Shown here piece by piece: positions 1 to 64,000 of a stretch of DNA of 64,000 nucleotides. The position numbers and the translations under genes were made by a program. Source of the DNA: Chitinophaga pendula (GTDB lineage Bacteria; Bacteroidota; Bacteroidia; Chitinophagales; Chitinophagaceae); assembly GCF_020386615.1 (NCBI RefSeq), contig NZ_CP077769.1, positions 3,596,001 to 3,660,000 on the forward strand, read 5' to 3'. Position 1 is the first letter of the stretch. Each line of letters opens with the position of its first letter. The notes below the pieces were generated by a model, which worked only from the letters and a program-made list of their open reading frames with translations, made no database searches and was not told where the DNA came from.

Positions 1-409
1 GTTGCTCCGTCTCGTAACGGTCCCCGTCTATATAAGCGTTCCTGTTATGCAGGAACTGCTCCCCCGTCACCACAACGGTGTAGTCGCCTACCGGCAATTG
101 CAGCGCCACCCGCCCGAAACTATCCTGATCATGCCGCTGGCTAACAGTGCGTACCCTTACGCCCCTGGCATTATAGACAAGAAAATACAATTGTTTGATC
201 TGCTGCTGTAGTTGTTTGCTGCTGTCAGTACCAATGTCTCCTGGGGCAGATACGCTGTCGCCATGCCCGACCTCCAGTTGCACCGTATAAAGAGGACCTT
301 CCATCCCCGGCTCCTGCCCCACCAAATCCTCCTTATCCTTGCAGGAAATAAAGCACATGCAGGCGATGAGCGCCAGCAAGAGCATACGGTGAATGGAAAA
401 TGATGGCAT
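1..409 (-). CDS. Lipoprotein, 5' part only (FimB/Mfa2-like?)
   Basis: The reading frame is open from an ATG at 409 (minus strand) to the window edge, so only about 136 N-terminal residues are visible. The first 24 residues form a lipoprotein signal with a Leu/Ala-rich core and Cys residues at LIAC and FISC, the latter followed by the charged KDKED; export and lipidation are therefore likely. After it comes a stretch with LYFLVYNARG and a following beta-rich part (VALQLPVGDYTVVV). This resembles the first domain of FimB/Mfa2-type fimbrial-anchor lipoproteins of Bacteroidota, but the match is from memory of the pattern only. The gene is 130 bp downstream of the efflux operon on the same strand. 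An inner ATG at codon 9 would also leave a usable signal. The function is not certain. Confidence 0.65.
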   Translation of the reverse strand, partial: MPSFSIHRMLLLALIACMCFISCKDKEDLVGQEPGMEGPLYTVQLEVGHGDSVSAPGDIGTDSSKQLQQQIKQLYFLVYNARGVRVRTVSQRHDQDSFGRVALQLPVGDYTVVVTGEQFLHNRNAYIDGDRYETEQ

Positions 410-539
410 ACCAATAGGGGATTTATACAAAAATAACGATAAATACTACCCTATTCTTATGTACCTGTATTAATAAATAGTCTCCACTGACCACCGGTAA
501 CAGTATCGGAAAAAATCCCCCCGCGACGGGTAATATTGT

Positions 540-3500
540 TTACTCCCCGAGACGGCCAGGTTTCCTTCGCTCCTCTCCCGCAGCCTCCAGCTCGGCCAGT
601 TTCTTCTTGCCATAGGCCAGCCGGGTGATCAATACATACAACACCGGTACGCTGAAAATAGCCAACAAGGTAGCCGCCAGCATCCCCCCTACCACCGTAA
701 AACCAATATTCAACCGAGCAGCGGCACCCGCTCCTTTAGCCAGACATAAAGGCAGTACCCCGAGTATAAATGCAAAGGATGTCATTAATATAGGACGGAA
801 ACGCAACTTTACCGCCTCCAGTGTCGCCGGGATCAATGGCATACCGCCATCCACCCGCTCCTTACAAAACTCTACGATCAAAATAGCATTTTTTGCTGCC
901 AGACCGATCAGCGTGATCAAGCCGATCTGTGAATACACACTATTTTGCTGCTTGGCAAGGAACAATGCCACTATGGAGCCGAACAAAGCGATAGGCACCG
1001 CCAGCAATACCGCCAACGGCACGGACCAGCTTTCGTACAATGCCGTCAGCAACAGGAACACAAACAGGATAGACAACATGAAGATCATCGTACTCTTATT
1101 ACCTGCTTCTATCTCCTGTTTAGAAATATTCGCCCACTCATAACCATAGTTATTAGGCAGCACCTCTGCTGCCACTTCTTCCAATGCCTTAATAGCATCG
1201 CCGCTACTATATCCGAAATTGTTGACCCCATCTATCTCTACAGAACGATACAGGTTATAGTGGTTTAGCACGGGCGCACTTCCTTCTTTCGTAGCAGTGA
1301 TCACAGCACTCAACGGCACCATGTTACCACGCTGGTTCTTTACATAATAAGTGTTCAGGTTATCGATACTCCTGCGGTAAGCCGTATCCGCCTGCATCAC
1401 CACCCGGAAACTACGACTGAACCGGGTAAAATCATTAACATACAACCCGCCGAGATAAGTTTGTAACGTACTAAAGACGTCGCCGACAGCCACCCCCATC
1501 TGTTTGCATTTATCACGGTCTACTGACACATTGTATTCCGGCGTAGCGGCACTGAAGAAGGTATAAGCCCGCATGATCTCTTTCCGTTTATTGGCAGCTG
1601 CCAGGAAACGACCCAATACCTGATTGAACTCCTGCACATCTGTTCCAGTCTTTTGTTCTAATATAAAAGAGAAACCCGAACTCGTACCAAATCCCCGCAA
1701 TGTAGGCGAAGGAATACAAAAAATGGTCGCGCTGGGTATCTGCATCAACTGTCCCTGTACCCTTCCTATCACAGCATTCATATCATCATGTGCACCTTTT
1801 TTATACCGCTGGTCCCAGGGCTGCAGGTTCACAAAATAGGTGGCGGAATTGGGCTTGATCGCATTGGCAACAAAGTTGATACCGGTTACACCCATATAGT
1901 GTTGTACCGCCTTGTCTTTTGATAATACCTGGTTGATCTGGTCCACTACGGCTTTGGTACGCCCGGTGGAAGAGGCTTCCGGTAACTCCACTGCAATCAG
2001 GAAAGAGCCCATATCTTCCTGTGGAATAAAGGTGGTAGGCACCATACGGAACAGGAAAAAAGCAATGGTGAAAATGATGGCCAGACCTATCAACACCAAC
2101 GGCGTCGCATGAATAGCCCTTCTTACCATCCGGCCATAACGTTCCGTCGTACGGCCAAACCACTGGTTGAACCGGTAGAACAACTTATTGATACCGGTCG
2201 ACTTTTTTGTGACATGACTCTCCCGCAACAACATCACACACAAGGCGGGCGTAAGCGTCAGGGCAAAAAATGCAGATAACAATACAGAAAAAGCAATGGT
2301 CAGCGCAAATTGCTGATACAGCCGGCCGCTCACACCGGGTATAAATGCCACCGGTACGAATACCGCTGCCAGTATAAGTGCAATGGCAATCACCGGCGCC
2401 TGTACTTCACTCATCGCCTTGTAGGTGGCATCCCTGGGCGACATACGATCCGTATCGATATGATGCTGGACCGCTTCCACGACCACGATCGCATCATCCA
2501 CCACAATACCGATAGCTAGTACAAAACCGAATAATGTTAACGTATTGATGGAGAATCCCAGCAGTTTGAAAAAGAGGAAAGTACCGATAATGGATACCGG
2601 AATGACCAGCACGGGTATCAGCGTGGCCCTCCATTCTTCCAGGAAGATAAATACTACAAATGTTACCAGCACCAGCGCGATCACGAATGTCTCGATCACT
2701 TCATCAATAGAGATACGAACGAACGAGGTGGTTTCAAACGGCACGATCCATTGTATGTCGGGTGGGAATGTTTTGGCCATCTCCGCCAGCTTCTTATCCA
2801 CGCGATCTGCTACATCCAGCGCATTGGCGCCGGGCGATAAGTAGAGCGCCATCCCGGTACCGATCACACCGTCTGCTTTGATATCTACTGCATAGGAAAA
2901 GGTGCCGAGATTAATGGTCGCGATATCTTTCAGCCGTACAAGCGAACCATCCTGGTTATTGGTCGCTACAATGATGTTATTGAACTCCTCTGGTGTTACC
3001 AGCCTGCCCTTCACCTTTACATTATATTCAAAGGCCTGATCACTGTATGCCGGCGGAGCCCCGACAATACCAGCAGGTACCTGCTGGTTCTGCTCGCGGA
3101 CCGCGTTGGCTACCTGGGCAGTAGTAATGCCTAAAGCAGCCATCTTATCCGGCTTCAGCCAGATACGCATACTGTAGTCCTGCGCAAAAGCATTCACATC
3201 ACCGATACCCTCTACACGTAACAATTCCGGCTTGAGGTAAATATTCAGATAGTTGTCCAGAAATCCCCTGTCATGCGTACCATTGGGAGAGTTCAATGCG
3301 ACTACCATCAACATGTCATTCGAGCGTTTCTTCGTCGTCACCCCTGTACGTCTTACATCATCTGGTATAGTAGGTAATGCCAGGCTTACACGGTTTTGTA
3401 CATCCAGCGCCGCGATATCGGCATCTACGCCGATATTAAAAGTAACGGTAATACTGCTGGACCCGTCGTTGGCACTCACCGATTGTATATACATGGCACC

Positions 3501-3722
3501 GGGGGTACCATTGATCTGGTTCTCCGTAGGAGTCGTCACCGTCTCTTCCACTGTCTGTGAGTTGGCGCCTATGTAGATAGCCTTCACATCCACTACCGGC
3601 GGGGAAATATCCGGCAATTGTGCAATAGGCAGCGAGAACATACAGATCAATCCCACGATCACGATGATGATGGCGATTACGATCGTTGTATTCTTACGTT
3701 CTATGAAGGTCTTGGAGATCAT
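540..3722 (-). CDS. RND efflux pump inner-membrane transporter (HAE1/AcrB family)
   Basis: The protein has 1060 residues, the normal length for proton-driven AcrB/MexB-type drug exporters of the inner membrane. It starts with the usual short cytoplasmic helix and first membrane segment (MISKTFIERK then an Ile/Val-rich run). The proton-relay residues are present: the Asp-Asp pair in GIVVDDAIVVVEAV (about residue 410) and the Lys in GLAAKNAILIVEF near the C-terminus. Two large periplasmic loops separate the two six-helix halves. It is the last gene of a three-gene operon (outer-membrane channel, adaptor, pump) with gaps of 14 and 12 bp. The tail after the last helix is charged and rich in Glu/Lys/Arg. 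The substrate cannot be told from sequence; no local regulator gene is seen. Confidence 0.97.
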   Translation of the reverse strand: MISKTFIERKNTTIVIAIIIVIVGLICMFSLPIAQLPDISPPVVDVKAIYIGANSQTVEETVTTPTENQINGTPGAMYIQSVSANDGSSSITVTFNIGVDADIAALDVQNRVSLALPTIPDDVRRTGVTTKKRSNDMLMVVALNSPNGTHDRGFLDNYLNIYLKPELLRVEGIGDVNAFAQDYSMRIWLKPDKMAALGITTAQVANAVREQNQQVPAGIVGAPPAYSDQAFEYNVKVKGRLVTPEEFNNIIVATNNQDGSLVRLKDIATINLGTFSYAVDIKADGVIGTGMALYLSPGANALDVADRVDKKLAEMAKTFPPDIQWIVPFETTSFVRISIDEVIETFVIALVLVTFVVFIFLEEWRATLIPVLVIPVSIIGTFLFFKLLGFSINTLTLFGFVLAIGIVVDDAIVVVEAVQHHIDTDRMSPRDATYKAMSEVQAPVIAIALILAAVFVPVAFIPGVSGRLYQQFALTIAFSVLLSAFFALTLTPALCVMLLRESHVTKKSTGINKLFYRFNQWFGRTTERYGRMVRRAIHATPLVLIGLAIIFTIAFFLFRMVPTTFIPQEDMGSFLIAVELPEASSTGRTKAVVDQINQVLSKDKAVQHYMGVTGINFVANAIKPNSATYFVNLQPWDQRYKKGAHDDMNAVIGRVQGQLMQIPSATIFCIPSPTLRGFGTSSGFSFILEQKTGTDVQEFNQVLGRFLAAANKRKEIMRAYTFFSAATPEYNVSVDRDKCKQMGVAVGDVFSTLQTYLGGLYVNDFTRFSRSFRVVMQADTAYRRSIDNLNTYYVKNQRGNMVPLSAVITATKEGSAPVLNHYNLYRSVEIDGVNNFGYSSGDAIKALEEVAAEVLPNNYGYEWANISKQEIEAGNKSTMIFMLSILFVFLLLTALYESWSVPLAVLLAVPIALFGSIVALFLAKQQNSVYSQIGLITLIGLAAKNAILIVEFCKERVDGGMPLIPATLEAVKLRFRPILMTSFAFILGVLPLCLAKGAGAAARLNIGFTVVGGMLAATLLAIFSVPVLYVLITRLAYGKKKLAELEAAGEERRKPGRLGE

Positions 3723-3734
3723 GCGTGACTGTGA

Positions 3735-4838
3735 TTAGTTAAGCATTTTGACATTGACGGTATCTCCGGGTTTTACTTTCTGCAGCCCCTCTACCACTAC
3801 CTTTTCTCCTCCTTTCAGGCCATTCCGGATAATCACCAAAGTATCTGTTGTAGCCCCCGGCTCTACCGCGCGCAACTGGATCACATCCCCCTGTCCCACT
3901 ACAAATACATTCTTCTCTGATAATGTTTCCATTACGGACTTGGCAGGTACTGCCAACGCATCCGCAGCAGAAGCATTTTTGACCATTACCACGGCCGTCA
4001 TACCAGACTTTAATTCACCGCGTGCATTGGGGAACTGCAAACGTACCCGTATCGTCCCCGTCTGCGGATCTACAGTATTATTGATGGTCAGCACCTTCCC
4101 GGCTTCACTGTACTGCGTGCCGTCGGAAAAACGTAGTAAAAAAAACCGTTCCTTATCCGTGGCACTCGTGAAGTCCCGGAAGCGGCGTTGTGGTACATCA
4201 AAGTCCACGAACATGGGATCTTCATTTACAATGGTGTTGATCAATGTCTGCCCGGCATTGACGATATCTCCCACCCTAAGCTGGGCAATACCGATCTTGC
4301 CACTTACCGGTGCCCTCAACACCGCATGGTTGACATCTGTGCCGGCCTTCTGTAAAGCAGCCTTTGCCGCGGCTACATTGGCTTCGGCGGTTTTTGCGGC
4401 CGTACCTGCCTGCTCTACCGTTTGCCGGGAAATGGCGTCATTTTCCAGCAGCTTCTGGTAACGTTCCAGGTCACGCTGCTTTTGTGCCAGGTCCGCCTGA
4501 ACTTGCTGCAGGGATGCCTGTTGCTGCCCATAGGTAGCGGCATACCGGCTTTTGTCAATCTCATACAGCGGCTGCCCCTTGGTGACCGTACTACCATCCT
4601 TCGCACGGATTGCTTCCAGATACCCGGTAACATCCGTGCGTAATTCCACGATGTTATTGGCCGTTAAAGTAGCCGGAAACTCTTCGGTTACCGTATAGGT
4701 AGATGGCTGAATGATAGCTGCTACCACCGTAGCCTTCATTCGTGGAGGGCCTCCGGCAGCACCTGGCTGTTTACCGCCACCACAAGCGATACACATCAGC
4801 AGCCCACAGGCACTCACAATAAATAGACGATAGTCCAT
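3735..4838 (-). CDS. RND periplasmic adaptor (AcrA/MexA family) lipoprotein
   Basis: This 367-residue membrane-fusion protein joins the RND pump to the outer-membrane channel. It begins with a lipoprotein signal ending in CIAC (Cys19) followed by GGGK, so it should be lipid-anchored. Next come the first lipoyl half with VELRTDVTGYLEAI, a Gln/Ala/Glu-rich coiled-coil hairpin (roughly residues 95-160), the second lipoyl half (VLRAPVSGKIG), the beta-barrel and the membrane-proximal domain (GLKGGEKVVVEGL). This is the canonical order for the family. It lies 12 bp upstream of the pump gene and 14 bp downstream of the channel gene, so all three are probably one transcript. Confidence 0.96.
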   Translation of the reverse strand: MDYRLFIVSACGLLMCIACGGGKQPGAAGGPPRMKATVVAAIIQPSTYTVTEEFPATLTANNIVELRTDVTGYLEAIRAKDGSTVTKGQPLYEIDKSRYAATYGQQQASLQQVQADLAQKQRDLERYQKLLENDAISRQTVEQAGTAAKTAEANVAAAKAALQKAGTDVNHAVLRAPVSGKIGIAQLRVGDIVNAGQTLINTIVNEDPMFVDFDVPQRRFRDFTSATDKERFFLLRFSDGTQYSEAGKVLTINNTVDPQTGTIRVRLQFPNARGELKSGMTAVVMVKNASAADALAVPAKSVMETLSEKNVFVVGQGDVIQLRAVEPGATTDTLVIIRNGLKGGEKVVVEGLQKVKPGDTVNVKMLN

Positions 4839-4852
4839 GGTCTATGGTGTTT

Positions 4853-6199
4853 TTATCTTAGTTTACCCATTGCCTTATCCAGCGCCACTTTGCTGATCAG
4901 TACATTCAACAGGGCGTTGATGTAGTCAGCCCTTGCCTGCTTCAGTTCACTTTCTGCCGAGATCACATCCAGGCTGGACGCTACCCCCTGGTTGTATTTC
5001 AATACAATCCGGTCATATATCCCCTGCGTCAGTTCCAGGTTCTGCTGTTGCGTAGCCAACAGGGCACTGTTATTCTGATATTGTGTAAAGGCATCCTTTA
5101 CCTGTATGCGTATCTGCTGAGAGAGATAATCGAGGTCATTGACCGATTTCTGCAAGGTGATCTGCTGTTCATTCACTTGGTGTATACGCTCCGTACCGGT
5201 AAATAAGGGGAAATTAAGCGACAGCCCTACTGCCGATGCACCAAAGCCGGTTTTATACAGATCGCTGAAAGCAGCAGAGAAGTAATTAAAGCCATAGTTA
5301 ATAAATGCAGACAATTGCGGCAGGAAACTCAACCGCTTACTTTTCAGACCCAGTTTATTGAGCTCGATCTGTGTCAATTGTGCGCCATATTCTACCCGGT
5401 CCTGGACGAGGTAGTTTAAAGTGTCTGCCAGCTCTTTGGCAGGCGAAAAATCCTGTACGGTCTGTGTTAGCTGCAGGGAGTCTGTATCCGGCATCCCCAT
5501 CTGGAATTTCAGCAATTCCAGGCTATAGGCCCGCAGCCGTGTTGCATTGTCGATCTGCGTGACAATATTGTTATAGGACACGGCGATCCGGTCTACATCT
5601 ACCCGTTCGGCTACACCAGCATCATAACGGGAGCGCGTATCCCGCAGGTTCTTTTTCAACTGCTCTTCGTTGGCCGATGCCAACCGTATGTTCTCTTCAT
5701 TTACCAGTACCGTATAGTAGGCCTGCATCACTGCCACCCGGGTATCGATCGCAGTGCGCTTCAGGTTACGGGCGGAAAGATCGGTATAGACCTTTGCCGC
5801 TTTCAATCCCAGGAAATAATCACTGTTAAATATCGTTTGCCGTACTTCCCCCGTTATAACAGAGCTGAACTTAGTGCCAAACTGCACCGGTATCTTTTCG
5901 TCAGGACGACCTTGAAAAATATTCGGAATAAGGGAAGTTTGCAATTTGAGGTTATCAGTAAAGTTGCCGGTGATGGTCGCATGCGGCAACAATTTACCGG
6001 TGTTCTCCCGGACCTGCTCTTGCGCATATTGCACATCCAGCCTGGCATTCACCACATCCCGCTGATGCTGCAAGGCATATTGCACACAGGCTTCCAGGCT
6101 ATAAGCATAGATACCGGAACGCGTCGTATCCACCTGCGCCTGTACACCATGCATACCAAGACAAAAAGTAATGGAAAACGTACTGATGAGACCTCGCAT
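4853..6199 (-). CDS. TolC-family outer-membrane efflux channel
   Basis: This is a TolC/OprM-type channel of about 448 residues. I place the start at the ATG at 6199, because MRGLISTFSITF begins a good signal peptide that ends in VQAQ; the frame is open upstream to 6334, but that extension (45 residues) has no signal-like character. The mature part shows the two internal repeats of the OEP family: long Gln/Asn/Ala-rich helices (for example YAQEQVRENTGKLLP and the later LQLTQTVQD region) and a C-terminal YNQGVASSLDVISAE repeat with LDVISAESELKQA typical of the second repeat. It is the first gene of the efflux operon and is divergent from the TMEM175-like gene, with about 200 bp between the starts. 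Confidence 0.93.
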   Translation of the reverse strand: MRGLISTFSITFCLGMHGVQAQVDTTRSGIYAYSLEACVQYALQHQRDVVNARLDVQYAQEQVRENTGKLLPHATITGNFTDNLKLQTSLIPNIFQGRPDEKIPVQFGTKFSSVITGEVRQTIFNSDYFLGLKAAKVYTDLSARNLKRTAIDTRVAVMQAYYTVLVNEENIRLASANEEQLKKNLRDTRSRYDAGVAERVDVDRIAVSYNNIVTQIDNATRLRAYSLELLKFQMGMPDTDSLQLTQTVQDFSPAKELADTLNYLVQDRVEYGAQLTQIELNKLGLKSKRLSFLPQLSAFINYGFNYFSAAFSDLYKTGFGASAVGLSLNFPLFTGTERIHQVNEQQITLQKSVNDLDYLSQQIRIQVKDAFTQYQNNSALLATQQQNLELTQGIYDRIVLKYNQGVASSLDVISAESELKQARADYINALLNVLISKVALDKAMGKLR

Positions 6200-6406
6200 A
6201 CGATTTTGGCTTTTAACCGGGTGATACCCAACAGGAGATAACAACAGGAGTCCGAAAAAGTTGCAGTACCCGCTTCCAATTACAGGTTTAGGCCCGCAAA
6301 GCCTGTAAAATTTGCTAATTTGTGAATACATCAACGGCCAACAGCCCGTGATATCTCGATTTTTCTAATTTGTTGTCTTTATTGATCAAAAAACAAGCAC
6401 CGGAAT

Positions 6407-7096
6407 ATGATAACAGCAAGAGCTAACAACGCGGTACACCGTGAACTTGAAGTAGAGCGAATGATACATTTCAGCGATGCCGTATTTGCTATTTCTATCG
6501 CGCTGCTGATACTGGAAGTGAGATTACCGGTCTTTTCCCAGGCATTTGCTGCCGGCACGCTCTGGCAGGTCTTCCTCCCTTTTATTAATGAATTGGCGGC
6601 CTTTACTGCCAGCTTTATATTAATAGGTGTATTCTGGGCCCGGCACGTAAAACTTTGTCGTTACCTGCAACAATATGATGACGGTATCATTGCCAGCAAC
6701 CTTTTGTTCCTGTTCTTTATCGTGACCTTTCCCTTTGCCACCTCAGCGATGGCATCCAGGGCCAACAGTTCTTTTTTACTGCCGGTATATATCTACCTGG
6801 GCAACATCACCTGCTGCACAGCCGCCTTATATTGGCTTAGCTATTATATGTTCCGTAAAAAGCCAGGGCTCACCATAACCGGTCATGTGACCGACAAGGA
6901 GTGGTTGTACCAGCGCAGCAAGTACAGTTTTATGGTGCTGTCCCTGACGTTCCTGACCATCGTTTTCGTGTATACTTATTTCCCGAAAAACCCGGTATAT
7001 CAGCAATTTAGTTACCTGGTACCCCTGCCCTTGCTAATCATTGCCCGTAGCCGTATGAAAAAGTTCCGCCGTAACCAGTTGCGTCCGGTACTCTGA
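6407..7096 (+). CDS. TMEM175-family (DUF1211) membrane channel protein
   Basis: This 229-residue integral membrane protein carries the hallmark RxxxFSD motif of the TMEM175 potassium-channel family in the first helix (RMIHFSDAVFAI, then ALLILEVRLP). Bacterial members have six membrane helices and work as tetramers, and the hydropathy here fits about six helices; the gating hydrophobic Ile/Leu residues follow the motif. The C-terminal end is basic (KKFRRNQLR). It stands alone on the plus strand, divergent from the efflux operon. Potassium conductance is a family expectation, not something the sequence alone proves. Confidence 0.85.
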   Translation: MITARANNAVHRELEVERMIHFSDAVFAISIALLILEVRLPVFSQAFAAGTLWQVFLPFINELAAFTASFILIGVFWARHVKLCRYLQQYDDGIIASNLLFLFFIVTFPFATSAMASRANSSFLLPVYIYLGNITCCTAALYWLSYYMFRKKPGLTITGHVTDKEWLYQRSKYSFMVLSLTFLTIVFVYTYFPKNPVYQQFSYLVPLPLLIIARSRMKKFRRNQLRPVL

Positions 7097-7205
7097 TCCT
7101 GCTTTTAACTGTCTCGTTTGCTGCTTACGGCCAGGTATAATCGCAGATACCATTTTTGTCGGTATCTTGTGAACGATTAACTATCACCCCTTATATCCGG
7201 TCGCT

Positions 7206-8258
7206 ATGGAAGTAGACAAAAAAGAAGCCTGGCTGCTGCAACAAGCCATCAAAGAATGGGAGTCAGCAAACCTGATCACCAACGAACAGGCCCAGCGCCT
7301 GCGTAACAGTTATCAACTGCGCACTACCGACTGGCAAACCATCACCCTGTATATTTTTATTGCTGCCATATCCAGTGCACTCATGGCCTTCGGCGCCCTG
7401 GTACTGGATGAGAAATGGATTGAAGTCATCCGCAAACGGCTATCACTCACCGATGGCATCATCGCTATTATATTTACCGCACTTTCCCTTTTGCTCTGTA
7501 TACAGGGATACCGCCGCCGGCAGCGGCAACCGGTCTTTTCGTTCAACCGTGAACTGTTCTGGTTACTACCTATTCTCAGTATAGGCGTGTCAGTGGTCTA
7601 TCTCGGTAAAAGTGTTCAATATCTCCAGGGCAACTTCGGGTTATTCTGGCTCATTGCGGCACTGGCATTTGGTATTATCGGCGCTATTATCTCCTCCCGG
7701 CTGCTATGGATCTCCATGCTCCTCTGCCTGATACCTGGATATGTGGTCAGCACTTACCATTTTACCGGCGACTCTTATTTCCTGGGTATGAACCTCCCCT
7801 TCCGGATGGTACCGCTGGCCATTATTATATTGGGCATCCACTGGTTGGCACGGAACATCCCGGCTTACCGCCCCGTCAAAGATATCACCTGGGTAGGCGG
7901 ATGGCTGTTACTCTTCCTGTCTGCATGGCTGGTATCTATATTCGGCAATACAGCCACCTGGGACCAGTGGCAGCAGGTAAGGCAGGTGCAACTGCTCTGG
8001 TGGGTAGGTAGCTTTACCGTGCTCTGTGCCGCTACCTTATGGCTAGGCATTAGTACCCGCGATAACTTCATACGTGACCTGAGTGTCATCTTCCTCCTCC
8101 TGGATGGGTATACCCGTTACTTTGAATATCTCTGGGACCGTACCAATAAAGGGATCTTCTTTTTTATCCTTGCCATTTCCTTTTGGTGGCTAGGCAAGTG
8201 GATAGAAAAGCGGAAGGCAAAATCGAAGTTACCTCCACCACCCGCTGCCACCTCCTGA
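7206..8258 (+). CDS. DUF2157 multi-pass membrane protein
   Basis: The protein has 350 residues. The N-terminal 50 residues are soluble and helical (EWESANLITNEQAQRLRNSY), which is the recognisable DUF2157 head. They are followed by about ten hydrophobic segments of the type ITLYIFIAAISSALMAFGAL and a short basic, Pro-rich tail. No enzymatic motif is visible and the role of the family is not known to me. It follows the TMEM175-like gene by about 110 bp in the same direction and could share its transcript. It is convergent with the terpene synthase, with a hairpin between them. Confidence 0.8.
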   Translation: MEVDKKEAWLLQQAIKEWESANLITNEQAQRLRNSYQLRTTDWQTITLYIFIAAISSALMAFGALVLDEKWIEVIRKRLSLTDGIIAIIFTALSLLLCIQGYRRRQRQPVFSFNRELFWLLPILSIGVSVVYLGKSVQYLQGNFGLFWLIAALAFGIIGAIISSRLLWISMLLCLIPGYVVSTYHFTGDSYFLGMNLPFRMVPLAIIILGIHWLARNIPAYRPVKDITWVGGWLLLFLSAWLVSIFGNTATWDQWQQVRQVQLLWWVGSFTVLCAATLWLGISTRDNFIRDLSVIFLLLDGYTRYFEYLWDRTNKGIFFFILAISFWWLGKWIEKRKAKSKLPPPPAATS

Positions 8259-8264
8259 AAAAGA

Positions 8265-8296
8265 CCGGGCTGCCTTCCGCGAAGAAAGCAGCCCGG
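8265..8296. terminator. Hairpin between convergent genes
   Basis: A perfect 9-bp stem, CCGGGCTGC at 8265-8273 and GCAGCCCGG at 8288-8296, with a 14-base loop lies in the 59-bp gap between the DUF2157 gene and the terpene synthase gene. There is no clear T-run on either side, so it may be a bidirectional terminator or a transcript-end stabiliser. Confidence 0.6.
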
Positions 8297-8317
8297 CGAA
8301 AGATATCCGGATTATCA

Positions 8318-9301
8318 CTATGACTCCAGTTCCGCTTCCGGTATGCCCACACTCACCTTATAACGACCGGTATCCTGGAAACTCCAGTCGTAGTTACCGG
8401 TAATCCATGATTTCAACACGGCTACATAACGCAGCAATTCGGCGTTAGTCGCTTCATCGTATTGCGGCAACCGCTTTTCCAGGCGGCAGAATAGCCTCAC
8501 TTCGTCATCATGCATCCTGGCAGCGGCATCCACAGCCTCCTGCAAACCCAGCTTTTCTTCTTCCTGTATCACCAGCACCAGGTTGTGCACGTCGCCCTGC
8601 TGCGACTCCTTATCGCAGGAGAACAGGTCATTGGCCCAGCAAACGATATTGTTGCAGGCCAGCACCAACCGCTGTACTAGCGGATGCTGCAGCACGGTAT
8701 CCGGCAGATATACTTTCTCTATGATCTCGATGGCTACCACATCGGCAAATAAAGCGCCGGTGTAAGGACGCATGGCCACATATTCAGCTACTGCCGGCGT
8801 CTGTGCCATCGCGCGGTTCACGGCCTCCCAGTGGCAGGATTCAAAGTAATCTTCCATACTGCGTATAAAGCGAAGACGCCAGGGTGGCCGGCTGATCTGC
8901 CGCATCCGGACCCAGATATCCGACAGGGAAGCCGCCAGTATGCCTCCTTCTTCCATGCTCACCACGCGATTGCTCTTCAGCACATCCAGCAGTGATGCCG
9001 TCATACGTTTCAGGTATTCCTCCCGCTTACCCAGGCTTGCTTCATCACACTGGTCGTCCAACATGAACAGCCAGGTGTTAAAGTTCGCGATGATACACAG
9101 CTCCTCAAAGGCTGCATTGGGGAATGCCCGGGCCGCCAGCCAGGCAAAGCGGGCCTTTTTAAATTTCGCCATTGCCACGTCGGTATTGACCAGGCGAAAG
9201 GTCTGCACCCAGGCAATATTCTGCTCATGGGCCGCGGCGGCATACTGGTTAATAGCGGAAGGGAACGGATACATGATCCGTGGAAACTGAATAGTTTTCA
9301 T
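8318..9301 (-). CDS. Class I terpene synthase
   Basis: This 327-residue enzyme cyclises a prenyl diphosphate after metal-assisted loss of pyrophosphate. The metal-binding motifs of bacterial class I terpene cyclases are visible: the Asp-rich DDQCDE at residues 82-87 preceded by WLFMLD, the pyrophosphate-sensing Arg at R178 (AMRPYTGA), the NSE triad NDLFSCDKE at 224-232 and the C-terminal RY pair at 313-314. The length matches sesquiterpene or small diterpene cyclases; the product cannot be predicted from sequence here. The isomerase idi lies upstream on the same strand, which suggests a small terpene locus. No P450 or prenyltransferase is adjacent. The region just upstream holds repeated AACCATT boxes. 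Confidence 0.92.
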
Positions 9302-9314
9302 AAACTCGGGATTT

Positions 9315-9428
9315 AATGGTTCTTAAAAAAAACGGTAATAAATGGTTACTGAAATAAATGGTTATTGTGTCGCTAAAAACTTGGTCAATGGTTATGAAAT
9401 ACTGTCAGGTAAATGGTAATAAAATGGT
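9315..9428 (-). repeat. Row of AACCATT boxes upstream of the terpene synthase
   Basis: The heptamer AATGGTT (AACCATT on the coding strand of the synthase), or its core AATGGT, occurs at about 9315, 9341, 9357, 9387, 9412 and 9423. That is six times in 114 bp and immediately upstream of the synthase start at 9301. The rest of the gap to 9616 shows no gene and nothing else I can name. The boxes may be regulator-binding sites, or a simple-sequence expansion; see findings. Confidence 0.55.
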
Positions 9429-9616
9429 CTTCAACACGTAGGTATCAATACCGTAAAGTTGGATACTGCAGCAAGATGTAAGTAGTGATAAGCCGTATAG
9501 GCGCTCAGAAAGGGTAACATCGGGGCACAACCGACTATACGGGAAGAAGCAATGGGTAGTTAACAATAAAACAACGTTAACGATACTGGTTTGGGGAGCA
9601 GCAGCGATAACAACAT

Positions 9617-10162
9617 TCAGACACCGGGCGTCGTAGAAACCTGATTTAGATGAGCAAGCACCCGGGGAAAAGCCAGGTGGAACCAGCTGGTGAATATTGC
9701 GGGCTCCCGTTGCAACCAGGCGGTGATCTCGTTCGCAGATAACCACCTGTAGTCATTCACTTCATTACTGTCAGGTACCACTACGCCGTTATAAACGCCT
9801 AAAAACACATGGTCGTATTCATACTCTATGAGGCCATTATCAAACGCTGTACGATATACAAAATCAAATAACTTTAGCAGGGAGCTATCCATCCCCATCT
9901 CTTCCCGCAGGCGCCGGTGAGCGGCCGCTTCCACCTCCTCCCCCGGCAAAGGGTGACTGCAGCAGGCATTGGTCCATAACCCGCCCGAGTGATACTTGCC
10001 AAAGGCCCGTTGTTGTAATAACATCTCTCCGCTCTCATTTACAATAAAAACGGAAAAAGCCCGGTGAAGTACGCCCTGAAGGTGCGCTTCCAGTTTTTCC
10101 ATTACACCGCAAGCTTCATCCTTTTCGTTCACCAATACAACCTGAGATAATTCGTTCATCAT
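9617..10162 (-). CDS. idi: Isopentenyl-diphosphate delta-isomerase, type I
   Basis: This 181-residue Nudix-fold enzyme interconverts isopentenyl and dimethylallyl diphosphate in the cytoplasm. The catalytic Cys is in the TNACCSHP motif (C67, the position of the essential Cys of the E. coli enzyme). The Nudix-like helix follows (RRLREEMGM), and the catalytic Glu lies in LIEYEYDH (about 113-115). The substrate-fold residues HRAFSVFI and the metal-binding early His are also present. It starts with MMNELS; the second Met is equally possible. It is upstream of the terpene synthase on the same strand, about 315 bp apart, so the two may be co-regulated but probably have separate promoters. Confidence 0.95.
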   Translation of the reverse strand: MMNELSQVVLVNEKDEACGVMEKLEAHLQGVLHRAFSVFIVNESGEMLLQQRAFGKYHSGGLWTNACCSHPLPGEEVEAAAHRRLREEMGMDSSLLKLFDFVYRTAFDNGLIEYEYDHVFLGVYNGVVVPDSNEVNDYRWLSANEITAWLQREPAIFTSWFHLAFPRVLAHLNQVSTTPGV

Positions 10163-10633
10163 AATTTTTTGATATCAACTGTTAGTCCTCTTTGCCAATT
10201 TGCCAGTACGCGGTAATAACGGACATCGCTATATTATATTGTCTGTAATACGCCCTACACGGATACAATCCACTTGCTGGCCGTTCAAATACTGTCCGAT
10301 GGTTTGCAATGGTATTGCTGGTATCAGGTAATACGCTGATGGGGTTAAACCAGGCTGTTGACACCTGTAGACTGTCCTTATTGCATTTAAATAGTGGATG
10401 TTCCGGTACAAAGCCGGCATAAAAAACACCAGGCAGGAAGCAGGATTTACTCACAGATCACCCGGCATTCCCTCTTGGCATCCGGCACTTATAAATATAC
10501 TAAAGAATCCTGGTTAAATTTATACAAGGGTGCAGGATTTTTAACAATCGCAACAACGGCGGCCCTTTTACCAGCCTGCTTGGGTGTACGGGCAGACGGC
10601 AGGCATCTCCGGGTAAATACTTAACTTAGCGGG
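10163..10633. other. Intergenic region between divergent idi and fRMsr genes
   Basis: This 471-bp gap has no convincing gene. Short open frames on both strands (for example 10394-10624 plus) lack family features. The only pattern I note is the tandem TTTGCCA-A-TTTGCCA at about 10188-10204 close to the idi start. Promoters for both genes should lie here, but I see no clean TAnnTTTG box. Confidence 0.5.
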
Positions 10634-11122
10634 ATGGCAGAAGATCTGAATATAGTAAGCGGTAGTAAGGCAGCACAATATGAATCTTTACTTCCGCAGA
10701 TACAAGGGCTGATAACGGGAGAACCCGATCTTATCGCCAACCTGGCGAATATAGCGGGCGCCCTGAAAGAACAGTTTGGCTGGCTCTGGGTGGGTTTTTA
10801 CCTGGTAAAGCAGGAGGAGCTGGTATTAGGTCCTTTCCAGGGACCGGTAGCTTGTACGCGTATCCGCAAAGGCAAAGGGGTATGTGGCAGCAGTTGGGCA
10901 GAAGCACGTACCCTGATCGTTCCCGACGTAGCGCAATTCCCCGGACATATTGCCTGCAGCAGCCTCTCTCAGTCGGAAATAGTCGTGCCTATTATACGGA
11001 ATAATGTTGTTGTCGGTGTATTGGATGTAGACAGCGAAGCGCTGCAGCAATTTGATGAAACAGATCAACGCTTCCTGGAAGCCATCATCGATATGATCGA
11101 ATTCCCCTCCACAGGTTACTAG
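10634..11122 (+). CDS. msrC: Free methionine-R-sulfoxide reductase (GAF fold)
   Basis: This 162-residue GAF-domain protein reduces free L-methionine-R-sulfoxide with thioredoxin as partner. The three conserved Cys residues of the family are present at C74 (VACTRI), C84 (KGVCGSS) and C108 (HIACSS), the same spacing as C84, C94 and C118 of the E. coli YebR enzyme. The following SEIVVPI and VLDVDS(E) segments are also family signatures. The length is typical. Its stop codon overlaps by 4 bp the end of the convergent gene for the type IX-secreted protein. The start ATG is about 10 bp after a short AT-rich segment, with no alternative nearby. Confidence 0.93.
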   Translation: MAEDLNIVSGSKAAQYESLLPQIQGLITGEPDLIANLANIAGALKEQFGWLWVGFYLVKQEELVLGPFQGPVACTRIRKGKGVCGSSWAEARTLIVPDVAQFPGHIACSSLSQSEIVVPIIRNNVVVGVLDVDSEALQQFDETDQRFLEAIIDMIEFPSTGY

Positions 11123-12693
11123 TGTACTAGTAACAGCGATCCTCTCATTTCCTGGCGTTCGTTATTGCGATTGTCAAAAGTACAGACGTATACGAACGTC
11201 TGCGCGGGCAGGCGGCTTCCTTTCATGGTGCCATCCCAGCCGTTCTCAGGATCGTTGGATTGAAATACCAATACTCCCCATCGATTGTATACGGTCATAC
11301 GGTAATTGCGGATGTCGTCGTAGACTTTGGGACGGAACAGGTCATTCTGTCCATCACCGTTAGGACTGAAAGCAGTGGGTATCACGACCAGGCAATTTTT
11401 CCAGGGAGTGGTGATGGTGGCATTTCCTTGCTTCAAACAACCATTGGCGTCTCTTACCTGGTAGGTATAGCTGCCGGGGCCCAGTTGTCTCAACACGGGG
11501 TCTGACTGCCATTGGGCGCCATTCCCCGTTACCATATACTCATAAGGCGCCACCCCTCCTTTTACCTGCAGGCTGATACGTCCATCCTTTGATTCCCCGC
11601 AGCTGGTAGGTTTGATGTTGGCCTGTACCCACTCCAGCGGCGGAGGGTCTGCCAGCACGATCTTACGTAAGGTGTCCGCACATCCTACCACATCTACTAC
11701 TACGGCCTGGTATTCGCCGGAAGGCAGCCGCCGGAATACCGGGCTATCGTAAAAATGCGGATGCGCTACTCCCAAAGCATACCGGTAGGGCGGTGTACCA
11801 CCGGCGGCACTCAGCAATATACTGTTCTGCTCATCGCCGTAACACCTCGAAGCCTCCGTGACGACACTGGCCTTTACTTCCTGCTCTCCTATTGTCACCG
11901 TGGCCACCGCACTGTTGCCGTTGGCACTGGTTACCGTCACTTCGTACTGACCCGCCCGCAGATGTTTTTCTTCTGCATTGGTATAATTGCCGGGCATCCA
12001 GCGATAGGTATAGGGAGGCTGACCGGCCTGTACATTTACCTTAGCGGTCCCGTTCGCCACGCCTTTACACGCATTGGTGCTGGTAACGGTTACTTCGGGT
12101 ACGATAGCCAGTTGCTGGGAGATATTATCGATCAAAGCGCCGGTGTAAACTTTGTCCGTACATTTTTTTTCGTAGTAAGGACCGAACACCAGGTAGGCAT
12201 AATCTTTCTGTGGCCGCAGTGTGGCGGTATAACGCTGCCAGTTCTGGTGCATATATTCTCCTGATTTCCACAGTATGTCGCCCCTTTCTGTGGGCGAGTT
12301 GGACCCATATATGATCATCGAGCCATAACAGATCGGTGTAAAAAAATAGGTGGGGGCGTATGCCAGGTCTAAGGATACCTTGTAGGTCTTACCCGCTTTC
12401 ATAGGGGTCTGTAACTGCTGGCCAAATGCTTCTTCCCAGGCGCGGCTGGTGAGGGCGCCGATATACGTCTTCCCATCGGAAGCGGGCAGTTTGATCTCGA
12501 ATATACCCGGTTGTATATCTGGTGTCTTCCCGATCTTAAACCACGGTAATGGTGGTACGCCGATATTAGGGGTACCCTCCAGGGAAGGATTGATAATAGG
12601 GATATCTCTATCGTGTTGTGCGAATGCCTGCATATTGCAAGTACAGGTCAGCACAGCCCATAGGATTGACTGTCGTACTAATTTGCCGATCAT
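11119..12693 (-). CDS. Type IX-secreted protein with SprB-like repeats and gliding-motility C-terminal domain
   Basis: I choose the ATG at 12693, which gives 524 residues; the frame is open to an ATG at 12726. From 12693 the protein opens with a clean signal peptide (MIGKLVRQSILWAV ... AFAQ), while the 11 extra residues carry two Asp. After a carbohydrate-binding-like region (about 30-200) there are three SprB-like repeats of the form GTPPYRYA, each starting with a SCG or ACKGVANGTA-like element. The last 85 residues form the gliding-motility-associated C-terminal (CHU_C, type B) sorting domain: TAFSPNGDGQNDLF, YNRWGVLVF, GWDGT and a final LLLVH. Such proteins are exported through the type IX system to the cell surface. 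Specific role unknown. Confidence 0.88.
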   Translation of the reverse strand: MIGKLVRQSILWAVLTCTCNMQAFAQHDRDIPIINPSLEGTPNIGVPPLPWFKIGKTPDIQPGIFEIKLPASDGKTYIGALTSRAWEEAFGQQLQTPMKAGKTYKVSLDLAYAPTYFFTPICYGSMIIYGSNSPTERGDILWKSGEYMHQNWQRYTATLRPQKDYAYLVFGPYYEKKCTDKVYTGALIDNISQQLAIVPEVTVTSTNACKGVANGTAKVNVQAGQPPYTYRWMPGNYTNAEEKHLRAGQYEVTVTSANGNSAVATVTIGEQEVKASVVTEASRCYGDEQNSILLSAAGGTPPYRYALGVAHPHFYDSPVFRRLPSGEYQAVVVDVVGCADTLRKIVLADPPPLEWVQANIKPTSCGESKDGRISLQVKGGVAPYEYMVTGNGAQWQSDPVLRQLGPGSYTYQVRDANGCLKQGNATITTPWKNCLVVIPTAFSPNGDGQNDLFRPKVYDDIRNYRMTVYNRWGVLVFQSNDPENGWDGTMKGSRLPAQTFVYVCTFDNRNNERQEMRGSLLLVH

Positions 12694-13305
12694 AACTACT
12701 GTTGCGGTTATGCAGTCTGTATCCATGTATGGTGGATGTATGGCACAGGTGGTACCTACACCTGGATCACAGCTGCTGAGGGTTCACGGATATGGTTATT
12801 TCTTTTCTTTATTCTTCTCTGGTGATAGATAGAACAGTGGGTTTTCGCATTCAGGACATCACTGACGCAACTTAACATTCACCTGCGTACACAGGTATAG
12901 GAACAAAAATCTCATAGGAATTGTTTTGTAGCGGATAAATAAATAACTCTTGATAACAAAAATACATATAAAAAACGGAAACATTTCATGAAAAATCATA
13001 ATTCATACTAATGTGTTAACTAAGTGTTATATATTCAACACAAAAATATCCCGCTGATTTCAGGAATGGATTTTGTTGTTCGTGTCCTTCGTATATCCGA
13101 TTATGTCAACAAGAGTTGCAGCAACGAAAGGGAAATGATGTACAGAGAGGTCGCCACAATACATCTGCAATCCTGCCAGATACTCACTATATTTGGACCA
13201 TGACCTTCTCGCCCGTGATCATGAAGAACCCAGTTAACACCCTTAGGAAAAAATGCCTCATTGTTATGAAGCATGGCTGTATCATTAAAAACCACCGTTT
13301 TGCTT
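12694..13305. other. Divergent intergenic region
   Basis: About 610 bp of AT-rich DNA separate the type IX-secreted protein gene (minus) from cpsB (plus). No gene is supported. An inverted repeat GTGTT-N8-AACAC lies at about 13025-13042. The open frames seen here are short and lack family features. Confidence 0.45.
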
Positions 13306-14085
13306 ATGTTTTTATTCGGTAGCAAAAGATCAAAGGAAGAATCAGAGAAGGATTTTTTATCGTTTATAGGCACAGATCTACATTCTCATCTCGTTCCTGG
13401 TATAGACGATGGAGTACAGGACGCGGATACTTCGATACGTTTTATCCGGCAACTGGCCGACTGGGGTATTCAGCGTATTATTACCACCCCGCATATCATG
13501 ACGGACCGTTATGATAATTCCAAACAGACCATTGATCCACCATTTGAGGCATTGCAGCAACGGCTCCGGCAGGAGAAGTTACCTGTACCGGTATCTTATG
13601 CAGCTGAGTATTACCTGGATGAGCACCTGTCGACCACCATGGCGACGCCTATGCTCACGCTCAATGGCAGCATGGTATTGGTGGAAGTATCTTTTGTGTC
13701 CCCTCCCTTGCATTTGCCACAGTGGCTATTCGACCTAGAGACGGGGGGGTATACGCCTTTACTGGCACATCCGGAGCGATATATCTACTACCAGCAGCAT
13801 GAAGAGGAGTACGACACGCTGAAAAGAAGAGGCTGTCTTTTCCAGCTTAACCTGTTGTCACTGACAGGTTATTATGGCAGGCATGTACAAAAGGCAGCGC
13901 AGTACCTGATCAATAATAATATGATTGATTATATCGGGACGGACCTGCATCACGACAAGCACCTGGAGGCGATCCGTAAGATTGCAGGCAATAAAAAAGT
14001 GCGAAAGGTGCTGGAGAAATATCCTTTTAAAAATGCGTCACTGTTGCCGGCTGTTAATCAGCATACACCTGCTAGCGGAGGATAG
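13306..14085 (+). CDS. cpsB: CpsB/YwqE-type tyrosine-protein phosphatase (PHP family)
   Basis: This metal-dependent phosphatase of about 259 residues removes phosphate from tyrosine kinases that control capsule or exopolysaccharide export. The PHP metal-binding motifs are in order: DLHSHLVPGIDDG (from residue 24), the TTPHIM segment, AAEYYLD, LAHPERY and IGTDLHHD near the C-terminus. I start at the ATG at 13306 (MFLFGSKRS), since family members usually open with a short basic segment right before the DLHSH motif; an upstream ATG at 13273 adds 11 residues. The gene is convergent with the end of the polysaccharide operon, whose kinase (26513-28945) is its likely substrate. The two genes are therefore on opposite strands, about 12 kb apart. 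Confidence 0.9.
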   Translation: MFLFGSKRSKEESEKDFLSFIGTDLHSHLVPGIDDGVQDADTSIRFIRQLADWGIQRIITTPHIMTDRYDNSKQTIDPPFEALQQRLRQEKLPVPVSYAAEYYLDEHLSTTMATPMLTLNGSMVLVEVSFVSPPLHLPQWLFDLETGGYTPLLAHPERYIYYQQHEEEYDTLKRRGCLFQLNLLSLTGYYGRHVQKAAQYLINNNMIDYIGTDLHHDKHLEAIRKIAGNKKVRKVLEKYPFKNASLLPAVNQHTPASGG

Positions 14086-14107
14086 GTATATACCTTTGCA
14101 TAGAAAA

Positions 14108-14133
14108 GCCGGTAGTGTAAAAACACCACCGGC
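14108..14133. terminator. Terminator-like hairpin between convergent cpsB and the polysaccharide operon
   Basis: GCCGGTAGTG at 14108-14117 pairs with CACCACCGGC at 14124-14133 (one mismatch) around a short A-rich loop. It lies in the 90-bp gap between two convergent transcripts, which is the expected place for a bidirectional terminator. No long T-run follows. Confidence 0.6.
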
Positions 14134-14175
14134 GAGCATTGAGTATAATAAAAACTGAAGTGACCGATTGATTCG

Positions 14176-15312
14176 TTACTTCTTCCACAATCCCTTAATG
14201 GTAGAGATTGTTGCATCCAGGGCTTCCTGGGTCAAGTTAGATCCGCTTGGCAGACAGAGCCCTATATCAAACAGTTGTTCAGATACCCCGTTTGTGTAAG
14301 TAGGTGCGCCGGCAAAAACCGGTTGCAGATGCATAGGTTTCCACAAAGGACGGGATTCGATATTCAATGCTTCCAACGTCAGTCGTACCGTTTCCCGGGT
14401 AATACCATTGCTTTGGGCCGGATCGATCAGGATGGTACTCAGCCAGCGATTACTGAAGCAGCCGGCAGGTTCTGCCAGAAAACTTACTCCATTTAATTCA
14501 TTCAGCTGATCATAATAATAGTTGTAATTACTACGGCGTTGCTGTACGCGGGTATCGAGTACTTTCATCTGTCCCAGGCCTATACCAGCCGATACGTTGC
14601 TCAACCGGTAGTTGTAACCGATATGGGTATGTTCGTAGTGTGGGAACGGATCGCGTGCCTGTGTAGAGAGGAAGCGGGCTTTTTCTACCCACTCTTTATT
14701 TTTAGATACCAGGGCACCGCCGCCGGAGGTAGTGATGATCTTGTTACCATTGAAAGACAAAATGCTGATATCGCCGAGGGTACCGCATTTTTTGCCGTTG
14801 TAGGTAGCGCCTAATGCTTCTGCTGCATCTTCCAGCACCGGTATATCATAGCGGGCGGCTACTTCGCGGATGGCATCCATGTTGGCTGGCATACCGTACA
14901 GGTGTACGGGGATGATAGCTCCTGGTTTTTTACCAAGTTCCAGGCGTTCTTTGATGGCCTTTTCGAGGGATACCGGGCACATGTTCCAGGAATCGCGTTC
15001 ACTGTCTATAAATACAGGGGTAGCGCCGAGATAACTCACCGGGTTGACGGTACCTGAAAAGGTGAAGCTCTGGCAGATCACTTCATCACCGGCTTTGATG
15101 CCCAGTAATATCAGTCCCAGGTGTATGGCGGCAGTGCCGCTGCTGAGCACGGCTACGTGCACATCCTCTCCGAGGTATGCTTCCAGTGACTTTTCAAAAG
15201 CCCCTACATGCGGGCCTACGGGTGCTATCCAGTTGGTGTCAAACGCTTCTTTCACATACTCGAATTCCATTTCCCCGATATGCGGAGAGGATAGCCAGAT
15301 CTTAGTGTTCAT
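14176..15312 (-). CDS. PLP-dependent sugar aminotransferase (DegT/DnrJ/EryC1; PglE-like)
   Basis: This 378-residue enzyme of the DegT/DnrJ/EryC1/StrS family transfers an amino group to a 4-keto sugar nucleotide. The N-terminus (IWLSSPHIGEMEFEYVKEAF) and the PLP-binding Lys segment SFNGNKIITTSGGG are diagnostic. Aspartate and acid residues for the cofactor are in VLEDAAEALGATY. It is the last gene of the operon and follows PglD- and PglC-like genes. With the PglF/WbpM-type dehydratase at the operon start, this is the gene set for UDP-N,N'-diacetylbacillosamine, so C4 amination of a 4-keto-6-deoxy-HexNAc is the most likely reaction. That assignment rests on context. Confidence 0.9.
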   Translation of the reverse strand: MNTKIWLSSPHIGEMEFEYVKEAFDTNWIAPVGPHVGAFEKSLEAYLGEDVHVAVLSSGTAAIHLGLILLGIKAGDEVICQSFTFSGTVNPVSYLGATPVFIDSERDSWNMCPVSLEKAIKERLELGKKPGAIIPVHLYGMPANMDAIREVAARYDIPVLEDAAEALGATYNGKKCGTLGDISILSFNGNKIITTSGGGALVSKNKEWVEKARFLSTQARDPFPHYEHTHIGYNYRLSNVSAGIGLGQMKVLDTRVQQRRSNYNYYYDQLNELNGVSFLAEPAGCFSNRWLSTILIDPAQSNGITRETVRLTLEALNIESRPLWKPMHLQPVFAGAPTYTNGVSEQLFDIGLCLPSGSNLTQEALDATISTIKGLWKK

Positions 15313-15354
15313 AGCTTGGTCTTTCTTTTATATAATTAAATTTTTCAAGAATCG

Positions 15355-15960
15355 TTATCGTGTTACGGCTTCACGGATCACTTTCCCCGGGTTGCCTACG
15401 ACGGTGGCCCCGTCGGGTACGTCGCGTATGACCACGCTGCCGGCCCCTATTACGGCCCATTTACCGACAGTAATGCCGGGGATGATCACGGCACCTGCGC
15501 CTACATGTGTCCCCTCCCCTACGTATACATTGCCACAAAGTGTAGCGTTAGGGGAAATGTGCACATAGTCTTCTAAGGTGCAATCGTGATCGATGGAAGC
15601 ATTGGTGTTGACGATCACATGTTCGCCGATCACTACGTCGGCGTTGATGGTTACGCCTGCCATTACTACGGTGCCGGCTCCCAGCATGGCACGGGGAGAG
15701 AGGTTGCTGGCCGGGTGTAAGGCCTTTCCGTAGTTGACACCCAGTTGTTCGGCCAGGCGCTTACGGATCGCATTGCTGCCTATGGAAATAATTAATTCGT
15801 CCTGTGCGGTGTTAAAGTGTCCCGGATAACGGCTGACCGTATAGTTCCACATACGGAGTACTTCCGGATTATCGTCGAATAATCCATCCACTGTGATCTG
15901 CGCGGCTTCCAATATTTCCAGTATCACCTTAGCGTGACCGCTGGCCCCCAAAAGATACAT
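15355..15960 (-). CDS. Sugar O/N-acyltransferase of the PglD/NeuD family
   Basis: This 201-residue protein has the Rossmann-like PglD N-terminal half (MYLLGASGHAKVILEILEAA) and a left-handed beta-helix of hexapeptide repeats (GAGTVVMAGVTIN, IGEHVIVNT, VGEGTHVGAGAVIIPG). The catalytic His is expected in NASIDHDCTLEDYVHI. PglD N-acetylates the C4 amine of a 4-amino sugar using acetyl-CoA. It sits between the aminotransferase and the PglC-like transferase, with gaps of 42 and 28 bp. This supports a bacillosamine-type pathway. NeuD-type O-acetylation is the alternative. Confidence 0.9.
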   Translation of the reverse strand: MYLLGASGHAKVILEILEAAQITVDGLFDDNPEVLRMWNYTVSRYPGHFNTAQDELIISIGSNAIRKRLAEQLGVNYGKALHPASNLSPRAMLGAGTVVMAGVTINADVVIGEHVIVNTNASIDHDCTLEDYVHISPNATLCGNVYVGEGTHVGAGAVIIPGITVGKWAVIGAGSVVIRDVPDGATVVGNPGKVIREAVTR

Positions 15961-15988
15961 GAGATATGGTTTTAATGATGAATGATGA

Positions 15989-16621
15989 TCAGTTTACTCG
16001 CTCTACGGACGGCTGTTCCTCCCCGGTAAAACGCTCCATTGTTACGGCGGCCGAGGCATTGATACCTTCTGATTGTACCACTTTGAGCAGGGTACGTATC
16101 ATAATTCTAATATCCAGTCCAAAACTAATATTGTCTACGTACCATACGTCGTATTCAAATTTCTGTTTCCAGCTGATGGCGTTCCTGCCATTGACCTGTG
16201 CCCATCCGGTGATGCCGGGCCTTACGTCATGCCGGCGGCGCTGTGTAGCGTTATAGAGTGGCAGGTAATCTACCAGTAAGGGGCGCGGACCTACCAGGCT
16301 CATGTCTCCTTTAATAACGTTTAGCAGCTGCGGTATCTCATCGAGCGAAGTCTTGCGGATAAAACTACCGATGGCTGTGAGTCGCTGATCGTCGGGGAGC
16401 AATTGGCCGTTGGCATCTTTTTTATCGTTCATGGTCTTGAACTTGATCACCCGGAACACGCTGTTATTACGGCCGGGCCGGGATTGCAAAAAGAATGCTT
16501 TTCCGCCGTTGGCAAACGTCAGAAATAAGGTGGCCAACAGGAATATGGGCGACAGGATGGTGAAGGCGGTGAAAGCCACCACCAAGTCCAATACCCTTTT
16601 GAAAAAATTCTTATACAGCAC
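15989..16621 (-). CDS. Polyprenol-phosphate phosphoglycosyl transferase (PglC/WcaJ-type sugar transferase)
   Basis: This 210-residue monotopic membrane enzyme transfers a sugar-1-phosphate to undecaprenyl phosphate and so starts the repeat unit. It is the short PglC-type: one N-terminal hydrophobic re-entrant segment ([22 protein letters not shown]), then KFKTMN, the catalytic Asp-Glu in [24 protein letters not shown] and [13 protein letters not shown]. The start at 16621 is a GTG that overlaps the end of the upstream glycosyltransferase gene by 11 bp, which points to translational coupling; no ATG fits near the conserved YKNFFKR start. Being next to PglD and PglE homologues it probably accepts a UDP-di-N-acetylated sugar. 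Confidence 0.94.
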
Positions 16622-17840
16622 TGCTAATAGTTTTTAGGTATTTATCTGCCGCAACTTCCAGGGAATATTGTTCCCTGGCTACGGCCTGCGCATTCCGGCC
16701 CTGTTCTTCCAGCAAGGCGGTATTGTTCATATAATCGCAGAAGGCGGCGGCGGTGCGTTCCATATGATCGGGTGCACGCTCAAAGTTGAGTACATGCCCT
16801 ACGTTCCTTTTGCGGATCACATCGGCCTGCCATCCCAGGTGGTTGATCACGACCGGTTTCCCGGCGGCGAGGCAATCGAAGAACTTGTTGGCGGAATTCG
16901 CCCATAGCTCTTTGATAGGGATGACAAAAGAGGAAGCGGCCGTACATTCGTGATACAGCTGTGGCAACCGGGATTTGGGGACCGGTTTGGCGAAGAATAC
17001 GGTACGGTCCAGCAATCCCTGGTCGGCGGCCATTTTCACGACGGCTTCTTTTTGTTTACCATCGCCGAGTAACAGGTATTTCAACTCCGGGTCTATGTGT
17101 TGGGTGAGGGCTGCCAGCTGTACGAGGTAGTCCAATCCGTTCACTTCCCCGAAGGTGCCTGCGTATAGCAGTACCCGTTGTGGCTTGAAGCCGATCATGC
17201 TGCTGATGAGGTGATCATCTTCCTTATAATCCCTGAAGCGGTTTACTTCGGCGATATTGGGGATGACGGTGATACGCTCTTCGGGCAGTTTGGTACGTCT
17301 GAGTACGGAGCGTTTCATATCATCGGACAGGGCTACGACGTGAGCGGCTTTCCGGTATATATACCGTTCGAAGGATTCCAGTGCACGGATAGCCACCTTG
17401 TTGCGGATGATGCCCATCGCGATCGGTACTTCCGGCCATACGTCCCTTACTTCGAATATGTAAGGTGTTTTATGGCGCCAGCGTTTCACGATAGCCGGTA
17501 CGGCGATGGTGAGGGGGGTAGAAGTCGCCAGTACCACGTTGCCATTTAGTTTCAGGAGGCGTTTGGAGGCTTCCCGCAGGAAACTGATGAACACCTGTAT
17601 GCGCTTCATGAAACCTAATTTATTATCGTAGTCCAGTTTCAGGATATGCAGTTCAATACCTTCATATTGCTTTACGGTCCACTTCTCTTCGAAGGGGCCT
17701 AGTCCTTGCAGGTAGGCGCTGCTGGTTACGACTACGACTTCCTTTCCGGCGTCGATGAACCGTTTGGAAAGATCGTAGGAGCGCGTTCCTCCTGCCTGTG
17801 TGGGCAATGTAAAGTACTGATGTAAGTATATTATCTTCAT
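16611..17840 (-). CDS. Glycosyltransferase family 4 (WbuB/WcaI-like)
   Basis: This 409-residue GT-B enzyme opens with MKIIYLHQYFTLPTQAGGTRSYD, the acceptor-side motif of the WbuB/WcaI group (Gly-rich loop GGTRSY). The C-terminal donor-binding lobe has RVLLYAGTFGEVNGLDYLV and NSANKFFDCLAAGKPVV. It should add one sugar to the lipid-linked repeat unit at the cytoplasmic membrane face. It overlaps the PglC-type gene at its 3' end and overlaps the upstream acyltransferase gene by 4 bp (ATGA type), so it is part of a tightly coupled operon. The sugar donor is unknown. Confidence 0.9.
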   Translation of the reverse strand: MKIIYLHQYFTLPTQAGGTRSYDLSKRFIDAGKEVVVVTSSAYLQGLGPFEEKWTVKQYEGIELHILKLDYDNKLGFMKRIQVFISFLREASKRLLKLNGNVVLATSTPLTIAVPAIVKRWRHKTPYIFEVRDVWPEVPIAMGIIRNKVAIRALESFERYIYRKAAHVVALSDDMKRSVLRRTKLPEERITVIPNIAEVNRFRDYKEDDHLISSMIGFKPQRVLLYAGTFGEVNGLDYLVQLAALTQHIDPELKYLLLGDGKQKEAVVKMAADQGLLDRTVFFAKPVPKSRLPQLYHECTAASSFVIPIKELWANSANKFFDCLAAGKPVVINHLGWQADVIRKRNVGHVLNFERAPDHMERTAAAFCDYMNNTALLEEQGRNAQAVAREQYSLEVAADKYLKTISSAV

Positions 17841-18340
17841 AAGGCCTTGATTAATTTGGCAGGCGTACCTGCATATAAGCTCCGCTCCTGCTCCATGGGT
17901 TTGTTCAGTACGGCACCTGCTGCCAGTACGGACTGTGCAGGTAGTATGCTGCCACCGGTTACGGTACAGTTGCCGGCTATCCAGGAGCCCTTTTTGATCA
18001 CTACCGGTATCATCTGTGATTTGCCGAAGCGGTAAGAGCCATTACTGAAGGTGTGGTTACCACCGGAGATCACGCAATTGGGTCCTACGAGCACTTCATC
18101 TTCTATAGTGATATCGGTACCTATTACTACTACATTATGTGCGATGTATACGTTGTTTCCTACGCTAAGACCTGACAGTGAGTTAAAGATTACGGTAGCC
18201 GAGGGCTGGAAGTTGCTGCCGCATTTTTTCATCATCAGCGAATACAGGAATCCCCGGAAGCGCATGAAAATGGGCATATTGGGCAGCAGCAGCGTGATCG
18301 TACGCACAAACCAGGAATATATAATCGATATACGTACCAT
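17837..18340 (-). CDS. Hexapeptide-repeat acyltransferase (WbbJ-like)
   Basis: This 167-residue left-handed beta-helix protein has hexapeptide repeats (SGLSVGNNVYIAHN, IEDEVLVGPNCVISGG, GSWIAGNCTVTGGS) and a NHTF segment that carries a likely catalytic His. An N-terminal segment has one hydrophobic stretch (FVRTITLLLPNMPIFM). The family acetylates sugars of lipopolysaccharide or capsule. The end overlaps the start of the next gene by 4 bp, and the gene upstream ends 3 bp before its start codon. Substrate unknown; O-acetylation of a polymer residue is the likely role. Confidence 0.85.
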   Translation of the reverse strand: MVRISIIYSWFVRTITLLLPNMPIFMRFRGFLYSLMMKKCGSNFQPSATVIFNSLSGLSVGNNVYIAHNVVVIGTDITIEDEVLVGPNCVISGGNHTFSNGSYRFGKSQMIPVVIKKGSWIAGNCTVTGGSILPAQSVLAAGAVLNKPMEQERSLYAGTPAKLIKAL

Positions 18341-18343
18341 TAT

Positions 18344-19489
18344 CTATTGAAATATCTTTTTGATGAACTGCTGAATCGTTACTTGTTTCACTTTGCCATA
18401 AGCCTGGTGCCGGAGTTTTACTGCCCTTTGCGGCTCTCTGGTCAGGGCGATGATCTTCTCTGAGAAGGCGGCATCGTCGTTAAAGCCGGCGAATACGATG
18501 TCTTCATCATCTTTGAACATACCCGGCAATGAACCTACCGGTGTGCTTACTACGTTGATACCGTTGGCCATGGCTTCGAGTATTACACGTGGGGAGCCTT
18601 CGGAGAGGCTGGCGAATACGAATATGTCGTGAGAGCGAAGGTATTCGTTCAACGTTTCGCGCTTATCGACATGACCGGTAAATACGACTGCGGCTGCTAT
18701 ATTGAGCTGTGCGGCGATGTCTTTCAGTTCTTTTTCGAATTCGCCGCTGCCGACGATGGTGAGGCGGGCCTGCGGGTATTGCTGTGCGATCCGGTGGAAG
18801 GCACGTATCACGGTCTCTACGCCTTTGGCTTTACGCAGGTATCCTACGTATAGCAGGCGTGGCGCCACCATATCTATCTGTTTGGTATCATCCAGGTAGA
18901 AGTCGTCTTCATTGAGTGTGGTGGAGATCACGGCGTTGGCGGGGATCCCCTTGCCTGCCAGTTTCTCTTTCAGGTGGAAGCCGTTGGTGAAGACGTTGGC
19001 GCCTTTGCAGGCCCAGAGATAGGCTTTATGCTCGGGCATAAAGCCGGATATCAGTGCCATCTTACGCCAGGTGCTGAAGTTGGGATTAGTCTTTGCGGCA
19101 TCCACGGGATCGCCGACAAAGTGGATGATCCTTTTTTTGTTTTTGAAATACAGTTTTCCCAACCAGCCAAAGGGTACCGGGTACCGGGCATATACTTCGT
19201 CGTACCTGCCGTGTAATGTTTTATATGCATTGATATAAGCACGCAGATGGGGTACTGCCGACATATAGCTACCGGAGTAAGGCAGTTCCTTTACTGTTAC
19301 ATTTTTGAAACCCTCGAGGGGCATCAGTCCGTTCTCTGTCATACTGGTACTCACTTTCACGGGCGACAGCAGGCATACTTCCTCGTAGTATTTTACGATC
19401 TCCCGCAGGTATACCCAGTGCGTGTAGGGCAGGTAATAAGCTGCACCCATTTTGTGCACGACCCAAGCATGTACTAAAATCCTGGCCAT
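18344..19489 (-). CDS. Glycosyltransferase family 4
   Basis: This 381-residue GT-B enzyme starts with MARILVHAWVVHKMG, followed by the first Rossmann-like lobe. The donor lobe has PRLLYVGYLRKAKGVETVI, LTIVGSGEFEKELKDIA and the EX7E motif in SLSEGSPRVILEAMANG. It is the second glycosyltransferase of the polysaccharide operon, next to the acyltransferase gene and 3 bp after the membrane polymerase candidate. With the initiating transferase this would build a repeat unit of at least three sugars; other sugars would have to be added elsewhere. Confidence 0.9.
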   Translation of the reverse strand: MARILVHAWVVHKMGAAYYLPYTHWVYLREIVKYYEEVCLLSPVKVSTSMTENGLMPLEGFKNVTVKELPYSGSYMSAVPHLRAYINAYKTLHGRYDEVYARYPVPFGWLGKLYFKNKKRIIHFVGDPVDAAKTNPNFSTWRKMALISGFMPEHKAYLWACKGANVFTNGFHLKEKLAGKGIPANAVISTTLNEDDFYLDDTKQIDMVAPRLLYVGYLRKAKGVETVIRAFHRIAQQYPQARLTIVGSGEFEKELKDIAAQLNIAAAVVFTGHVDKRETLNEYLRSHDIFVFASLSEGSPRVILEAMANGINVVSTPVGSLPGMFKDDEDIVFAGFNDDAAFSEKIIALTREPQRAVKLRHQAYGKVKQVTIQQFIKKIFQ

Positions 19490-19492
19490 AGT

Positions 19493-20929
19493 TTATATTA
19501 ATCCTCTAGATGTTAACCTTACATAGGTAAATACGCCTATACAGAGCAGCATAACGCCCAGATAGATCGTGTTCAGGACCTCCTCTTTACGGGTAGGCCG
19601 CAGTATAAAATATCCCGGGAATGCCAATAGCAGCATTACCTCGGCCGGCAGTGACTGCCGTAAGTCGAAAATAGATATGGAAGTCGCCTGTATCCCCTTG
19701 TACATGGCGTAGATAAACAAGGGAAAGAACAGCGGCTTATAGTATTGTTTTAAGGCTTTGAACTTATTGCCTATTAGGAAGATGAAGATGAAATATTTCA
19801 TGACCATCATCCAGAGCAGCGGTGCGTAGGCGTAGTTCAGCACTTCTGAGTCGATATCGACGATGGTGATGATGGGGGTAAAGAATGCGGCGACGAAGTA
19901 GAGCGGTGCGCCCAGCAGGCCGACGATCCCCATGGCCGAGTTATTGCTGAACTTTTCGGGTAAGGTGGCGGCTTCTCCATCGCGGCTGTTGGCGCGGGAG
20001 TCGATGTAGGTGAACAAGTCATCTTCCAGTAGTCCGAGTTCGCTGAAATAGTGCCATACGGCAAAAAATATGACCAAGGCGATACAGACGCCGACGGCTA
20101 CTTTGATGATATATGTTTTCCGTTCCACTTTTGCCGGGAAGAAGATACGATAAGCGGCATATCCGCCCAGTACGGCCAATATCACGACGGGCCGGAAGAA
20201 TACCAGCGGCATCAGTACGACGGTGGCTAGTATGGTATACAGCAGGTATTTCTGCCGGTAGATGGATAGTAGCAGCAGGTAAGCGCCTGTTACCATAAAC
20301 AGTAGCAGGAAGGTATCTTTCAGCTGCAGGGAAGAAAAGGTGACCAGTACTGGCGAAAAACACAGCAGGCTGCCGAAGAAGCGGGTGTATTGATTACTTC
20401 CGTATATCAGCTTGGCCATACGGTATACGATGATCACAGTGAAACCGCTGGCGAAAGCGTTGGCGATACGAGGTACCCACCAGCCATCGCCGAATATCAG
20501 CATCAGGAAGGCGCTGATATTGGGAAAGCCGGAGTAGAAGCCCCTTGAGAAAGCTACTGCCGGGTTTACGTTGATCGGATGATATTGCCAGCTGCCATAG
20601 ATATTACGGCTGGCTTTATCATACATATAGTCATCTTTAAAAGAAAGGAAGGGCACGCCTAGTTTTTCTTCCAGGAAGTGCGCGAAGATGAATACGAAGA
20701 GTATTTTGTTGAGTATACCAAACAGCAGCAGGTTTCTTTCGTAGGCGAATTCGTCGGTATGTTCAAATACCCGGAAAGCCAATACTGACATAAATAACGA
20801 ATATGCCAGGTAGATGGTGCCTCCGAAGTGAAAGGACGTCGGGAACTGCAAAAAGAAGATGGGGAACAGGTAGACCAGCACGTTGAACGTGATGAACACC
20901 CTGTTATATTTACTGATGGCAAGATTCAT
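19493..20929 (-). CDS. Polytopic membrane protein, candidate Wzy polymerase
   Basis: This 478-residue protein has about ten to twelve hydrophobic segments and a large loop between them (about residues 290-340, DDLFTYIDSRANSRDGEA). I do not recognise a specific domain family. In a Wzx/Wzy locus a protein of this size and topology, encoded between Wzx-side genes and glycosyltransferases, is the usual candidate for the polymerase that joins repeat units in the periplasm. Another possibility is a lipid-linked-sugar glycosyltransferase of the GT-C type. The assignment is by elimination, since no other protein of the locus can be Wzy. Confidence 0.6.
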   Translation of the reverse strand: MNLAISKYNRVFITFNVLVYLFPIFFLQFPTSFHFGGTIYLAYSLFMSVLAFRVFEHTDEFAYERNLLLFGILNKILFVFIFAHFLEEKLGVPFLSFKDDYMYDKASRNIYGSWQYHPINVNPAVAFSRGFYSGFPNISAFLMLIFGDGWWVPRIANAFASGFTVIIVYRMAKLIYGSNQYTRFFGSLLCFSPVLVTFSSLQLKDTFLLLFMVTGAYLLLLSIYRQKYLLYTILATVVLMPLVFFRPVVILAVLGGYAAYRIFFPAKVERKTYIIKVAVGVCIALVIFFAVWHYFSELGLLEDDLFTYIDSRANSRDGEAATLPEKFSNNSAMGIVGLLGAPLYFVAAFFTPIITIVDIDSEVLNYAYAPLLWMMVMKYFIFIFLIGNKFKALKQYYKPLFFPLFIYAMYKGIQATSISIFDLRQSLPAEVMLLLAFPGYFILRPTRKEEVLNTIYLGVMLLCIGVFTYVRLTSRGLI

Positions 20930-20968
20930 TATCGATGATACACGGGCCTGCGGGCCGCTGGTTTATTG

Positions 20969-22294
20969 TTATTGATTATATTTTACCTTGATGATACCGC
21001 CGTTGTTGTCTTTTGCTGTGGTACTTATGCGGGTGGCGGCTGCGGCGCCGGCGCCCTGTACTTTTACATCTCCATCTACATCGAGGTCATCGATCTGGCC
21101 TTGTACCCGGAAAGCATTTTTGCCATTGCTGTTTTTGATGGAACAACCTTCAAATGACAGGCGGGTATTGCCCGCGGTAGCTTTCCTGTCAGCAGTCGAT
21201 GCGCTGGAGAAGGCATTGCGGGTGGCGGCAGCGCCGGCACGGGTAGCGGCGGCACTTCCTCCTTTACGATCGCTGCGGAAGAGTACGGAAGAGGTTACAT
21301 TTTTTTCTTTGGCATTGTCGATGAAGTCTACTTTGCGGAAGGTGGTCTGATAGCCGGCTACTTCGCGGTAGATGACACCTTCTTTCTGGTTGTCCTGGAT
21401 CTTGCTGTTTTCTACCAGCACGTTACCCATTACCTTGTTGCCTTCCCGGTTGTTGAAGGAGATACCGGCGGAGCGGTTGCCGGAGATATCGGAGTTGCGT
21501 ACGGTGATACCTACGGTGGCGCTGTGGTCTTTCAGGTTGAGCGGGGAGATCGAGATACCCGGGCCGCGGTTGCCTTTGATGACACAGTTTTCTATTACAC
21601 AATTATCCAGGTATTGATTGGAGGAATTGGGTTCGAAGTCGATGCCTGCTGACGGCGGTGCGCCCGCGGTGCCGGTGATGGTACAATCTTTTATCAGCAA
21701 TCCTTTTACGGAGATGACGCTGATGCCCTGCCGTTTCTGGTTGCGGATGGTGCAGCGTTGTATTTTGATATCGGAGCAGTAGTTATCTGCTTTGTTGTTT
21801 GTACCGACATATACGCCATCGCCGCCACTGCCATCGAGAACGAGGTTATCGATGAGGGCTTTTCTGACGTCCATGAGTTTGATGTTCATACGCCATTGGC
21901 CATCAGTATATTCTTCCCTGTTCATTTTGAGGGTCGCGCCATTGCCGATGAGTTTGAGGTTTTTAACTCCATCGAAGAGGAAGAGGCCATCATATTTGCC
22001 TGGGAAGGCGCCCCGTTTGGCTTGTACGACTGCTCCTTTTTCGAATACGACGGTAAGGTTATCGCGGGTGATGGTCACGGGTGCGATCACCCAGGGTCCG
22101 TTCTGGCGATCTACGTATACGGTATCGTATTTAGGATCGTTCAGCACTTGCTGAAAGACACGGGTATCGTCTGTACCGGAGTATCCCCGGGCAGACAGTT
22201 TAATAGAAGCCGCATAGGTGATCTGGGCGGAGAACAGGCCTATTATGCCGGCCGCCATACATGTCATAATGCTGGATGATGATCTAGGCTTCAT
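20969..22294 (-). CDS. Secreted right-handed beta-helix protein
   Basis: This 441-residue protein has a signal peptide (IMTCMAAGIIGLFSAQITYA) and a pectate-lyase-like parallel beta-helix: repeated Asn/Val/Ile turns such as VVFEKGAVVQAKRG, LIGNGATLKMN, NCVIENCVIKGNRGPGISISPLN and GNRSAGISFNN. The region from about 340 on contains an unusual Ala/Thr-rich insert, with the motif AAATR at 348-352, 355-359 and again at 418-422. Inside a polysaccharide operon such proteins act as polysaccharide lyase or epimerase, or in assembly. No catalytic residues can be fixed from the sequence. The gene overlaps the next acyltransferase by 11 bp. Confidence 0.8.
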   Translation of the reverse strand: MKPRSSSSIMTCMAAGIIGLFSAQITYAASIKLSARGYSGTDDTRVFQQVLNDPKYDTVYVDRQNGPWVIAPVTITRDNLTVVFEKGAVVQAKRGAFPGKYDGLFLFDGVKNLKLIGNGATLKMNREEYTDGQWRMNIKLMDVRKALIDNLVLDGSGGDGVYVGTNNKADNYCSDIKIQRCTIRNQKRQGISVISVKGLLIKDCTITGTAGAPPSAGIDFEPNSSNQYLDNCVIENCVIKGNRGPGISISPLNLKDHSATVGITVRNSDISGNRSAGISFNNREGNKVMGNVLVENSKIQDNQKEGVIYREVAGYQTTFRKVDFIDNAKEKNVTSSVLFRSDRKGGSAAATRAGAAATRNAFSSASTADRKATAGNTRLSFEGCSIKNSNGKNAFRVQGQIDDLDVDGDVKVQGAGAAAATRISTTAKDNNGGIIKVKYNQ

Positions 22295-22856
22295 GGTATT
22301 CTTGGTTTACGCGTGAATAAAGCGGTTTGTAGAAAGCAGCCGGAGATCCGAAGAAGATACCGTTGGTATCGAGGGATTTGGTGACTACGCTACCTGCGCC
22401 TACAATCACGTCTTTACTGATCGTCACGCCTCCCATAACCCTTACATCACATCCCAGCCATACGTTGGGTTCGATCGTGATGGCCTGTCTGGCTACCGGA
22501 TTTTTGCGAATGGGAAGGGACTGATTGTTCCAGGTATGACTGGAGCTGATCAGTGTGCAATTGTGAGCGATGGAAACATCGTTACCGATCCTGATGGTAC
22601 CATATCCGTCCATATAGGAGTAGTCGTGAATGCTTACGCCTGTGCCGATATGGATACTTTTCCAATGTTTGATGGTGACATTGGGGCCGATAATCACCTG
22701 CTGTCCCAGGCTGCCTAAGAGTCTTTTACAAATACAATACCGGAATAGCAGAAACGGCTTCTGGGAATAGGGTTTTATGCAATCGTAAAAGAAGACAGAC
22801 AATCCTGCTGGCAGGACTTTGAGTATGCTTACTATGATGTTGATGATCGTGTTCAT
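22284..22856 (-). CDS. Hexapeptide-repeat acyltransferase
   Basis: This 190-residue protein has an N-terminal hydrophobic segment (IINIIVSILKVLPAGLSVFF) and a left-handed beta-helix with hexapeptide turns (IIGPNVTIKHWKSIHIG, IRIGNDVSIAHNCTLISS, IEPNVWLGCDVRVMGGVTIS, IVGAGSVVTKSL). The ISSSHTW segment holds the probable catalytic His. It resembles the maltose/galactoside O-acetyltransferase group used in capsule synthesis. It overlaps by 11 bp the beta-helix gene and by 4 bp the flippase gene (ATGA), so it is coupled to both. Confidence 0.85.
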   Translation of the reverse strand: MNTIINIIVSILKVLPAGLSVFFYDCIKPYSQKPFLLFRYCICKRLLGSLGQQVIIGPNVTIKHWKSIHIGTGVSIHDYSYMDGYGTIRIGNDVSIAHNCTLISSSHTWNNQSLPIRKNPVARQAITIEPNVWLGCDVRVMGGVTISKDVIVGAGSVVTKSLDTNGIFFGSPAAFYKPLYSRVNQEYHEA

Positions 22857-24124
22857 TGTTCCACTAAAACAGGTTCTTTAATAGCTGCTTCCTTCACTGG
22901 CCGGGTCCGCTTGAGGCCGAAGTAGATGGGGATGAGCAGCAGTATGCATTGCATGATGCTGGTAAGCAGGAAAGTATAAGCGGCCCCTTCTACGCCACTG
23001 CGGCTGATGAGCAAGTATCCGCAACCCAGGCAGAACAATACCAGTGCCAGGTATACGGGGAATTGCATGCGGAAATATTTCATTGCATTCAGCACATTAT
23101 TGAGTGAGAAGGCGAGGAAGGAGAATACGGAGCCTGCGAAAATGATGGTCAGCAACGTTTTGTTGCCCGTAAAATCTTTATTATAGAGTAAGGGGAATAC
23201 GAAGTCGCTGATGGGTACAAGGATGAATTGCATCAGTCCCAGTACGAGTACGAACAGCAGTTCTTTTCTGACGAGGCGCATGAATTTACCTTTTTCGCCT
23301 TTGCTGAGGTAGGCGGCCAGGGAGGGCAGGCTATTCTGTACGATGGACTGGATGAAGATGCGGGAGAAGATGATCAGGTAGAAGTAACCGGCGAACAGGC
23401 CCAATTCGTGGCTGCCGGCATATTTTTCCAGCAGGAAGCGCGGGATATTGGGCAGCAGGTATACCAGCAGTAGGGAGAGGCCGGTGATACCGCCGGTGAT
23501 GAGCATCTGCCGCAGCAATGTTTTGTTGCCGGAGAAGATGTCCAGGTGACCGATCTCTTTTTTCAGGTAGTAGAAATCCATCACCAGGCTGATGAAATAG
23601 GCCAGTGGCAGCGACAGCAGGGCCAGTTCGAATGACTGTATGAACTGGAATGACAGTGCAGCCAGGGCGATGGAGAGTATGGATCGAACGGTGAGGCGGC
23701 GGCCGTAGATGAAGTGTTTCTTTTGTTTCTGGAATTCGGCGTGGATGATATCGCTGATCATTTCGAAGAACTTGGCGACGCCGAGGGAAACGAATATACC
23801 GACGCTGGATTGGTAGAAGAACAATCCGATGAATATGACTATGAGCAGGAAGAGGGCATCACCGATGATGCGGGTGGTGAACATGACAGGCAGCCCGTAT
23901 TGATCTTCCTGATCGGATACGTGCATATTGCGTAGCTGAAAGGTAAAGAAGGCAAACAGCGGCAATATCCAGGCCTGTGCGAGTGAGAACACGCCCATGC
24001 TGCCTGTTCCGTATTTTTTGGCAATGAGGGAGAATATCACCCATTGGCTAAAGGAACTCAAAAAATTGCCCACAAATGAGTAAGAGTAGTTCTTAAAAGA
24101 ACTACCCTTTAATGCTTTGATCAT
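22853..24124 (-). CDS. wzx: Oligosaccharide flippase (Wzx-type, MOP superfamily)
   Basis: This 423-residue polytopic protein has about 12 hydrophobic segments, and starts [31 protein letters not shown], which is the usual Wzx N-terminus with a Phe/Ser-rich first helix. It moves undecaprenyl-diphosphate-linked repeat units across the inner membrane. Its 3' end overlaps the acyltransferase gene by 4 bp and its start overlaps the upstream epimerase gene by 23 bp. The end of the protein is short and basic then Glu-rich. The repeat unit specificity is not predictable. Confidence 0.9.
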
Positions 24125-25097
24125 AGTAGTATTTAAAAGTTTCGCTCAGTCCGTCCTTGATCTGGAAGGCAGGTTCGTATCCTACGAGTTGTTTGGCCTT
24201 GGAGATATCTGCCAGGCTATGTCTTACATCTCCGGCGCGTTCTGGTTTGTAGGCCGGTTGCATGTCTATTCCGGCGATGGATGAGATCAGCTGCCATAGT
24301 TCATTCAGGGAGGTCTTATCGCCGCAAGCGATGTTGATGACCTCGTGCGTGGTGGCTTGTGGGCCTGCCATCAGTGATTTGATATTGGCCTGGATGGCAT
24401 TTTCCACGTAGGTAAAGTCGCGGGAGGTTTCGCCATCGCCGTTGATCACCGGTTGTTTGCGTTCGATGGCTGCTTCCATGAACAATGGTATTACGGCGGC
24501 GTAGGGGCCTCTGGGATTCTGCCGGGGGCCGAATATGTTGAAGTAGCGGAGACCGGTGGTATGGAACTGGTATACGCGGGAGAATACGCCGGCGTATAGT
24601 TCGTTGACATACTTGGTGACTGCGTAGGGTGATAATGGGTTACCGATGAGGTCTTCCTGTTTGGGAAGGCCGGGGTGGTCGCCGTAGGTACTGGAGCTGG
24701 CGGCGTATACCATGTGTTTTACTTTGGCATCGCGGGCTGCTAAGAGCATATTGAGGAAACCACTGATATTGACTTCGTTGCTGGTGATCGGGTCGTTGAT
24801 AGAGCGGGGTACGGAGCCCAGTGCGGCCTGGTGGGATACGTAGTCGATGCCTTCTACGGCCCGGATACAATCTTCCAGCTGGCGGATATCGCCTTCTATC
24901 AGTTCGAAAGCGGGATTGTCGATGAAGGGGGCCAGGTTCTCGCGGGAACCGGTAGCGAAGTTATCCAACACTCTTACCTTGCCGGCGCCGTATTTGAGCA
25001 GGTATCTGACGAGGTTAGAGCCGATGAATCCGGCGCCGCCAGTTACCAGGAAGGAAAGGTTAGTCAGGTCCTGTTGATGATATGGTTTATCGTACAT
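24102..25097 (-). CDS. UDP-HexNAc 4-epimerase (SDR, WbpP/Gne type)
   Basis: This 331-residue extended SDR interconverts UDP-GlcNAc/GalNAc forms (or the matching uronic acids). It has [10 protein letters not shown] at the start, GDIRQ, the [11 protein letters not shown] segment, SSSTYG and the catalytic YAVTK. I place the start at 25097, since AAGGAG lies about 9 bp upstream, the start codon is ATG and the fold begins right after; the frame is open to 25151, adding 18 residues of no recognisable character. The pairing with the 6-dehydrogenase upstream is typical of pathways to N-acetyl-hexosaminuronic acid. NADPH or NAD need not be free, since the cofactor is bound. Confidence 0.92.
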
Positions 25098-25177
25098 GGT
25101 ATTTTTCTCCTTGTGAGCTGCGTATATGAGTGCGATCGCACCCATATACATCAGCTGCTTATTTATTTAGTTAATCG

Positions 25178-26467
25178 TTACAGGCGGGCATCTACCAGTT
25201 CTTTTGGCAGGATACCCTTCACATCGTATACTACGGCTCTGTTTTTACAGAGCTTATTGATATCGAGTTGTTTGAACTCTTCGTGTGCTACGGCGAGGAT
25301 AATGGCATCGTAATCGCAAACAGTGTTCAGTTCTTGTATGGAATCCCAGCCATATTCGTGTTTTACTTCAGCTGGAGTAGCCCAAGGATCGTATACTGTA
25401 ATATTCATATCGTATCCTTTCAGGGTGTTAAGGATATCTATGACGCGGGTGTTACGAACATCGGGACAGTTCTCCTTGAAGGTGACCCCCAGTACGAGCA
25501 CATTGGATTGTTTTACGGGAATGTCTTTCCTGATCATGCGGCGGATCACTTCATGTGCGATATATTCGCCCATGCCATCGTTGAGGCGGCGGCCGGCGAG
25601 GATGATCTCGGGGTGGTATCCGGCTTCCTGTGCTTTCTGGGCCAGGTAGTATGGATCTACGCCGATACAGTGACCACCTACCAGTCCGGGTCTGAACTTG
25701 AGGAAGTTCCATTTGGTACCGGCGGCCTGGAGTACATCGTCGGTATCGATGTCGAGGCGGTTGAAGATCTTGGCCAGTTCATTCACGAAGGCGATGTTGA
25801 TATCGCGTTGTGCATTTTCGATCACTTTGGCAGCTTCTGCTACTCTGATAGAAGCAGCTTTGTGGGTGCCGGCGGTGATCACGGTGCGGTATAATGTATC
25901 TACCTTCTCTGCCACTTCGGGGGTAGAGCCGGAGGTTACTTTCAATATTTTGGCAACGGTATGTTCTTTATCGCCCGGGTTGATACGTTCGGGGGAATAG
26001 CCCGCGAAGAAGTCTTCGTTGAATTTCAGGCCGGATATTTTTTCGAGTACGGGTACGCACTCGTCTTCTGTTACGCCGGGATATACGGTAGATTCGTATA
26101 CTACGATATCGCCTTTTTTCAGCACCTTTCCTACTGTTTCGCTGGCTTTGTACAACGGTGTAAGATCAGGGCGGTTGTTCTTATCTACCGGTGTGGGTAC
26201 CGTTACGATAAAGTAATTGCAGGAGCGGATGTTTTCCAGTTCGTTTGAACAGAACAAGCCTATTTCGGTGCTACAGTCTGGCGTTAATACTGCTTTAAGG
26301 TCTTCATCGGCCACTTCCAGGGTATGGTCATGTCCGCTCATCAGTTCACTGATTCTTGCAGCGTTGATGTCAAAACCTATTACCTTAAATTTCTTTGCGA
26401 ATTCCACGGCCAGTGGCAGTCCTACATATCCAAGGCCGATAATTGCAATTCTTGCATCCTGTTTCAT
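25178..26467 (-). CDS. UDP-N-acetylhexosamine 6-dehydrogenase (WbpA/WbpO type)
   Basis: This 429-residue nucleotide-sugar dehydrogenase oxidises the C6 of UDP-GlcNAc or UDP-GalNAc to the uronic acid in two NAD-dependent steps. It opens with [14 protein letters not shown], the NAD-binding loop, and holds the catalytic Cys in [15 protein letters not shown]. The C-terminal substrate domain has [20 protein letters not shown], the signature of the HexNAc-specific WbpA/WbpO/TviB group. The pair with the downstream epimerase predicts a UDP-HexNAcA precursor. Which sugar it uses, GlcNAc or GalNAc, cannot be told. Confidence 0.93.
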
Positions 26468-26512
26468 ATAAACGGCTATTTTTCTGTATTTAATTTTAGT
26501 GTTGTAGTTATG

Positions 26513-28945
26513 TTATGATTGTTTTGTCAAGAGCTTTGATATGCGTTTAAAGAAGCCTTTTCGTTCGGCTTCCATACCATAAGCGCCATATCCACCATAT
26601 CCGTAACCATATCCGTAGCCATAGCCATATCCGGGGGAGGCTTTCACGTCATTGATGACCAGGCTCATTTTCCTCATTTTCTTGTTAAGGTACAAATCCT
26701 TGGACAATTGGAGCTGTTGACGGAAGGTGTATCCATGGCGTACGAGGTAGAGGGAGGCATCTGCGTGTTTGGCGAGCAGTTGCGCATCTGTTACGAGGCC
26801 TACGGGCGCTGTATCTACGATGATATAGTCGAATTCTTCCCGCAGGTAGGCAAACAGGGCATCTGTTTCTTCTGTGAGCAGGAGTTCTGCCGGGTTAGGC
26901 GGTACGGGACCGGAGGAGATGACGAAGCAGTTTTCATGCAGGCCGGAGGGCTTGATGATGGCTTCCATCGGTGACTGGCGGATGGCGTAGGTGCTGAATC
27001 CTATATGGTTGCTGAGGCCCAGCTTATCCGATATTTTGGGTTTGCGGAGGTCCATTTCCATGAGCACTACTTTTTTGCCGGACAGGGCCAGTATGATGGC
27101 CAGGTTGGCGGCGATGAAGGATTTACCTTCACCGCTCATGCTGGAGGTGAGCAGGATGACCTTATCGTTGCGGCCGGAGAGTACGAACTGTAAGTTGGTA
27201 CGCATGGCGCGGAATTGTTCTACCAGTGGTGTTACTGCATCTTTTTTGACGATGATGAGGTCTTTGGTATCGGCATGGCCGATCTCGGCCAGTACGGGTA
27301 CGGGGGTGCCCTCTGTGATATCGTCTTTGCTCATGATGCGGGTGTTGAGCAGTTCGCGGATACGCAGGAAGCCGGCCGGGATGATAAGGCCCATTACAAA
27401 TGCCAGTACGTATACTACGGGGCGTTTGGGTTTGAAGGGCAGGGCATCGCTTTTGGCGGGATCTATGATGCGTGCTACGGCGAGGTTAGAGGATTTGGAG
27501 ATGGCGGATTCTTCTCTCTTCTTGAGGAGGAACAGGTATAGTTCCTGTTTGATGGCCTGTTGGCGGGAGTAGTCGAGGAAGATGCGTTCTTTGCCTGGTA
27601 CCTGTTGTATCTGGCGGTTCATGGCGCCGGAGTTGCGTTGCAGTTCGCCGATACCGGCCTGGATACCTCTGCGGAAGGTGGCGAGGTTCTGCTGGATATC
27701 GCCACGCAGTCCGCCCAGTTGGCGGTCGATGTTCTGCACGACTGGGTTAGCTTCTGTGCTGGCCAGTAGCAGGCGTTCTCTTTCGAGCTGGAGGGTATTA
27801 TATTTTTCTACCAGCCCTACGAAGGTGGGGTCCTGTACGACGAGAGAAGAGGGCACTACCCTTTTTCCGTTGTCGCGGAGGTACGCTTCGAGTGATTCGG
27901 CCACGCTGAGTTTGACTTGTTCGCCTACGATCTGTTTGGTCATTTCGCTGTTGCCAACGACCAGTTGTTTGGATTGTTCGCTGAGGTCTGCCAGTTGGTT
28001 TTCCTGTTTGAACTGTTGTATTTCTTTTTCGACGCCGGTGAGTTCTTTACTTACGAGTACGAGGCGTTTGTCGATGAATTCGATGGTGCTATCGGCGATA
28101 CGGTTCTTATCTTCTACGCTGGCTCTGAGGTAGGCTTCGATAAGATCGTTGAGTATCTTCTCTCCTTTCTCCGGTATTTGTTCGGATATGCTGAGGTCGA
28201 TGGTACTTACCTGTTTGGTGGGTATGTTGACGTTCAGGCGGCGCTGGTAGTCTGCTACGGTAGCGTCGATAGATGCGACATTGATGAGGTAGTAAGGTTT
28301 ATCGACGGCATATCCTGGCTTGCGGATGATGGTGAGCAAGCCTTCGGGCAGGTTGATGGTATCATTCCAGGAAGCTTTCTTTTCCAGGTTGGTACGTGAC
28401 AGTGTGAACTGGTTGCCGGCGGCGGGTTTAAGTGTATAGTTCACCTGAGCGAGGGTATCTTTGAGATAGATCCAGCGTACGTTGAAGGGCAGTTTGTCGA
28501 ATTGTTCTGTTTCGGCGACGCGACCTTCAACGAATACTTTAACGTTAAGCTGATCATCTTTAACCACTTTCTCCATGAGGGAGCGTGATTTGAGTATTTC
28601 GGCTTCGTTGTCTACATTGCTTTGGCTGGAGAACATTTCGAGTTGATCCAGTATTTCGCCACCTGGGAGGTTAGCTCCTTTCTTTTCATCTTTCACCAGT
28701 ACTTTGGCGGTGATCTTGTAGGTGGGTTTGGTGTAGCGGAGATAGACGAATGCGCAGGCGATCATTACGACCACGCAGATGGCGAAGAGGTACCAGTAGC
28801 TGGTGAACCGGTCTACCATTTTCCGGAGGCTGAAGCTGCTGCGCTCTTCGGCGGGAGGTGTGGGCGTTACGCCATTGTAGACGCCGTTGCCATTACCATT
28901 GCCATTAAGCGGCGCTCCGTTTTGTATGTAGTTGTTATGCGACAT
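26513..28945 (-). CDS. wzc: Wzc/GumC-type polysaccharide co-polymerase with tyrosine kinase domain
   Basis: This 810-residue protein sets chain length and export of the polymer and autophosphorylates on tyrosine. N-terminal: a low-complexity NGNGNGNG segment, a membrane helix (about 51-69), the Wzz domain, a long coiled coil, the GNVR-like segment and a second membrane helix (YVLAFVMGLIIPAGF). C-terminal: BY-kinase with Walker A SSMSGEGKS (about 602-610), Walker A' LMEMDLRKP and Walker B IIVDTAPVG (about 710). The tail after 772 is a striking run of GY pairs with eight Tyr, the likely autophosphorylation cluster, followed by a basic end. CpsB (13306-14085) is the probable opposing phosphatase. 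The gene is 18 bp after wza. Confidence 0.95.
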   Translation of the reverse strand: MSHNNYIQNGAPLNGNGNGNGVYNGVTPTPPAEERSSFSLRKMVDRFTSYWYLFAICVVVMIACAFVYLRYTKPTYKITAKVLVKDEKKGANLPGGEILDQLEMFSSQSNVDNEAEILKSRSLMEKVVKDDQLNVKVFVEGRVAETEQFDKLPFNVRWIYLKDTLAQVNYTLKPAAGNQFTLSRTNLEKKASWNDTINLPEGLLTIIRKPGYAVDKPYYLINVASIDATVADYQRRLNVNIPTKQVSTIDLSISEQIPEKGEKILNDLIEAYLRASVEDKNRIADSTIEFIDKRLVLVSKELTGVEKEIQQFKQENQLADLSEQSKQLVVGNSEMTKQIVGEQVKLSVAESLEAYLRDNGKRVVPSSLVVQDPTFVGLVEKYNTLQLERERLLLASTEANPVVQNIDRQLGGLRGDIQQNLATFRRGIQAGIGELQRNSGAMNRQIQQVPGKERIFLDYSRQQAIKQELYLFLLKKREESAISKSSNLAVARIIDPAKSDALPFKPKRPVVYVLAFVMGLIIPAGFLRIRELLNTRIMSKDDITEGTPVPVLAEIGHADTKDLIIVKKDAVTPLVEQFRAMRTNLQFVLSGRNDKVILLTSSMSGEGKSFIAANLAIILALSGKKVVLMEMDLRKPKISDKLGLSNHIGFSTYAIRQSPMEAIIKPSGLHENCFVISSGPVPPNPAELLLTEETDALFAYLREEFDYIIVDTAPVGLVTDAQLLAKHADASLYLVRHGYTFRQQLQLSKDLYLNKKMRKMSLVINDVKASPGYGYGYGYGYGYGGYGAYGMEAERKGFFKRISKLLTKQS

Positions 28946-28963
28946 AATCGGATGTTTTGAGCA

Positions 28964-29794
28964 TTAGAAATTAACCCTGGAAGCGATCACGATGAGGAGG
29001 GTGAGTACGGATGCCATGATGGAGATCCTTTTCACCTGTGCCATATCGGTGGAAGCTACTTTAGCTTTATTAGGTTCAACGTATACGACGTCTCCCTGGT
29101 GGAGGAAGTAGTAGGGGGAGTTGAACACCTGGCTATCGTTCAGGTTAAATCTGATGAATTCCTTTTTGCCATTGGTTTCGCGAATGAGCATGACGTTTTC
29201 GCGTTTGCCGTAGATGGTGAGGTCGCCGGCCATGCCTAAGGCGTCGAGGAGTGTTACTTTCTCGTTAGGCATGACGTAGGTGGACGGTCTGGCGACTTCT
29301 CCCAGTACGGTTATTTTGAAATTGGCGAAACGCACATTCACAACGGGATCTTTATAATAGGCAGCGGCTTTGTTACGGATTTCGTCTCTTACGGCGGAGG
29401 TAGTTTTTCCGGCGACGTTGATCTTCCCGATGAGCGGCAGTACGATATTGCCCTCGTTGTCGACGAGGTATCCGGTGATACCGCTGGGGAGGTTGGGATT
29501 GGAGCCGGAGCCACCGGTGCCGCTTACGGACCATTGAGCGGTATTTTGCTGATTGAGCAGTACGGTGGCGTTGGGATCGAGTGTTTGTATGGACACCTGT
29601 AGAATATCATCGGTTTGTACCACGGGGGTATTAAAAGATACCTGGCTGACGGATCTGTATTTTACAGAATCCGGGATGTCTTTGAAATACGCGATATTCT
29701 TCGGGGAGGAACAGGATGCGAGGTAGAGGCAGGCAATGGCTGCTGCCCCCATTTTTAAAAGTAGCTTAAATCGACTTTTGAAAAACAAGTTCAT
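28964..29794 (-). CDS. wza: Polysaccharide export outer-membrane lipoprotein (Wza)
   Basis: This 276-residue lipoprotein is the outer-membrane exit of the export apparatus. It has a signal peptide with the lipobox LASC (Cys28), the Poly_export domain (DILQVSIQTLDPNA ... TGYLVDNEGNIVLPLIGKI) and an SLBB-like soluble part (ITVLGEVARPSTYVMPNEKVTLL). The C-terminus has a hydrophobic segment (IMASVLTLLIVIAS), which is common in the Bacteroidota form. It is 18 bp upstream of wzc and 87 bp downstream of the dehydratase gene, so the first three genes of the operon are the initiation and export proteins. Confidence 0.93.
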   Translation of the reverse strand: MNLFFKSRFKLLLKMGAAAIACLYLASCSSPKNIAYFKDIPDSVKYRSVSQVSFNTPVVQTDDILQVSIQTLDPNATVLLNQQNTAQWSVSGTGGSGSNPNLPSGITGYLVDNEGNIVLPLIGKINVAGKTTSAVRDEIRNKAAAYYKDPVVNVRFANFKITVLGEVARPSTYVMPNEKVTLLDALGMAGDLTIYGKRENVMLIRETNGKKEFIRFNLNDSQVFNSPYYFLHQGDVVYVEPNKAKVASTDMAQVKRISIMASVLTLLIVIASRVNF

Positions 29795-29880
29795 GGTATG
29801 TCACTATCAGTTTTTAAAAAATACTCAGTCAGCAGGCATGTACGTTATGCCTGGATATATACTCTATGCAAGTAGTATTA

Positions 29881-31806
29881 CTACATTTTAATCTTATCCT
29901 TATCTAATTGCTCGTAGGCTGAATTCTTGCTTATAAATTCCGGCACCAATTGTTTCATAAGGACTACTGTAGGTGTGATATAGTGTTTATGTGCGGCGGT
30001 GATCAGGTTATCGATGCCTTCGTTCACTTCTGTGAAGTCGTAGGTACGCACGGTGGCGATCATGATCTTCTCGTGATAGGTAGGCATTGTATTTTCCGCA
30101 TTGTTGAGCAATTCTTCGTAGAGTTTTTCTCCAGGGCGGAGGCCGGTGAACACTACTTTGATATCGCGTCCTGGTTCTTTGCCGCTCATGCGGATCATTT
30201 TAGTGGCCAAGTCCGCGATCTTCACGGGTTGTCCCATATCGAACACGAAGATCTCTCCGCCTTTTCCCATGGCGCCGGCTTCGAGTACGAGCTGGCATGC
30301 TTCGGGGATGGTCATGAAGTAGCGGGTGATTTCGGGATGTGTTACGGTGAGTGGGCCACCTTTTTCCAATTGTTTTTTGAAGCGGGGTATTACGGAGCCA
30401 TTTGATCCTAATACGTTACCGAAGCGGGTGGTAATGAATCGTGTTGGAGGGCCGTATTTTTTACCCAGTTTATTATATTGTTCGGTGAGGTGATTGTTAT
30501 ATGCCTGTGCGAATATTTCGGCGATACGTTTGGAGGCGCCCATTACGTTGGTGGGATTCACGGCTTTATCGGTGGATACCATTACGAATTTTTCGGCGCC
30601 GAATTCTACGGCCAGTTCTGCTATTATTTTGGTGCCCATTACATTATTGAGTACGGCGATGGAAGGATTTTTTTCCATCATGGGTACGTGTTTGTAAGCG
30701 GCGGCGTGGTAAACGATAGCGGGTTCGTATACTTCGAACAGTTGTTGCATGCGTACGCGATCGCAGATGTTGGCGATGTAGGGTACGATGGTGGTTTCGG
30801 GAGCTTTTTCGAGCATTTCCATCTCCAGTTCATGGAGGGGGGATTCTGCTTTATCGCAGAGGATGATAGCGGAGGGTTCGAGTTTTGCGAGTTGTCTAAC
30901 CAGTTCGCTACCGATAGAGCCGGCAGCGCCCGTTACCAGTACCGCTTTCCCTTTCAGCTCGCGGCTCACTTGTTCGTTTTTGATCTCTATCACAGAGCGC
31001 TCCAGCAGGTCTTCAATATTGATATCTTTTAGTTGTGTGTCACTCCATCCTTCGTTGATCCATTTATCGGCGGGCAGTACTTTCTGTACGCGGATATCGA
31101 GGAGAATACAATGTTCTACGAGTTCGTTGAGTAAACCCGGGGCGATGTTTTCTTCTGCGATGATCAACAATTTCACTTTGCTTTCGCGGGCCAGTTTTTC
31201 GAGGGAGGCCTTTGTAGCGGCGTATATGGGTAATCCTTCGAGGCGTTTACCGGAGCGGCGTTTTTCATCGAGGAATGCCACTACGCGCAAGCTGGCGTTG
31301 GGATCTTCGGCGATGGCTCTGCGTACTACGAGACCGGAGTGGCTGGAGTTGAATACAGCTGCTTTGGTGCTGGAGATAGCGCGGAAGCTGTTATAATATT
31401 TAAACAGCCATTTCACGATGAGCCGGTAAGAGAGTTGGAAGAAGGTATTAATAAAGAAGTTGATGAGGATGACGGACACGGGGAATACGTGAGCGCCGGT
31501 GCCGAGTGCTTCGGTGGCATCGATGGTGCAATATGCGATGGCGCTGATGACGTTAACGAAGGATATACGACCGATATCGGCGAGACTGGTGTGTCTTACG
31601 ATACCTGAGTATGATCTAAGTAACAGTGATAACAGCAGATTGACACCAACTACCAGGGTGATTATGTTAGTGATTGGATATTTTTCGAAAGTATCCAGAT
31701 CAAAATTCAGCCTTAAAAGAAAGGCAAGGCAGATTGCTACTGTGGCGCACCCAAGGTCTAATGTAAGAATTAGCCATGAGGGGGTTATCCATGATTTTTT
31801 AATCAT
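29881..31806 (-). CDS. Membrane nucleotide-sugar 4,6-dehydratase (CapD/WbpM/PglF)
   Basis: This 641-residue enzyme has four N-terminal membrane helices, a CoA-binding-like Rossmann domain (VAFLDEKRRSGKRLEGLPIY) and a soluble SDR dehydratase domain. The NAD loop is VTGAAGSIGSELVRQL, with STDKAVNPTNVMGASKR in which Met replaces the Tyr of the YxxxK, as in WbpM, FlaA1 and PglF. It makes a 4-keto-6-deoxy sugar from UDP-GlcNAc. The track-frame extends to a TTG at 31845, but the ATG at 31806 (MIKKSWITPSWL) fits the family. It is the first gene of the operon and is preceded by the repeat-rich leader region described below. Confidence 0.93.
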   Translation of the reverse strand: MIKKSWITPSWLILTLDLGCATVAICLAFLLRLNFDLDTFEKYPITNIITLVVGVNLLLSLLLRSYSGIVRHTSLADIGRISFVNVISAIAYCTIDATEALGTGAHVFPVSVILINFFINTFFQLSYRLIVKWLFKYYNSFRAISSTKAAVFNSSHSGLVVRRAIAEDPNASLRVVAFLDEKRRSGKRLEGLPIYAATKASLEKLARESKVKLLIIAEENIAPGLLNELVEHCILLDIRVQKVLPADKWINEGWSDTQLKDINIEDLLERSVIEIKNEQVSRELKGKAVLVTGAAGSIGSELVRQLAKLEPSAIILCDKAESPLHELEMEMLEKAPETTIVPYIANICDRVRMQQLFEVYEPAIVYHAAAYKHVPMMEKNPSIAVLNNVMGTKIIAELAVEFGAEKFVMVSTDKAVNPTNVMGASKRIAEIFAQAYNNHLTEQYNKLGKKYGPPTRFITTRFGNVLGSNGSVIPRFKKQLEKGGPLTVTHPEITRYFMTIPEACQLVLEAGAMGKGGEIFVFDMGQPVKIADLATKMIRMSGKEPGRDIKVVFTGLRPGEKLYEELLNNAENTMPTYHEKIMIATVRTYDFTEVNEGIDNLITAAHKHYITPTVVLMKQLVPEFISKNSAYEQLDKDKIKM

Positions 31807-31837
31807 TGGTCTAATAATAAAGATAAGGTTAAAACTA

Positions 31838-32136
31838 TAGTTCAAGTATAATCACTTCAATGCATCACATGGTTGGCAAATTGAAATTCTCAAACTTGGT
31901 TACTTCAATATGGTTCTTTTTAATATACTCGCTGGTTGACTATTTGCCTACACTAGTTGCATCTCGGTTCAAGTCGCGGGGCGTTAATAGTTCAAGTCGG
32001 TTTGTTTCAAATCGTTCACAAAATAGATATTTAATGCTTATACTTTCATTAAGAAAAAATGAAGATTACTATAATTTTAAAATTATAATATTAAATATCT
32101 GTAATATTAAAGAACTTAAATACTGATAGTTCAAGT
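31838..32136 (-). repeat. ACTTGAACTA repeats upstream of the polysaccharide operon
   Basis: The decamer TAGTTCAAGT (ACTTGAACTA on the operon strand) occurs at 31838-31847, 31988-31997 and 32127-32136, with a shorter copy GTTCAAGT at 31968-31974. The first copy overlaps a possible -7 element TATACTTG, one base off the TAnnTTTG consensus, close to the start of the first gene. Spacing is about 150 and 139 bp. A regulator-binding role is inferred only. Confidence 0.45.
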
Positions 32137-32220
32137 AAAAGGCTTGCCTGTGATGATTTTAGCGAGGTGTGCAATAAGACGTCTGTCTCTTTTGCATCAT
32201 TTCACTTTTTTTACACACCG

Positions 32221-32276
32221 GCATAATAACGGCGGAGGTTATACGTTAACTCCCGTATTTCAGTTCGTTATTACGC
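32221..32276. other. Nested inverted repeat (possible structured RNA)
   Basis: GCATAATAACG (32221-32231) pairs with CGTTATTACGC (32266-32276) with one mismatch. Inside, GGAGGTTA (about 32235-32242) pairs with TAACTCC (about 32247-32253) with one bulge. Together they give a stem-within-stem of about 56 nt, about 415 bp upstream of the operon's first gene. It could act in a leader RNA or be a terminator for the neighbouring lut operon; no T-run was seen. Confidence 0.4.
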
Positions 32277-32985
32277 AACACGATGCATATTTTTTGTAGA
32301 CATTTTGTCGGTATGACAATTTGGGAAGGCAAGGTGCAACGTGGACACCTGCTGTCTTTTCAATCTGGCACAAGCCTTTACAAATGTAGTTCGCATAATT
32401 TGTCAAGTATTGCATGACTCTAAAGTTGGTAGCTGATTGCAATAAAGATGTATCGGTTGTTGTTAATTATCCATTCTTGGTGTATCGTTGAATTCGAACA
32501 TCTCAATTAACGAGCGTAGGAGACGCAAACACTATACCAGTTTTTGTTTTTCTCAACAATCAAGCCCCTGTCTTATACATCATTTAATATTAAGGTAATA
32601 TTGTTACATAATTTACAAAACGGCTACGCCCAGCATGACAGGCGTTTTACGTGGCTTGCAGCATACTTTTTTTATGGTGGTAATGCGGTTTTATGAGGGA
32701 ATGAAAATAAACAGGATTGTTTGACATTATACAAGAGACAAGCTGCCTAACCGGCATTTTCCAGGAGGCAGAAAGATGTATAATCACACATCATATGGTC
32801 CGTTATTTACCGGTATTACAATTTCCGGTTCGTTCACAACTTGTGGCAGGAGGACTCAACTGTTTGTTCAACATCGTTTAGAGCAAAAAGAGTATTGGGC
32901 GGGGTAAGCGACCGCTACCTTGTAGAATCCCCTCCCCTACTTTCTCATCAACCTGTGCCAAACAGTCAGCAGCCTCCACGTTATC

Positions 32986-33621
32986 CTATTTTTTATTTAG
33001 CAGCTCACGGTGATGGCTATCCGTATGTGGGTCGGGGAGCAGGATGAAGACCATAAGGCTTTTGGCGCCATGGGCGCCCAGTACCAGGGATTGTTCTATA
33101 TCGGCTGTTTTGGAAGGTCCCGCCAGGAAGACCCCGAAGCCATCTTCCGGGGCTCCTAACCGGGTATAGGCATCATGCAGGGTTGGCACGATGTGGGCGG
33201 CAGAGAGTACTACCGATAGATGTTGTGTGATAAATGGGAGTACGCGGGCTTGCAGCTGGGATTCGGGAATCCATACCGCGCCGTTTTCGGCTACGCCGAG
33301 GGAAGCGCGGATGATGGCCATGTCTACGTGTTCCAACTGGCGGCCATCTCCTCCCTGCCAGGACCAGGCGGGTCCGGAGTAGAAACCCGGTTCGGTAGCG
33401 ATCACGGTACCTAGTGCCGGATGTTCGGCCCGGATGATGTCTTCGATCTCGCTGGTATTGTGGATGAGATAGGACCTGGCACCGAGGTTGTCCAGCGATG
33501 TGCGGAAGCTGTCGAGGCTGCCGCTGTTTGTTGACTGAAAGGCTGCGAGTGATGGTAATTCCGTGTATGCGGGTTGGTTAGTTTTAACTGCGGCCAGTAT
33601 CCGTTCTCTGCTGTTCATCAT
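32986..33621 (-). CDS. lutC: Lactate utilisation protein C (LUD domain)
   Basis: This 211-residue LUD-domain protein belongs to the three-subunit L-lactate oxidation system LutABC. It starts MMNSRERILAAV (either Met possible) and has the LUD-type motifs SYLIHNTSEIEDII, GAVWIPESQL and the C-terminal VFLAGPSKTADIEQSLVLGAHGAKSL, the last the best-conserved part (GPS-x-TADIE-x-x-L-x-G-x-HG). It is the last gene of the operon, 20 bp after lutB. Its exact biochemical role is not known. Confidence 0.93.
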   Translation of the reverse strand: MMNSRERILAAVKTNQPAYTELPSLAAFQSTNSGSLDSFRTSLDNLGARSYLIHNTSEIEDIIRAEHPALGTVIATEPGFYSGPAWSWQGGDGRQLEHVDMAIIRASLGVAENGAVWIPESQLQARVLPFITQHLSVVLSAAHIVPTLHDAYTRLGAPEDGFGVFLAGPSKTADIEQSLVLGAHGAKSLMVFILLPDPHTDSHHRELLNKK

Positions 33622-33641
33622 ATAATATATAACTGACGAGA

Positions 33642-35024
33642 TTATTTATGTGTTTGTTCTTTGTACCAATCGGCGAAGGACTGGCGTGGGGGTGCCGGCA
33701 TTTCCCGTTGTTTGTGCCAGGGATTGAGGCGGTTGGCGGTAAGGGCGGGCCACCAGCGCATGATCTTACGGGCGAAGGCGCCGGCGCGGCGGTACAGGCC
33801 GGGCCGTGACAGTACGGTATTCATGACTTTCATGCCGGCGGTTTTGCTGTTAGGGCTGTATCCTTCCTGAACGATGACCTGTCTCCATTTATACAACTGC
33901 TGGTGGATGTCGATCTTCACCGGGCATACATTGGAGCAGGAGCCGCAGAGGGTGGATGCGAACGGCAGGTCGGCGAAGTCTTTCATGTCGAGGTTAGGCG
34001 CCAGGATGGAACCGATGGGACCGGCGACGGCGGTATGATAGCTGTGCCCGCCACTACGCCGGTATACGGGGCAGGTGTTCATACAAGCGGCACAGCGTAT
34101 ACATTTGAGTGAGTTGCGAAAATCTTCTCGACCCAGTTGGCGGGTACGGCCATTATCTACGATAATAATATGCAGTTGTTGTCCGGGTTGCGGGCGCCGG
34201 AAGTGGCTGGAGTAGGTGGTAATGGGTTGTCCGGTGGCGCTGCGTGCCAGTAGCCGGAGGAAGACGCCCAGGTGTTCGCGGCGGGGGATGATCTTTTCGA
34301 TGCCCATGCAAGCGATATGTACATCGGCGAGATGGGCGCCCATGTCGGCGTTACCTTCATTTGTGCAGATGACCAGCTCACCTGTTTCTGCGATAGCGAA
34401 ATTGACGCCGGTGATCGCTACGCGGGAGCGGATGAATTCCTGCCGGAGGTGTGCGCGGGCGGCGGCGGTGAGGAATTGCGGGTCTGCATTACCGGCGGGC
34501 GTACCGAGGTGTTCATGAAAGAGTTCGCCGATCTCTTCTTTCTTTTTATGTATACAAGGTAATACGATGTGGCTGGGCGGTTCTTCGGCGAGCTGTACGA
34601 TGCGTTCTCCCAGGTCGGTATCGATCACATCGATGCCATGTGCTGCCAGGAAGGGATTCAGGTGGCACTCTTCGGTGAGCATGGATTTACTCTTCACGAT
34701 ACGTTGCACTTGCTGCTGTTGCAATAGTTGCAATACGATCTGGTTATGTTCTTCGGCATTGGCGGCCCAGTGGATAGTGGCGCCATTGGCGATGGCTTTT
34801 GATTCGAAGTCGACCAGGTAGTTATGCAGATTACCCAGTACGTTGTGTTTGATCTGTGAGGCCGCTTCGCGCAGCTGTTCCCATTCGGGTACGCTCCAGG
34901 CCATACGGTCTCTTTTCTGGCGTACCCACCATAAGGTCTCATCGTGCCAGTCGACCCTGGCTTCGTTCTTATTGAACTGTTCTGCAAGTGCGGCATGTTC
35001 CTGTCCCTTCATCGTTTCCTTCAT
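33642..35024 (-). CDS. lutB: Lactate utilisation iron-sulfur protein B
   Basis: This 460-residue protein has an N-terminal LUD-like domain (about 60-250) and two 4Fe-4S ferredoxin motifs: KCIRCAACMNTCPVYR (about 304-318) and CGSCSNVCPVKI (about 360). The C-terminal DUF3390-like tail follows. It works with LutA and LutC in oxidation of L-lactate to pyruvate, with electrons passed to the respiratory chain. It begins with MKETMKGQEH; the second Met is an alternative start. The gap to lutA is 11 bp, so it is in the same transcript. Confidence 0.94.
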   Translation of the reverse strand: MKETMKGQEHAALAEQFNKNEARVDWHDETLWWVRQKRDRMAWSVPEWEQLREAASQIKHNVLGNLHNYLVDFESKAIANGATIHWAANAEEHNQIVLQLLQQQQVQRIVKSKSMLTEECHLNPFLAAHGIDVIDTDLGERIVQLAEEPPSHIVLPCIHKKKEEIGELFHEHLGTPAGNADPQFLTAAARAHLRQEFIRSRVAITGVNFAIAETGELVICTNEGNADMGAHLADVHIACMGIEKIIPRREHLGVFLRLLARSATGQPITTYSSHFRRPQPGQQLHIIIVDNGRTRQLGREDFRNSLKCIRCAACMNTCPVYRRSGGHSYHTAVAGPIGSILAPNLDMKDFADLPFASTLCGSCSNVCPVKIDIHQQLYKWRQVIVQEGYSPNSKTAGMKVMNTVLSRPGLYRRAGAFARKIMRWWPALTANRLNPWHKQREMPAPPRQSFADWYKEQTHK

Positions 35025-35035
35025 GGTAATTGGTA

Positions 35036-35770
35036 TCAGCTATGATTGAGTATTTCGGCGATGTGTAATACTTTGACCGGGCTTTGTTGCCTGCGCAGGA
35101 TACCGTCCATGTGCATGAGGCAGCTAACATCCAGGCCGGTGATATATTCGGCGCCATGTTGTATATGGTCGGCGATACGGTCTTTTCCCATTTTCACGGA
35201 CACGGCTTCTTCGGTGACGCAGAAGGTGCCTCCGAAGCCGCAGCATTCGTCGGTACGTTTGAGTGAGATCAGTTCGAGGTCTTTGACCAGTTGTAATAAC
35301 TGTAATGGTTTGGAGTAGGCCGGCGCTACCAGCTCGCTCATTTGCGAGAGGCCCAGGCCGCGTTGTCCATGGCAGCTCTGGTGTATGCCTACTTTATGGG
35401 GGAATCGGGCATCGAGCTGTGTGATCTGCAACACATCGGTCAGGAATTCTACCAGTTCATATATATGGTGCCGGATGTGAGTGGCGGCCTCTTCTTCGCC
35501 GGGTAAGTGGAGGTGCTCTTTGATATGTAATACGCAGCTACCGGAGGGGCCTACGATATAATCATACCCCCTGAACTGCCGGGTGAAGTTCTTATTACAA
35601 CCGGTGGTCAGGTGTTCGTACCCGGAGTTGGCCATAGGCTGACCGCAGCAGGTTTGTCCCTGCGGGTATTCTACTTCACAACCTAGTTTTCTGAGCAATT
35701 GCAGCGTGGCGATACCTACCTGTGGATAGAACTGGTCTATATAACAAGGAATAAACAATCCAACCTTCAT
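35036..35770 (-). CDS. lutA: Lactate utilisation protein A (CCG domain)
   Basis: This 244-residue protein has two CCG domains, the same as in heterodisulfide reductase subunit B and glycolate oxidase GlcF: TCCGQP (C41-C42) and DECCGFGG (C176-C177), with additional Cys in GPSGSCVLHIK and IHQSCHGQRG. It is the first gene of lutABC. The transcripts start in the 124-bp gap to the lipoprotein gene. No lactate permease or GntR-type regulator is adjacent in this window, which differs from the Bacillus layout. Confidence 0.94.
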   Translation of the reverse strand: MKVGLFIPCYIDQFYPQVGIATLQLLRKLGCEVEYPQGQTCCGQPMANSGYEHLTTGCNKNFTRQFRGYDYIVGPSGSCVLHIKEHLHLPGEEEAATHIRHHIYELVEFLTDVLQITQLDARFPHKVGIHQSCHGQRGLGLSQMSELVAPAYSKPLQLLQLVKDLELISLKRTDECCGFGGTFCVTEEAVSVKMGKDRIADHIQHGAEYITGLDVSCLMHMDGILRRQQSPVKVLHIAEILNHS

Positions 35771-35894
35771 CTTCGTATCAGTTAAAAATATAATCGAATC
35801 GTTAAAATACTGGTTCGGCTGATACGATACAACAAAGTATGAATTTCCAGTTATGAATTGTGAATAAACGATTAAAAAGGCGGTGTTGCGGAGA

Positions 35895-36461
35895 TCAGTA
35901 CTGTACTTTAACGTCGATCAGCAGTTGCTGGTTAAAGGATTTGACTTTGATAGCGCCCCGTTTTCCTGCGGCATTGCGGAACAATACAACATGCGGGGTG
36001 TTGGCCGCTTCGAAACTTTCCTGGTCGGTGGTGATCTTTAGGGTATCCAGGGCGCTGGCATGGCGGAGGGTATCGAACCAGGCGGAGGAGAATACCTGTG
36101 CGTCGGGCATATTGAGCACGAAGGAAGTCCTGGCCCCCGGTATTTTAAAGCCCAATGTCGCTTCGTCGGTAGGGCTGGTGAAGAACAGGGAGTAGGCGCC
36201 GAAGTTGTTAAAGGCAATATCGATATGCTGGCCGATCGTATCGGGGATGGCATTGTCAGTATATATTTTACCTGATAAGGTGGAGAAGAGGCGGCCATTG
36301 ACAGGGTCATTGGGTTTGGCATAGAGGGCGACACCGGTATAGGTAACGAGGCTATCTTTTGGTGTGGCTTTAGTATCTGGCCGGGTGCTGTCGCTGTCTT
36401 TTTTGCAAGCGAAGGAGGCTGCCAGGAGCGTGCTGGCGAGGAAGATCTTTTTCATAGGCAT
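35895..36461 (-). CDS. Hypothetical lipoprotein
   Basis: I do not recognise a family. The 188-residue protein starts with a lipoprotein signal (MKKIFLASTLLAASFAC, Cys19 followed by KKDSDST) and a charged linker. The rest is beta-rich and has no obvious repeat (LFSTLSGKIYTDN, ISFNNFGAYSLFFTSP-like). The start may also be the Met at the third codon. It stands alone, same strand as lutA and 124 bp upstream of it in coordinate order, and behind a GCAAAAA pair (36634-36670) described in the findings. Confidence 0.75.
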   Translation of the reverse strand: MPMKKIFLASTLLAASFACKKDSDSTRPDTKATPKDSLVTYTGVALYAKPNDPVNGRLFSTLSGKIYTDNAIPDTIGQHIDIAFNNFGAYSLFFTSPTDEATLGFKIPGARTSFVLNMPDAQVFSSAWFDTLRHASALDTLKITTDQESFEAANTPHVVLFRNAAGKRGAIKVKSFNQQLLIDVKVQY

Positions 36462-36633
36462 TCTTTATATACGGTAAAGATATAAAATATACTTATCTAT
36501 CATATATTAAACAATGGTGGATAGGCTTCGAGCAGGCTTTACTTATACGAATGATACAGGATGACTATACGAATGTTAAGGGAGAGGTGGACCTGAGGAC
36601 TTAATCTTCTCATTGTCAGTTAATTACGAGGCA

Positions 36634-36670
36634 TTTTTGCACATCCATGCACATTATTGCAGCTTTTTGC
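36634..36670 (-). promoter_or_regulatory. Paired GCAAAAA half-sites upstream of the lipoprotein gene
   Basis: TTTTTGC at 36634-36640 and at 36664-36670 (GCAAAAA on the gene's strand) are exactly 30 bp apart. The same pair with the same spacing lies upstream of the AraC gene at 40645-40681. Chance cannot be excluded because poly-A/T is common here. Confidence 0.25.
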
Positions 36671-36706
36671 ATCCAAAGTAGTTGGTATGGTGAGCGAGGG
36701 ATGGTA

Positions 36707-37342
36707 TTAAAAGGCAGCGGGGAAATGTTCACGGCACCAGGTGGCGGCCAGTTCGATATCGCGATGGGTGAGCTGGTGACCGGCGGGCAGTACCTCATGT
36801 TGTACCTGGAAGCCCAGCGTCTGCATCCAGGTGGCGTAGGCTTCGCTGGCGCCTTCGGCGACGGTGGGGTCTTGGGCGCCGGAGCTCATGAATACGGGTA
36901 CGGCGGTATGGAAACCGGGCGGGGTCACCTCTTCGCGGAAGGGGCGCATGGGGCGGAAGAGGATAGCGCCGGCTAGCAGCGAGGGGTATAACAGTAATGA
37001 AGCGGCGGCGATATTGGCGCCATTGGAATAGCCTAATGCGATGATCTTGTTGGGGTCGAATCCTTCCTGTTTGGATAGTCCCTGTATGCAGGCGGCCATT
37101 TCGCCGGTGCGGAAGCGGAGGTCATCTTCATCGAAGACCCCCATGCTGATACGCCGGAAGAAACGCGGCATTCCATGTTCCAGTACGTTGCCACGTAAGC
37201 TAAGCAGGTTCATGTTATTCCCGAAGTAATGTGCTAAGGATAGCAGGTCCTGTTCGTCGCCACCGGTGCCATGTAGTAACAAGAGGGTGTACGACTCCCC
37301 CGGCACTGGCCGGTAGATATATTTCAGCGGTTGATAATCCAT
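36707..37342 (-). CDS. Alpha/beta-hydrolase, carboxylesterase type
   Basis: This 211-residue protein belongs to the small phospholipase/carboxylesterase (YpfH/YitV-like) group. It has the oxyanion loop LLLHGTGGDEQDLL, the nucleophile elbow GYSNGANIA (Ser), the acid in SSGAQDPTV (Asp) and the His in LPAGHQLTHRD. The length is typical. It probably hydrolyses short esters; a natural substrate cannot be given. It lies 7 bp downstream of the pirin gene on the same strand, so the two are likely co-transcribed. Confidence 0.9.
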   Translation of the reverse strand: MDYQPLKYIYRPVPGESYTLLLLHGTGGDEQDLLSLAHYFGNNMNLLSLRGNVLEHGMPRFFRRISMGVFDEDDLRFRTGEMAACIQGLSKQEGFDPNKIIALGYSNGANIAAASLLLYPSLLAGAILFRPMRPFREEVTPPGFHTAVPVFMSSGAQDPTVAEGASEAYATWMQTLGFQVQHEVLPAGHQLTHRDIELAATWCREHFPAAF

Positions 37343-37349
37343 AGATAGC

Positions 37350-38060
37350 CTAGTGGTTGATGGGTGATTCTACGATGGCGAAGCGTGCGGTGCTGGTGCA
37401 GGTGATATTGATACCGCCGGTATTCCAGATGCCCATGGCGTCGCGTTCTTGCAGTTGTTGTCCTGCAATTTCCAGGCTGCCGCTAATGACATAGATGAGG
37501 AGGCATTTGTTAGTATGCTGGAAGGCATATTCCACGATATTGCCGGCATCGAAGTAGCCCAGTTTGATACGTGCGTTCTGGTTGATCCAGCAGTGTCCCT
37601 GTCCTTCTTCGTTGCTCACGACGGTCACGAGTCGGTTATGCCGTTGTTCTTCGGGGAACTGGCGACGTTGGTAGCGCGGTGTGATATTTTGCAGTTTGGG
37701 TTCTATCCATATCTGGAGGAAGTTGACCTCTTCTTCTCCGACATTATATTCTTCGTGGCGCAGGCCGGTGCCGGCGCTCATGATCTGTACCCAGTCTTTG
37801 GATACTACTTCGCTGTAGCCCATGCTGTCTTTGTGGTTCATATTGCCTTGCAGCATGATGGAGATGATCTCCATGTTCACATGGGGATGCAGGCCGAACC
37901 CTTGTCCTGGTTTTACATAATCGTCATTGAATACGCGCAGCAGTCCCAGTCCGCTCCTGGCGGGGTTGTAGTAACTGGAGAAGCTGAACAGGAAATTGCT
38001 TTGTAGCCATTCCAGCTGTTTGAGGCCTCGTTCGTCTTTTCTGATGATGAGATATTCCAT
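37350..38060 (-). CDS. Pirin-family cupin protein
   Basis: This 236-residue bicupin has the pirin motif GFGLHPHVNMEIISIMLQG, with the metal-binding HxH pair, and the third His plus Glu in SAGTGLRHEEYN. The C-terminal cupin half is degenerate, as usual. Bacterial YhhW-type pirins act as quercetin 2,3-dioxygenase or as redox sensors; the function here is not set. It is upstream of the hydrolase and the two may form an operon. A hydrolase of an aromatic ester and a pirin would be compatible, but this is inference. Confidence 0.93.
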   Translation of the reverse strand: MEYLIIRKDERGLKQLEWLQSNFLFSFSSYYNPARSGLGLLRVFNDDYVKPGQGFGLHPHVNMEIISIMLQGNMNHKDSMGYSEVVSKDWVQIMSAGTGLRHEEYNVGEEEVNFLQIWIEPKLQNITPRYQRRQFPEEQRHNRLVTVVSNEEGQGHCWINQNARIKLGYFDAGNIVEYAFQHTNKCLLIYVISGSLEIAGQQLQERDAMGIWNTGGINITCTSTARFAIVESPINH

Positions 38061-38112
38061 GTGACTAAGGTTTATGCGATATAGTTGCTAAGATACTGTT
38101 TTCCTGCGCCAA

Positions 38113-40329
38113 TCAGCTGGGGTCTGTCTGTTGTTTGAAATAGTGTTGTACGGCGCGTATCTCTGCATAGGATACATCGTTGCCTAACCGTTCTTTGAGT
38201 GCTCCTGAGGCGGCCACCCCCAGTTCTTTCACATGCGGGAGTATCTTATCTATTTTGGCTTTGGGCATGAAGCTTTCGATGGGCAGTTCTCCATGGCTGA
38301 TGCACTGTACGAGATGGCTTTCGATGGTGCTGAGTGCGAGCTGGCGTAGTGTGGCTATTTCGGCGATGGATTTACCACCCAGGAACAGTTCCAGGGTACC
38401 TTTGCGGCTGCTGCCTACTTCTGGTCGTTTCTTACCGGGGCCCGCGGCAGTAGTGGCGGTAGTGGCAGCCTGTTGTTGTTTGGAAGCCAGGTAGTTTTTC
38501 AATCCGTTGTTGAATCGCAGGTCGCCGTACCGGGCTTCCCATATATGGGTAAGGCGGCCCCAGAGGTCGGCTTCGAGGCCCTGTAGTTCTACTACGTACT
38601 TACGCCAGTCTTTTCCTTTCAGCGTGGCGATATGGGCTTTTAGCGGCTGTATCAGTTCATCATGTATTGCCTGCGTAAAGAACCCTACTGCTTTGGTGAC
38701 CCGCTGTTCGAGTTGTGCGGTTTCGCCGGTTTGCACCACGGTATCGAGGAGGCTGCGTAGTTGCTGTACGAATTTGATGGCTACTTCCTGCTGATGGCCT
38801 GCTTTAGCCATGAGGGTGCGTGCGAGTTCGAGGGGAACGGTCATTTCCGGCACTTTTTTATCTGCCTGCAGCCAGGCCATGTGAGCGCGGAAGAGGATCA
38901 TCATCTTCTGCCAGTCGAATACCTGCTGGAGGGTGTTAGACCAGAAGATTTTACGTTCTATTTCGAGTACGAGGGCCAGTTCATTGGCTTCATTTTCTTT
39001 ATCGGCGAAGGCCAGTACCTGTTCGTCGGTTCGGATGCTACCGTAGTTGATGCGGGAGCGCAATACGAGTCCTTCGAGGGAGGTACATCGGCTGAGGGCG
39101 ACATATACCTGTCCGGCGGCGAAGGAGTATCCTGCATCGATGATTGCTTTTTCGAAGGTGAGGCCCTGGCTTTTATGGATGGTGATAGCCCAGGCCAACC
39201 GCAGGGGATATTGTGTGAAGCTGCCCAGCTCTTCTTCTTCGATGCTATCGAGTTCGCGATTGAAGGTGTAGCGGATATTACGCCAGGTTTCTTTTTCTAC
39301 TTTTACTTCTTCTTCGCTGCCGGAGAGGGTAACGATGATCTCATCTGCGGCGATCTCTTTTACGACGGCGATCTTGCCATTATAATAGCGGCGGGGTTCG
39401 GCGATATCATTTTTGAGGAACATGACCTGTGCGCCAGGTTTGAGTTGCAGTTCGAGGTCGGTCGGCAATGCTTTGTCGCTGAAGTCACCTTCTATCTTGC
39501 CTTCGAAGCGCCATACTTTTCCTGGCATGGCAGACAGCCGGGCATTGTTGATATCATCAGCTTTGCGGTTGTGTGTGGTGAGTACGATGTATTCACCATC
39601 GCGTCCTACGAAGGAAGGGTCATAGCGATCGTTGAGTAGGGAGAGGTCATATTCTTCTACCTGGTTATTGCGTACGCGGTTGAGTACATCTATAAAAGTC
39701 TGTTCATTCTGCCGGTATATTTTCTTCAACTCGATATATAAAGGAGGTTGCTGTTCAATGACCTTTGCATGGAAGAAGAATGGGCTCTCGTAGTATTGTG
39801 ATAGCAGTTGCCATTCCTGTTCGGGCATTACCGGCGGGAGCTGGAACAGGTCGCCGATGTACAATACCTGTACGCCACCGAAAGGCAATAAGGGACGGTT
39901 GCGGTAGTGCCGGAGGATCTGATCCATGGCATCGAGCATATCGCAGCGCACCATACTGACCTCGTCGATGATCAGCAACTCCATCTCCTGGAGTAATAGT
40001 TTTTTATCATTATTGAATCGAATATTGCGGAAGAGGGTGTGCTTGTCGGTGGAAATATTATCGGCGCCGAATCCTCTTTTGCTGCCGGGGATATAAGGTC
40101 CGAAAGGCAGTTGGAAGAAGGAGTGCATGGTAACGCCGCCGGCGTTGATAGCGGCGACGCCGGTAGGTGCGATCACTACTGTATTTTTACGGGTGTGTTC
40201 GCGGATGTATTTTAGGAAGGTGGTCTTACCTGTGCCGGCTTTACCGGTCAGGAAGATATGGCGGTTGGTCTGATTGATGAAATCTGCCGCCATGTGAAAC
40301 ACCCTGTTTGTATTATCTGGTGGGGGCAT
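38113..40329 (-). CDS. PIF1-like helicase with C-terminal helix-turn-helix domain
   Basis: This 738-residue SF1B helicase has Walker A IFLTGKAGTGKTTFLKYI, Walker B LLIIDEVSMVRCDMLDAM, a GGVQVLYIGDLFQLPPV motif III region and the C-terminal motif VI area AITIHKSQGLTFEKAIIDAG then VYVALSRCTSLEGLVL. A helix-turn-helix segment near the C-terminus (KSIAEIATLRQLALSTIESHLVQC) is typical of the Bacteroidota form, with an Ala/Thr-rich linker before it. It should unwind DNA with 5' to 3' polarity. The gene is isolated; its 5' end faces a 600-bp gap shared with an AraC gene. Confidence 0.93.
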   Translation of the reverse strand: MPPPDNTNRVFHMAADFINQTNRHIFLTGKAGTGKTTFLKYIREHTRKNTVVIAPTGVAAINAGGVTMHSFFQLPFGPYIPGSKRGFGADNISTDKHTLFRNIRFNNDKKLLLQEMELLIIDEVSMVRCDMLDAMDQILRHYRNRPLLPFGGVQVLYIGDLFQLPPVMPEQEWQLLSQYYESPFFFHAKVIEQQPPLYIELKKIYRQNEQTFIDVLNRVRNNQVEEYDLSLLNDRYDPSFVGRDGEYIVLTTHNRKADDINNARLSAMPGKVWRFEGKIEGDFSDKALPTDLELQLKPGAQVMFLKNDIAEPRRYYNGKIAVVKEIAADEIIVTLSGSEEEVKVEKETWRNIRYTFNRELDSIEEEELGSFTQYPLRLAWAITIHKSQGLTFEKAIIDAGYSFAAGQVYVALSRCTSLEGLVLRSRINYGSIRTDEQVLAFADKENEANELALVLEIERKIFWSNTLQQVFDWQKMMILFRAHMAWLQADKKVPEMTVPLELARTLMAKAGHQQEVAIKFVQQLRSLLDTVVQTGETAQLEQRVTKAVGFFTQAIHDELIQPLKAHIATLKGKDWRKYVVELQGLEADLWGRLTHIWEARYGDLRFNNGLKNYLASKQQQAATTATTAAGPGKKRPEVGSSRKGTLELFLGGKSIAEIATLRQLALSTIESHLVQCISHGELPIESFMPKAKIDKILPHVKELGVAASGALKERLGNDVSYAEIRAVQHYFKQQTDPS

Positions 40330-40932
40330 ATAGTATTTATTGCGCTAAGAGCGCGAAGATAGCCAAATAGTTGACAGTTTCCAGCGGTAGGCGTTGGGAT
40401 ATGCGGGTCTGGCGGGCTTATGATCGATTGTTAGTGAAGTGGGATATGGGATATGCCGGGCGTGGGAGGGGCTATAAATATCAAGGCGACAATTAAAAAA
40501 AATACCCGCTACCGGCTAAAATCCTCCGCATTTGATTTTAACCTGCGTAACGGGCAAATTTAGGAGTTTATCACCCCAATGCTCATGGAGCAAAGATAGG
40601 CCAGCAGCTAATTACGGCTGCATCCTATCGGGCAGAAAAACAGTGCAAAAAGACATTCGTCGGCGAAAAAAAGCGCAAAAAGGACCGCTGTTGCCTGTAT
40701 TTGAAAAATTATTTGGCACGATTTTTTTGAATACAAGCGCAAAGTGAACAATTAAACTGTCAATTGTACGCTAGCAAGAGGCGTATTTATCACGCAACCC
40801 AACCATTTCTTTAGACTAACCTATCATCTTTATTTATTAACAGGAGCGAAAAAGCGCTGCCGTACGTCGTGTTGCCGCCCACCCCGAGGTGAGGCCAACG
40901 GGATTGTATTGCATAAAAAAGTGTTTCGGCCA
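40330..40932. other. Divergent intergenic region before the AraC gene
   Basis: The gap has no supported gene. It contains GCAAAAA copies at 40645-40651 and 40675-40681 (spacing exactly 30 bp, both in the AraC direction), a third variant at about 40738-40746 (GCGCAAAGTGAAC) and AACAATTAAACT at about 40748-40759. The segment at 40868-40890 is similar to the coding sequence of the tiny frame at 42201-42293. The hexamer TGCAAAA also recurs at 42183-42199 behind the AraC gene. Confidence 0.4.
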
Positions 40933-41979
40933 ATGAAGGAGTCTAACATTCTAAAGTTCAGCATGACGCTGGATACCACGAACAGTGTCCTGGAGCAACT
41001 GGCAACTGTATATGCCAGGGAAAGCAAAACCGTCGTAGCGATCAGCAATAACCGGGTTAATGTTCCCGGTTCGCTAGGCGATGGTTATGTGATCTGTATT
41101 CCGCTGCTGGAAGGGTTAACCTGCATACTTTCGGACATTGTGTATCATGTGCCCGCCTTTATAGAACGGCGGGTGAGTGAAGAACAGGTGAACTATGTAG
41201 CCGGCTGTGCTTACGGGCATTCACAGACCCATGTGTTGATGCCGGCGACACCGGGAGACCACGAGATACACGACATCAAAGGAGACGGTTTCTTTATGTA
41301 CAGTACACAGTCAAAAGCGATGTTCATGTATGAACCCGGCAAACGTACCCGCAGCTTTTCCCTGGTGATGAGCCGTTCTTTCCTGCTTAGTGAAATGAGT
41401 CACGCCACTAAAATGCTGAGTCATCCATTCATGTTACATTTCGTGAGAAATGAAGCACTATGTTTCACTTCTGCCCTCCATCCTCCGTTGCTCAATACGG
41501 TGAATGCCGTATTTGAAGACTTGGTACATAAACCTTATCCGGACTTTGTGAAACGTTTTATGTGCCTGAGCGCTGCTTACAACTTTATCAGCAAGTGGTT
41601 TATCCAGGAGTATGAGATGGACAAGATGCCCGGAGACGCAAGCCAGCATGTCAACATTAATGACCTGATGAAGGTGAAGGATGAATATGTCAGCAATTTT
41701 GAAGCCCCCCCTCCTACTATCGAGACGCTGGCACGCAAGTGTAATATGAGTCTGACCAAATTCAAGATCGTATTCAAGTCAGTATTTGGTATGAGCTGTT
41801 ATCAGTATTACCAGTCGCAGCGCATGCAGTATGCGCGGGACCTGCTCTGTGGCAAGCAGCATTCAATCAAAGAGATCGCCTATCTCACGGGATTTGAGAA
41901 TACGGCCAACTTCACGCGTTCTTTCAAGAAGTCCTTTGGAGAGCTACCCCGGGATTATGTGAAGTACCGTTGTGCGTAA
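40933..41979 (+). CDS. AraC-family transcriptional regulator
   Basis: This 348-residue regulator has a C-terminal double helix-turn-helix (about residues 250-345): PTIETLARKCNMSLTKFKIVFKSVFG followed by the second helix pair KEIAYLTGFENTANFTRSFKKSFG. The N-terminal 240 residues are a ligand or partner domain with no strong family mark. I take the ATG at 40933 (MKESNILKF); the frame runs back to a TTG at 40909. Downstream of the gene is a clear terminator hairpin. The neighbours redoxin, SDR and PhyH genes are on the same strand and may be its targets. The flanking TGCAAAA boxes may be its operators. Confidence 0.9.
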   Translation: MKESNILKFSMTLDTTNSVLEQLATVYARESKTVVAISNNRVNVPGSLGDGYVICIPLLEGLTCILSDIVYHVPAFIERRVSEEQVNYVAGCAYGHSQTHVLMPATPGDHEIHDIKGDGFFMYSTQSKAMFMYEPGKRTRSFSLVMSRSFLLSEMSHATKMLSHPFMLHFVRNEALCFTSALHPPLLNTVNAVFEDLVHKPYPDFVKRFMCLSAAYNFISKWFIQEYEMDKMPGDASQHVNINDLMKVKDEYVSNFEAPPPTIETLARKCNMSLTKFKIVFKSVFGMSCYQYYQSQRMQYARDLLCGKQHSIKEIAYLTGFENTANFTRSFKKSFGELPRDYVKYRCA

Positions 41980-41996
41980 GGTACGGGGCAAAAAAA

Positions 41997-42018
41997 CAAG
42001 GATAAAGAATTATCCTTG
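41997..42018 (+). terminator. Rho-independent-like terminator of the AraC gene
   Basis: CAAGGATAA at 41997-42005 pairs exactly with TTATCCTTG at 42010-42018 around the loop AGAA. It lies 18 bp after the stop codon and a T-rich stretch follows (CTTTCTTGTTTT). Confidence 0.75.
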
Positions 42019-42200
42019 CACTTTCTTGTTTTAACCTGTAACAATTAAACTATCTGAAAAGGTGATATGGGCTTGCATTCAACATCGATTAATAATGTTC
42101 CATACCATTCTGATAGCCTGTCAATTGTTCTACAAAAATACTATATGCAAAGTGGCCACTATGGCTATTTTAGACACAAAAACAGTGCAAAAGGACATTT

Positions 42201-42293
42201 TCAGGGTTGTTTTTTCACCCAGGCGGCCCGTACTTCGGGGTGCCGGGCAATAGCCTGTAGTACTTTGGCTGCCCACGGTGTTTGTTTATCCAT
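42201..42293 (-). CDS. Tiny open reading frame, 30 residues (hypothetical)
   Basis: An ATG at 42293 opens a 30-residue frame (MDKQTPWAAKVLQ ... HPEVRAAWVKKQP) that ends at the TGCAAAAGGACAT box. It is Trp/Lys/Arg-rich and amphipathic. A second copy of its HPEVR coding sequence, with several mismatches, lies on the plus strand at about 40876-40890 on the other side of the AraC gene. No family is known to me. It may be a real microprotein or the remnant of a duplicated segment. Confidence 0.25.
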   Translation of the reverse strand: MDKQTPWAAKVLQAIARHPEVRAAWVKKQP

Positions 42294-42434
42294 ACCTGCC
42301 CATCTTTCGTGTACTTTCTACAGCCCATCCGGTGAGGGGTAAACAATATAGCACTAAGTAACCCTATTATCCGGATATGGGATGAGCAGCTGCGGAGGGG
42401 GTGCAGAGAAAAGATTTCTTATTAGTCTACTAAT

Positions 42435-42468
42435 TTTGTAGGTTATTAAAAATATTTCCCTATTTTTG
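42435..42468 (+). promoter_or_regulatory. Bacteroidota-type promoter of the redoxin gene
   Basis: TATTTTTG (42461-42468) matches the -7 consensus TAnnTTTG exactly. TTTG at 42435-42438, itself part of another TAATTTTG box, lies 22 bp upstream, close to the usual spacing for the -33 element. The start codon at 42520 is about 45 bp from the likely transcription start. Confidence 0.5.
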
Positions 42469-42519
42469 TATCGTGGTCCGTTTTATCAACCATTATTTTT
42501 TCAGTTAAATCTTTTTAAG

Positions 42520-43179
42520 ATGCCAGCCATTAACCGATTTGCAGACTATCTCACCTATCAGCTTCCCGAGCAGTTTGCGCGCCCTGTAGCTTATAAGAGC
42601 AAGATCAGTCCGGCGCAGAATGGCACGACGTTGCCCCCTATTTTCCTGCATAACAACAACAGTATTGTAACCGCGCCTGCGCTTAAGGATCTGAGTGGAC
42701 CGACATCTATTTGCCGGTTGTTGGATAAGCCGTTGGTGCTGGCATTCCATTCTATTCACTGGAATGAGTATGGTACGCGGTTGTTGCTGGACCTGCAGGA
42801 TATACAGGAGGACATTCGTATTATGGGAGGGCGGTTGCTGGTGTTATCTACCGAGGACAAGGCACAGTTGCAGGATCTACTGGATGCGCATGCGTTTTCT
42901 TTTGGCATTGTGCAGGACAAGGATCATGCGATAGCCAAGAAGGTGGGCATCTTTGATGAAGCGGACCCGGTATGGAACAGGGTATCGGGGATTGACGCGC
43001 ATGTACCTATTCCGGCGATATATGTGATCTCACCTACGCAGGAGATCGTGTATAGTTTTGTAGATCATTATTTTGAGCAACATTTTTCAACCAGGGACTT
43101 GCTGTCGGCCGTGTATGATCACCGGGCGGCGACACCGGTAGCCGGTGTGTTGCTGGAAGATATTAAACATACTGCATAA
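42520..43179 (+). CDS. Redoxin-like protein lacking the catalytic Cys
   Basis: The protein has 219 residues from the ATG at 42520 (MPAINRFADY); the frame extends to a TTG at 42466. The fold is that of peroxiredoxin-like/thioredoxin-like domains: a strand at PLVLAFHSI, helix TRLLLDLQDIQEDI, strand GRLLVLSTED, and IPAIYVISPTQEIVYSFVD. At the place where family members carry WCxxC, it reads HWNEYG (W81-N82). The single Cys (C65) is elsewhere, so it has probably lost peroxidase activity. It may bind a ligand or partner. It lies upstream of the SDR and PhyH genes on the same strand. Confidence 0.75.
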   Translation: MPAINRFADYLTYQLPEQFARPVAYKSKISPAQNGTTLPPIFLHNNNSIVTAPALKDLSGPTSICRLLDKPLVLAFHSIHWNEYGTRLLLDLQDIQEDIRIMGGRLLVLSTEDKAQLQDLLDAHAFSFGIVQDKDHAIAKKVGIFDEADPVWNRVSGIDAHVPIPAIYVISPTQEIVYSFVDHYFEQHFSTRDLLSAVYDHRAATPVAGVLLEDIKHTA

Positions 43180-43192
43180 TAGCCATAGCATG

Positions 43193-43228
43193 ACCGGCCC
43201 GTTATGCGATCACATAGCGGGCACCGGT
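43193..43228 (+). terminator. Imperfect hairpin after the redoxin gene
   Basis: ACCGG (43193-43197) and CCGGT (43224-43228) enclose inner pairing of CCG with CGG and TATG with CATA around a 6-base loop. It starts 14 bp after the stop codon. A T-rich stretch follows only about 25 bp downstream, so it is a weak terminator candidate. Confidence 0.4.
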
Positions 43229-43324
43229 TATGTCCCTGATCTGACGTTCTTTATTTTTTCCGGCGTGTAGCATAAGGGTCATTCGTTTCGTTCCAGTTTA
43301 TCCGTTTATTTAGTAAATTTCAGT

Positions 43325-44104
43325 ATGTCCTCTTATGCACTGATCACCGGCGCCAGCAATGGCATTGGTAAGTCTATCGCGCATTCGCTTGCCAGGCGGC
43401 AATATCCGTTGTTGCTGGTAGCCCGTTCGGAGCAGGCGTTGCAATTGCTGGCCCGTTCGCTGACGGACACTTATCATGTACCGGTTGCGTACCTGGCATT
43501 GGATCTTACCTTGCCGGATGCAGCGGACCGGGTGTGGCAGTGGGTCACGGATCACGCGTATCCGCTGTCGGTATTGGTTAACAATGCCGGATATGGTATT
43601 TGGGGTTCGTTTGATAAGCTGGAGCTGCCATTGCAGTTGAATATGCTGCAGCTGAACATGCAGGCGGTGGTAGCTTTAAGCCATCGGTTATTACCACTAC
43701 TGCACCAGCAGCCAAAGGCATACCTGCTGAATGTAGCCAGTACAGCGGCTTACCAGGCTGTTCCGGAAGTAAGTTTATATGCAGCCTCCAAAGCGTTTAT
43801 TGTGAGTTTTACGCGGGGTTTAAGGTATGAACTGAAGGACAGCGCTATATCGGTAAGTTGTTTGTCGCCAGGTCCGGTAGATACCGGATTTATAGACCGG
43901 GCTGGTATGGGGCCGCTGAAAGAGCTGACTGCGAAGTATTCGATGACGCCGGACAAGGTAGCAGCCATTGCGGTAAAAGGGATGTTCCGATCCAAAGCTG
44001 AGATCATACCCGGATGGCTGAACCGGTTGGCTGTCTTTTCGAATCGTTTATTACCCAAAGCATTGATAGAACGTATTGCTGCCGGTTTATACAAAACAAA
44101 ATAG
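43325..44104 (+). CDS. Short-chain dehydrogenase/reductase
   Basis: This 259-residue classical SDR has the cofactor loop TGASNGIG at the N-terminus, NNAGYG, the catalytic Ser in NVASTAAYQ and YAASK for Tyr and Lys. The C-terminal part (RYELKDSAISVSCLSPGPVDTGF) fits the DltE/YqjQ-like group of short SDRs, with a longer C-terminal tail rich in hydrophobic residues. The substrate is unknown. It is followed at 260 bp by the PhyH gene and preceded by the redoxin gene, a possible small redox or secondary-metabolism set. Confidence 0.93.
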   Translation: MSSYALITGASNGIGKSIAHSLARRQYPLLLVARSEQALQLLARSLTDTYHVPVAYLALDLTLPDAADRVWQWVTDHAYPLSVLVNNAGYGIWGSFDKLELPLQLNMLQLNMQAVVALSHRLLPLLHQQPKAYLLNVASTAAYQAVPEVSLYAASKAFIVSFTRGLRYELKDSAISVSCLSPGPVDTGFIDRAGMGPLKELTAKYSMTPDKVAAIAVKGMFRSKAEIIPGWLNRLAVFSNRLLPKALIERIAAGLYKTK

Positions 44105-44179
44105 TAATGAGATATATTGGAGATACTGCTGGTCATTAGCGTCAGCCATTTATTCAACAAGTATTATAGTGTACCTATC

Positions 44180-44266
44180 ATGAACAACGCAACAACATAT
44201 TCACTCCACCACTGTCAGGCCTTACCTTCCCCCGGTACTACCAGCCTGTATTGTTGTTGCTGTTAG
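44180..44266 (+). CDS. Possible poly-Cys leader peptide (28 residues)
   Basis: An ATG at 44180 opens a frame of 28 residues that ends in four consecutive Cys codons (TGT TGT TGC TGT) before TAG at 44264, about 100 bp upstream of the PhyH gene. A Cys-rich short frame in front of a gene can act as a cysteine-responsive attenuator; here this is only a formal resemblance, because the (TTG)n stretch is also a simple repeat. No ribosome-binding site is visible. Confidence 0.2.
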   Translation: MNNATTYSLHHCQALPSPGTTSLYCCCC

Positions 44267-44367
44267 TCATATTCCTTCCCTTACATCACAGCCCATTCAT
44301 TGCTGCGGACCTTGTCCGTACTGCACGTCATATCCAACCATTTTTCATCACGACAACGCTTTCTTTT

Positions 44368-45177
44368 ATGTCTGCCATTAATTATCCAACCTACACACTG
44401 TCGGGCGCATTGACCCAGGAACAACAAGATTTTTTTGATACACACGGATTTATTCACTTCAAACATTTCATTCCGCCTACGCTGGTACAGGAGATCATTG
44501 ATGCCTCTGCAGAAGTGGAGGCCCGCTGGATCTCACATGATGTAAAGAAAATAAATGGCGTACCTATCAAGTACGGTAAAGACCTGAATGGTAAGACGAT
44601 CGTTCAACGTTTTGCTTTCATCAATCAGCATGCACCATTGTTAGGCTCATTTTTACGTGATGACCGTTTGCAGTCCCTGTTGGCGCTGGTAGGTCCTGGT
44701 GCGAGGCTGGGGATAGACGAAAAGGACGGGATGGTCTTCAATCACTATGTAAATGGGCCTGGTAGTAAATTCAGTCAGTTAGGCTGGCATACAGACGGGT
44801 TAAGGGATATATTTTATGGTACTCGGCTGGCGCCTATGTTGAATATAGGTTTACACTTGAGTACCTTAACACCGGAGAATGGCGGACTGCGTATCCTTCC
44901 GGGTACACACAAGCAACATTTGTTCAATATGCTTTTCCGTAAGCGATATTTTCTTGATCATCGTGCTGACCCGGAGGAGATTGCTATCATCCCATCAGCG
45001 GGAGATCTGACGGTACATGACGGCCGGTTATGGCATCGGGTTGCCAAGTCTTCGGTAACAGGAGAAGCCAGCAGGAGAAGAGTGATCTATATTCCTATCG
45101 TTGCCGGTAAATATGCACCCAAGAATGAGCATAGTCCAACGTTATTGTATCAACGATTTGCAGGGATCATTAATTGA
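44368..45177 (+). CDS. Phytanoyl-CoA dioxygenase-family (PhyH) oxygenase
   Basis: This non-haem Fe(II)/2-oxoglutarate oxygenase of 269 residues from the ATG at 44368 has the facial triad HTD (H141, D143) in LGWHTDGLRD and the distal H223 in RLWHRVAKS. The 2-oxoglutarate-binding Arg should be in the RRRVIYIPI segment. The N-terminal helix part (DFFDTHGFIHFKHFIPPTLVQ) is a PhyH mark. The frame upstream to the TTG at 44251 is not needed. A hydroxylase of a lipid or small natural product is the likely function. It follows the SDR and the two could act on one substrate. Confidence 0.9.
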   Translation: MSAINYPTYTLSGALTQEQQDFFDTHGFIHFKHFIPPTLVQEIIDASAEVEARWISHDVKKINGVPIKYGKDLNGKTIVQRFAFINQHAPLLGSFLRDDRLQSLLALVGPGARLGIDEKDGMVFNHYVNGPGSKFSQLGWHTDGLRDIFYGTRLAPMLNIGLHLSTLTPENGGLRILPGTHKQHLFNMLFRKRYFLDHRADPEEIAIIPSAGDLTVHDGRLWHRVAKSSVTGEASRRRVIYIPIVAGKYAPKNEHSPTLLYQRFAGIIN

Positions 45178-45211
45178 CCTGCTCACTTCACGCTCCTTCC
45201 GGAATGCAAGA

Positions 45212-45263
45212 CAGGCGCCAGCATATACCCGTTGTTTAACGCCGGGAGTTATGCGGGCGCCTG
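45212..45263 (+). terminator. Inverted repeat after the PhyH gene
   Basis: CAGGCGCC at 45212-45219 is repeated as GGCGCCTG at 45256-45263, with 36 bases between them. It begins 35 bp after the PhyH stop codon. A second short stem (GCACC/GGTGC, 45287-45310) follows, downstream of the PhyH gene and before the convergent GlsB gene. Either may serve as the bidirectional terminator. Confidence 0.4.
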
Positions 45264-45389
45264 TCATTACCAATTCCTGAAAAAGGGCACCAGGCAAGAT
45301 TACCCGGTGCTTAAAACAAACAACTAGTGAAAATAAAAAGGGACATTCTCCCCAATGAAATGATGTAACAGTATGTAGTGTGATATTGA

Positions 45390-45641
45390 TCACCGTGACA
45401 TTTCGAACCTATAAAACCGCAGTAATAAAAGATCTCCGGCTACGGCGAGTATAAGATTAAATGTATTCAGTTCGTGTACGCTGCCATATCCGACCTCACA
45501 TCCTATCCAGCCTCCGAAGAAGGCGCCGAGTACACTTACAAACAATATAATGAGCCATCCTCCGGGGTCTTTCTCATGATGCAGGCTCTTTGCGATCACT
45601 CCAATAATAAGCCCTAAAAGGGTCCATACCAATGCTACCAT
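45390..45641 (-). CDS. GlsB/YeaQ/YmgE-family stress-response membrane protein
   Basis: This small membrane protein has 83 residues from the ATG at 45641 (MVALVWTLLGLIIGVIAKSLH), the usual length of the family. It has the Gly-rich membrane segments and the EKDPGGW signature followed by GAFFGGWIG. The frame is open to a GTG at 45746, but the extra 35 residues are not family-like. Function: general stress membrane protein of unknown mechanism. It lies in its own unit, convergent with the PhyH gene and divergent from AraC at 46596, before a 950-bp non-coding stretch. Confidence 0.85.
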   Translation of the reverse strand: MVALVWTLLGLIIGVIAKSLHHEKDPGGWLIILFVSVLGAFFGGWIGCEVGYGSVHELNTFNLILAVAGDLLLLRFYRFEMSR

Positions 45642-45996
45642 GTTCTTAAGGTTTTTCGATTGTGCAGGAAAAAATTTTATTTCAACGACATGTGCTACCA
45701 GTAGTAGGCATCCGGTTGCATGCAATGGACGAAAGGCTATCATCACCGAGCCTTCGTGTATAGACTAAATTATTGTGCTGTTTGAAAAAAATTGTGCCGA
45801 TTCGTTCACTGAAGCACTTTGAACAGTAACATGTACGTGATGTAAGTATTGTGCATAATGTAACGTGTGTAACAACAATGATCATGACAGTATTATCGTC
45901 GTGTTGGCGGGACCTGATAAGATCCGGAAAATTTACTCATGTCTTTAATTTTTTAATGTTGGTTATAGATCGTAGTACGCATGTTATAAACAAGTC

Positions 45997-46137
45997 ACCG
46001 GGCAGGAATACCCGGCCAGTATTTAACACTTGTGGAATATAACGTGGAACCCGAAAAAAAGTTCGATGTACCTGTGTGCTGCATATTGTGCCCATAAATT
46101 TGGATCAAATAAGTTTACCGGATATGAATATCCGGTA
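45997..46137. repeat. Two related hairpins, ACCGG-N4-GAATA-N-CCGG
   Basis: The first spans 45997-46015 (stem CCGGG/CCCGG). The second spans 46116-46137 and is a perfect 10-bp inverted repeat around GA (arms TACCGGATAT and ATATCCGGTA). The bases shared between copies are kept in the stem while other stem bases change in pairs, as expected if base pairing matters. Confidence 0.45.
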
Positions 46138-46455
46138 CCTTCAATACTCCACATCAATTCATTAAGTGTACCTGGACTTAATGTTGATGATTATTGCAAA
46201 AATGGAAGCTTGTTTTTCTATTATTAGTATTTGTTAGTATTCTATAAGGCGATAAACAAACCAGTCTGATTCTCTTCAACTGTTCACTGCAAACACTTCA
46301 ATATGCTATAATGGTCATACTCTTGGAATAAAAGTATTATTTGTAAATCATATAGCTGTGCTGAATCCTTCAGTGAAGTATAATAAACAGTATTATTTTG
46401 TGTCCATTAGAAGATAAATCTTATATAAATATTTATTAATTGTATGTTTGACGAC

Positions 46456-46473
46456 ATACCCAATCTTGGGTAT
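46456..46473. promoter_or_regulatory. Perfect inverted repeat upstream of the second AraC gene
   Basis: ATACCCAA (46456-46463), TC, TTGGGTAT (46466-46473): a perfect two-fold repeat about 120 bp before the AraC start at 46596, overlapping GTATG/CATAC (46442-46459). A dimeric regulator could bind here. Confidence 0.35.
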
Positions 46474-46595
46474 ATTTCCTCCATACATGCTGTACTGTAG
46501 CGGATTACATAAGTCTGGCATATTTATTGAATTATTATTTTCTCCGCGTTTTTTTCCCTCTGCAATATTACTGTGCGACTTTTGAAAACTGGCTA

Positions 46596-47624
46596 ATGAA
46601 AAAAACTATACCAACGTTACACTTCAACTATGAACAGGAAGGACAAGAGAAATTGATTAACCTGGAAGCGATTACTTCCGGTGGTAAACTTGAGTCTTTC
46701 AGCCTTTCCCGCGGAAATTTTGAGGGTCCCCAGCTACCTGACGGTGTATTGGAAGGTATCCTTACGATAGGATGTCTTAGTATTTTACAGAATAACCTAG
46801 CCGGTGTGGACTGGTTTAGTAATGACGCGCTGGGTTTTCTTTTCCTGGAATCCGGGGAGATGCCATTATATCTGCAAGATGGTGATCAGAAGGTATCGGA
46901 ACACCTGCTTAAACCCGGTCAGTTGCTGATCAACCGTCCTTCTCAGCCGAATAAGTTAGGCGATCCCTTTTTCCATATTGCTAAATTCACCTGGATTATG
47001 ATAGATGTGGGTTACCCGGTGGTGACTGAAAGATGGCGATGGCCGGACTGGATCGTCTTATCGGCCAAAGACCAGGACGAGCTGACGGGCCTGCTGCGCA
47101 GCAGCGGACAACAGATATGGCCTACCGATGCGGAGTTGAGACGTATCTTCCATCAGTTGGCCGTCTATATCAAATCTGACACCAACGCTTCGAGTGAATC
47201 TCCTTTGAAAGTATATATTAACGAGCTGTTGATACGTTTGCTGGAGTTACTGCGTAAGGGAGATATGGGAAGGCAAACGGACTTCTCTCCTACGCTGCTT
47301 TCTGCCAATAATTTTTTACAATCGCTTCCCCGTTCGCTGCAGGACCCCTGGACACTGGAGTCTATGGCTGCTGCCTGCGGACTTGGCGTTACACGGTTTG
47401 TCTATTATTGCCGGCAGCTGACGAACATGACCCCTATGCAATTTCTGCGGAACGTACGGTTACAGGAAGCTATCCGCTTATTGCAGACCGAACCGCCGCT
47501 TAGTATCAGTGATATTGCTTATAAGTGCGGATTTTCTTCCAGCCAGTATTTTGCTACCACCTTCCGCAAACATTATGGTCTTACCCCGCAGGAGTGGCGG
47601 GCTTCCCTCCCTTTTAACGACTAA
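46596..47624 (+). CDS. AraC-family transcriptional regulator
   Basis: This 342-residue regulator starts at the ATG at 46596 (MKKTIPTLHFNYEQEG); the frame runs back to a TTG at 46527. The N-terminal half is cupin-like (ESGEMPLYLQDGDQKVSEHLLKPGQLLI), and the C-terminal pair of helix-turn-helix motifs is DPWTLESMAAACGLGVTRFVYYCRQLTNMTP then ISDIAYKCGFSSSQYFATTFRKHYGLTPQEWR. This last stretch is the AraC signature. Target genes are unknown; the hairpin-rich region upstream might hold its own operator. It is followed by the GNAT gene after 78 bp. Confidence 0.9.
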   Translation: MKKTIPTLHFNYEQEGQEKLINLEAITSGGKLESFSLSRGNFEGPQLPDGVLEGILTIGCLSILQNNLAGVDWFSNDALGFLFLESGEMPLYLQDGDQKVSEHLLKPGQLLINRPSQPNKLGDPFFHIAKFTWIMIDVGYPVVTERWRWPDWIVLSAKDQDELTGLLRSSGQQIWPTDAELRRIFHQLAVYIKSDTNASSESPLKVYINELLIRLLELLRKGDMGRQTDFSPTLLSANNFLQSLPRSLQDPWTLESMAAACGLGVTRFVYYCRQLTNMTPMQFLRNVRLQEAIRLLQTEPPLSISDIAYKCGFSSSQYFATTFRKHYGLTPQEWRASLPFND

Positions 47625-47673
47625 GGATACCGCATATCTGTACAGTTTATAGCGCCAATCATTTCTTTTATAA

Positions 47674-47681
47674 TACTTTTG
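47674..47681 (+). promoter_or_regulatory. Promoter -7 element of the GNAT/Fur unit
   Basis: TACTTTTG at 47674-47681 fits the TAnnTTTG consensus. The -33 side is weak (TTTA near 47646). The start codon region of the GNAT gene is about 15-20 bp downstream of the expected transcription start. Confidence 0.35.
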
Positions 47682-47702
47682 TTCTATAAATAGCCATGAA
47701 AA

Positions 47703-48194
47703 GTGCCGTATTCCCAATCTATCCATACCGATCATCATACCCTGGTACGCCAGCTGGGGGAGCATGAGTCACCACCCTATGCCCTGCTTTTACTGGCAGA
47801 TCCTTCCCAGGAAATGGTAGACCGTTATCTGGATGAAGGGCAAGTCTATATGTCTGTAAAAAATAATGAAACAACAGGGGTATATGTTTTGTTAGACACA
47901 GGAGACCGGGTGGCGGAGATCAAAAATATCGCTGTTCATATATCCTGGCAGGGACGAGGTGTAGGCCGTATACTACTGCGTCATGCCGTCAGTGTTGCTA
48001 GGGCACAGCAACTGGAGGCACTGGAAATATGCACCGGTAATTCCAGCATATATCAGTTGCGACTTTATCAGCAATGTGGGTTCCGGATGGTAGCTATCGA
48101 ACCGGACCATTTCACACGTCACTACCCCGAGCCGATCATTGAAAACGGTATTGTATGCCGGGATCTGATCCGGCTTCGTATGGAGTTATCCTGA
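47703..48194 (+). CDS. GNAT-family N-acetyltransferase
   Basis: This 163-residue protein has the GNAT core AEIKNIAVHISWQGRGVGRILLRHAVSVA with the acetyl-CoA-binding QGRGVG loop, and ICTGNSSIYQLRLYQQCGFR near the C-terminus. The preceding PPYALLLLADPSQEMVDRYLDEG matches the YesJ-type small acetyltransferases. Substrate unknown. The only in-frame start is the GTG at 47703; an ATG seven bases upstream (47696) is in another frame but would be in frame if one A of AAAA were removed, so an indel at the 5' end is possible. The Fur-family gene follows after 29 bp. Confidence 0.85.
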   Translation: MPYSQSIHTDHHTLVRQLGEHESPPYALLLLADPSQEMVDRYLDEGQVYMSVKNNETTGVYVLLDTGDRVAEIKNIAVHISWQGRGVGRILLRHAVSVARAQQLEALEICTGNSSIYQLRLYQQCGFRMVAIEPDHFTRHYPEPIIENGIVCRDLIRLRMELS

Positions 48195-48223
48195 TCACCT
48201 GCAGATCATTAAAGCCATAGCAT

Positions 48224-48640
48224 ATGTTAAAGCAATTGGAAGAGCGACTACAACAGAAATCAATACGTCCGACCGCCATGCGGTTGCTGGTGCTGGAGTT
48301 CCTGGACAACCGGGACAGCGCCATCAGCCTCACGGACCTGGAAAATGGATTCGAACGCTCTGACCGTATCACCCTTTACCGTACGCTTAAGACCTTCGAA
48401 GAGAAAGGCCTGGTACATAGCATTGACGATGGCAGCGGCGCGCCTAAATATGCGCTTTGCCAGGATGATTGTGTTTCCTCTTATCACCGGGACCTCCACG
48501 TTCATTTTTACTGTCACTCCTGTAGGCAAACCTATTGTCTCCCCTCTTATAAAATACCTGATCTACGCCTTCCCCCAGGATATATAGCCGATGAAGCCAG
48601 CTTGCTGGTAAAGGGCCAATGTGAGCGATGTCGCGCATAA
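48224..48640 (+). CDS. Fur-family transcriptional repressor
   Basis: This 138-residue regulator has the winged-helix DNA-binding domain (RPTAMRLLVLEFLDNRDSAISLTDLENGF, then ERSDRITLYRTLKTFEEKGLVHSI) and a C-terminal dimerisation domain with Cys/His metal ligands: HVHFYCHSCRQTYCL and a CERC at the end. The CxxC pairs suggest a structural Zn site. It is probably a Zur- or Fur-type repressor for the P1B-4 ATPase gene that starts 70 bp downstream. A perfect 7-1-7 palindrome lies between the two genes. The metal sensed cannot be told, since Fur, Zur and Mur share these features. Confidence 0.93.
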   Translation: MLKQLEERLQQKSIRPTAMRLLVLEFLDNRDSAISLTDLENGFERSDRITLYRTLKTFEEKGLVHSIDDGSGAPKYALCQDDCVSSYHRDLHVHFYCHSCRQTYCLPSYKIPDLRLPPGYIADEASLLVKGQCERCRA

Positions 48641-48641
48641 A

Positions 48642-48677
48642 TGCAATGGCATTGCACGCGATTACCGGGTAGATTTG
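48642..48677 (+). promoter_or_regulatory. Fur-type 7-1-7 operator over the -33 region of the ATPase promoter
   Basis: TGCAATG (48642-48648), G, CATTGCA (48650-48656) form a perfect 7-1-7 inverted repeat, the classical geometry of Fur/Zur boxes. TAGATTTG at 48670-48677 is an exact TAnnTTTG -7 element. The expected -33 position (about 20 bp upstream of -7) lies on the operator. The ATPase start codon is at 48711. A bound repressor would therefore block polymerase. Confidence 0.6.
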
Positions 48678-48710
48678 CAGTGAAAGTTATAGTATCAGCT
48701 GTAACTACTA

Positions 48711-51236
48711 ATGCTTATTAAACGAGCTTTTAATTTACCAGATATGGCAGCTATCCAGAAACTAAAGATCGAGATACCGCTATTGCTCCCGGGCATTCCC
48801 GATGAGCAGGACCGTTGTGTGGAGCGGATCATTCAACTACTACAAGGAAGGGAAGGTATAGATAAGGTACATATTACGGATACAGGAACGGCTACGCCTA
48901 AACTGTGTTTTCACTACGACCCGGATATCATCGGCGTAGATCGTATACAGGTGCTTGCGCAACAAGCCGGCGCCACCCTGACCCGTCAGTTCGGACATAC
49001 CCTGATACAGGTTACTGGCATCCGGCACGTACGCCATGCCAGGATCATTGAAAATAACCTGAAAGCCATACCTGGTATCATGGAGGCCGCCGTATCGGCA
49101 ACAGGCACTATCCGGCTGGAATATGACAGGGAGCAATTGTCCACCCAGGAAATAGACCGGCAGATACGTCAACAGGGGCTGCAGATCAACAGCCAGGATA
49201 CTACGCCTGCTACTGCTGATGGACATGTACACCAGCCAGGGGAATCCCATGATCACGATCACGCACAAGAAAAACACAGCGAAGGCGACGGACACGATCA
49301 TGACCATGGAGGACCCTTGGGCAAAAATTCTGAGTTGATCTTCAGCCTGCTTTGTGGCGCTTTACTTGGTATCGGCTACGGGTTATCTTTCGTCAGCGGT
49401 TTACCCAGCTGGGTTAGCCTGGTATGTTATATCGGCGCCTACCTATTTGGCGGATATTTTACCCTGACCGAGGCTATCAGCACGATCCGCAAAGGTGGTT
49501 TTGAAATAGATTTCCTGATGCTGGTAGCCGCTATCGGTGCTGCCATATTGGGAGAATGGGCGGAAGGCGCCTTATTGCTTTTCCTCTTCAGCCTGGGGCA
49601 TTCACTTGAACACTATGCGATGAACAAAGCTAAAAAGTCCATTGCGGCATTAGCTACCCTGGCACCCAAAACAGCCTTACTGAAAAAAGGCGGTCAGGTG
49701 ACCGAAGTCCCTATCAGCGAACTGGCCCTGGATGATATCATCGTGGTAAAACCGAATAGCAAGATACCGGCAGATGGTATTGTCACCAGTGGCAACAGCA
49801 GCGTTAACCAGGCGCCTATTACCGGCGAAAGTGTGCCGGTAGACAAGTCGCCGGCGACGGACCCATCCAATACCGGCGAAAAAGATCCTGCACACAGCGT
49901 ATTTGCCGGCAGCATCAATGGAAATGGCGCTCTCGAGATTAGTGTACGCCGGCTGGCGCAAGACTCTACATTATCCCGCCTGGTAAAGCTGGTAAATGAA
50001 GCCCAGACACAGAAATCCCCCACCCAGCGCTTCACGGACCGCTTCGAGCGGATATTCGTACCGGCGGTATTGGTACTGGTAGTGTTACTGTGTTTTGCCT
50101 TCGTCGTAATCGATGAGCCATTCAGCGCCAGCTTTTACCGGGCAATGGCAGTACTGGTGGCTGCCAGCCCTTGTGCACTGGCTATATCCACCCCCAGCGC
50201 AGTGCTGAGCGGCATTGCCCGCGCGGCGAAAGCCGGCGTGCTGATAAAGGGAGGACGTCCCCTTGAAGACCTGGGCACATTGACCGCACTGGCATTCGAT
50301 AAAACAGGTACTCTTACACAAGGCAGACCGGCGCTTACCAATGTGATCCCATACAATGGTGTAACAGAAGAAAAGCTGCTGCAGACGGTAGTAGCAGTAG
50401 AAGCACAGAGTGATCACCCACTGGCAAAAGCGCTGGTACGGGATGGAAAAACACGGCTGAATGGCCAGGAGATACCGGTAGCACAGGATGCTGCCGCCGT
50501 ACTCGGCAAAGGTATCAAAGCAACCGTGACCGGTAAAACAGTCTACATTGGCAACCGGGCATTATTCGAGGAGCTGGACAATGCCGCTCCTCCTGCCGCA
50601 CTGCTGGAACAGGCCACTGCCCTGGAGTCAGAGGGCCATACCACGATGATTGTACGGGAGGATGATACCTATACAGGCCTGATCACCCTGATGGATGTAC
50701 CTCGCCAAGAGGCGAAAGCGACACTGGAGCAACTAAAAGAGATCGGTATTAAAAGGATGATCATGCTTACCGGCGATAATCAGCGGGTAGCCGACGCCGT
50801 AGCTGGCCACCTGGGTCTAACGGAAGCCTGGGGAAGCCTGCTACCGGAAGAAAAGGTGGCTGCTGTTAAAAAGCTGCGGGAACAAGCCTCCCAGGTAGCC
50901 ATGGTAGGCGACGGTGTCAACGATGCACCGGCGATGGCCAATAGTACGGTCGGTATTGCCATGGGAGCGGCAGGTTCTGATGTAGCCCTGGAAACAGCCG
51001 ATGTGGCACTGATGGCAGACAAACTGGAAAACCTGCCTTTCGCGATCGGCCTGAGCAGGAAAGCCAAAGGCATTATCCTTCAGAACCTATGGGTCAGCCT
51101 TGGCATCGTAGCCCTGCTGATACCACTGACGATTGCCGGAGTGGCCAGCATTGGGCCTGCTGTGATGATACACGAAGGCTCTACCTTACTGGTGGTGATG
51201 AATGCATTAAGACTGCTTGCATATAAGCAACGATAA
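48711..51236 (+). CDS. P1B-type metal-exporting ATPase (P1B-4 subgroup)
   Basis: This 841-residue P-type ATPase exports a heavy metal. Residues 20-150 hold two degenerate heavy-metal-associated-like folds without CxxC; a His-rich segment (about 171-201, with about ten His) precedes the first membrane helix. The membrane metal motif is SPC (about residue 487) and the last helices have HEGST (about 821), the pair that marks the P1B-4 subgroup (Co/Fe/Zn class), unlike the CPC of P1B-1 and P1B-2. Catalytic motifs are TGES, DKTGT (about 530), the SDHPLA nucleotide-binding site and GDGVNDAPA. The gene follows the Fur-family repressor and its operator. The likely role is efflux of Fe(II), Co(II) or Zn(II). 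Confidence 0.95.
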   Translation: MLIKRAFNLPDMAAIQKLKIEIPLLLPGIPDEQDRCVERIIQLLQGREGIDKVHITDTGTATPKLCFHYDPDIIGVDRIQVLAQQAGATLTRQFGHTLIQVTGIRHVRHARIIENNLKAIPGIMEAAVSATGTIRLEYDREQLSTQEIDRQIRQQGLQINSQDTTPATADGHVHQPGESHDHDHAQEKHSEGDGHDHDHGGPLGKNSELIFSLLCGALLGIGYGLSFVSGLPSWVSLVCYIGAYLFGGYFTLTEAISTIRKGGFEIDFLMLVAAIGAAILGEWAEGALLLFLFSLGHSLEHYAMNKAKKSIAALATLAPKTALLKKGGQVTEVPISELALDDIIVVKPNSKIPADGIVTSGNSSVNQAPITGESVPVDKSPATDPSNTGEKDPAHSVFAGSINGNGALEISVRRLAQDSTLSRLVKLVNEAQTQKSPTQRFTDRFERIFVPAVLVLVVLLCFAFVVIDEPFSASFYRAMAVLVAASPCALAISTPSAVLSGIARAAKAGVLIKGGRPLEDLGTLTALAFDKTGTLTQGRPALTNVIPYNGVTEEKLLQTVVAVEAQSDHPLAKALVRDGKTRLNGQEIPVAQDAAAVLGKGIKATVTGKTVYIGNRALFEELDNAAPPAALLEQATALESEGHTTMIVREDDTYTGLITLMDVPRQEAKATLEQLKEIGIKRMIMLTGDNQRVADAVAGHLGLTEAWGSLLPEEKVAAVKKLREQASQVAMVGDGVNDAPAMANSTVGIAMGAAGSDVALETADVALMADKLENLPFAIGLSRKAKGIILQNLWVSLGIVALLIPLTIAGVASIGPAVMIHEGSTLLVVMNALRLLAYKQR

Positions 51237-51270
51237 CCGCTTGCCTTATTAACCTATCACTTACTGCTGA

Positions 51271-52074
51271 TTAAATGACAGGTGGGTGCTCGTCTTGTTT
51301 TAATGGCTCCTGTGGGGGGATAGGCGAAGGTGTAAAAGGCACTTGCCCTAATGAAATATGTATGGCAGCTTCTGCGGCATGCAATATATCTACGGCTGAT
51401 TTGTCCGCCGGCTCTATCGGCTCAAGTACCGTCCAGGAGCATCGTTCTCCGAAGCTTAAAGGGAAACCGCCATAGCGGAACAACCGCCAACTATTGTTGA
51501 TCGCCAATGGCACAACCAGCGCTCCCGGCACTTCCCGTAACAAGGTCGCCAATCCGCCGATGGCAAATGGCTTCAGCTTCCCATCGCGGGCACGGGTACC
51601 TTCCGGATAAATAATTACCGACCAGGTATTCACCCGCATCCGTTCCGTTAGTTTGATGATCTCAGCAATTGCCTGCTTGGAATCCTTACGGTCAATATTA
51701 GCCCCTCCGGAATGACGCTGGTTAAAAGATATGCTGGGTATCCCCTTGGACAGCTCTATTTTGGATATGAATTTGGCATGGTGCTTACGCAGGAACCAGA
51801 TCAGTGGCGGAATATCATACATGCTCTGGTGATTACAAACGAAAATGATAGAGCGGTCTGCCGGCAAACGGTAAGGATTACGGAAGCGTACCGTAGCGCC
51901 TGCCAGCGGATAGGTAAGGATAAGCAATCCATTCAGGATATCCACCGAACGCTTGTGCGCGGAGTAGCCGCCTAACTTCAAACATATCCATTGTATGGGA
52001 TGAAATATTCCCAGCAACAGACCGAAAAACAAATAATGTATCGGCGTGAATATATAACCTAAAAATTTTCGCAT
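51271..52074 (-). CDS. plsC: 1-acyl-sn-glycerol-3-phosphate acyltransferase
   Basis: This 267-residue enzyme adds the second acyl chain in phosphatidic acid synthesis at the inner membrane. It has an N-terminal hydrophobic segment (YLFFGLLLGIFHPIQWICLKL-like), the catalytic HxxxxD (NHQSMYD), the phosphate-binding YPEGTRARDGKLK and the FxxGG-like AIGGLATL; PLAINNSWRLF follows. The C-terminus is Pro-rich. It lies downstream of the ATPase gene, which is on the other strand (convergent), so the two do not share transcription. Confidence 0.93.
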   Translation of the reverse strand: MRKFLGYIFTPIHYLFFGLLLGIFHPIQWICLKLGGYSAHKRSVDILNGLLILTYPLAGATVRFRNPYRLPADRSIIFVCNHQSMYDIPPLIWFLRKHHAKFISKIELSKGIPSISFNQRHSGGANIDRKDSKQAIAEIIKLTERMRVNTWSVIIYPEGTRARDGKLKPFAIGGLATLLREVPGALVVPLAINNSWRLFRYGGFPLSFGERCSWTVLEPIEPADKSAVDILHAAEAAIHISLGQVPFTPSPIPPQEPLKQDEHPPVI

Positions 52075-52150
52075 CGCTTTTTCATATGGTGGAAGTAACG
52101 GCCGGCCTGTCCGCTACCGGTAGCCGGTACTCAAAGGTAAGGATTTGTCA

Positions 52151-55100
52151 CTATAGCCGGTCGTATAGCCATACGCGCAGCAGCGACACCAGCTGATCGA
52201 TATCTACAGGCTTGGAGATATAATCGGAAGCCCCCGCCTGTATACACTTCTCCCTGTCGCCTACCATCGTTTTAGCAGTAACGGCAAGAATCGGTAACTC
52301 TCTATACACTGGCTTTTCCCTGATCCGGCGGATCGTTTCATATCCATCCATCTCCGGCATCATCATGTCCATCAATACGATGTCTATTTTAGGATGACTT
52401 TCCAGCTGCTGTATAGCTTCCTTACCATCTGTCGCAGAGATGATATTCATCTGATGCTGTTCCAACGCTTTAATCAGGGAGAATATGTTACGCGCATCAT
52501 CATCTGCAATCAACACCGTCTTACCTTGTAATACACTCTTGAGCTTATCGGACTTCTGCAGCTGTCTTGCATTGGGGCTTTTCTTGTCCTCCTCTATGAG
52601 ATGCAGGAATAAGGCCACTTCATCCAGCATTCTTTGATAGGAATGTGCAGTCTTAACAACGATAGAGTCCGCATATTGCCGGATCCGTACTTCTTCTGCC
52701 CGCGACAAATGTTTACCGGTGAAGATAATGATAGGCAGGTCTTCCAGTCCGGGATTAGACTTAATGGACTCCAGCATTTCATAGGCCTGCCGGTCGGGCA
52801 CTCCCATATCCAGGATCACACAGTTGACATGCTCCCGCTGTAGGGCCGTGATACTGTCATTTACCGTAGTAGAGATCTCTGTCTGTACATTGTAGGTCTG
52901 CAGGTAATATGCCAGCGCTTTAGCATGACGGATATTCTCTTCTACGATCAATACCTTACGGGGATTACGACTAAGCGCATTTTCCAGGCGGGTGAAGATG
53001 GAAGACATATCTTCTATCGCCAGTGGTTTGTTGATAAAGTCCACAGCTCCCTTCAACAGGCTCTCTTTACGTGCCTCCGTAGAAGACATGATATGCACCG
53101 GGATATGCCGGGTAACAGCATCGCGTTTGAGCGCATCCATCACCTGCCATCCATCCATTACAGGCAAACGCAGATCTAGTAAGATCGCCAACGGCAAATA
53201 TTGACGGGCCATCTCTATACCTTGATCTCCTTGTACAGCGACGAGCCCTTTATAGCCCCTGTTACGTGTAAAACTCAACAAGGTGTTGGCAAACCGGGTA
53301 TCATCTTCAATGATCAGGATCACAGGTTCTCCTGGTACACAGTCTTGCCGGTCATCAGGAATTTCCGCGGGTATCTCTGGCGCCACAAAATGTCCGTTCG
53401 TAGGCTGATCTATTACCGGCGTCACCGCTGGCGTCAAGGTGGTATATGTATTAACCAACTCCGTAACATGGTTCATCTCACGGTGCGCAGGAATAGAGAT
53501 CGTAAACGCACTACCCTTCTCCGCTTCGCTGGCCAGGCGGATCTCACCACCCAACAGCCAGGCCAGCTGGCGGCTGATGGATAATCCCAGCCCCGTACCT
53601 CCGTACTTACGGCGGGTAGACCCATCTGCCTGCTGGAAGGCTTCAAATATGATACGTTGTTTGTCTTCCGGGATGCCGATACCTGTGTCCTTTACGGTAA
53701 AGTCAATATATCCCTGCTTGATGGCAGACCGGCTGATCTCAAGCGACACCTCTCCTGTTGCAGTGAACTTAAGCGCATTGGACAACAGGTTCCTGATGAT
53801 CTGTTCCAGCCGCATCCTGTCTGTCTCGATATGCTCCGGCAAACCGGCCTCCAGCTGTATCCGGAAACCGAGTTGTTTATCGGCAGCAACCGGCGCAAAC
53901 AAAGCATGTATAGCCGCTGCAATGTCGTTGATACTTATGGTACCATATTCCAGGTCCATCTTACCAGCCTCTATCTTCGAGAGATCCAGTATCTCATCGA
54001 TCAGGTTCAACAGTCCTTTACCTGAACTTTGGATCACAGTAGCAGACTCTACCTGGTCTAAAGTAAGGTTCTGCTCTACGTTCTCCGATAACAGGCGGGA
54101 TAATAAAAGAATAGAATTCAATGGCGTCCGCAATTCATGCGACATATTAGCCAGGAACTCAGATTTGTAGCGGGTGCTTTGTTCCAGCTCTTCCGCCTTC
54201 TGCTGTATCTCCGCATTTTTCTCTATGATCAGCAGGTTACGCTCTTCCAGCAATCGTGCTCTTTCTTCCTGCTCTGCATTGGCTTGTTGCAACTCTTCCT
54301 GCTGAACGCGTAACTCCTCTTCTGATGTCTGTAATTTCTCCGTCTGTGCTTCCAGCTCAGCATTTATATTCTCCAGTTCGGAATGTTGCGCCTGCAATTC
54401 CTCCGATTGGGATTGTGTCTCTTCCAGCAACTCCTGCATACGGCGGCGGTTTTCTGCCGTAATAATAGCAATGCCTACGTTGTGGGTACTGTTACTTAGG
54501 AAACGGAGTTCCTTTTCTGAATATGCCTGCAAGGATCCCAGTTCGATCACCGCTTTGATTAGGCCGTTATAGAATACAGGAATCGCCACTACTTCGACCG
54601 GTCGCGCCTTTCCGGTGGCATAAGAGATGCTGATATGATCTTCCTGCATACCAGGCAACAACATCAGCTTCCCACTTAAAGCACTCTGCCCCGCAAGCCC
54701 TTCACCGAATGGGATGACACGTTGCTCGGTTCCTGCCGCAAATGCATAACCTGCCGTGTATACCAGTTCCTGGTCCTGACAAAGGTATAGCGCTCCTACC
54801 TGACTATGAGTGAGGTCGGCAACAGTCTCTACAATATGTTTACAAAGCGTGATCGTATCTTTCTCCCCCACCATCCGGTCATTCAACTGCGCCATACTGG
54901 CTTGCAGCCATTCCCGCTCTTCCAGTTGGGTAAAGGAGGCTTCCAGTGATCCGGCCATCCTGTTAAGGGAGATGGCCACATTTCCCAGTCCATCGGCTCC
55001 TCCATCATTTACCCGGACCGTGTAGTCTCCGCTGGAGATCTGCTCTGCGACCTGCCGTATAATGCCGATCCGCCGGGTAATATCCTCATCTTTATCCTGT

Positions 55101-55744
55101 AATACTCCCTGCAACCGCTCCCGCTCTTCAACGTCCTTCTTCACCCGCATATAGAAGACACTGGTGATCAACAAGGCCAGCACAGCGGCAATGACGATCA
55201 GTATCAGCGTAAAGTTGGTACGTTCTCCTCTTGCTTCCGTACGTTGTATCATCAACTGACGCTCCCGGGCTTCCATGGTTCCTATCAGTACCCGGGCCTG
55301 GTCCATATACTGTTTGCCGAGCAACAGGGTATCCAGACTACTACGGGTACCGGCACGGCCTTTCGTTATTGTCTGATTTAATACCGTGAACACCTTTCCT
55401 ATCAGTAATTCCAAATCATCGCAGGACTGTTGTTGCATCGGATTATCCGCTGTCAGCCGCTTTACGGATTCCAGCGTACGGGCTACACTGTCGCTGGCGC
55501 TTCTGTAGGGGTCCAAAAACACTTCCTCTCCCGTCAGCAGATACCCTCTTTGCCCGGTTTCGGCATCCTTCATCCGGGAGTTGATCTCCTCCAGACGCTG
55601 TATCACCTCCGCCGTATGATCTACCCATCTTGCACTCTCATTGAGGTCCTTAATACTTGTAAATGAAGCTACTGAGCTGATTATCAGCAATAATAGGGAA
55701 ACGCCAAAACCTATTATTAGGTTACGCTTAAACGTAGTGTTCAT
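52151..55744 (-). CDS. Hybrid sensor histidine kinase with CHASE3, GAF and three receiver domains
   Basis: This 1197-residue kinase has two membrane helices (about 12-32 and 175-197) around a periplasmic CHASE3-like sensor, then HAMP (about 215-265), a GAF domain (about 280-430), a long Glu/Gln coiled coil, HisKA with NMSHELRTPLNS (His at about 535), and HATPase with NLLSNALKF and DTGIGIP. Three receiver domains follow: one with LDLRLPVMDG, a second with VEEN and LDMGVPD, and a C-terminal one with ADDDARN and MDMMMPEMDGYE (Asp at about 1122). The second receiver keeps the phosphoacceptor Asp but has two Glu in its acidic pocket. No cognate output gene is adjacent. It may act in a phosphorelay. 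Confidence 0.95.
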   Translation of the reverse strand: MNTTFKRNLIIGFGVSLLLLIISSVASFTSIKDLNESARWVDHTAEVIQRLEEINSRMKDAETGQRGYLLTGEEVFLDPYRSASDSVARTLESVKRLTADNPMQQQSCDDLELLIGKVFTVLNQTITKGRAGTRSSLDTLLLGKQYMDQARVLIGTMEARERQLMIQRTEARGERTNFTLILIVIAAVLALLITSVFYMRVKKDVEERERLQGVLQDKDEDITRRIGIIRQVAEQISSGDYTVRVNDGGADGLGNVAISLNRMAGSLEASFTQLEEREWLQASMAQLNDRMVGEKDTITLCKHIVETVADLTHSQVGALYLCQDQELVYTAGYAFAAGTEQRVIPFGEGLAGQSALSGKLMLLPGMQEDHISISYATGKARPVEVVAIPVFYNGLIKAVIELGSLQAYSEKELRFLSNSTHNVGIAIITAENRRRMQELLEETQSQSEELQAQHSELENINAELEAQTEKLQTSEEELRVQQEELQQANAEQEERARLLEERNLLIIEKNAEIQQKAEELEQSTRYKSEFLANMSHELRTPLNSILLLSRLLSENVEQNLTLDQVESATVIQSSGKGLLNLIDEILDLSKIEAGKMDLEYGTISINDIAAAIHALFAPVAADKQLGFRIQLEAGLPEHIETDRMRLEQIIRNLLSNALKFTATGEVSLEISRSAIKQGYIDFTVKDTGIGIPEDKQRIIFEAFQQADGSTRRKYGGTGLGLSISRQLAWLLGGEIRLASEAEKGSAFTISIPAHREMNHVTELVNTYTTLTPAVTPVIDQPTNGHFVAPEIPAEIPDDRQDCVPGEPVILIIEDDTRFANTLLSFTRNRGYKGLVAVQGDQGIEMARQYLPLAILLDLRLPVMDGWQVMDALKRDAVTRHIPVHIMSSTEARKESLLKGAVDFINKPLAIEDMSSIFTRLENALSRNPRKVLIVEENIRHAKALAYYLQTYNVQTEISTTVNDSITALQREHVNCVILDMGVPDRQAYEMLESIKSNPGLEDLPIIIFTGKHLSRAEEVRIRQYADSIVVKTAHSYQRMLDEVALFLHLIEEDKKSPNARQLQKSDKLKSVLQGKTVLIADDDARNIFSLIKALEQHQMNIISATDGKEAIQQLESHPKIDIVLMDMMMPEMDGYETIRRIREKPVYRELPILAVTAKTMVGDREKCIQAGASDYISKPVDIDQLVSLLRVWLYDRL

Positions 55745-55761
55745 GAGTAAATTTGAGTGGA

Positions 55762-55769
55762 CAAATATA
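55762..55769 (-). promoter_or_regulatory. Promoter -7 element of the hybrid kinase gene
   Basis: CAAATATA on the plus strand is TATATTTG on the minus strand, an exact TAnnTTTG box 18 bp upstream of the kinase ATG. No clear -33 TTTG is seen at the usual distance. Confidence 0.35.
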
Positions 55770-55873
55770 ATGGCTGATTTCCGGATTTATTACATTCCAA
55801 GCGGGAATAGCTGAGATCGTATAGGTAATAGCAGGAAAATACAATATTACTATCGGTCAGATGTAAACGAAAA

Positions 55874-55900
55874 GGCCTGCTCCCCGAAGAGGAACAGGCC
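55874..55900 (-). terminator. Terminator of the M1 peptidase gene
   Basis: GGCCTGCTCC at 55874-55883 pairs with GGAACAGGCC at 55891-55900 with one mismatch. On the minus strand it is followed by TTTT. It lies just downstream of the M1 peptidase stop codon, as expected for a rho-independent terminator. Confidence 0.7.
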
Positions 55901-55921
55901 CTATTAAACAGAGAATATCTT

Positions 55922-58522
55922 CTATTTGAAATCCTGGTCTTTTAATCCGCTGTTCACTTTCAGGGAAGCGTTTTTAAATGACAGCTCATGCCCCTGCATC
56001 TTGGCACTCCTCGTATGCGGGAACTTCACACCATTCACTTCCTTGTAATCCGAATAGTTGGTAGATGCTTCATCGTCACTGGCATGGATGGTCTGCTGTA
56101 ATTTAAGACCGGTCGCCACGCTGTAATAGTTTTTGATCACCACTTTAGCTGGTGTAGTAACGGTCACTAAATAAGCATCTTCTCCATTTACGGTAGTCAG
56201 CGACGGATCTAATACCACCTGATTACCGGAATTGCTATAGTCGAGCTCAGGAAATAACGCTACTGTTTCTTTCAGCGCCTGTTTCCTGGCATCGTTGAGA
56301 TCAGGCACCGCCTGGTTCATCGCCGTCAGTTTGATATCGCTGCCATTGATGATCACTTTTGTAATCAGCATATTGTTCATAGCAGGCACGACTATATCCA
56401 TATAAAACTGCCCAGGTCGTTTAGCCTTTGAAGTGAGTATCACTTCTGCGCCTTCTACTTCTGCTTTTTCTATCGTCGTTACATCTTTTATAGCCTTCAC
56501 TTTATCTGCACCACCGATGGCATCTATATATTTATTCAATACGGATGTCACCGTACTACCTGCGGGTAATGGCTTGGTACTACTGGTTTTCAGTGTATTA
56601 TTGGAAGGATCGATATCGGGGAAGTCTCCATTCGGATCGATTACCACATCTGTGACATTGGAAGTGGATGGATATTGGAATGTCCAGGTCCCACCACGCT
56701 GCCATACCTCTACCGGTAAACGCACGGTATCGCTTTTCCCGTTACTTTCTCTTACAAATACCACTACCGGCATAGGCAGCTGCTCTTTGTTTTCGATGGT
56801 GATAAGCGCGCCATTCGCAGGATCTCCTTTTACATATTTTACTTCTTTTACGGCCTGATCCAGCTTCCAGCTGTTAAAGAACCATCCTTTCCAAAACCAG
56901 CTCAGGTCTTCGCCAGCTACGTTCTCCATCGTGCGGAAGAAATCCCAGGGTGTCGGATGTTTAAATGCCCAACGGTCGATATACGTCCTGAAGGCATAGT
57001 CAAAACGTTCCGGGCCTAATATCTGGTTACGTAACAGTTTCAATCCCAGTGCCGGCTTGTAATAAGCTTCAGCGCCCAGGTTATTGTTTTGTATAACATC
57101 GGGAATATGCATGATAGGCTCGGCCGTTTTACCAAAGAGATATTTGGCAGCGGACTGAACGGATTGTTTACGGCTGTATTCTCCTTTGTTAAAGTCTACG
57201 GTAGCGAAGTCATTGATGAAAGTATTAAACCCTTCATCCATCCAGGCATATTTACGTTCATTAGAACCTACGATCATCGGAAACCAGTTGTGTCCGAACT
57301 CATGGTTGGTAACACCCCATAGGCCGCCTTTGGTACTTCTCCAATGACAAAATACAATACCAGGATATTCCATCCCTCCTGTTATACCGGCTACGTTGGT
57401 AGCTACCGGATAAGTGTAGGGGAACCATTTCTCTGAATAATGTTCGATACAGGCTTTGGTATATTCCGTAGAACGACCCCAGGCACCATCGCCAGCGCTC
57501 TCTACCGGATATACGGATTGTGCCAGTGCTTTTTTCCCATCAGGCAGGTTCATTCTGGCAGCGTCCCATATGTATGCTTTCGATGCTGTAAAGGCTACAT
57601 CGCGTGCATTTTTGCATACAAAATGCCAGGTCAGATTACCTTTGCGCGCTTCCGGCTTCACTACATCCGCACTATCACGGATCATCACAGTCGCATCGCT
57701 GTTACGCGCTTTGGCCAGACGGGCAGTTTCTGTTGCCGTAAGTACCTGCGCAGGATTGGTCAGCTCTCCGGAACCGGCAACTACCACACCTGCCGGCGCG
57801 GTAACAGTATAGTCGAAGTTACCATACTCCAGGTAGAACTCGCCAGCGCCTAAATAAGGCAAGGTATTCCAACCAAGTACATCATCATATACCGCCATAC
57901 GGGGATACCATTGCGCCAACTCATACATCCAGCCGTTACGGGTCTTTAATCTACCCATACGGTCGGTACCATATTCAGGAATAGTGAAAGCATATTCTAC
58001 TTTGATCTGCAGGGATGTGCCCTGTTTCATAGATTGTGGTAACTTAATTTGCATACGCGTATCCGTTACCAGGTAGTTGGCTGGCTGAGATTTGCCATTC
58101 ACAACGATGTGTACGGACTTCAGTTCATACCCTTGTGTGAAGTTGCGGTTGGCATAACGGCCACCGCTTACTACCGTCGTCGCTTCCGCACGGGAATCTT
58201 GCCGGTAGATGTTCTGATCCAGTTGTAACCACAAAAAAGGCAGCGCATCCGGACTGTTATTTTTGTAAGTGATCACCGTAGCACCGCTCAATCTGTGTGT
58301 GGCAGTATCCAAGGATACATTGATTGTGTAGTCCGCGGCATTTTGCCAATATTTGGGGCCGGGATTCCCCGCAGCTCCACGATACTCATTTCCGGCACTA
58401 GGATAAAAAAGTGGTGCAAATGCCTCATGATGATCATAATTTCCGGCAGTTTGCGCCACACTGACCTGAGAAAAACTCCCGGCCAGCAATAAGGCAGCTA
58501 AATAGATTTTGTTTGCTTTCAT
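55922..58522 (-). CDS. M1-family metallopeptidase, secreted
   Basis: This 866-residue aminopeptidase-like protein has a signal peptide ([19 protein letters not shown]). The catalytic motif is HEFGHNWF (about residue 409) with the third ligand Glu in MDEGFNTF (about 428). The exopeptidase motif appears as GGMEYPG in place of GAMEN. An N-terminal beta-domain (about 50-260) and C-terminal domain complete the M1 fold, and a terminal region of about 200 residues (after 660) is Ile/Lys/Asp-rich. The periplasmic or surface location and Zn catalysis follow from these features. Substrate peptides unknown. It is alone, with a terminator and the hybrid kinase behind it. Confidence 0.93.
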
Positions 58523-58921
58523 GTTCCTTCTGAATTATTAGATCTGGATGTATAAATATAGCGACATCCTGCTTCATTTCTACCTGGAAACATATAATTC
58601 CCCTATTTCCAGGGATGAACGGTGCCGTCCCATTATCCCAATTACATAGCCCACTATTTTTTTTTACCAACACAACTCTCTACCATAAAGCATTTAACGC
58701 TCTTTAACATTTTTTTCACGACTAAGACTAATGGTAAACATTTGTTGGATTGTGTAATATAATTGAGCGCCATGATCAACACCTGTTAACGCTTGCTTTA
58801 AGGATTATTTAACATGGAGCAATGAAAAAATAGCAAGGTTTTGGTAACATGGTATACAATGCTTGAAACGGAGATGTTAGCACATTTCCATCATCATCTA
58901 ATCGTTAATCATATAAATTGA
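58523..58921. other. Divergent intergenic region before the DSA-repeat gene
   Basis: The 399-bp gap holds no supported gene. A direct repeat TTAACGCT occurs at 58694-58701 and 58786-58793, each followed shortly by CTTTAA. Promoters of the M1 peptidase (minus) and the DSA gene (plus) should lie here; TATATTTA near the peptidase start is one base away from the -7 consensus. Confidence 0.4.
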
Positions 58922-59551
58922 ATGACCATGAAAAAGCAACTTCTCAGACTTGGATTAATGGCCGGTATCGGAGCATTTATGCTCACACAAGGTAATGTTC
59001 AGAAAGCTTTCGCCTTTGATAGCAAAGCAGTAGACAGCAGCATGACATTGGCCGCCGATAGCGCAGCTGTTTTCGCAGACTCTGCTGCCATGAATGACTC
59101 CGCATTCTTTCAATTAGGTGATTCCGCTGCCATTTCTTTCAACGACAGCGCCATGCACATCACAGATAGCGCAGCAATTGAGATATTGGACTCTGCTGCC
59201 GTAAAAACTGACAGCGCCACTTTTAGATTGGGTGACTCCTCTCTGGTAAAAGACACCGCTGCCTTCGCAAATGACAGCGCTGCCTTCCACTTCCGTGGCG
59301 ACTCCGCACGTATCCTGAAAGATAGCGCAGCTGTTATCACCAGAGATACTGCTACCACCATAGTAAAAGATAGCGCAGCAATCCTCGTTGCACGCGACTC
59401 TTCCGCTGCTAAAAATGTAGTAGTAAACAAAAGCGATTCTGCTATCATTAAAAAAGACACCAGCCGCACAGCTGTTGACACCAGCGGTAAAAAACCCGTT
59501 GCAAAACATAAAGCACACAAAGCAAAAGCTGACTCCTCTAAAGTACAGTAA
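58922..59551 (+). CDS. Secreted D(S/T)A-repeat protein
   Basis: The protein has 209 residues and no family I recognise. It starts with MTMKKQLLRLG, a signal peptide (LGLMAGIGAFMLTQGN ... QKAFA), then about 170 residues built from short units of six to ten residues around DSA or DTA. D(S/T) followed by A occurs 15 times, and 22 D(S/T) steps are present in all. The C-terminus is basic (KPVAKHKAHKAKA). The D(S/T)(A/I/L/V/M/T) triplet is the known O-glycosylation sequon of Bacteroidota, so this may be a heavily glycosylated exported protein. The start may be the third-codon Met. It is followed by a strong terminator. Confidence 0.75.
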   Translation: MTMKKQLLRLGLMAGIGAFMLTQGNVQKAFAFDSKAVDSSMTLAADSAAVFADSAAMNDSAFFQLGDSAAISFNDSAMHITDSAAIEILDSAAVKTDSATFRLGDSSLVKDTAAFANDSAAFHFRGDSARILKDSAAVITRDTATTIVKDSAAILVARDSSAAKNVVVNKSDSAIIKKDTSRTAVDTSGKKPVAKHKAHKAKADSSKVQ

Positions 59552-59580
59552 CATTACTGACGCCTTAGATGGAGGAATAT

Positions 59581-59620
59581 AAAAAAAGTGGAACGGACGA
59601 GCAGCCGTTCCACTTTTTTT
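59581..59620. terminator. Strong bidirectional terminator
   Basis: AAAAAAAGTGGAACGG at 59581-59596 pairs fully with CCGTTCCACTTTTTTT at 59605-59620, a 16-bp perfect stem with an 8-base loop and T-run on both sides. It lies 30 bp after the DSA-repeat gene and isolates it from the next gene. Confidence 0.9.
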
Positions 59621-59696
59621 ATTGCCCTTACCCTAACACCGGTGGTATAATATTTGAACGGCTTCACTATCTCACCATCACGAAACACCACCGCTC

Positions 59697-61073
59697 ATGA
59701 AACATTACGACGCTATTGTGATAGGATCCGGCCAGGGAGGTACACCACTGGCGAAAAAACTAGCCAAAGCCGGATTCCATACTGCCTTAATAGAAAAAAG
59801 ATATGCCGGCGGTACCTGTGTAAACGATGGCTGTACCCCTACTAAAACCATGATAGCAGATGCCGCCGTCGCACATATCGTTCGTAATGCAGACAAGCAT
59901 GGAGTTCATATCCACGGACAACCACAAATAAATATACAGGAGATCATCCATCGCAAAAATGAAGTGGTATACCGCTTCCGCCGGGGCACGGAAAAAGGAA
60001 TAGAAGAAACAAATGGCCTGGAAATGATCTATGGAGAAGCGGTATTTACTGGCAACAAACAACTACATATCACCTGTAACGATGGAAATAGCCTCGACTG
60101 CTCCGCCGATAAAATATTCATCAACACCGGCACACGTACACAAATACCCGACATCCCGGGATTACATAAAATACCTTATCTCACTTCCACTTCTTTGTTG
60201 GATATAACAGTCATCCCAGCACACCTGATCATACTGGGAGCCGGATATATTGGACTCGAACTGGGACAACTGTTCCGCCGCCTGGGTAGTGAAGTATCCA
60301 TTATCGAAACAGCAGAACGGCTACTCCCCAAAGAAGATGAAGATGTAAGCAAAGCAATCCGCTCTTTCCTCGAAGAAGAACAAATCACTTTCCACTTACC
60401 AGCTAAAGTCAGCCAGGTGGAAGCCGCCGCAGATGGTATCAGCGTGACACTTGACAATGGCACCCGCCTGAATGGCTCTCACTTGCTTGTCGCTGCAGGC
60501 AGAACCCCGCAGACAGACCGGCTGCAACCGCGTGCCAGCGGCATTGAGCTGGACAACAAAGGATTTGTCAAAGTGAATGAATACCTGGAGACTAACGTAA
60601 AAGGTATCTATGCACTCGGTGATGTAAAAGGTGGACCAGCCTTCACACACATCGCCTACAATGATCACCTCGTGCTGGTCAAACAAATTTTGGATAACCA
60701 GCCAACAAGTATTAAAGATCGGGTGTTTCCTTATTGCATGTTCACCGATCCGCAACTGGGACGCGTAGGCATAACCGAACAGGAAGCCCGTCAACAGGGA
60801 TTGTCCATCAAAGTGGCCTGCCTGCCTATGAGCAGCACTGCCCGCGCGATAGAAACAGGCCAGACAACAGGACTGATGAAAGCAGTCGTGGACGCATCAA
60901 CTAAAAAAATACTGGGTGCCGCCATTCTCGGCCCCAATGGCGGAGAGATCATGTCCATATTGCAGATAGCCATGAAAGGTAACATCACCTACGAGGAGAT
61001 CCGCGAACAAATGTTCGCACACCCACTGCTGGCAGAATCACTTAACAACCTGTTTATGACATTGGATGCATAA
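59697..61073 (+). CDS. FAD-dependent disulfide oxidoreductase (MerA/RclA-like)
   Basis: This 458-residue flavoprotein has IVIGSGQGGTPLAKKLAKAG for FAD, the redox-active GGTCVNDGCTPTK (CX4C), a second Rossmann loop (ILGAGYIGLELGQ) for NAD(P)H, IYALGDVKGG and the C-terminal HPLLAE that provides the catalytic His. It is in the mercuric-reductase-like, E. coli RclA-like group without a metal-binding N-domain and without the C-terminal Cys pair of true MerA. The substrate is not known. It is upstream of a betaine/ergothioneine-type transporter on the same strand, with a gap of about 75 bp, so a thiol-related role is possible but not shown. Confidence 0.9.
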   Translation: MKHYDAIVIGSGQGGTPLAKKLAKAGFHTALIEKRYAGGTCVNDGCTPTKTMIADAAVAHIVRNADKHGVHIHGQPQINIQEIIHRKNEVVYRFRRGTEKGIEETNGLEMIYGEAVFTGNKQLHITCNDGNSLDCSADKIFINTGTRTQIPDIPGLHKIPYLTSTSLLDITVIPAHLIILGAGYIGLELGQLFRRLGSEVSIIETAERLLPKEDEDVSKAIRSFLEEEQITFHLPAKVSQVEAAADGISVTLDNGTRLNGSHLLVAAGRTPQTDRLQPRASGIELDNKGFVKVNEYLETNVKGIYALGDVKGGPAFTHIAYNDHLVLVKQILDNQPTSIKDRVFPYCMFTDPQLGRVGITEQEARQQGLSIKVACLPMSSTARAIETGQTTGLMKAVVDASTKKILGAAILGPNGGEIMSILQIAMKGNITYEEIREQMFAHPLLAESLNNLFMTLDA

Positions 61074-61147
61074 ACGACGCATATACAATCTGAGTACTTA
61101 TTTCCCCAGCCGGCGCTATGTACGGTTGTCATACAAATTCACGCCGC

Positions 61148-62104
61148 ATGATCCATGTATCCCATGTCTCTAAATCTTTTGATGCCGGTATTAAAGCAGT
61201 AGATGATGTATCCTTCGAAGTAGCTACCGGCGAGACCATGATCCTCCTCGGTACCAGCGGTTGCGGTAAGACTACTACGCTGCGTATGCTCAACAGATTG
61301 ATCGCGCCGGGTGCCGGCACCATCTCCATCGATGGCCACCCCATAGATGCCCAGCCAGTCACCCAGCTCAGACGCAGCATAGGATATGTGCTGCAGGACA
61401 ATGGACTGTTCCCCCATTATACCGTCGAGGAAAACATTGCCATCGTCCCCCGACTGCTACGATGGGAACCCTCCCGCATCCGGTCACGTACCAACACCTT
61501 ACTCGAAAAACTACACCTCGATCCGGGTCAATACCTGCAAGCCTACCCTCCTCAGCTGAGCGGCGGACAACAGCAACGCGTAGGCCTCGCCAGGGCACTG
61601 GCAGCCGATCCCCCCATACTACTCATGGACGAACCTTTCGGCGCCCTCGACCCCGTCACAAGAGGACATGTAAGACGCGACTTCATGGCCCTCGACGAAT
61701 TGGTCCAAAAAACCATCGTCATGGTCACACACGATATTCCGGAAGCCTTTGAACTGGCAGATCGCATCTGCCTCATGCACCAGGGCAGGATACAACAGAC
61801 AGGCGCACCGGCAGACCTGCTCTTCCGCCCTGCTAACGCATTTGTCCGCTCTTTCTTCGACGAACAAAGACTACAATTGGAATTCAATGTGCTAAAGATC
61901 AGCGATATATGGCATTTGCTCCCCGATCAGGCACACCCGGTATCCACACAGCCTCCCGCCGATGCAGCCATCACCTACTGGCAAGCCATGGAGCAAATCA
62001 GCCAGGCCCCCGATGGCAGGATATATGTACAACACCAGCAAGCCGTCCGTTCACTGGATAGCCAACAACTTCTAACCGCATTCAGGGCCTTTAAAAAACA
62101 ATAG
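61148..62104 (+). CDS. ABC transporter ATPase, OpuC/EgtV type
   Basis: This ATPase has 318 residues from the ATG at 61148 (MIHVSHVSKSF); an ATG at 61118 would add ten residues. It has Walker A LLGTSGCGKTT, the Q-loop, the signature LSGGQQQRV, Walker B ILLMDEPFGALD and the H-loop VTHDIPEAF. The C-terminal extension (about 240-318) is short and does not form a recognisable CBS pair. The sequence is closest to ATPases of quaternary-amine transporters (OpuCA/ProV group). The stop codon is only 3 bp before the permease start codon, so the two are translated from one transcript. It powers the permease-binding-domain fusion next to it. Confidence 0.93.
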   Translation: MIHVSHVSKSFDAGIKAVDDVSFEVATGETMILLGTSGCGKTTTLRMLNRLIAPGAGTISIDGHPIDAQPVTQLRRSIGYVLQDNGLFPHYTVEENIAIVPRLLRWEPSRIRSRTNTLLEKLHLDPGQYLQAYPPQLSGGQQQRVGLARALAADPPILLMDEPFGALDPVTRGHVRRDFMALDELVQKTIVMVTHDIPEAFELADRICLMHQGRIQQTGAPADLLFRPANAFVRSFFDEQRLQLEFNVLKISDIWHLLPDQAHPVSTQPPADAAITYWQAMEQISQAPDGRIYVQHQQAVRSLDSQQLLTAFRAFKKQ

Positions 62105-62107
62105 CGC

Positions 62108-63679
62108 ATGGAGCAACCACCCAGCTTCTGGACATTCCTCTCTCAGCAGTCCGGCAAACTACTGGAACAAACCCTCGAACATATCGGCCTTACCTGCATC
62201 TCCTTACTATTCGCAGTAGCCTTAGGCGTACTATTAGGTATACTCATCACCCGTAAACAAAAACTGGCGGGCATCATACTGGGCATCGCCGGCGTATTGC
62301 AAACCATTCCCAGCATCGCCCTATTGGGCTTCATGATCCCCTTGCTGGGCATCGGCCCCCGCCCCGCCATCGTCGCCTTATTCCTTTATGCTTTGCTACC
62401 TATCATCCGTAATACCTACACAGGCATTATGGGCGTGTCTCCTTCCGTAATCGAAGCCGCCAGAGGCATGGGAATGAGCGAACGGCAGATATTACGCAAA
62501 GTACAACTGCCTCTCGCAATGCCCGTACTCCTCGCCGGCATCCGCACCGCCACCGTCATCAATGTCGGCGTCGCCACCCTCGCCGCCTATATCGCCGCCG
62601 GCGGACTGGGAGAATTCATCTTCGGTGGCATCGCCCTCAATAATATGAATATGATGCTGGCAGGGGCCATCCCGGCCGCTTTGCTAGCTGTCGCCTTCGA
62701 CTGGGCCCTCTCCCGCCTGCAACATATGCAGTGGCGACGCACACGCGCCGCCACCTGGAGCCTCCCCGTCCTGTTACTGCTCCTGTCCTCCTTTTACCTC
62801 CTCCCCAGAGCCTATGGCAGCAAACTGGTAGCAGGATTCACCCCCGAATTCATGGGCCGAATGGATGGCTACCTCGGCCTAAAAAAAATATATAACCTGC
62901 AAATCCGCACAGTGGTCATCAACGATATGATCATGTACAAAGCAGCAGCAGAGAAAAGACTGGACGTCATCAGTGGCAGCAGCACCGACGGCAGGGTCAA
63001 AGCCTTCGACCTGCTCGTACTGGACGACGATAAACATATATTTCCACCTTACTACGCCGCCCCCATCGTACGCACCGCCACACTACAACAATATCCCACA
63101 CTCGCACCTGCGATCAACCTGCTGTCTGGCACTATTAATGATAGCATTATGACAGCACTTAACTACCGGGTGGATCATCTGAAACAAAGCCCGGAGAAAG
63201 TAGCTCGGGATTTCTTGCAGGACAAAGGATTACTGCAACCTGGCAGGGGCGGACAGGCAGGCACCATCGTCATCGGCTCCAAGATATTCGGCGATGGATA
63301 TATACTGGCAAATATGTACAAACTGCTGATAGAAGGTCATACCGACCTGCGCGTAGCTACCAAAACCGGCCTCGGCGGCACCAAAATATGCTTCGATGCC
63401 TTGCGTAACGCGCAGATCGATATGTACCCCGAATATAGCGGCACCGGCCTGCTGGCCATCCTCCAGGCAACACCTGCCGTAGTAGATTCCCTCCGGCAGG
63501 ACCCCGACCGTGTATACAATTATGTAAGACAACAATTCCTGCAACAATATGCGATCACATGGATGAAACCCATCGGCTTCAACAACACTTACGCTCTCAT
63601 GATGCGGAAACAACAGGCCCATGATCTCCATATCCGGTCCATATCCGACCTGCAGCAATATTTAAAGTCTCATAGGTAA
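62108..63679 (+). CDS. ABC permease fused to a binding domain with swapped halves (OpuC/EgtU type)
   Basis: The 523-residue protein joins a ProW-like permease (about 1-225, with EAA-loop EAARGMGMSERQILRKVQLP) to an OpuC-type substrate-binding domain. The binding domain is permuted: the second half of the standard order comes first (GFTPEFMGRMDGY at about 242, STDGRVKAFDL at about 291, DDKHIFPPYYAAP, LNYRVD, VARDFL), followed by the first half (TIVIGSKIFGDGYI at about 385, TGLGGTK, YPEYSGTG, GFNNTYA at about 489, SDLQQYL). All key segments are present. It is likely an importer of a quaternary-amine compound; the egtB gene right behind it suggests ergothioneine, hercynine or a betaine. Confidence 0.9.
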   Translation: MEQPPSFWTFLSQQSGKLLEQTLEHIGLTCISLLFAVALGVLLGILITRKQKLAGIILGIAGVLQTIPSIALLGFMIPLLGIGPRPAIVALFLYALLPIIRNTYTGIMGVSPSVIEAARGMGMSERQILRKVQLPLAMPVLLAGIRTATVINVGVATLAAYIAAGGLGEFIFGGIALNNMNMMLAGAIPAALLAVAFDWALSRLQHMQWRRTRAATWSLPVLLLLLSSFYLLPRAYGSKLVAGFTPEFMGRMDGYLGLKKIYNLQIRTVVINDMIMYKAAAEKRLDVISGSSTDGRVKAFDLLVLDDDKHIFPPYYAAPIVRTATLQQYPTLAPAINLLSGTINDSIMTALNYRVDHLKQSPEKVARDFLQDKGLLQPGRGGQAGTIVIGSKIFGDGYILANMYKLLIEGHTDLRVATKTGLGGTKICFDALRNAQIDMYPEYSGTGLLAILQATPAVVDSLRQDPDRVYNYVRQQFLQQYAITWMKPIGFNNTYALMMRKQQAHDLHIRSISDLQQYLKSHR

Positions 63680-63692
63680 CCACCAACTGCTT

Positions 63693-64000
63693 ATGCAACT
63701 ATCAGAACAATATCGCATCGTAAGAGAAAGATCCATGCAGATCTGCAAACCGCTACACACCGAAGACTTCGTCGTGCAGCCGGTCGTAGATGTCAGCCCT
63801 CCAAAATGGCATATGGGACACACCACCTGGTTCTTCGAAACCTTCCTGCTGAAACCCTATGCCAAAGGATACACCGAATTCGATGCTGACTACAACTTTG
63901 TATTCAACAGCTACTACGAATCCGTAGGCGCCAGGGTCATCCGCACCGACAGAGGTAACCTGAGCCGCCCGGGTGTAGAAGAAGTAATGCGCTACCGCGC
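63693..64000 (+). CDS. egtB: Ergothioneine biosynthesis protein EgtB, N-terminal part
   Basis: The frame is open from the ATG at 63693 to the window edge (about 102 residues seen). It has the DinB-like N-terminal domain with SPPKWHMGHTTWFFETF, whose His (H40, H43) include an expected iron ligand, then FNSYYESVGARV, both typical of EgtB/OvoA-type sulfoxide synthases that join hercynine and a thiol. The C-terminal FGE-like domain lies outside the window. The ATG is 13 bp after the transporter gene, so co-transcription is likely. An egtD gene should follow outside. Confidence 0.88.
   Translation, partial: MQLSEQYRIVRERSMQICKPLHTEDFVVQPVVDVSPPKWHMGHTTWFFETFLLKPYAKGYTEFDADYNFVFNSYYESVGARVIRTDRGNLSRPGVEEVMRYR

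Follow-up and report, generated by a model that had tools for sequence, protein, structure and literature searches.

The window, a 64,000-nucleotide stretch of the Chitinophaga pendula genome, carries near its end an ORF (62108-63679, plus strand) encoding a 523-residue fusion of an ABC permease with a binding domain (SBD). The genes around it run in the order FAD disulfide oxidoreductase, ProV-like ATPase, fusion, EgtB and EgtD (Table 1); 44 bases separate the oxidoreductase ORF from that of the ATPase, 3 the ATPase from the permease, and 13 the permease from egtB. The ProV-like ATPase is likely the partner of the permease, and the FAD enzyme could act on a thiol disulfide. EgtB scores 537 bits against TIGR03440 (cut-off 360) and also reaches 364 of the 420 bits required by SenA, the model for selenoneine synthases; EgtD scores 301 bits against TIGR03438 (cut-off 290.9). 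An EgtE-like PLP enzyme lies further on, on the opposite strand, and reaches 145.8 of the 400 bits of the EgtE cut-off and 153.2 of 475.1 bits for the SufS model.

Table 1. Features of the transporter locus (positions in the window)
Feature	Position	Strand	Description
FAD pyridine-nucleotide-disulfide oxidoreductase	59697..61073	+	beside the transporter
ABC ATPase, ProV-like	61118..62104	+	PF00005; TIGR01186 285 bits, under the cut-off of 326.6
Permease (TMD)	62108..62752	+	residues 1-215, MetI-like core
Extra helix	62732..62815	+	residues 209-236; helix seen in the structure model
D2h, normally the C-terminal SBD half	62819..63235	+	residues 238-376; GFTPEF, DGY, STDGR, DDK-FPPY
Linker, old C terminus to old N terminus	63236..63259	+	residues 377-384, between the matched halves
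D1h, normally the N-terminal SBD half	63260..63661	+	residues 385-518; IGSK, GLGGT, YPEYSGT, GFNNTYA, SDL
egtB, start	63693..64000	+	382 aa, extends past the window; egtD next in the genome

The permease part has a PF00528 domain and a MetI-like fold, as in type I ABC importers. The extra helix is a putative sixth transmembrane segment that would carry the chain to the periplasm. Behind it, residues 238-376 correspond to the C-terminal half of EgtUC/OpuCC-type binding proteins and residues 377-518 to their N-terminal half. This swapped order is concordant across Pfam, phmmer searches of the PDB, and a profile from 46 relatives; PF04069, the model for quaternary-ammonium SBDs of cluster F, matches the 523-residue protein with 182 bits (cut-off 21.2) in two stretches that cover both halves. 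None of the linker columns (377-384) is invariant or nearly so in alignment A1. The first-pass annotation, made from the sequence alone, had described a ProW-like permease fused to a binding domain with its halves in reverse order, and the Pfam and phmmer matches and the residue alignment agree; its view that the halves are complete, and hence swapped rather than lost, is confirmed by the matches to both. With both complete halves exchanged within one chain, as in Bacillus subtilis OpuAC, the SBD is circularly permuted. Two proteins of the whole genome match PF04069: the fusion, where the match comes as two stretches in swapped order, and a separate OpuAC-type protein, where it is a single colinear stretch.

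Structure prediction, which the first-pass annotation had proposed as a check, gave a single-chain model with pLDDT of at least 86 in 24 of the 29 ten-residue blocks from residue 241 and a helix at residues 209-236. The model superposes colinearly on permuted OpuAC over 242 residues; Foldseek aligns it with EgtUC at 36% identity across 159 columns. Because bilobed domains are pseudo-symmetric, colinear fits alone are weak evidence, and the claim about the order of the halves is drawn from the sequence. The model matches both OpuAC and Lactococcus lactis OpuA colinearly, which was first taken to mean a single order; this reading was overturned, since the sequences show B. subtilis OpuAC to be permuted and L. 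lactis OpuA canonical. The match to 7ahh (380 aligned, 5.8 Å) was excluded as evidence on half order. In EgtU, lobe D1 comprises residues 233-331 and 445-506 and lobe D2 residues 341-432 (PMC9732360). Residue 239 of the window protein (P0001) aligns with EgtUC chain position 138, about residue 367 by the checked offset, so the cut would fall within D2. D1, split in EgtU, would thus be continuous in the permuted protein and D2 split, with the tether shifted from D1 to D2.

A scan of named genomes yielded 67 loci of the family (L003-L068 and L076) among the best 80 of 106 relatives, and 66 of these have the swapped order. The exception, L068, is cut by a contig edge and retains D1h only; in the MAG locus L066 the permuted protein is split across two frames. 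The remaining 13 of the best 80 loci encode separate permeases, with a canonical SBD in 11, only a D1h match in L078, and no SBD in L071. The swapped order also occurs in 237 of 238 database proteins, which comprise two overlapping best-120 lists and the window's own protein: 234 read permease-D2h-D1h and three permease-permease-D2h-D1h, and the exception, P0168 (385 aa), ends after D2h. Names among the listed matches include Chitinophaga, Mucilaginibacter, Opitutaceae, KSB1, Aminicenantes, and a cyanobacterial MAG. In the pool of 259 permuted proteins the permease stands in front in 258, the other (L076) being a contig-edge fragment. A search of fused permeases for the same order had been suggested as a check; because the order is common to many relatives, we regard it as real and inherited. 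None of the 238 proteins, whose best-120 lists are biased to close kin, matches D1h or D2h more than once, as a tandem-SBD intermediate of a duplication route would.

The proteins with two permeases (P0066, P0105, and P0146) carry them in one chain of 779-805 aa with a single permuted binding domain. A quick permease tree groups the four copies from P0066 and P0105 and places the two from P0146 elsewhere, which suggests separate duplications.

To survey the phylum, 395 Bacteroidota genomes were drawn evenly and searched with the SBD only; 53 had a match at 1e-10. The domain is permuted in 22 (the window's genome and 21 of 21 fetched loci) and canonical in 31 (31 of 31 fetched). The permuted domain always stands behind a permease (22/22). 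The canonical proteins (L137-L167; 31 of the 395 genomes) show the mirror architecture, in which the SBD is N-terminal to the permease in all 31; they belong to the same transporter family as the window protein and differ from it in both the order of the SBD halves and the side of the permease on which the SBD lies. One of them, L137, has a signal-peptide-like stretch at its start by eye. Permease-first proteins with a canonical SBD number 121, of which 120 were retrieved with a Niallia protein as query and the remaining one is L085; they are Bacillota where named. In the phylum of an Opitutaceae MAG (L059), 4 of 240 genomes match at 1e-12 and only the Opitutaceae genome is permuted, the other three (G410, G563, and G582, which has stops) being canonical as read from coordinates.

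The first-pass annotation had also mentioned circular permutation among betaine-binding proteins (OpuAC versus ProX types), and here it was right. The OpuAC of C. pendula aligns with B. subtilis OpuAC (2b4l) as two segments in swapped order (query residues 108-233 with chain 10-136, and 2-103 with chain 166-268), but with L. lactis 3l6g and 7ahc as one continuous segment. Lactiplantibacillus OpuAC (L178, L179) is swapped with the same cut as the fusion, and an Enterococcus faecalis OpuA-type fusion (L180) is not; the Caballeronia locus L181 was left out of this comparison. The Lactiplantibacillus proteins (L178:2417-3325, L179:2372-3289) are encoded on plasmids, and their annotation is that of ordinary glycine betaine binding proteins. 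B. subtilis and Lactiplantibacillus OpuAC thus share the permuted order and the cut loop with the fusion, but their SBD genes are separate and they belong to another sequence branch. The OpuA-type fusions (7ahc, 3l6g, L180) share the single permease-SBD chain but have a canonical SBD. OpuAC was absent from the phmmer matches of the window protein at 1e-3; profile A1 found 3l6g at 0.017 and 7ahc mainly through its permease (best stretch 16-286), as against 1e-70 to 1e-73 for EgtUC. In sequence, the SBD is not nearer to OpuAC than to EgtUC/OpuCC. Both branches match PF04069, and a remote kinship therefore stands.

Work by Horn in 2006 reportedly spoke of "domain dislocation" in OpuAC. Neither "permut" nor "dislocat" occurs in passages of PMC2861598. 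Circular permutation among betaine-binding proteins, including 2b4l, 1r9l, and 1sw1, is recorded by CPSARST (PMC2395249). Among the open-access matches listed, no title or opening of an abstract concerned a permuted permease-SBD fusion. Circular permutation is already known in betaine-binding proteins, with the same cut in OpuAC, and the permuted permease fusion would be a novel variant. EgtU (Streptococcus pneumoniae SPD_1642) and OpuF-type fusions resemble the window protein in the permease-then-SBD chain, partner ATPase, and cage frame, but differ in that the window protein's SBD halves are swapped and the residues corresponding to G244 and F293 replaced; homologs of the S. pneumoniae protein are described as nearly exclusive to Firmicutes (PMC9732360). 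TpMglB-2 of Treponema pallidum is a natural circular permutant of a solute-binding protein for which the authors raise tethering as a possible cause; unlike the fusion it has a sugar-binding Cluster B fold and another rearrangement, and it is described as a lipoprotein rather than a permease fusion (PMC4990184).

A tree of both arrangements had been suggested as a further check. In a careful tree of order-normalized halves, the permuted rows form one clade (40 rows, 99/96), and the SBD-permease proteins (23, 100/99), the Bacillota permease-SBD proteins (15, 100/99), and the free SBDs (11, 99/99) each form a single group, set apart from all other rows by one branch. The fragment P0168 was excluded from counts and trees alike; the trees also omit permuted proteins no longer than 480 aa, close duplicates as judged by identity, and any Bacillota rows after the fifteenth. 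A quick SBD tree that includes L079, which was omitted from the careful tree and from the OpuAC test below, agrees (permuted group 91). The permease-only quick tree, from which 3 of 28 separate permeases were left out, does not resolve the question: it has long branches and is poorly resolved, and the permuted label needs two changes, of which the starred branches force only one. A single origin of the permutation is thus supported by the SBD tree and not by the permease alone.

With OpuAC-type rows added (51 rows, 4 of them OpuAC-type; every second row of four groups dropped), one clade joining the permuted EgtU-like rows and the two permuted OpuAC rows was rejected (p-AU 4.4e-6), which implies either two or more changes of order or a single change followed by a reversal. 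In this tree 22% of bootstraps unite the permuted EgtU-like rows, and the rows nearest the very distant OpuAC branch are the permuted ones, which counts against a simple story of two gains.

In the binding pocket, the cage and carboxylate-binding residues K392, Y443, T446, N493, Y495, E247, R251, and Y315 are present, with E247 and R251 retaining Glu375 and Arg379 of EgtU. Seven chosen EgtUC positions (K242, T296, N339, Y341, E375, R379, and Y443) are intact in 220 of 258 permuted proteins. The EgtUC cage tyrosine Y419 is S291 in the window protein, and the 258 have Ser in 96, Phe in 93, and Tyr in 60. Two EgtU residues are replaced: Gly244 by F394 (Phe in 229 of 258) and Phe293 by Y443 (Tyr in 251 of 258); the same Phe/Tyr pair occurs in all 31 canonical Bacteroidota fusions. 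The substitutions G244F and F293Y lower ergothioneine affinity ∼100-fold and ∼10-fold, respectively, in a table of PMC9732360, where the glycine-betaine-binding AfProX is also given a Phe in place of G244. These residues leave several possible substrates: ergothioneine at reduced affinity, hercynine, or some other betaine.

EgtB and EgtD homologs both occur in the fetched stretch at 55 of the 67 named loci; in the survey the figures are 12 of 21 for permuted loci and 6 of 31 for canonical ones. Neither is present at 11 of the 67, including seven loci from Hymenobacter. A homolog of the oxidoreductase lies in 45 of the 67 (again among the best 80 of 106 relatives), and in Ligilactobacillus (L085:6573-7904) a distant relative with 28% identity adjoins a canonical fusion. 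Genome-wide, with eight genomes with weak matches set aside, EgtD is found in 22 of 22 genomes with the permuted form and 30 of 31 with the canonical fusion. Where both forms are absent the figure is 76 of 342 (Fisher p for the two fusion types relative to this group, 4e-14 and 3e-17, respectively, not corrected for shared ancestry). EgtB exceeds its cut-off in 20/22, 25/31, and 68/342 of the same groups. This co-occurrence links both types of fusion to the metabolism of trimethylhistidine or ergothioneine. Two genomes with the permuted form (G081 and G364) have EgtD but lack an EgtB above its cut-off, a hint that the pathway ends at hercynine or uses another sulfur step. We examined the ORFs of both clusters (L135 and L133) and ran Pfam on two from L135; in L135:2552-6846 (G081), the genes run EgtD, DUF427 protein, ATPase, permuted transporter, and L133 (G364) has a similar small protein by eye. 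The Opitutaceae MAG yields a single EgtD match (3.1e-5), which stays below the cut-off, and the clade is therefore not uniformly tied to ergothioneine. In L059:2206-5084 an asparagine-synthase-like protein and a methyltransferase precede the ATPase and permuted transporter.

We consider it probable that the window protein is the permease-SBD subunit of an EgtU/OpuF-related type I importer, its SBD permuted most likely once and its role most likely the import or recapture of ergothioneine or hercynine. A circular permutation, most likely a single one in the ancestor of a large clade, would have joined the old domain ends in lobe D1 through the short linker and opened new ends in the loop of lobe D2 that leads from the SDL helix to the strand preceding GFTPEF. 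The membrane tether would then enter D2 rather than D1. Because both halves and most cage residues are kept, the domain is predicted to close on a quaternary-ammonium ligand and to pass it to the permease dimer, driven by the neighboring ATPase; in C. pendula this ligand would most likely be ergothioneine or its precursor hercynine.

An artefact of assembly or annotation as the source of the swapped order is so improbable as to be negligible: no point in its favor was found, the genome is a single contig with an intact ORF, and the order recurs in all but one of the named loci and all but one of the listed database proteins. A domain swap within the permease dimer, pairing D1 with the D2 of the other subunit and dispensing with circular permutation, deserves slightly more weight yet seems improbable. 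Type I importers have a dimeric permease, this one is expected to be dimeric, and a single-chain model is compatible with a swap; the confidence of most model blocks, the fit to permuted OpuAC, and the shortness of the linker joining the old ends speak for a permuted domain within one chain.

As to substrate, a general osmoprotectant importer (of glycine betaine, choline, or similar), beside which egtB and egtD lie for regulatory reasons or by accident, would accommodate the Phe and Tyr at the two ergothioneine-affinity positions, the Phe shared with AfProX, and the Opitutaceae genome without EgtD over the cut-off. We nevertheless judge it unlikely, given the presence of EgtD in all 22 permuted genomes of the survey compared with fewer than a quarter of those with neither form. 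EgtD likewise accompanies the differently built canonical fusion, 6 of whose 31 loci hold EgtB and EgtD together, and C. pendula already has a separate OpuAC-type system. The prospect that the permutation is neutral, a duplication followed by loss with no functional meaning in the change of tethered lobe, is only a little short of even. The 121 permease-first relatives with a canonical SBD, nearly all found with such a query, would fit it, as would the occurrence of both orders in the OpuAC branch; set against this are the recurrence of the same cut in that branch and the restriction of the permuted domain to positions behind a permease in a survey that used the SBD only.

A more speculative proposal can be put forward tentatively: the same-site permutation may have arisen at least twice because it moves the tether from D1 to the pseudo-equivalent place in D2, in a docking geometry that would favor fused or anchored importers, and the importer of this clade may be dedicated to ergothioneine or hercynine, with hercynine likelier where EgtB is lacking. 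One transporter family includes free SBDs, permease-SBD and SBD-permease fusions with canonical domains, and fusions of one or two permeases with a permuted SBD. With these five architectures in one family, the question raised by TpMglB-2, whether permutation answers a need for tethering, becomes testable with close homologs. The distribution also points to an uptake route linked to trimethylhistidine or ergothioneine synthesis beyond the Firmicutes.
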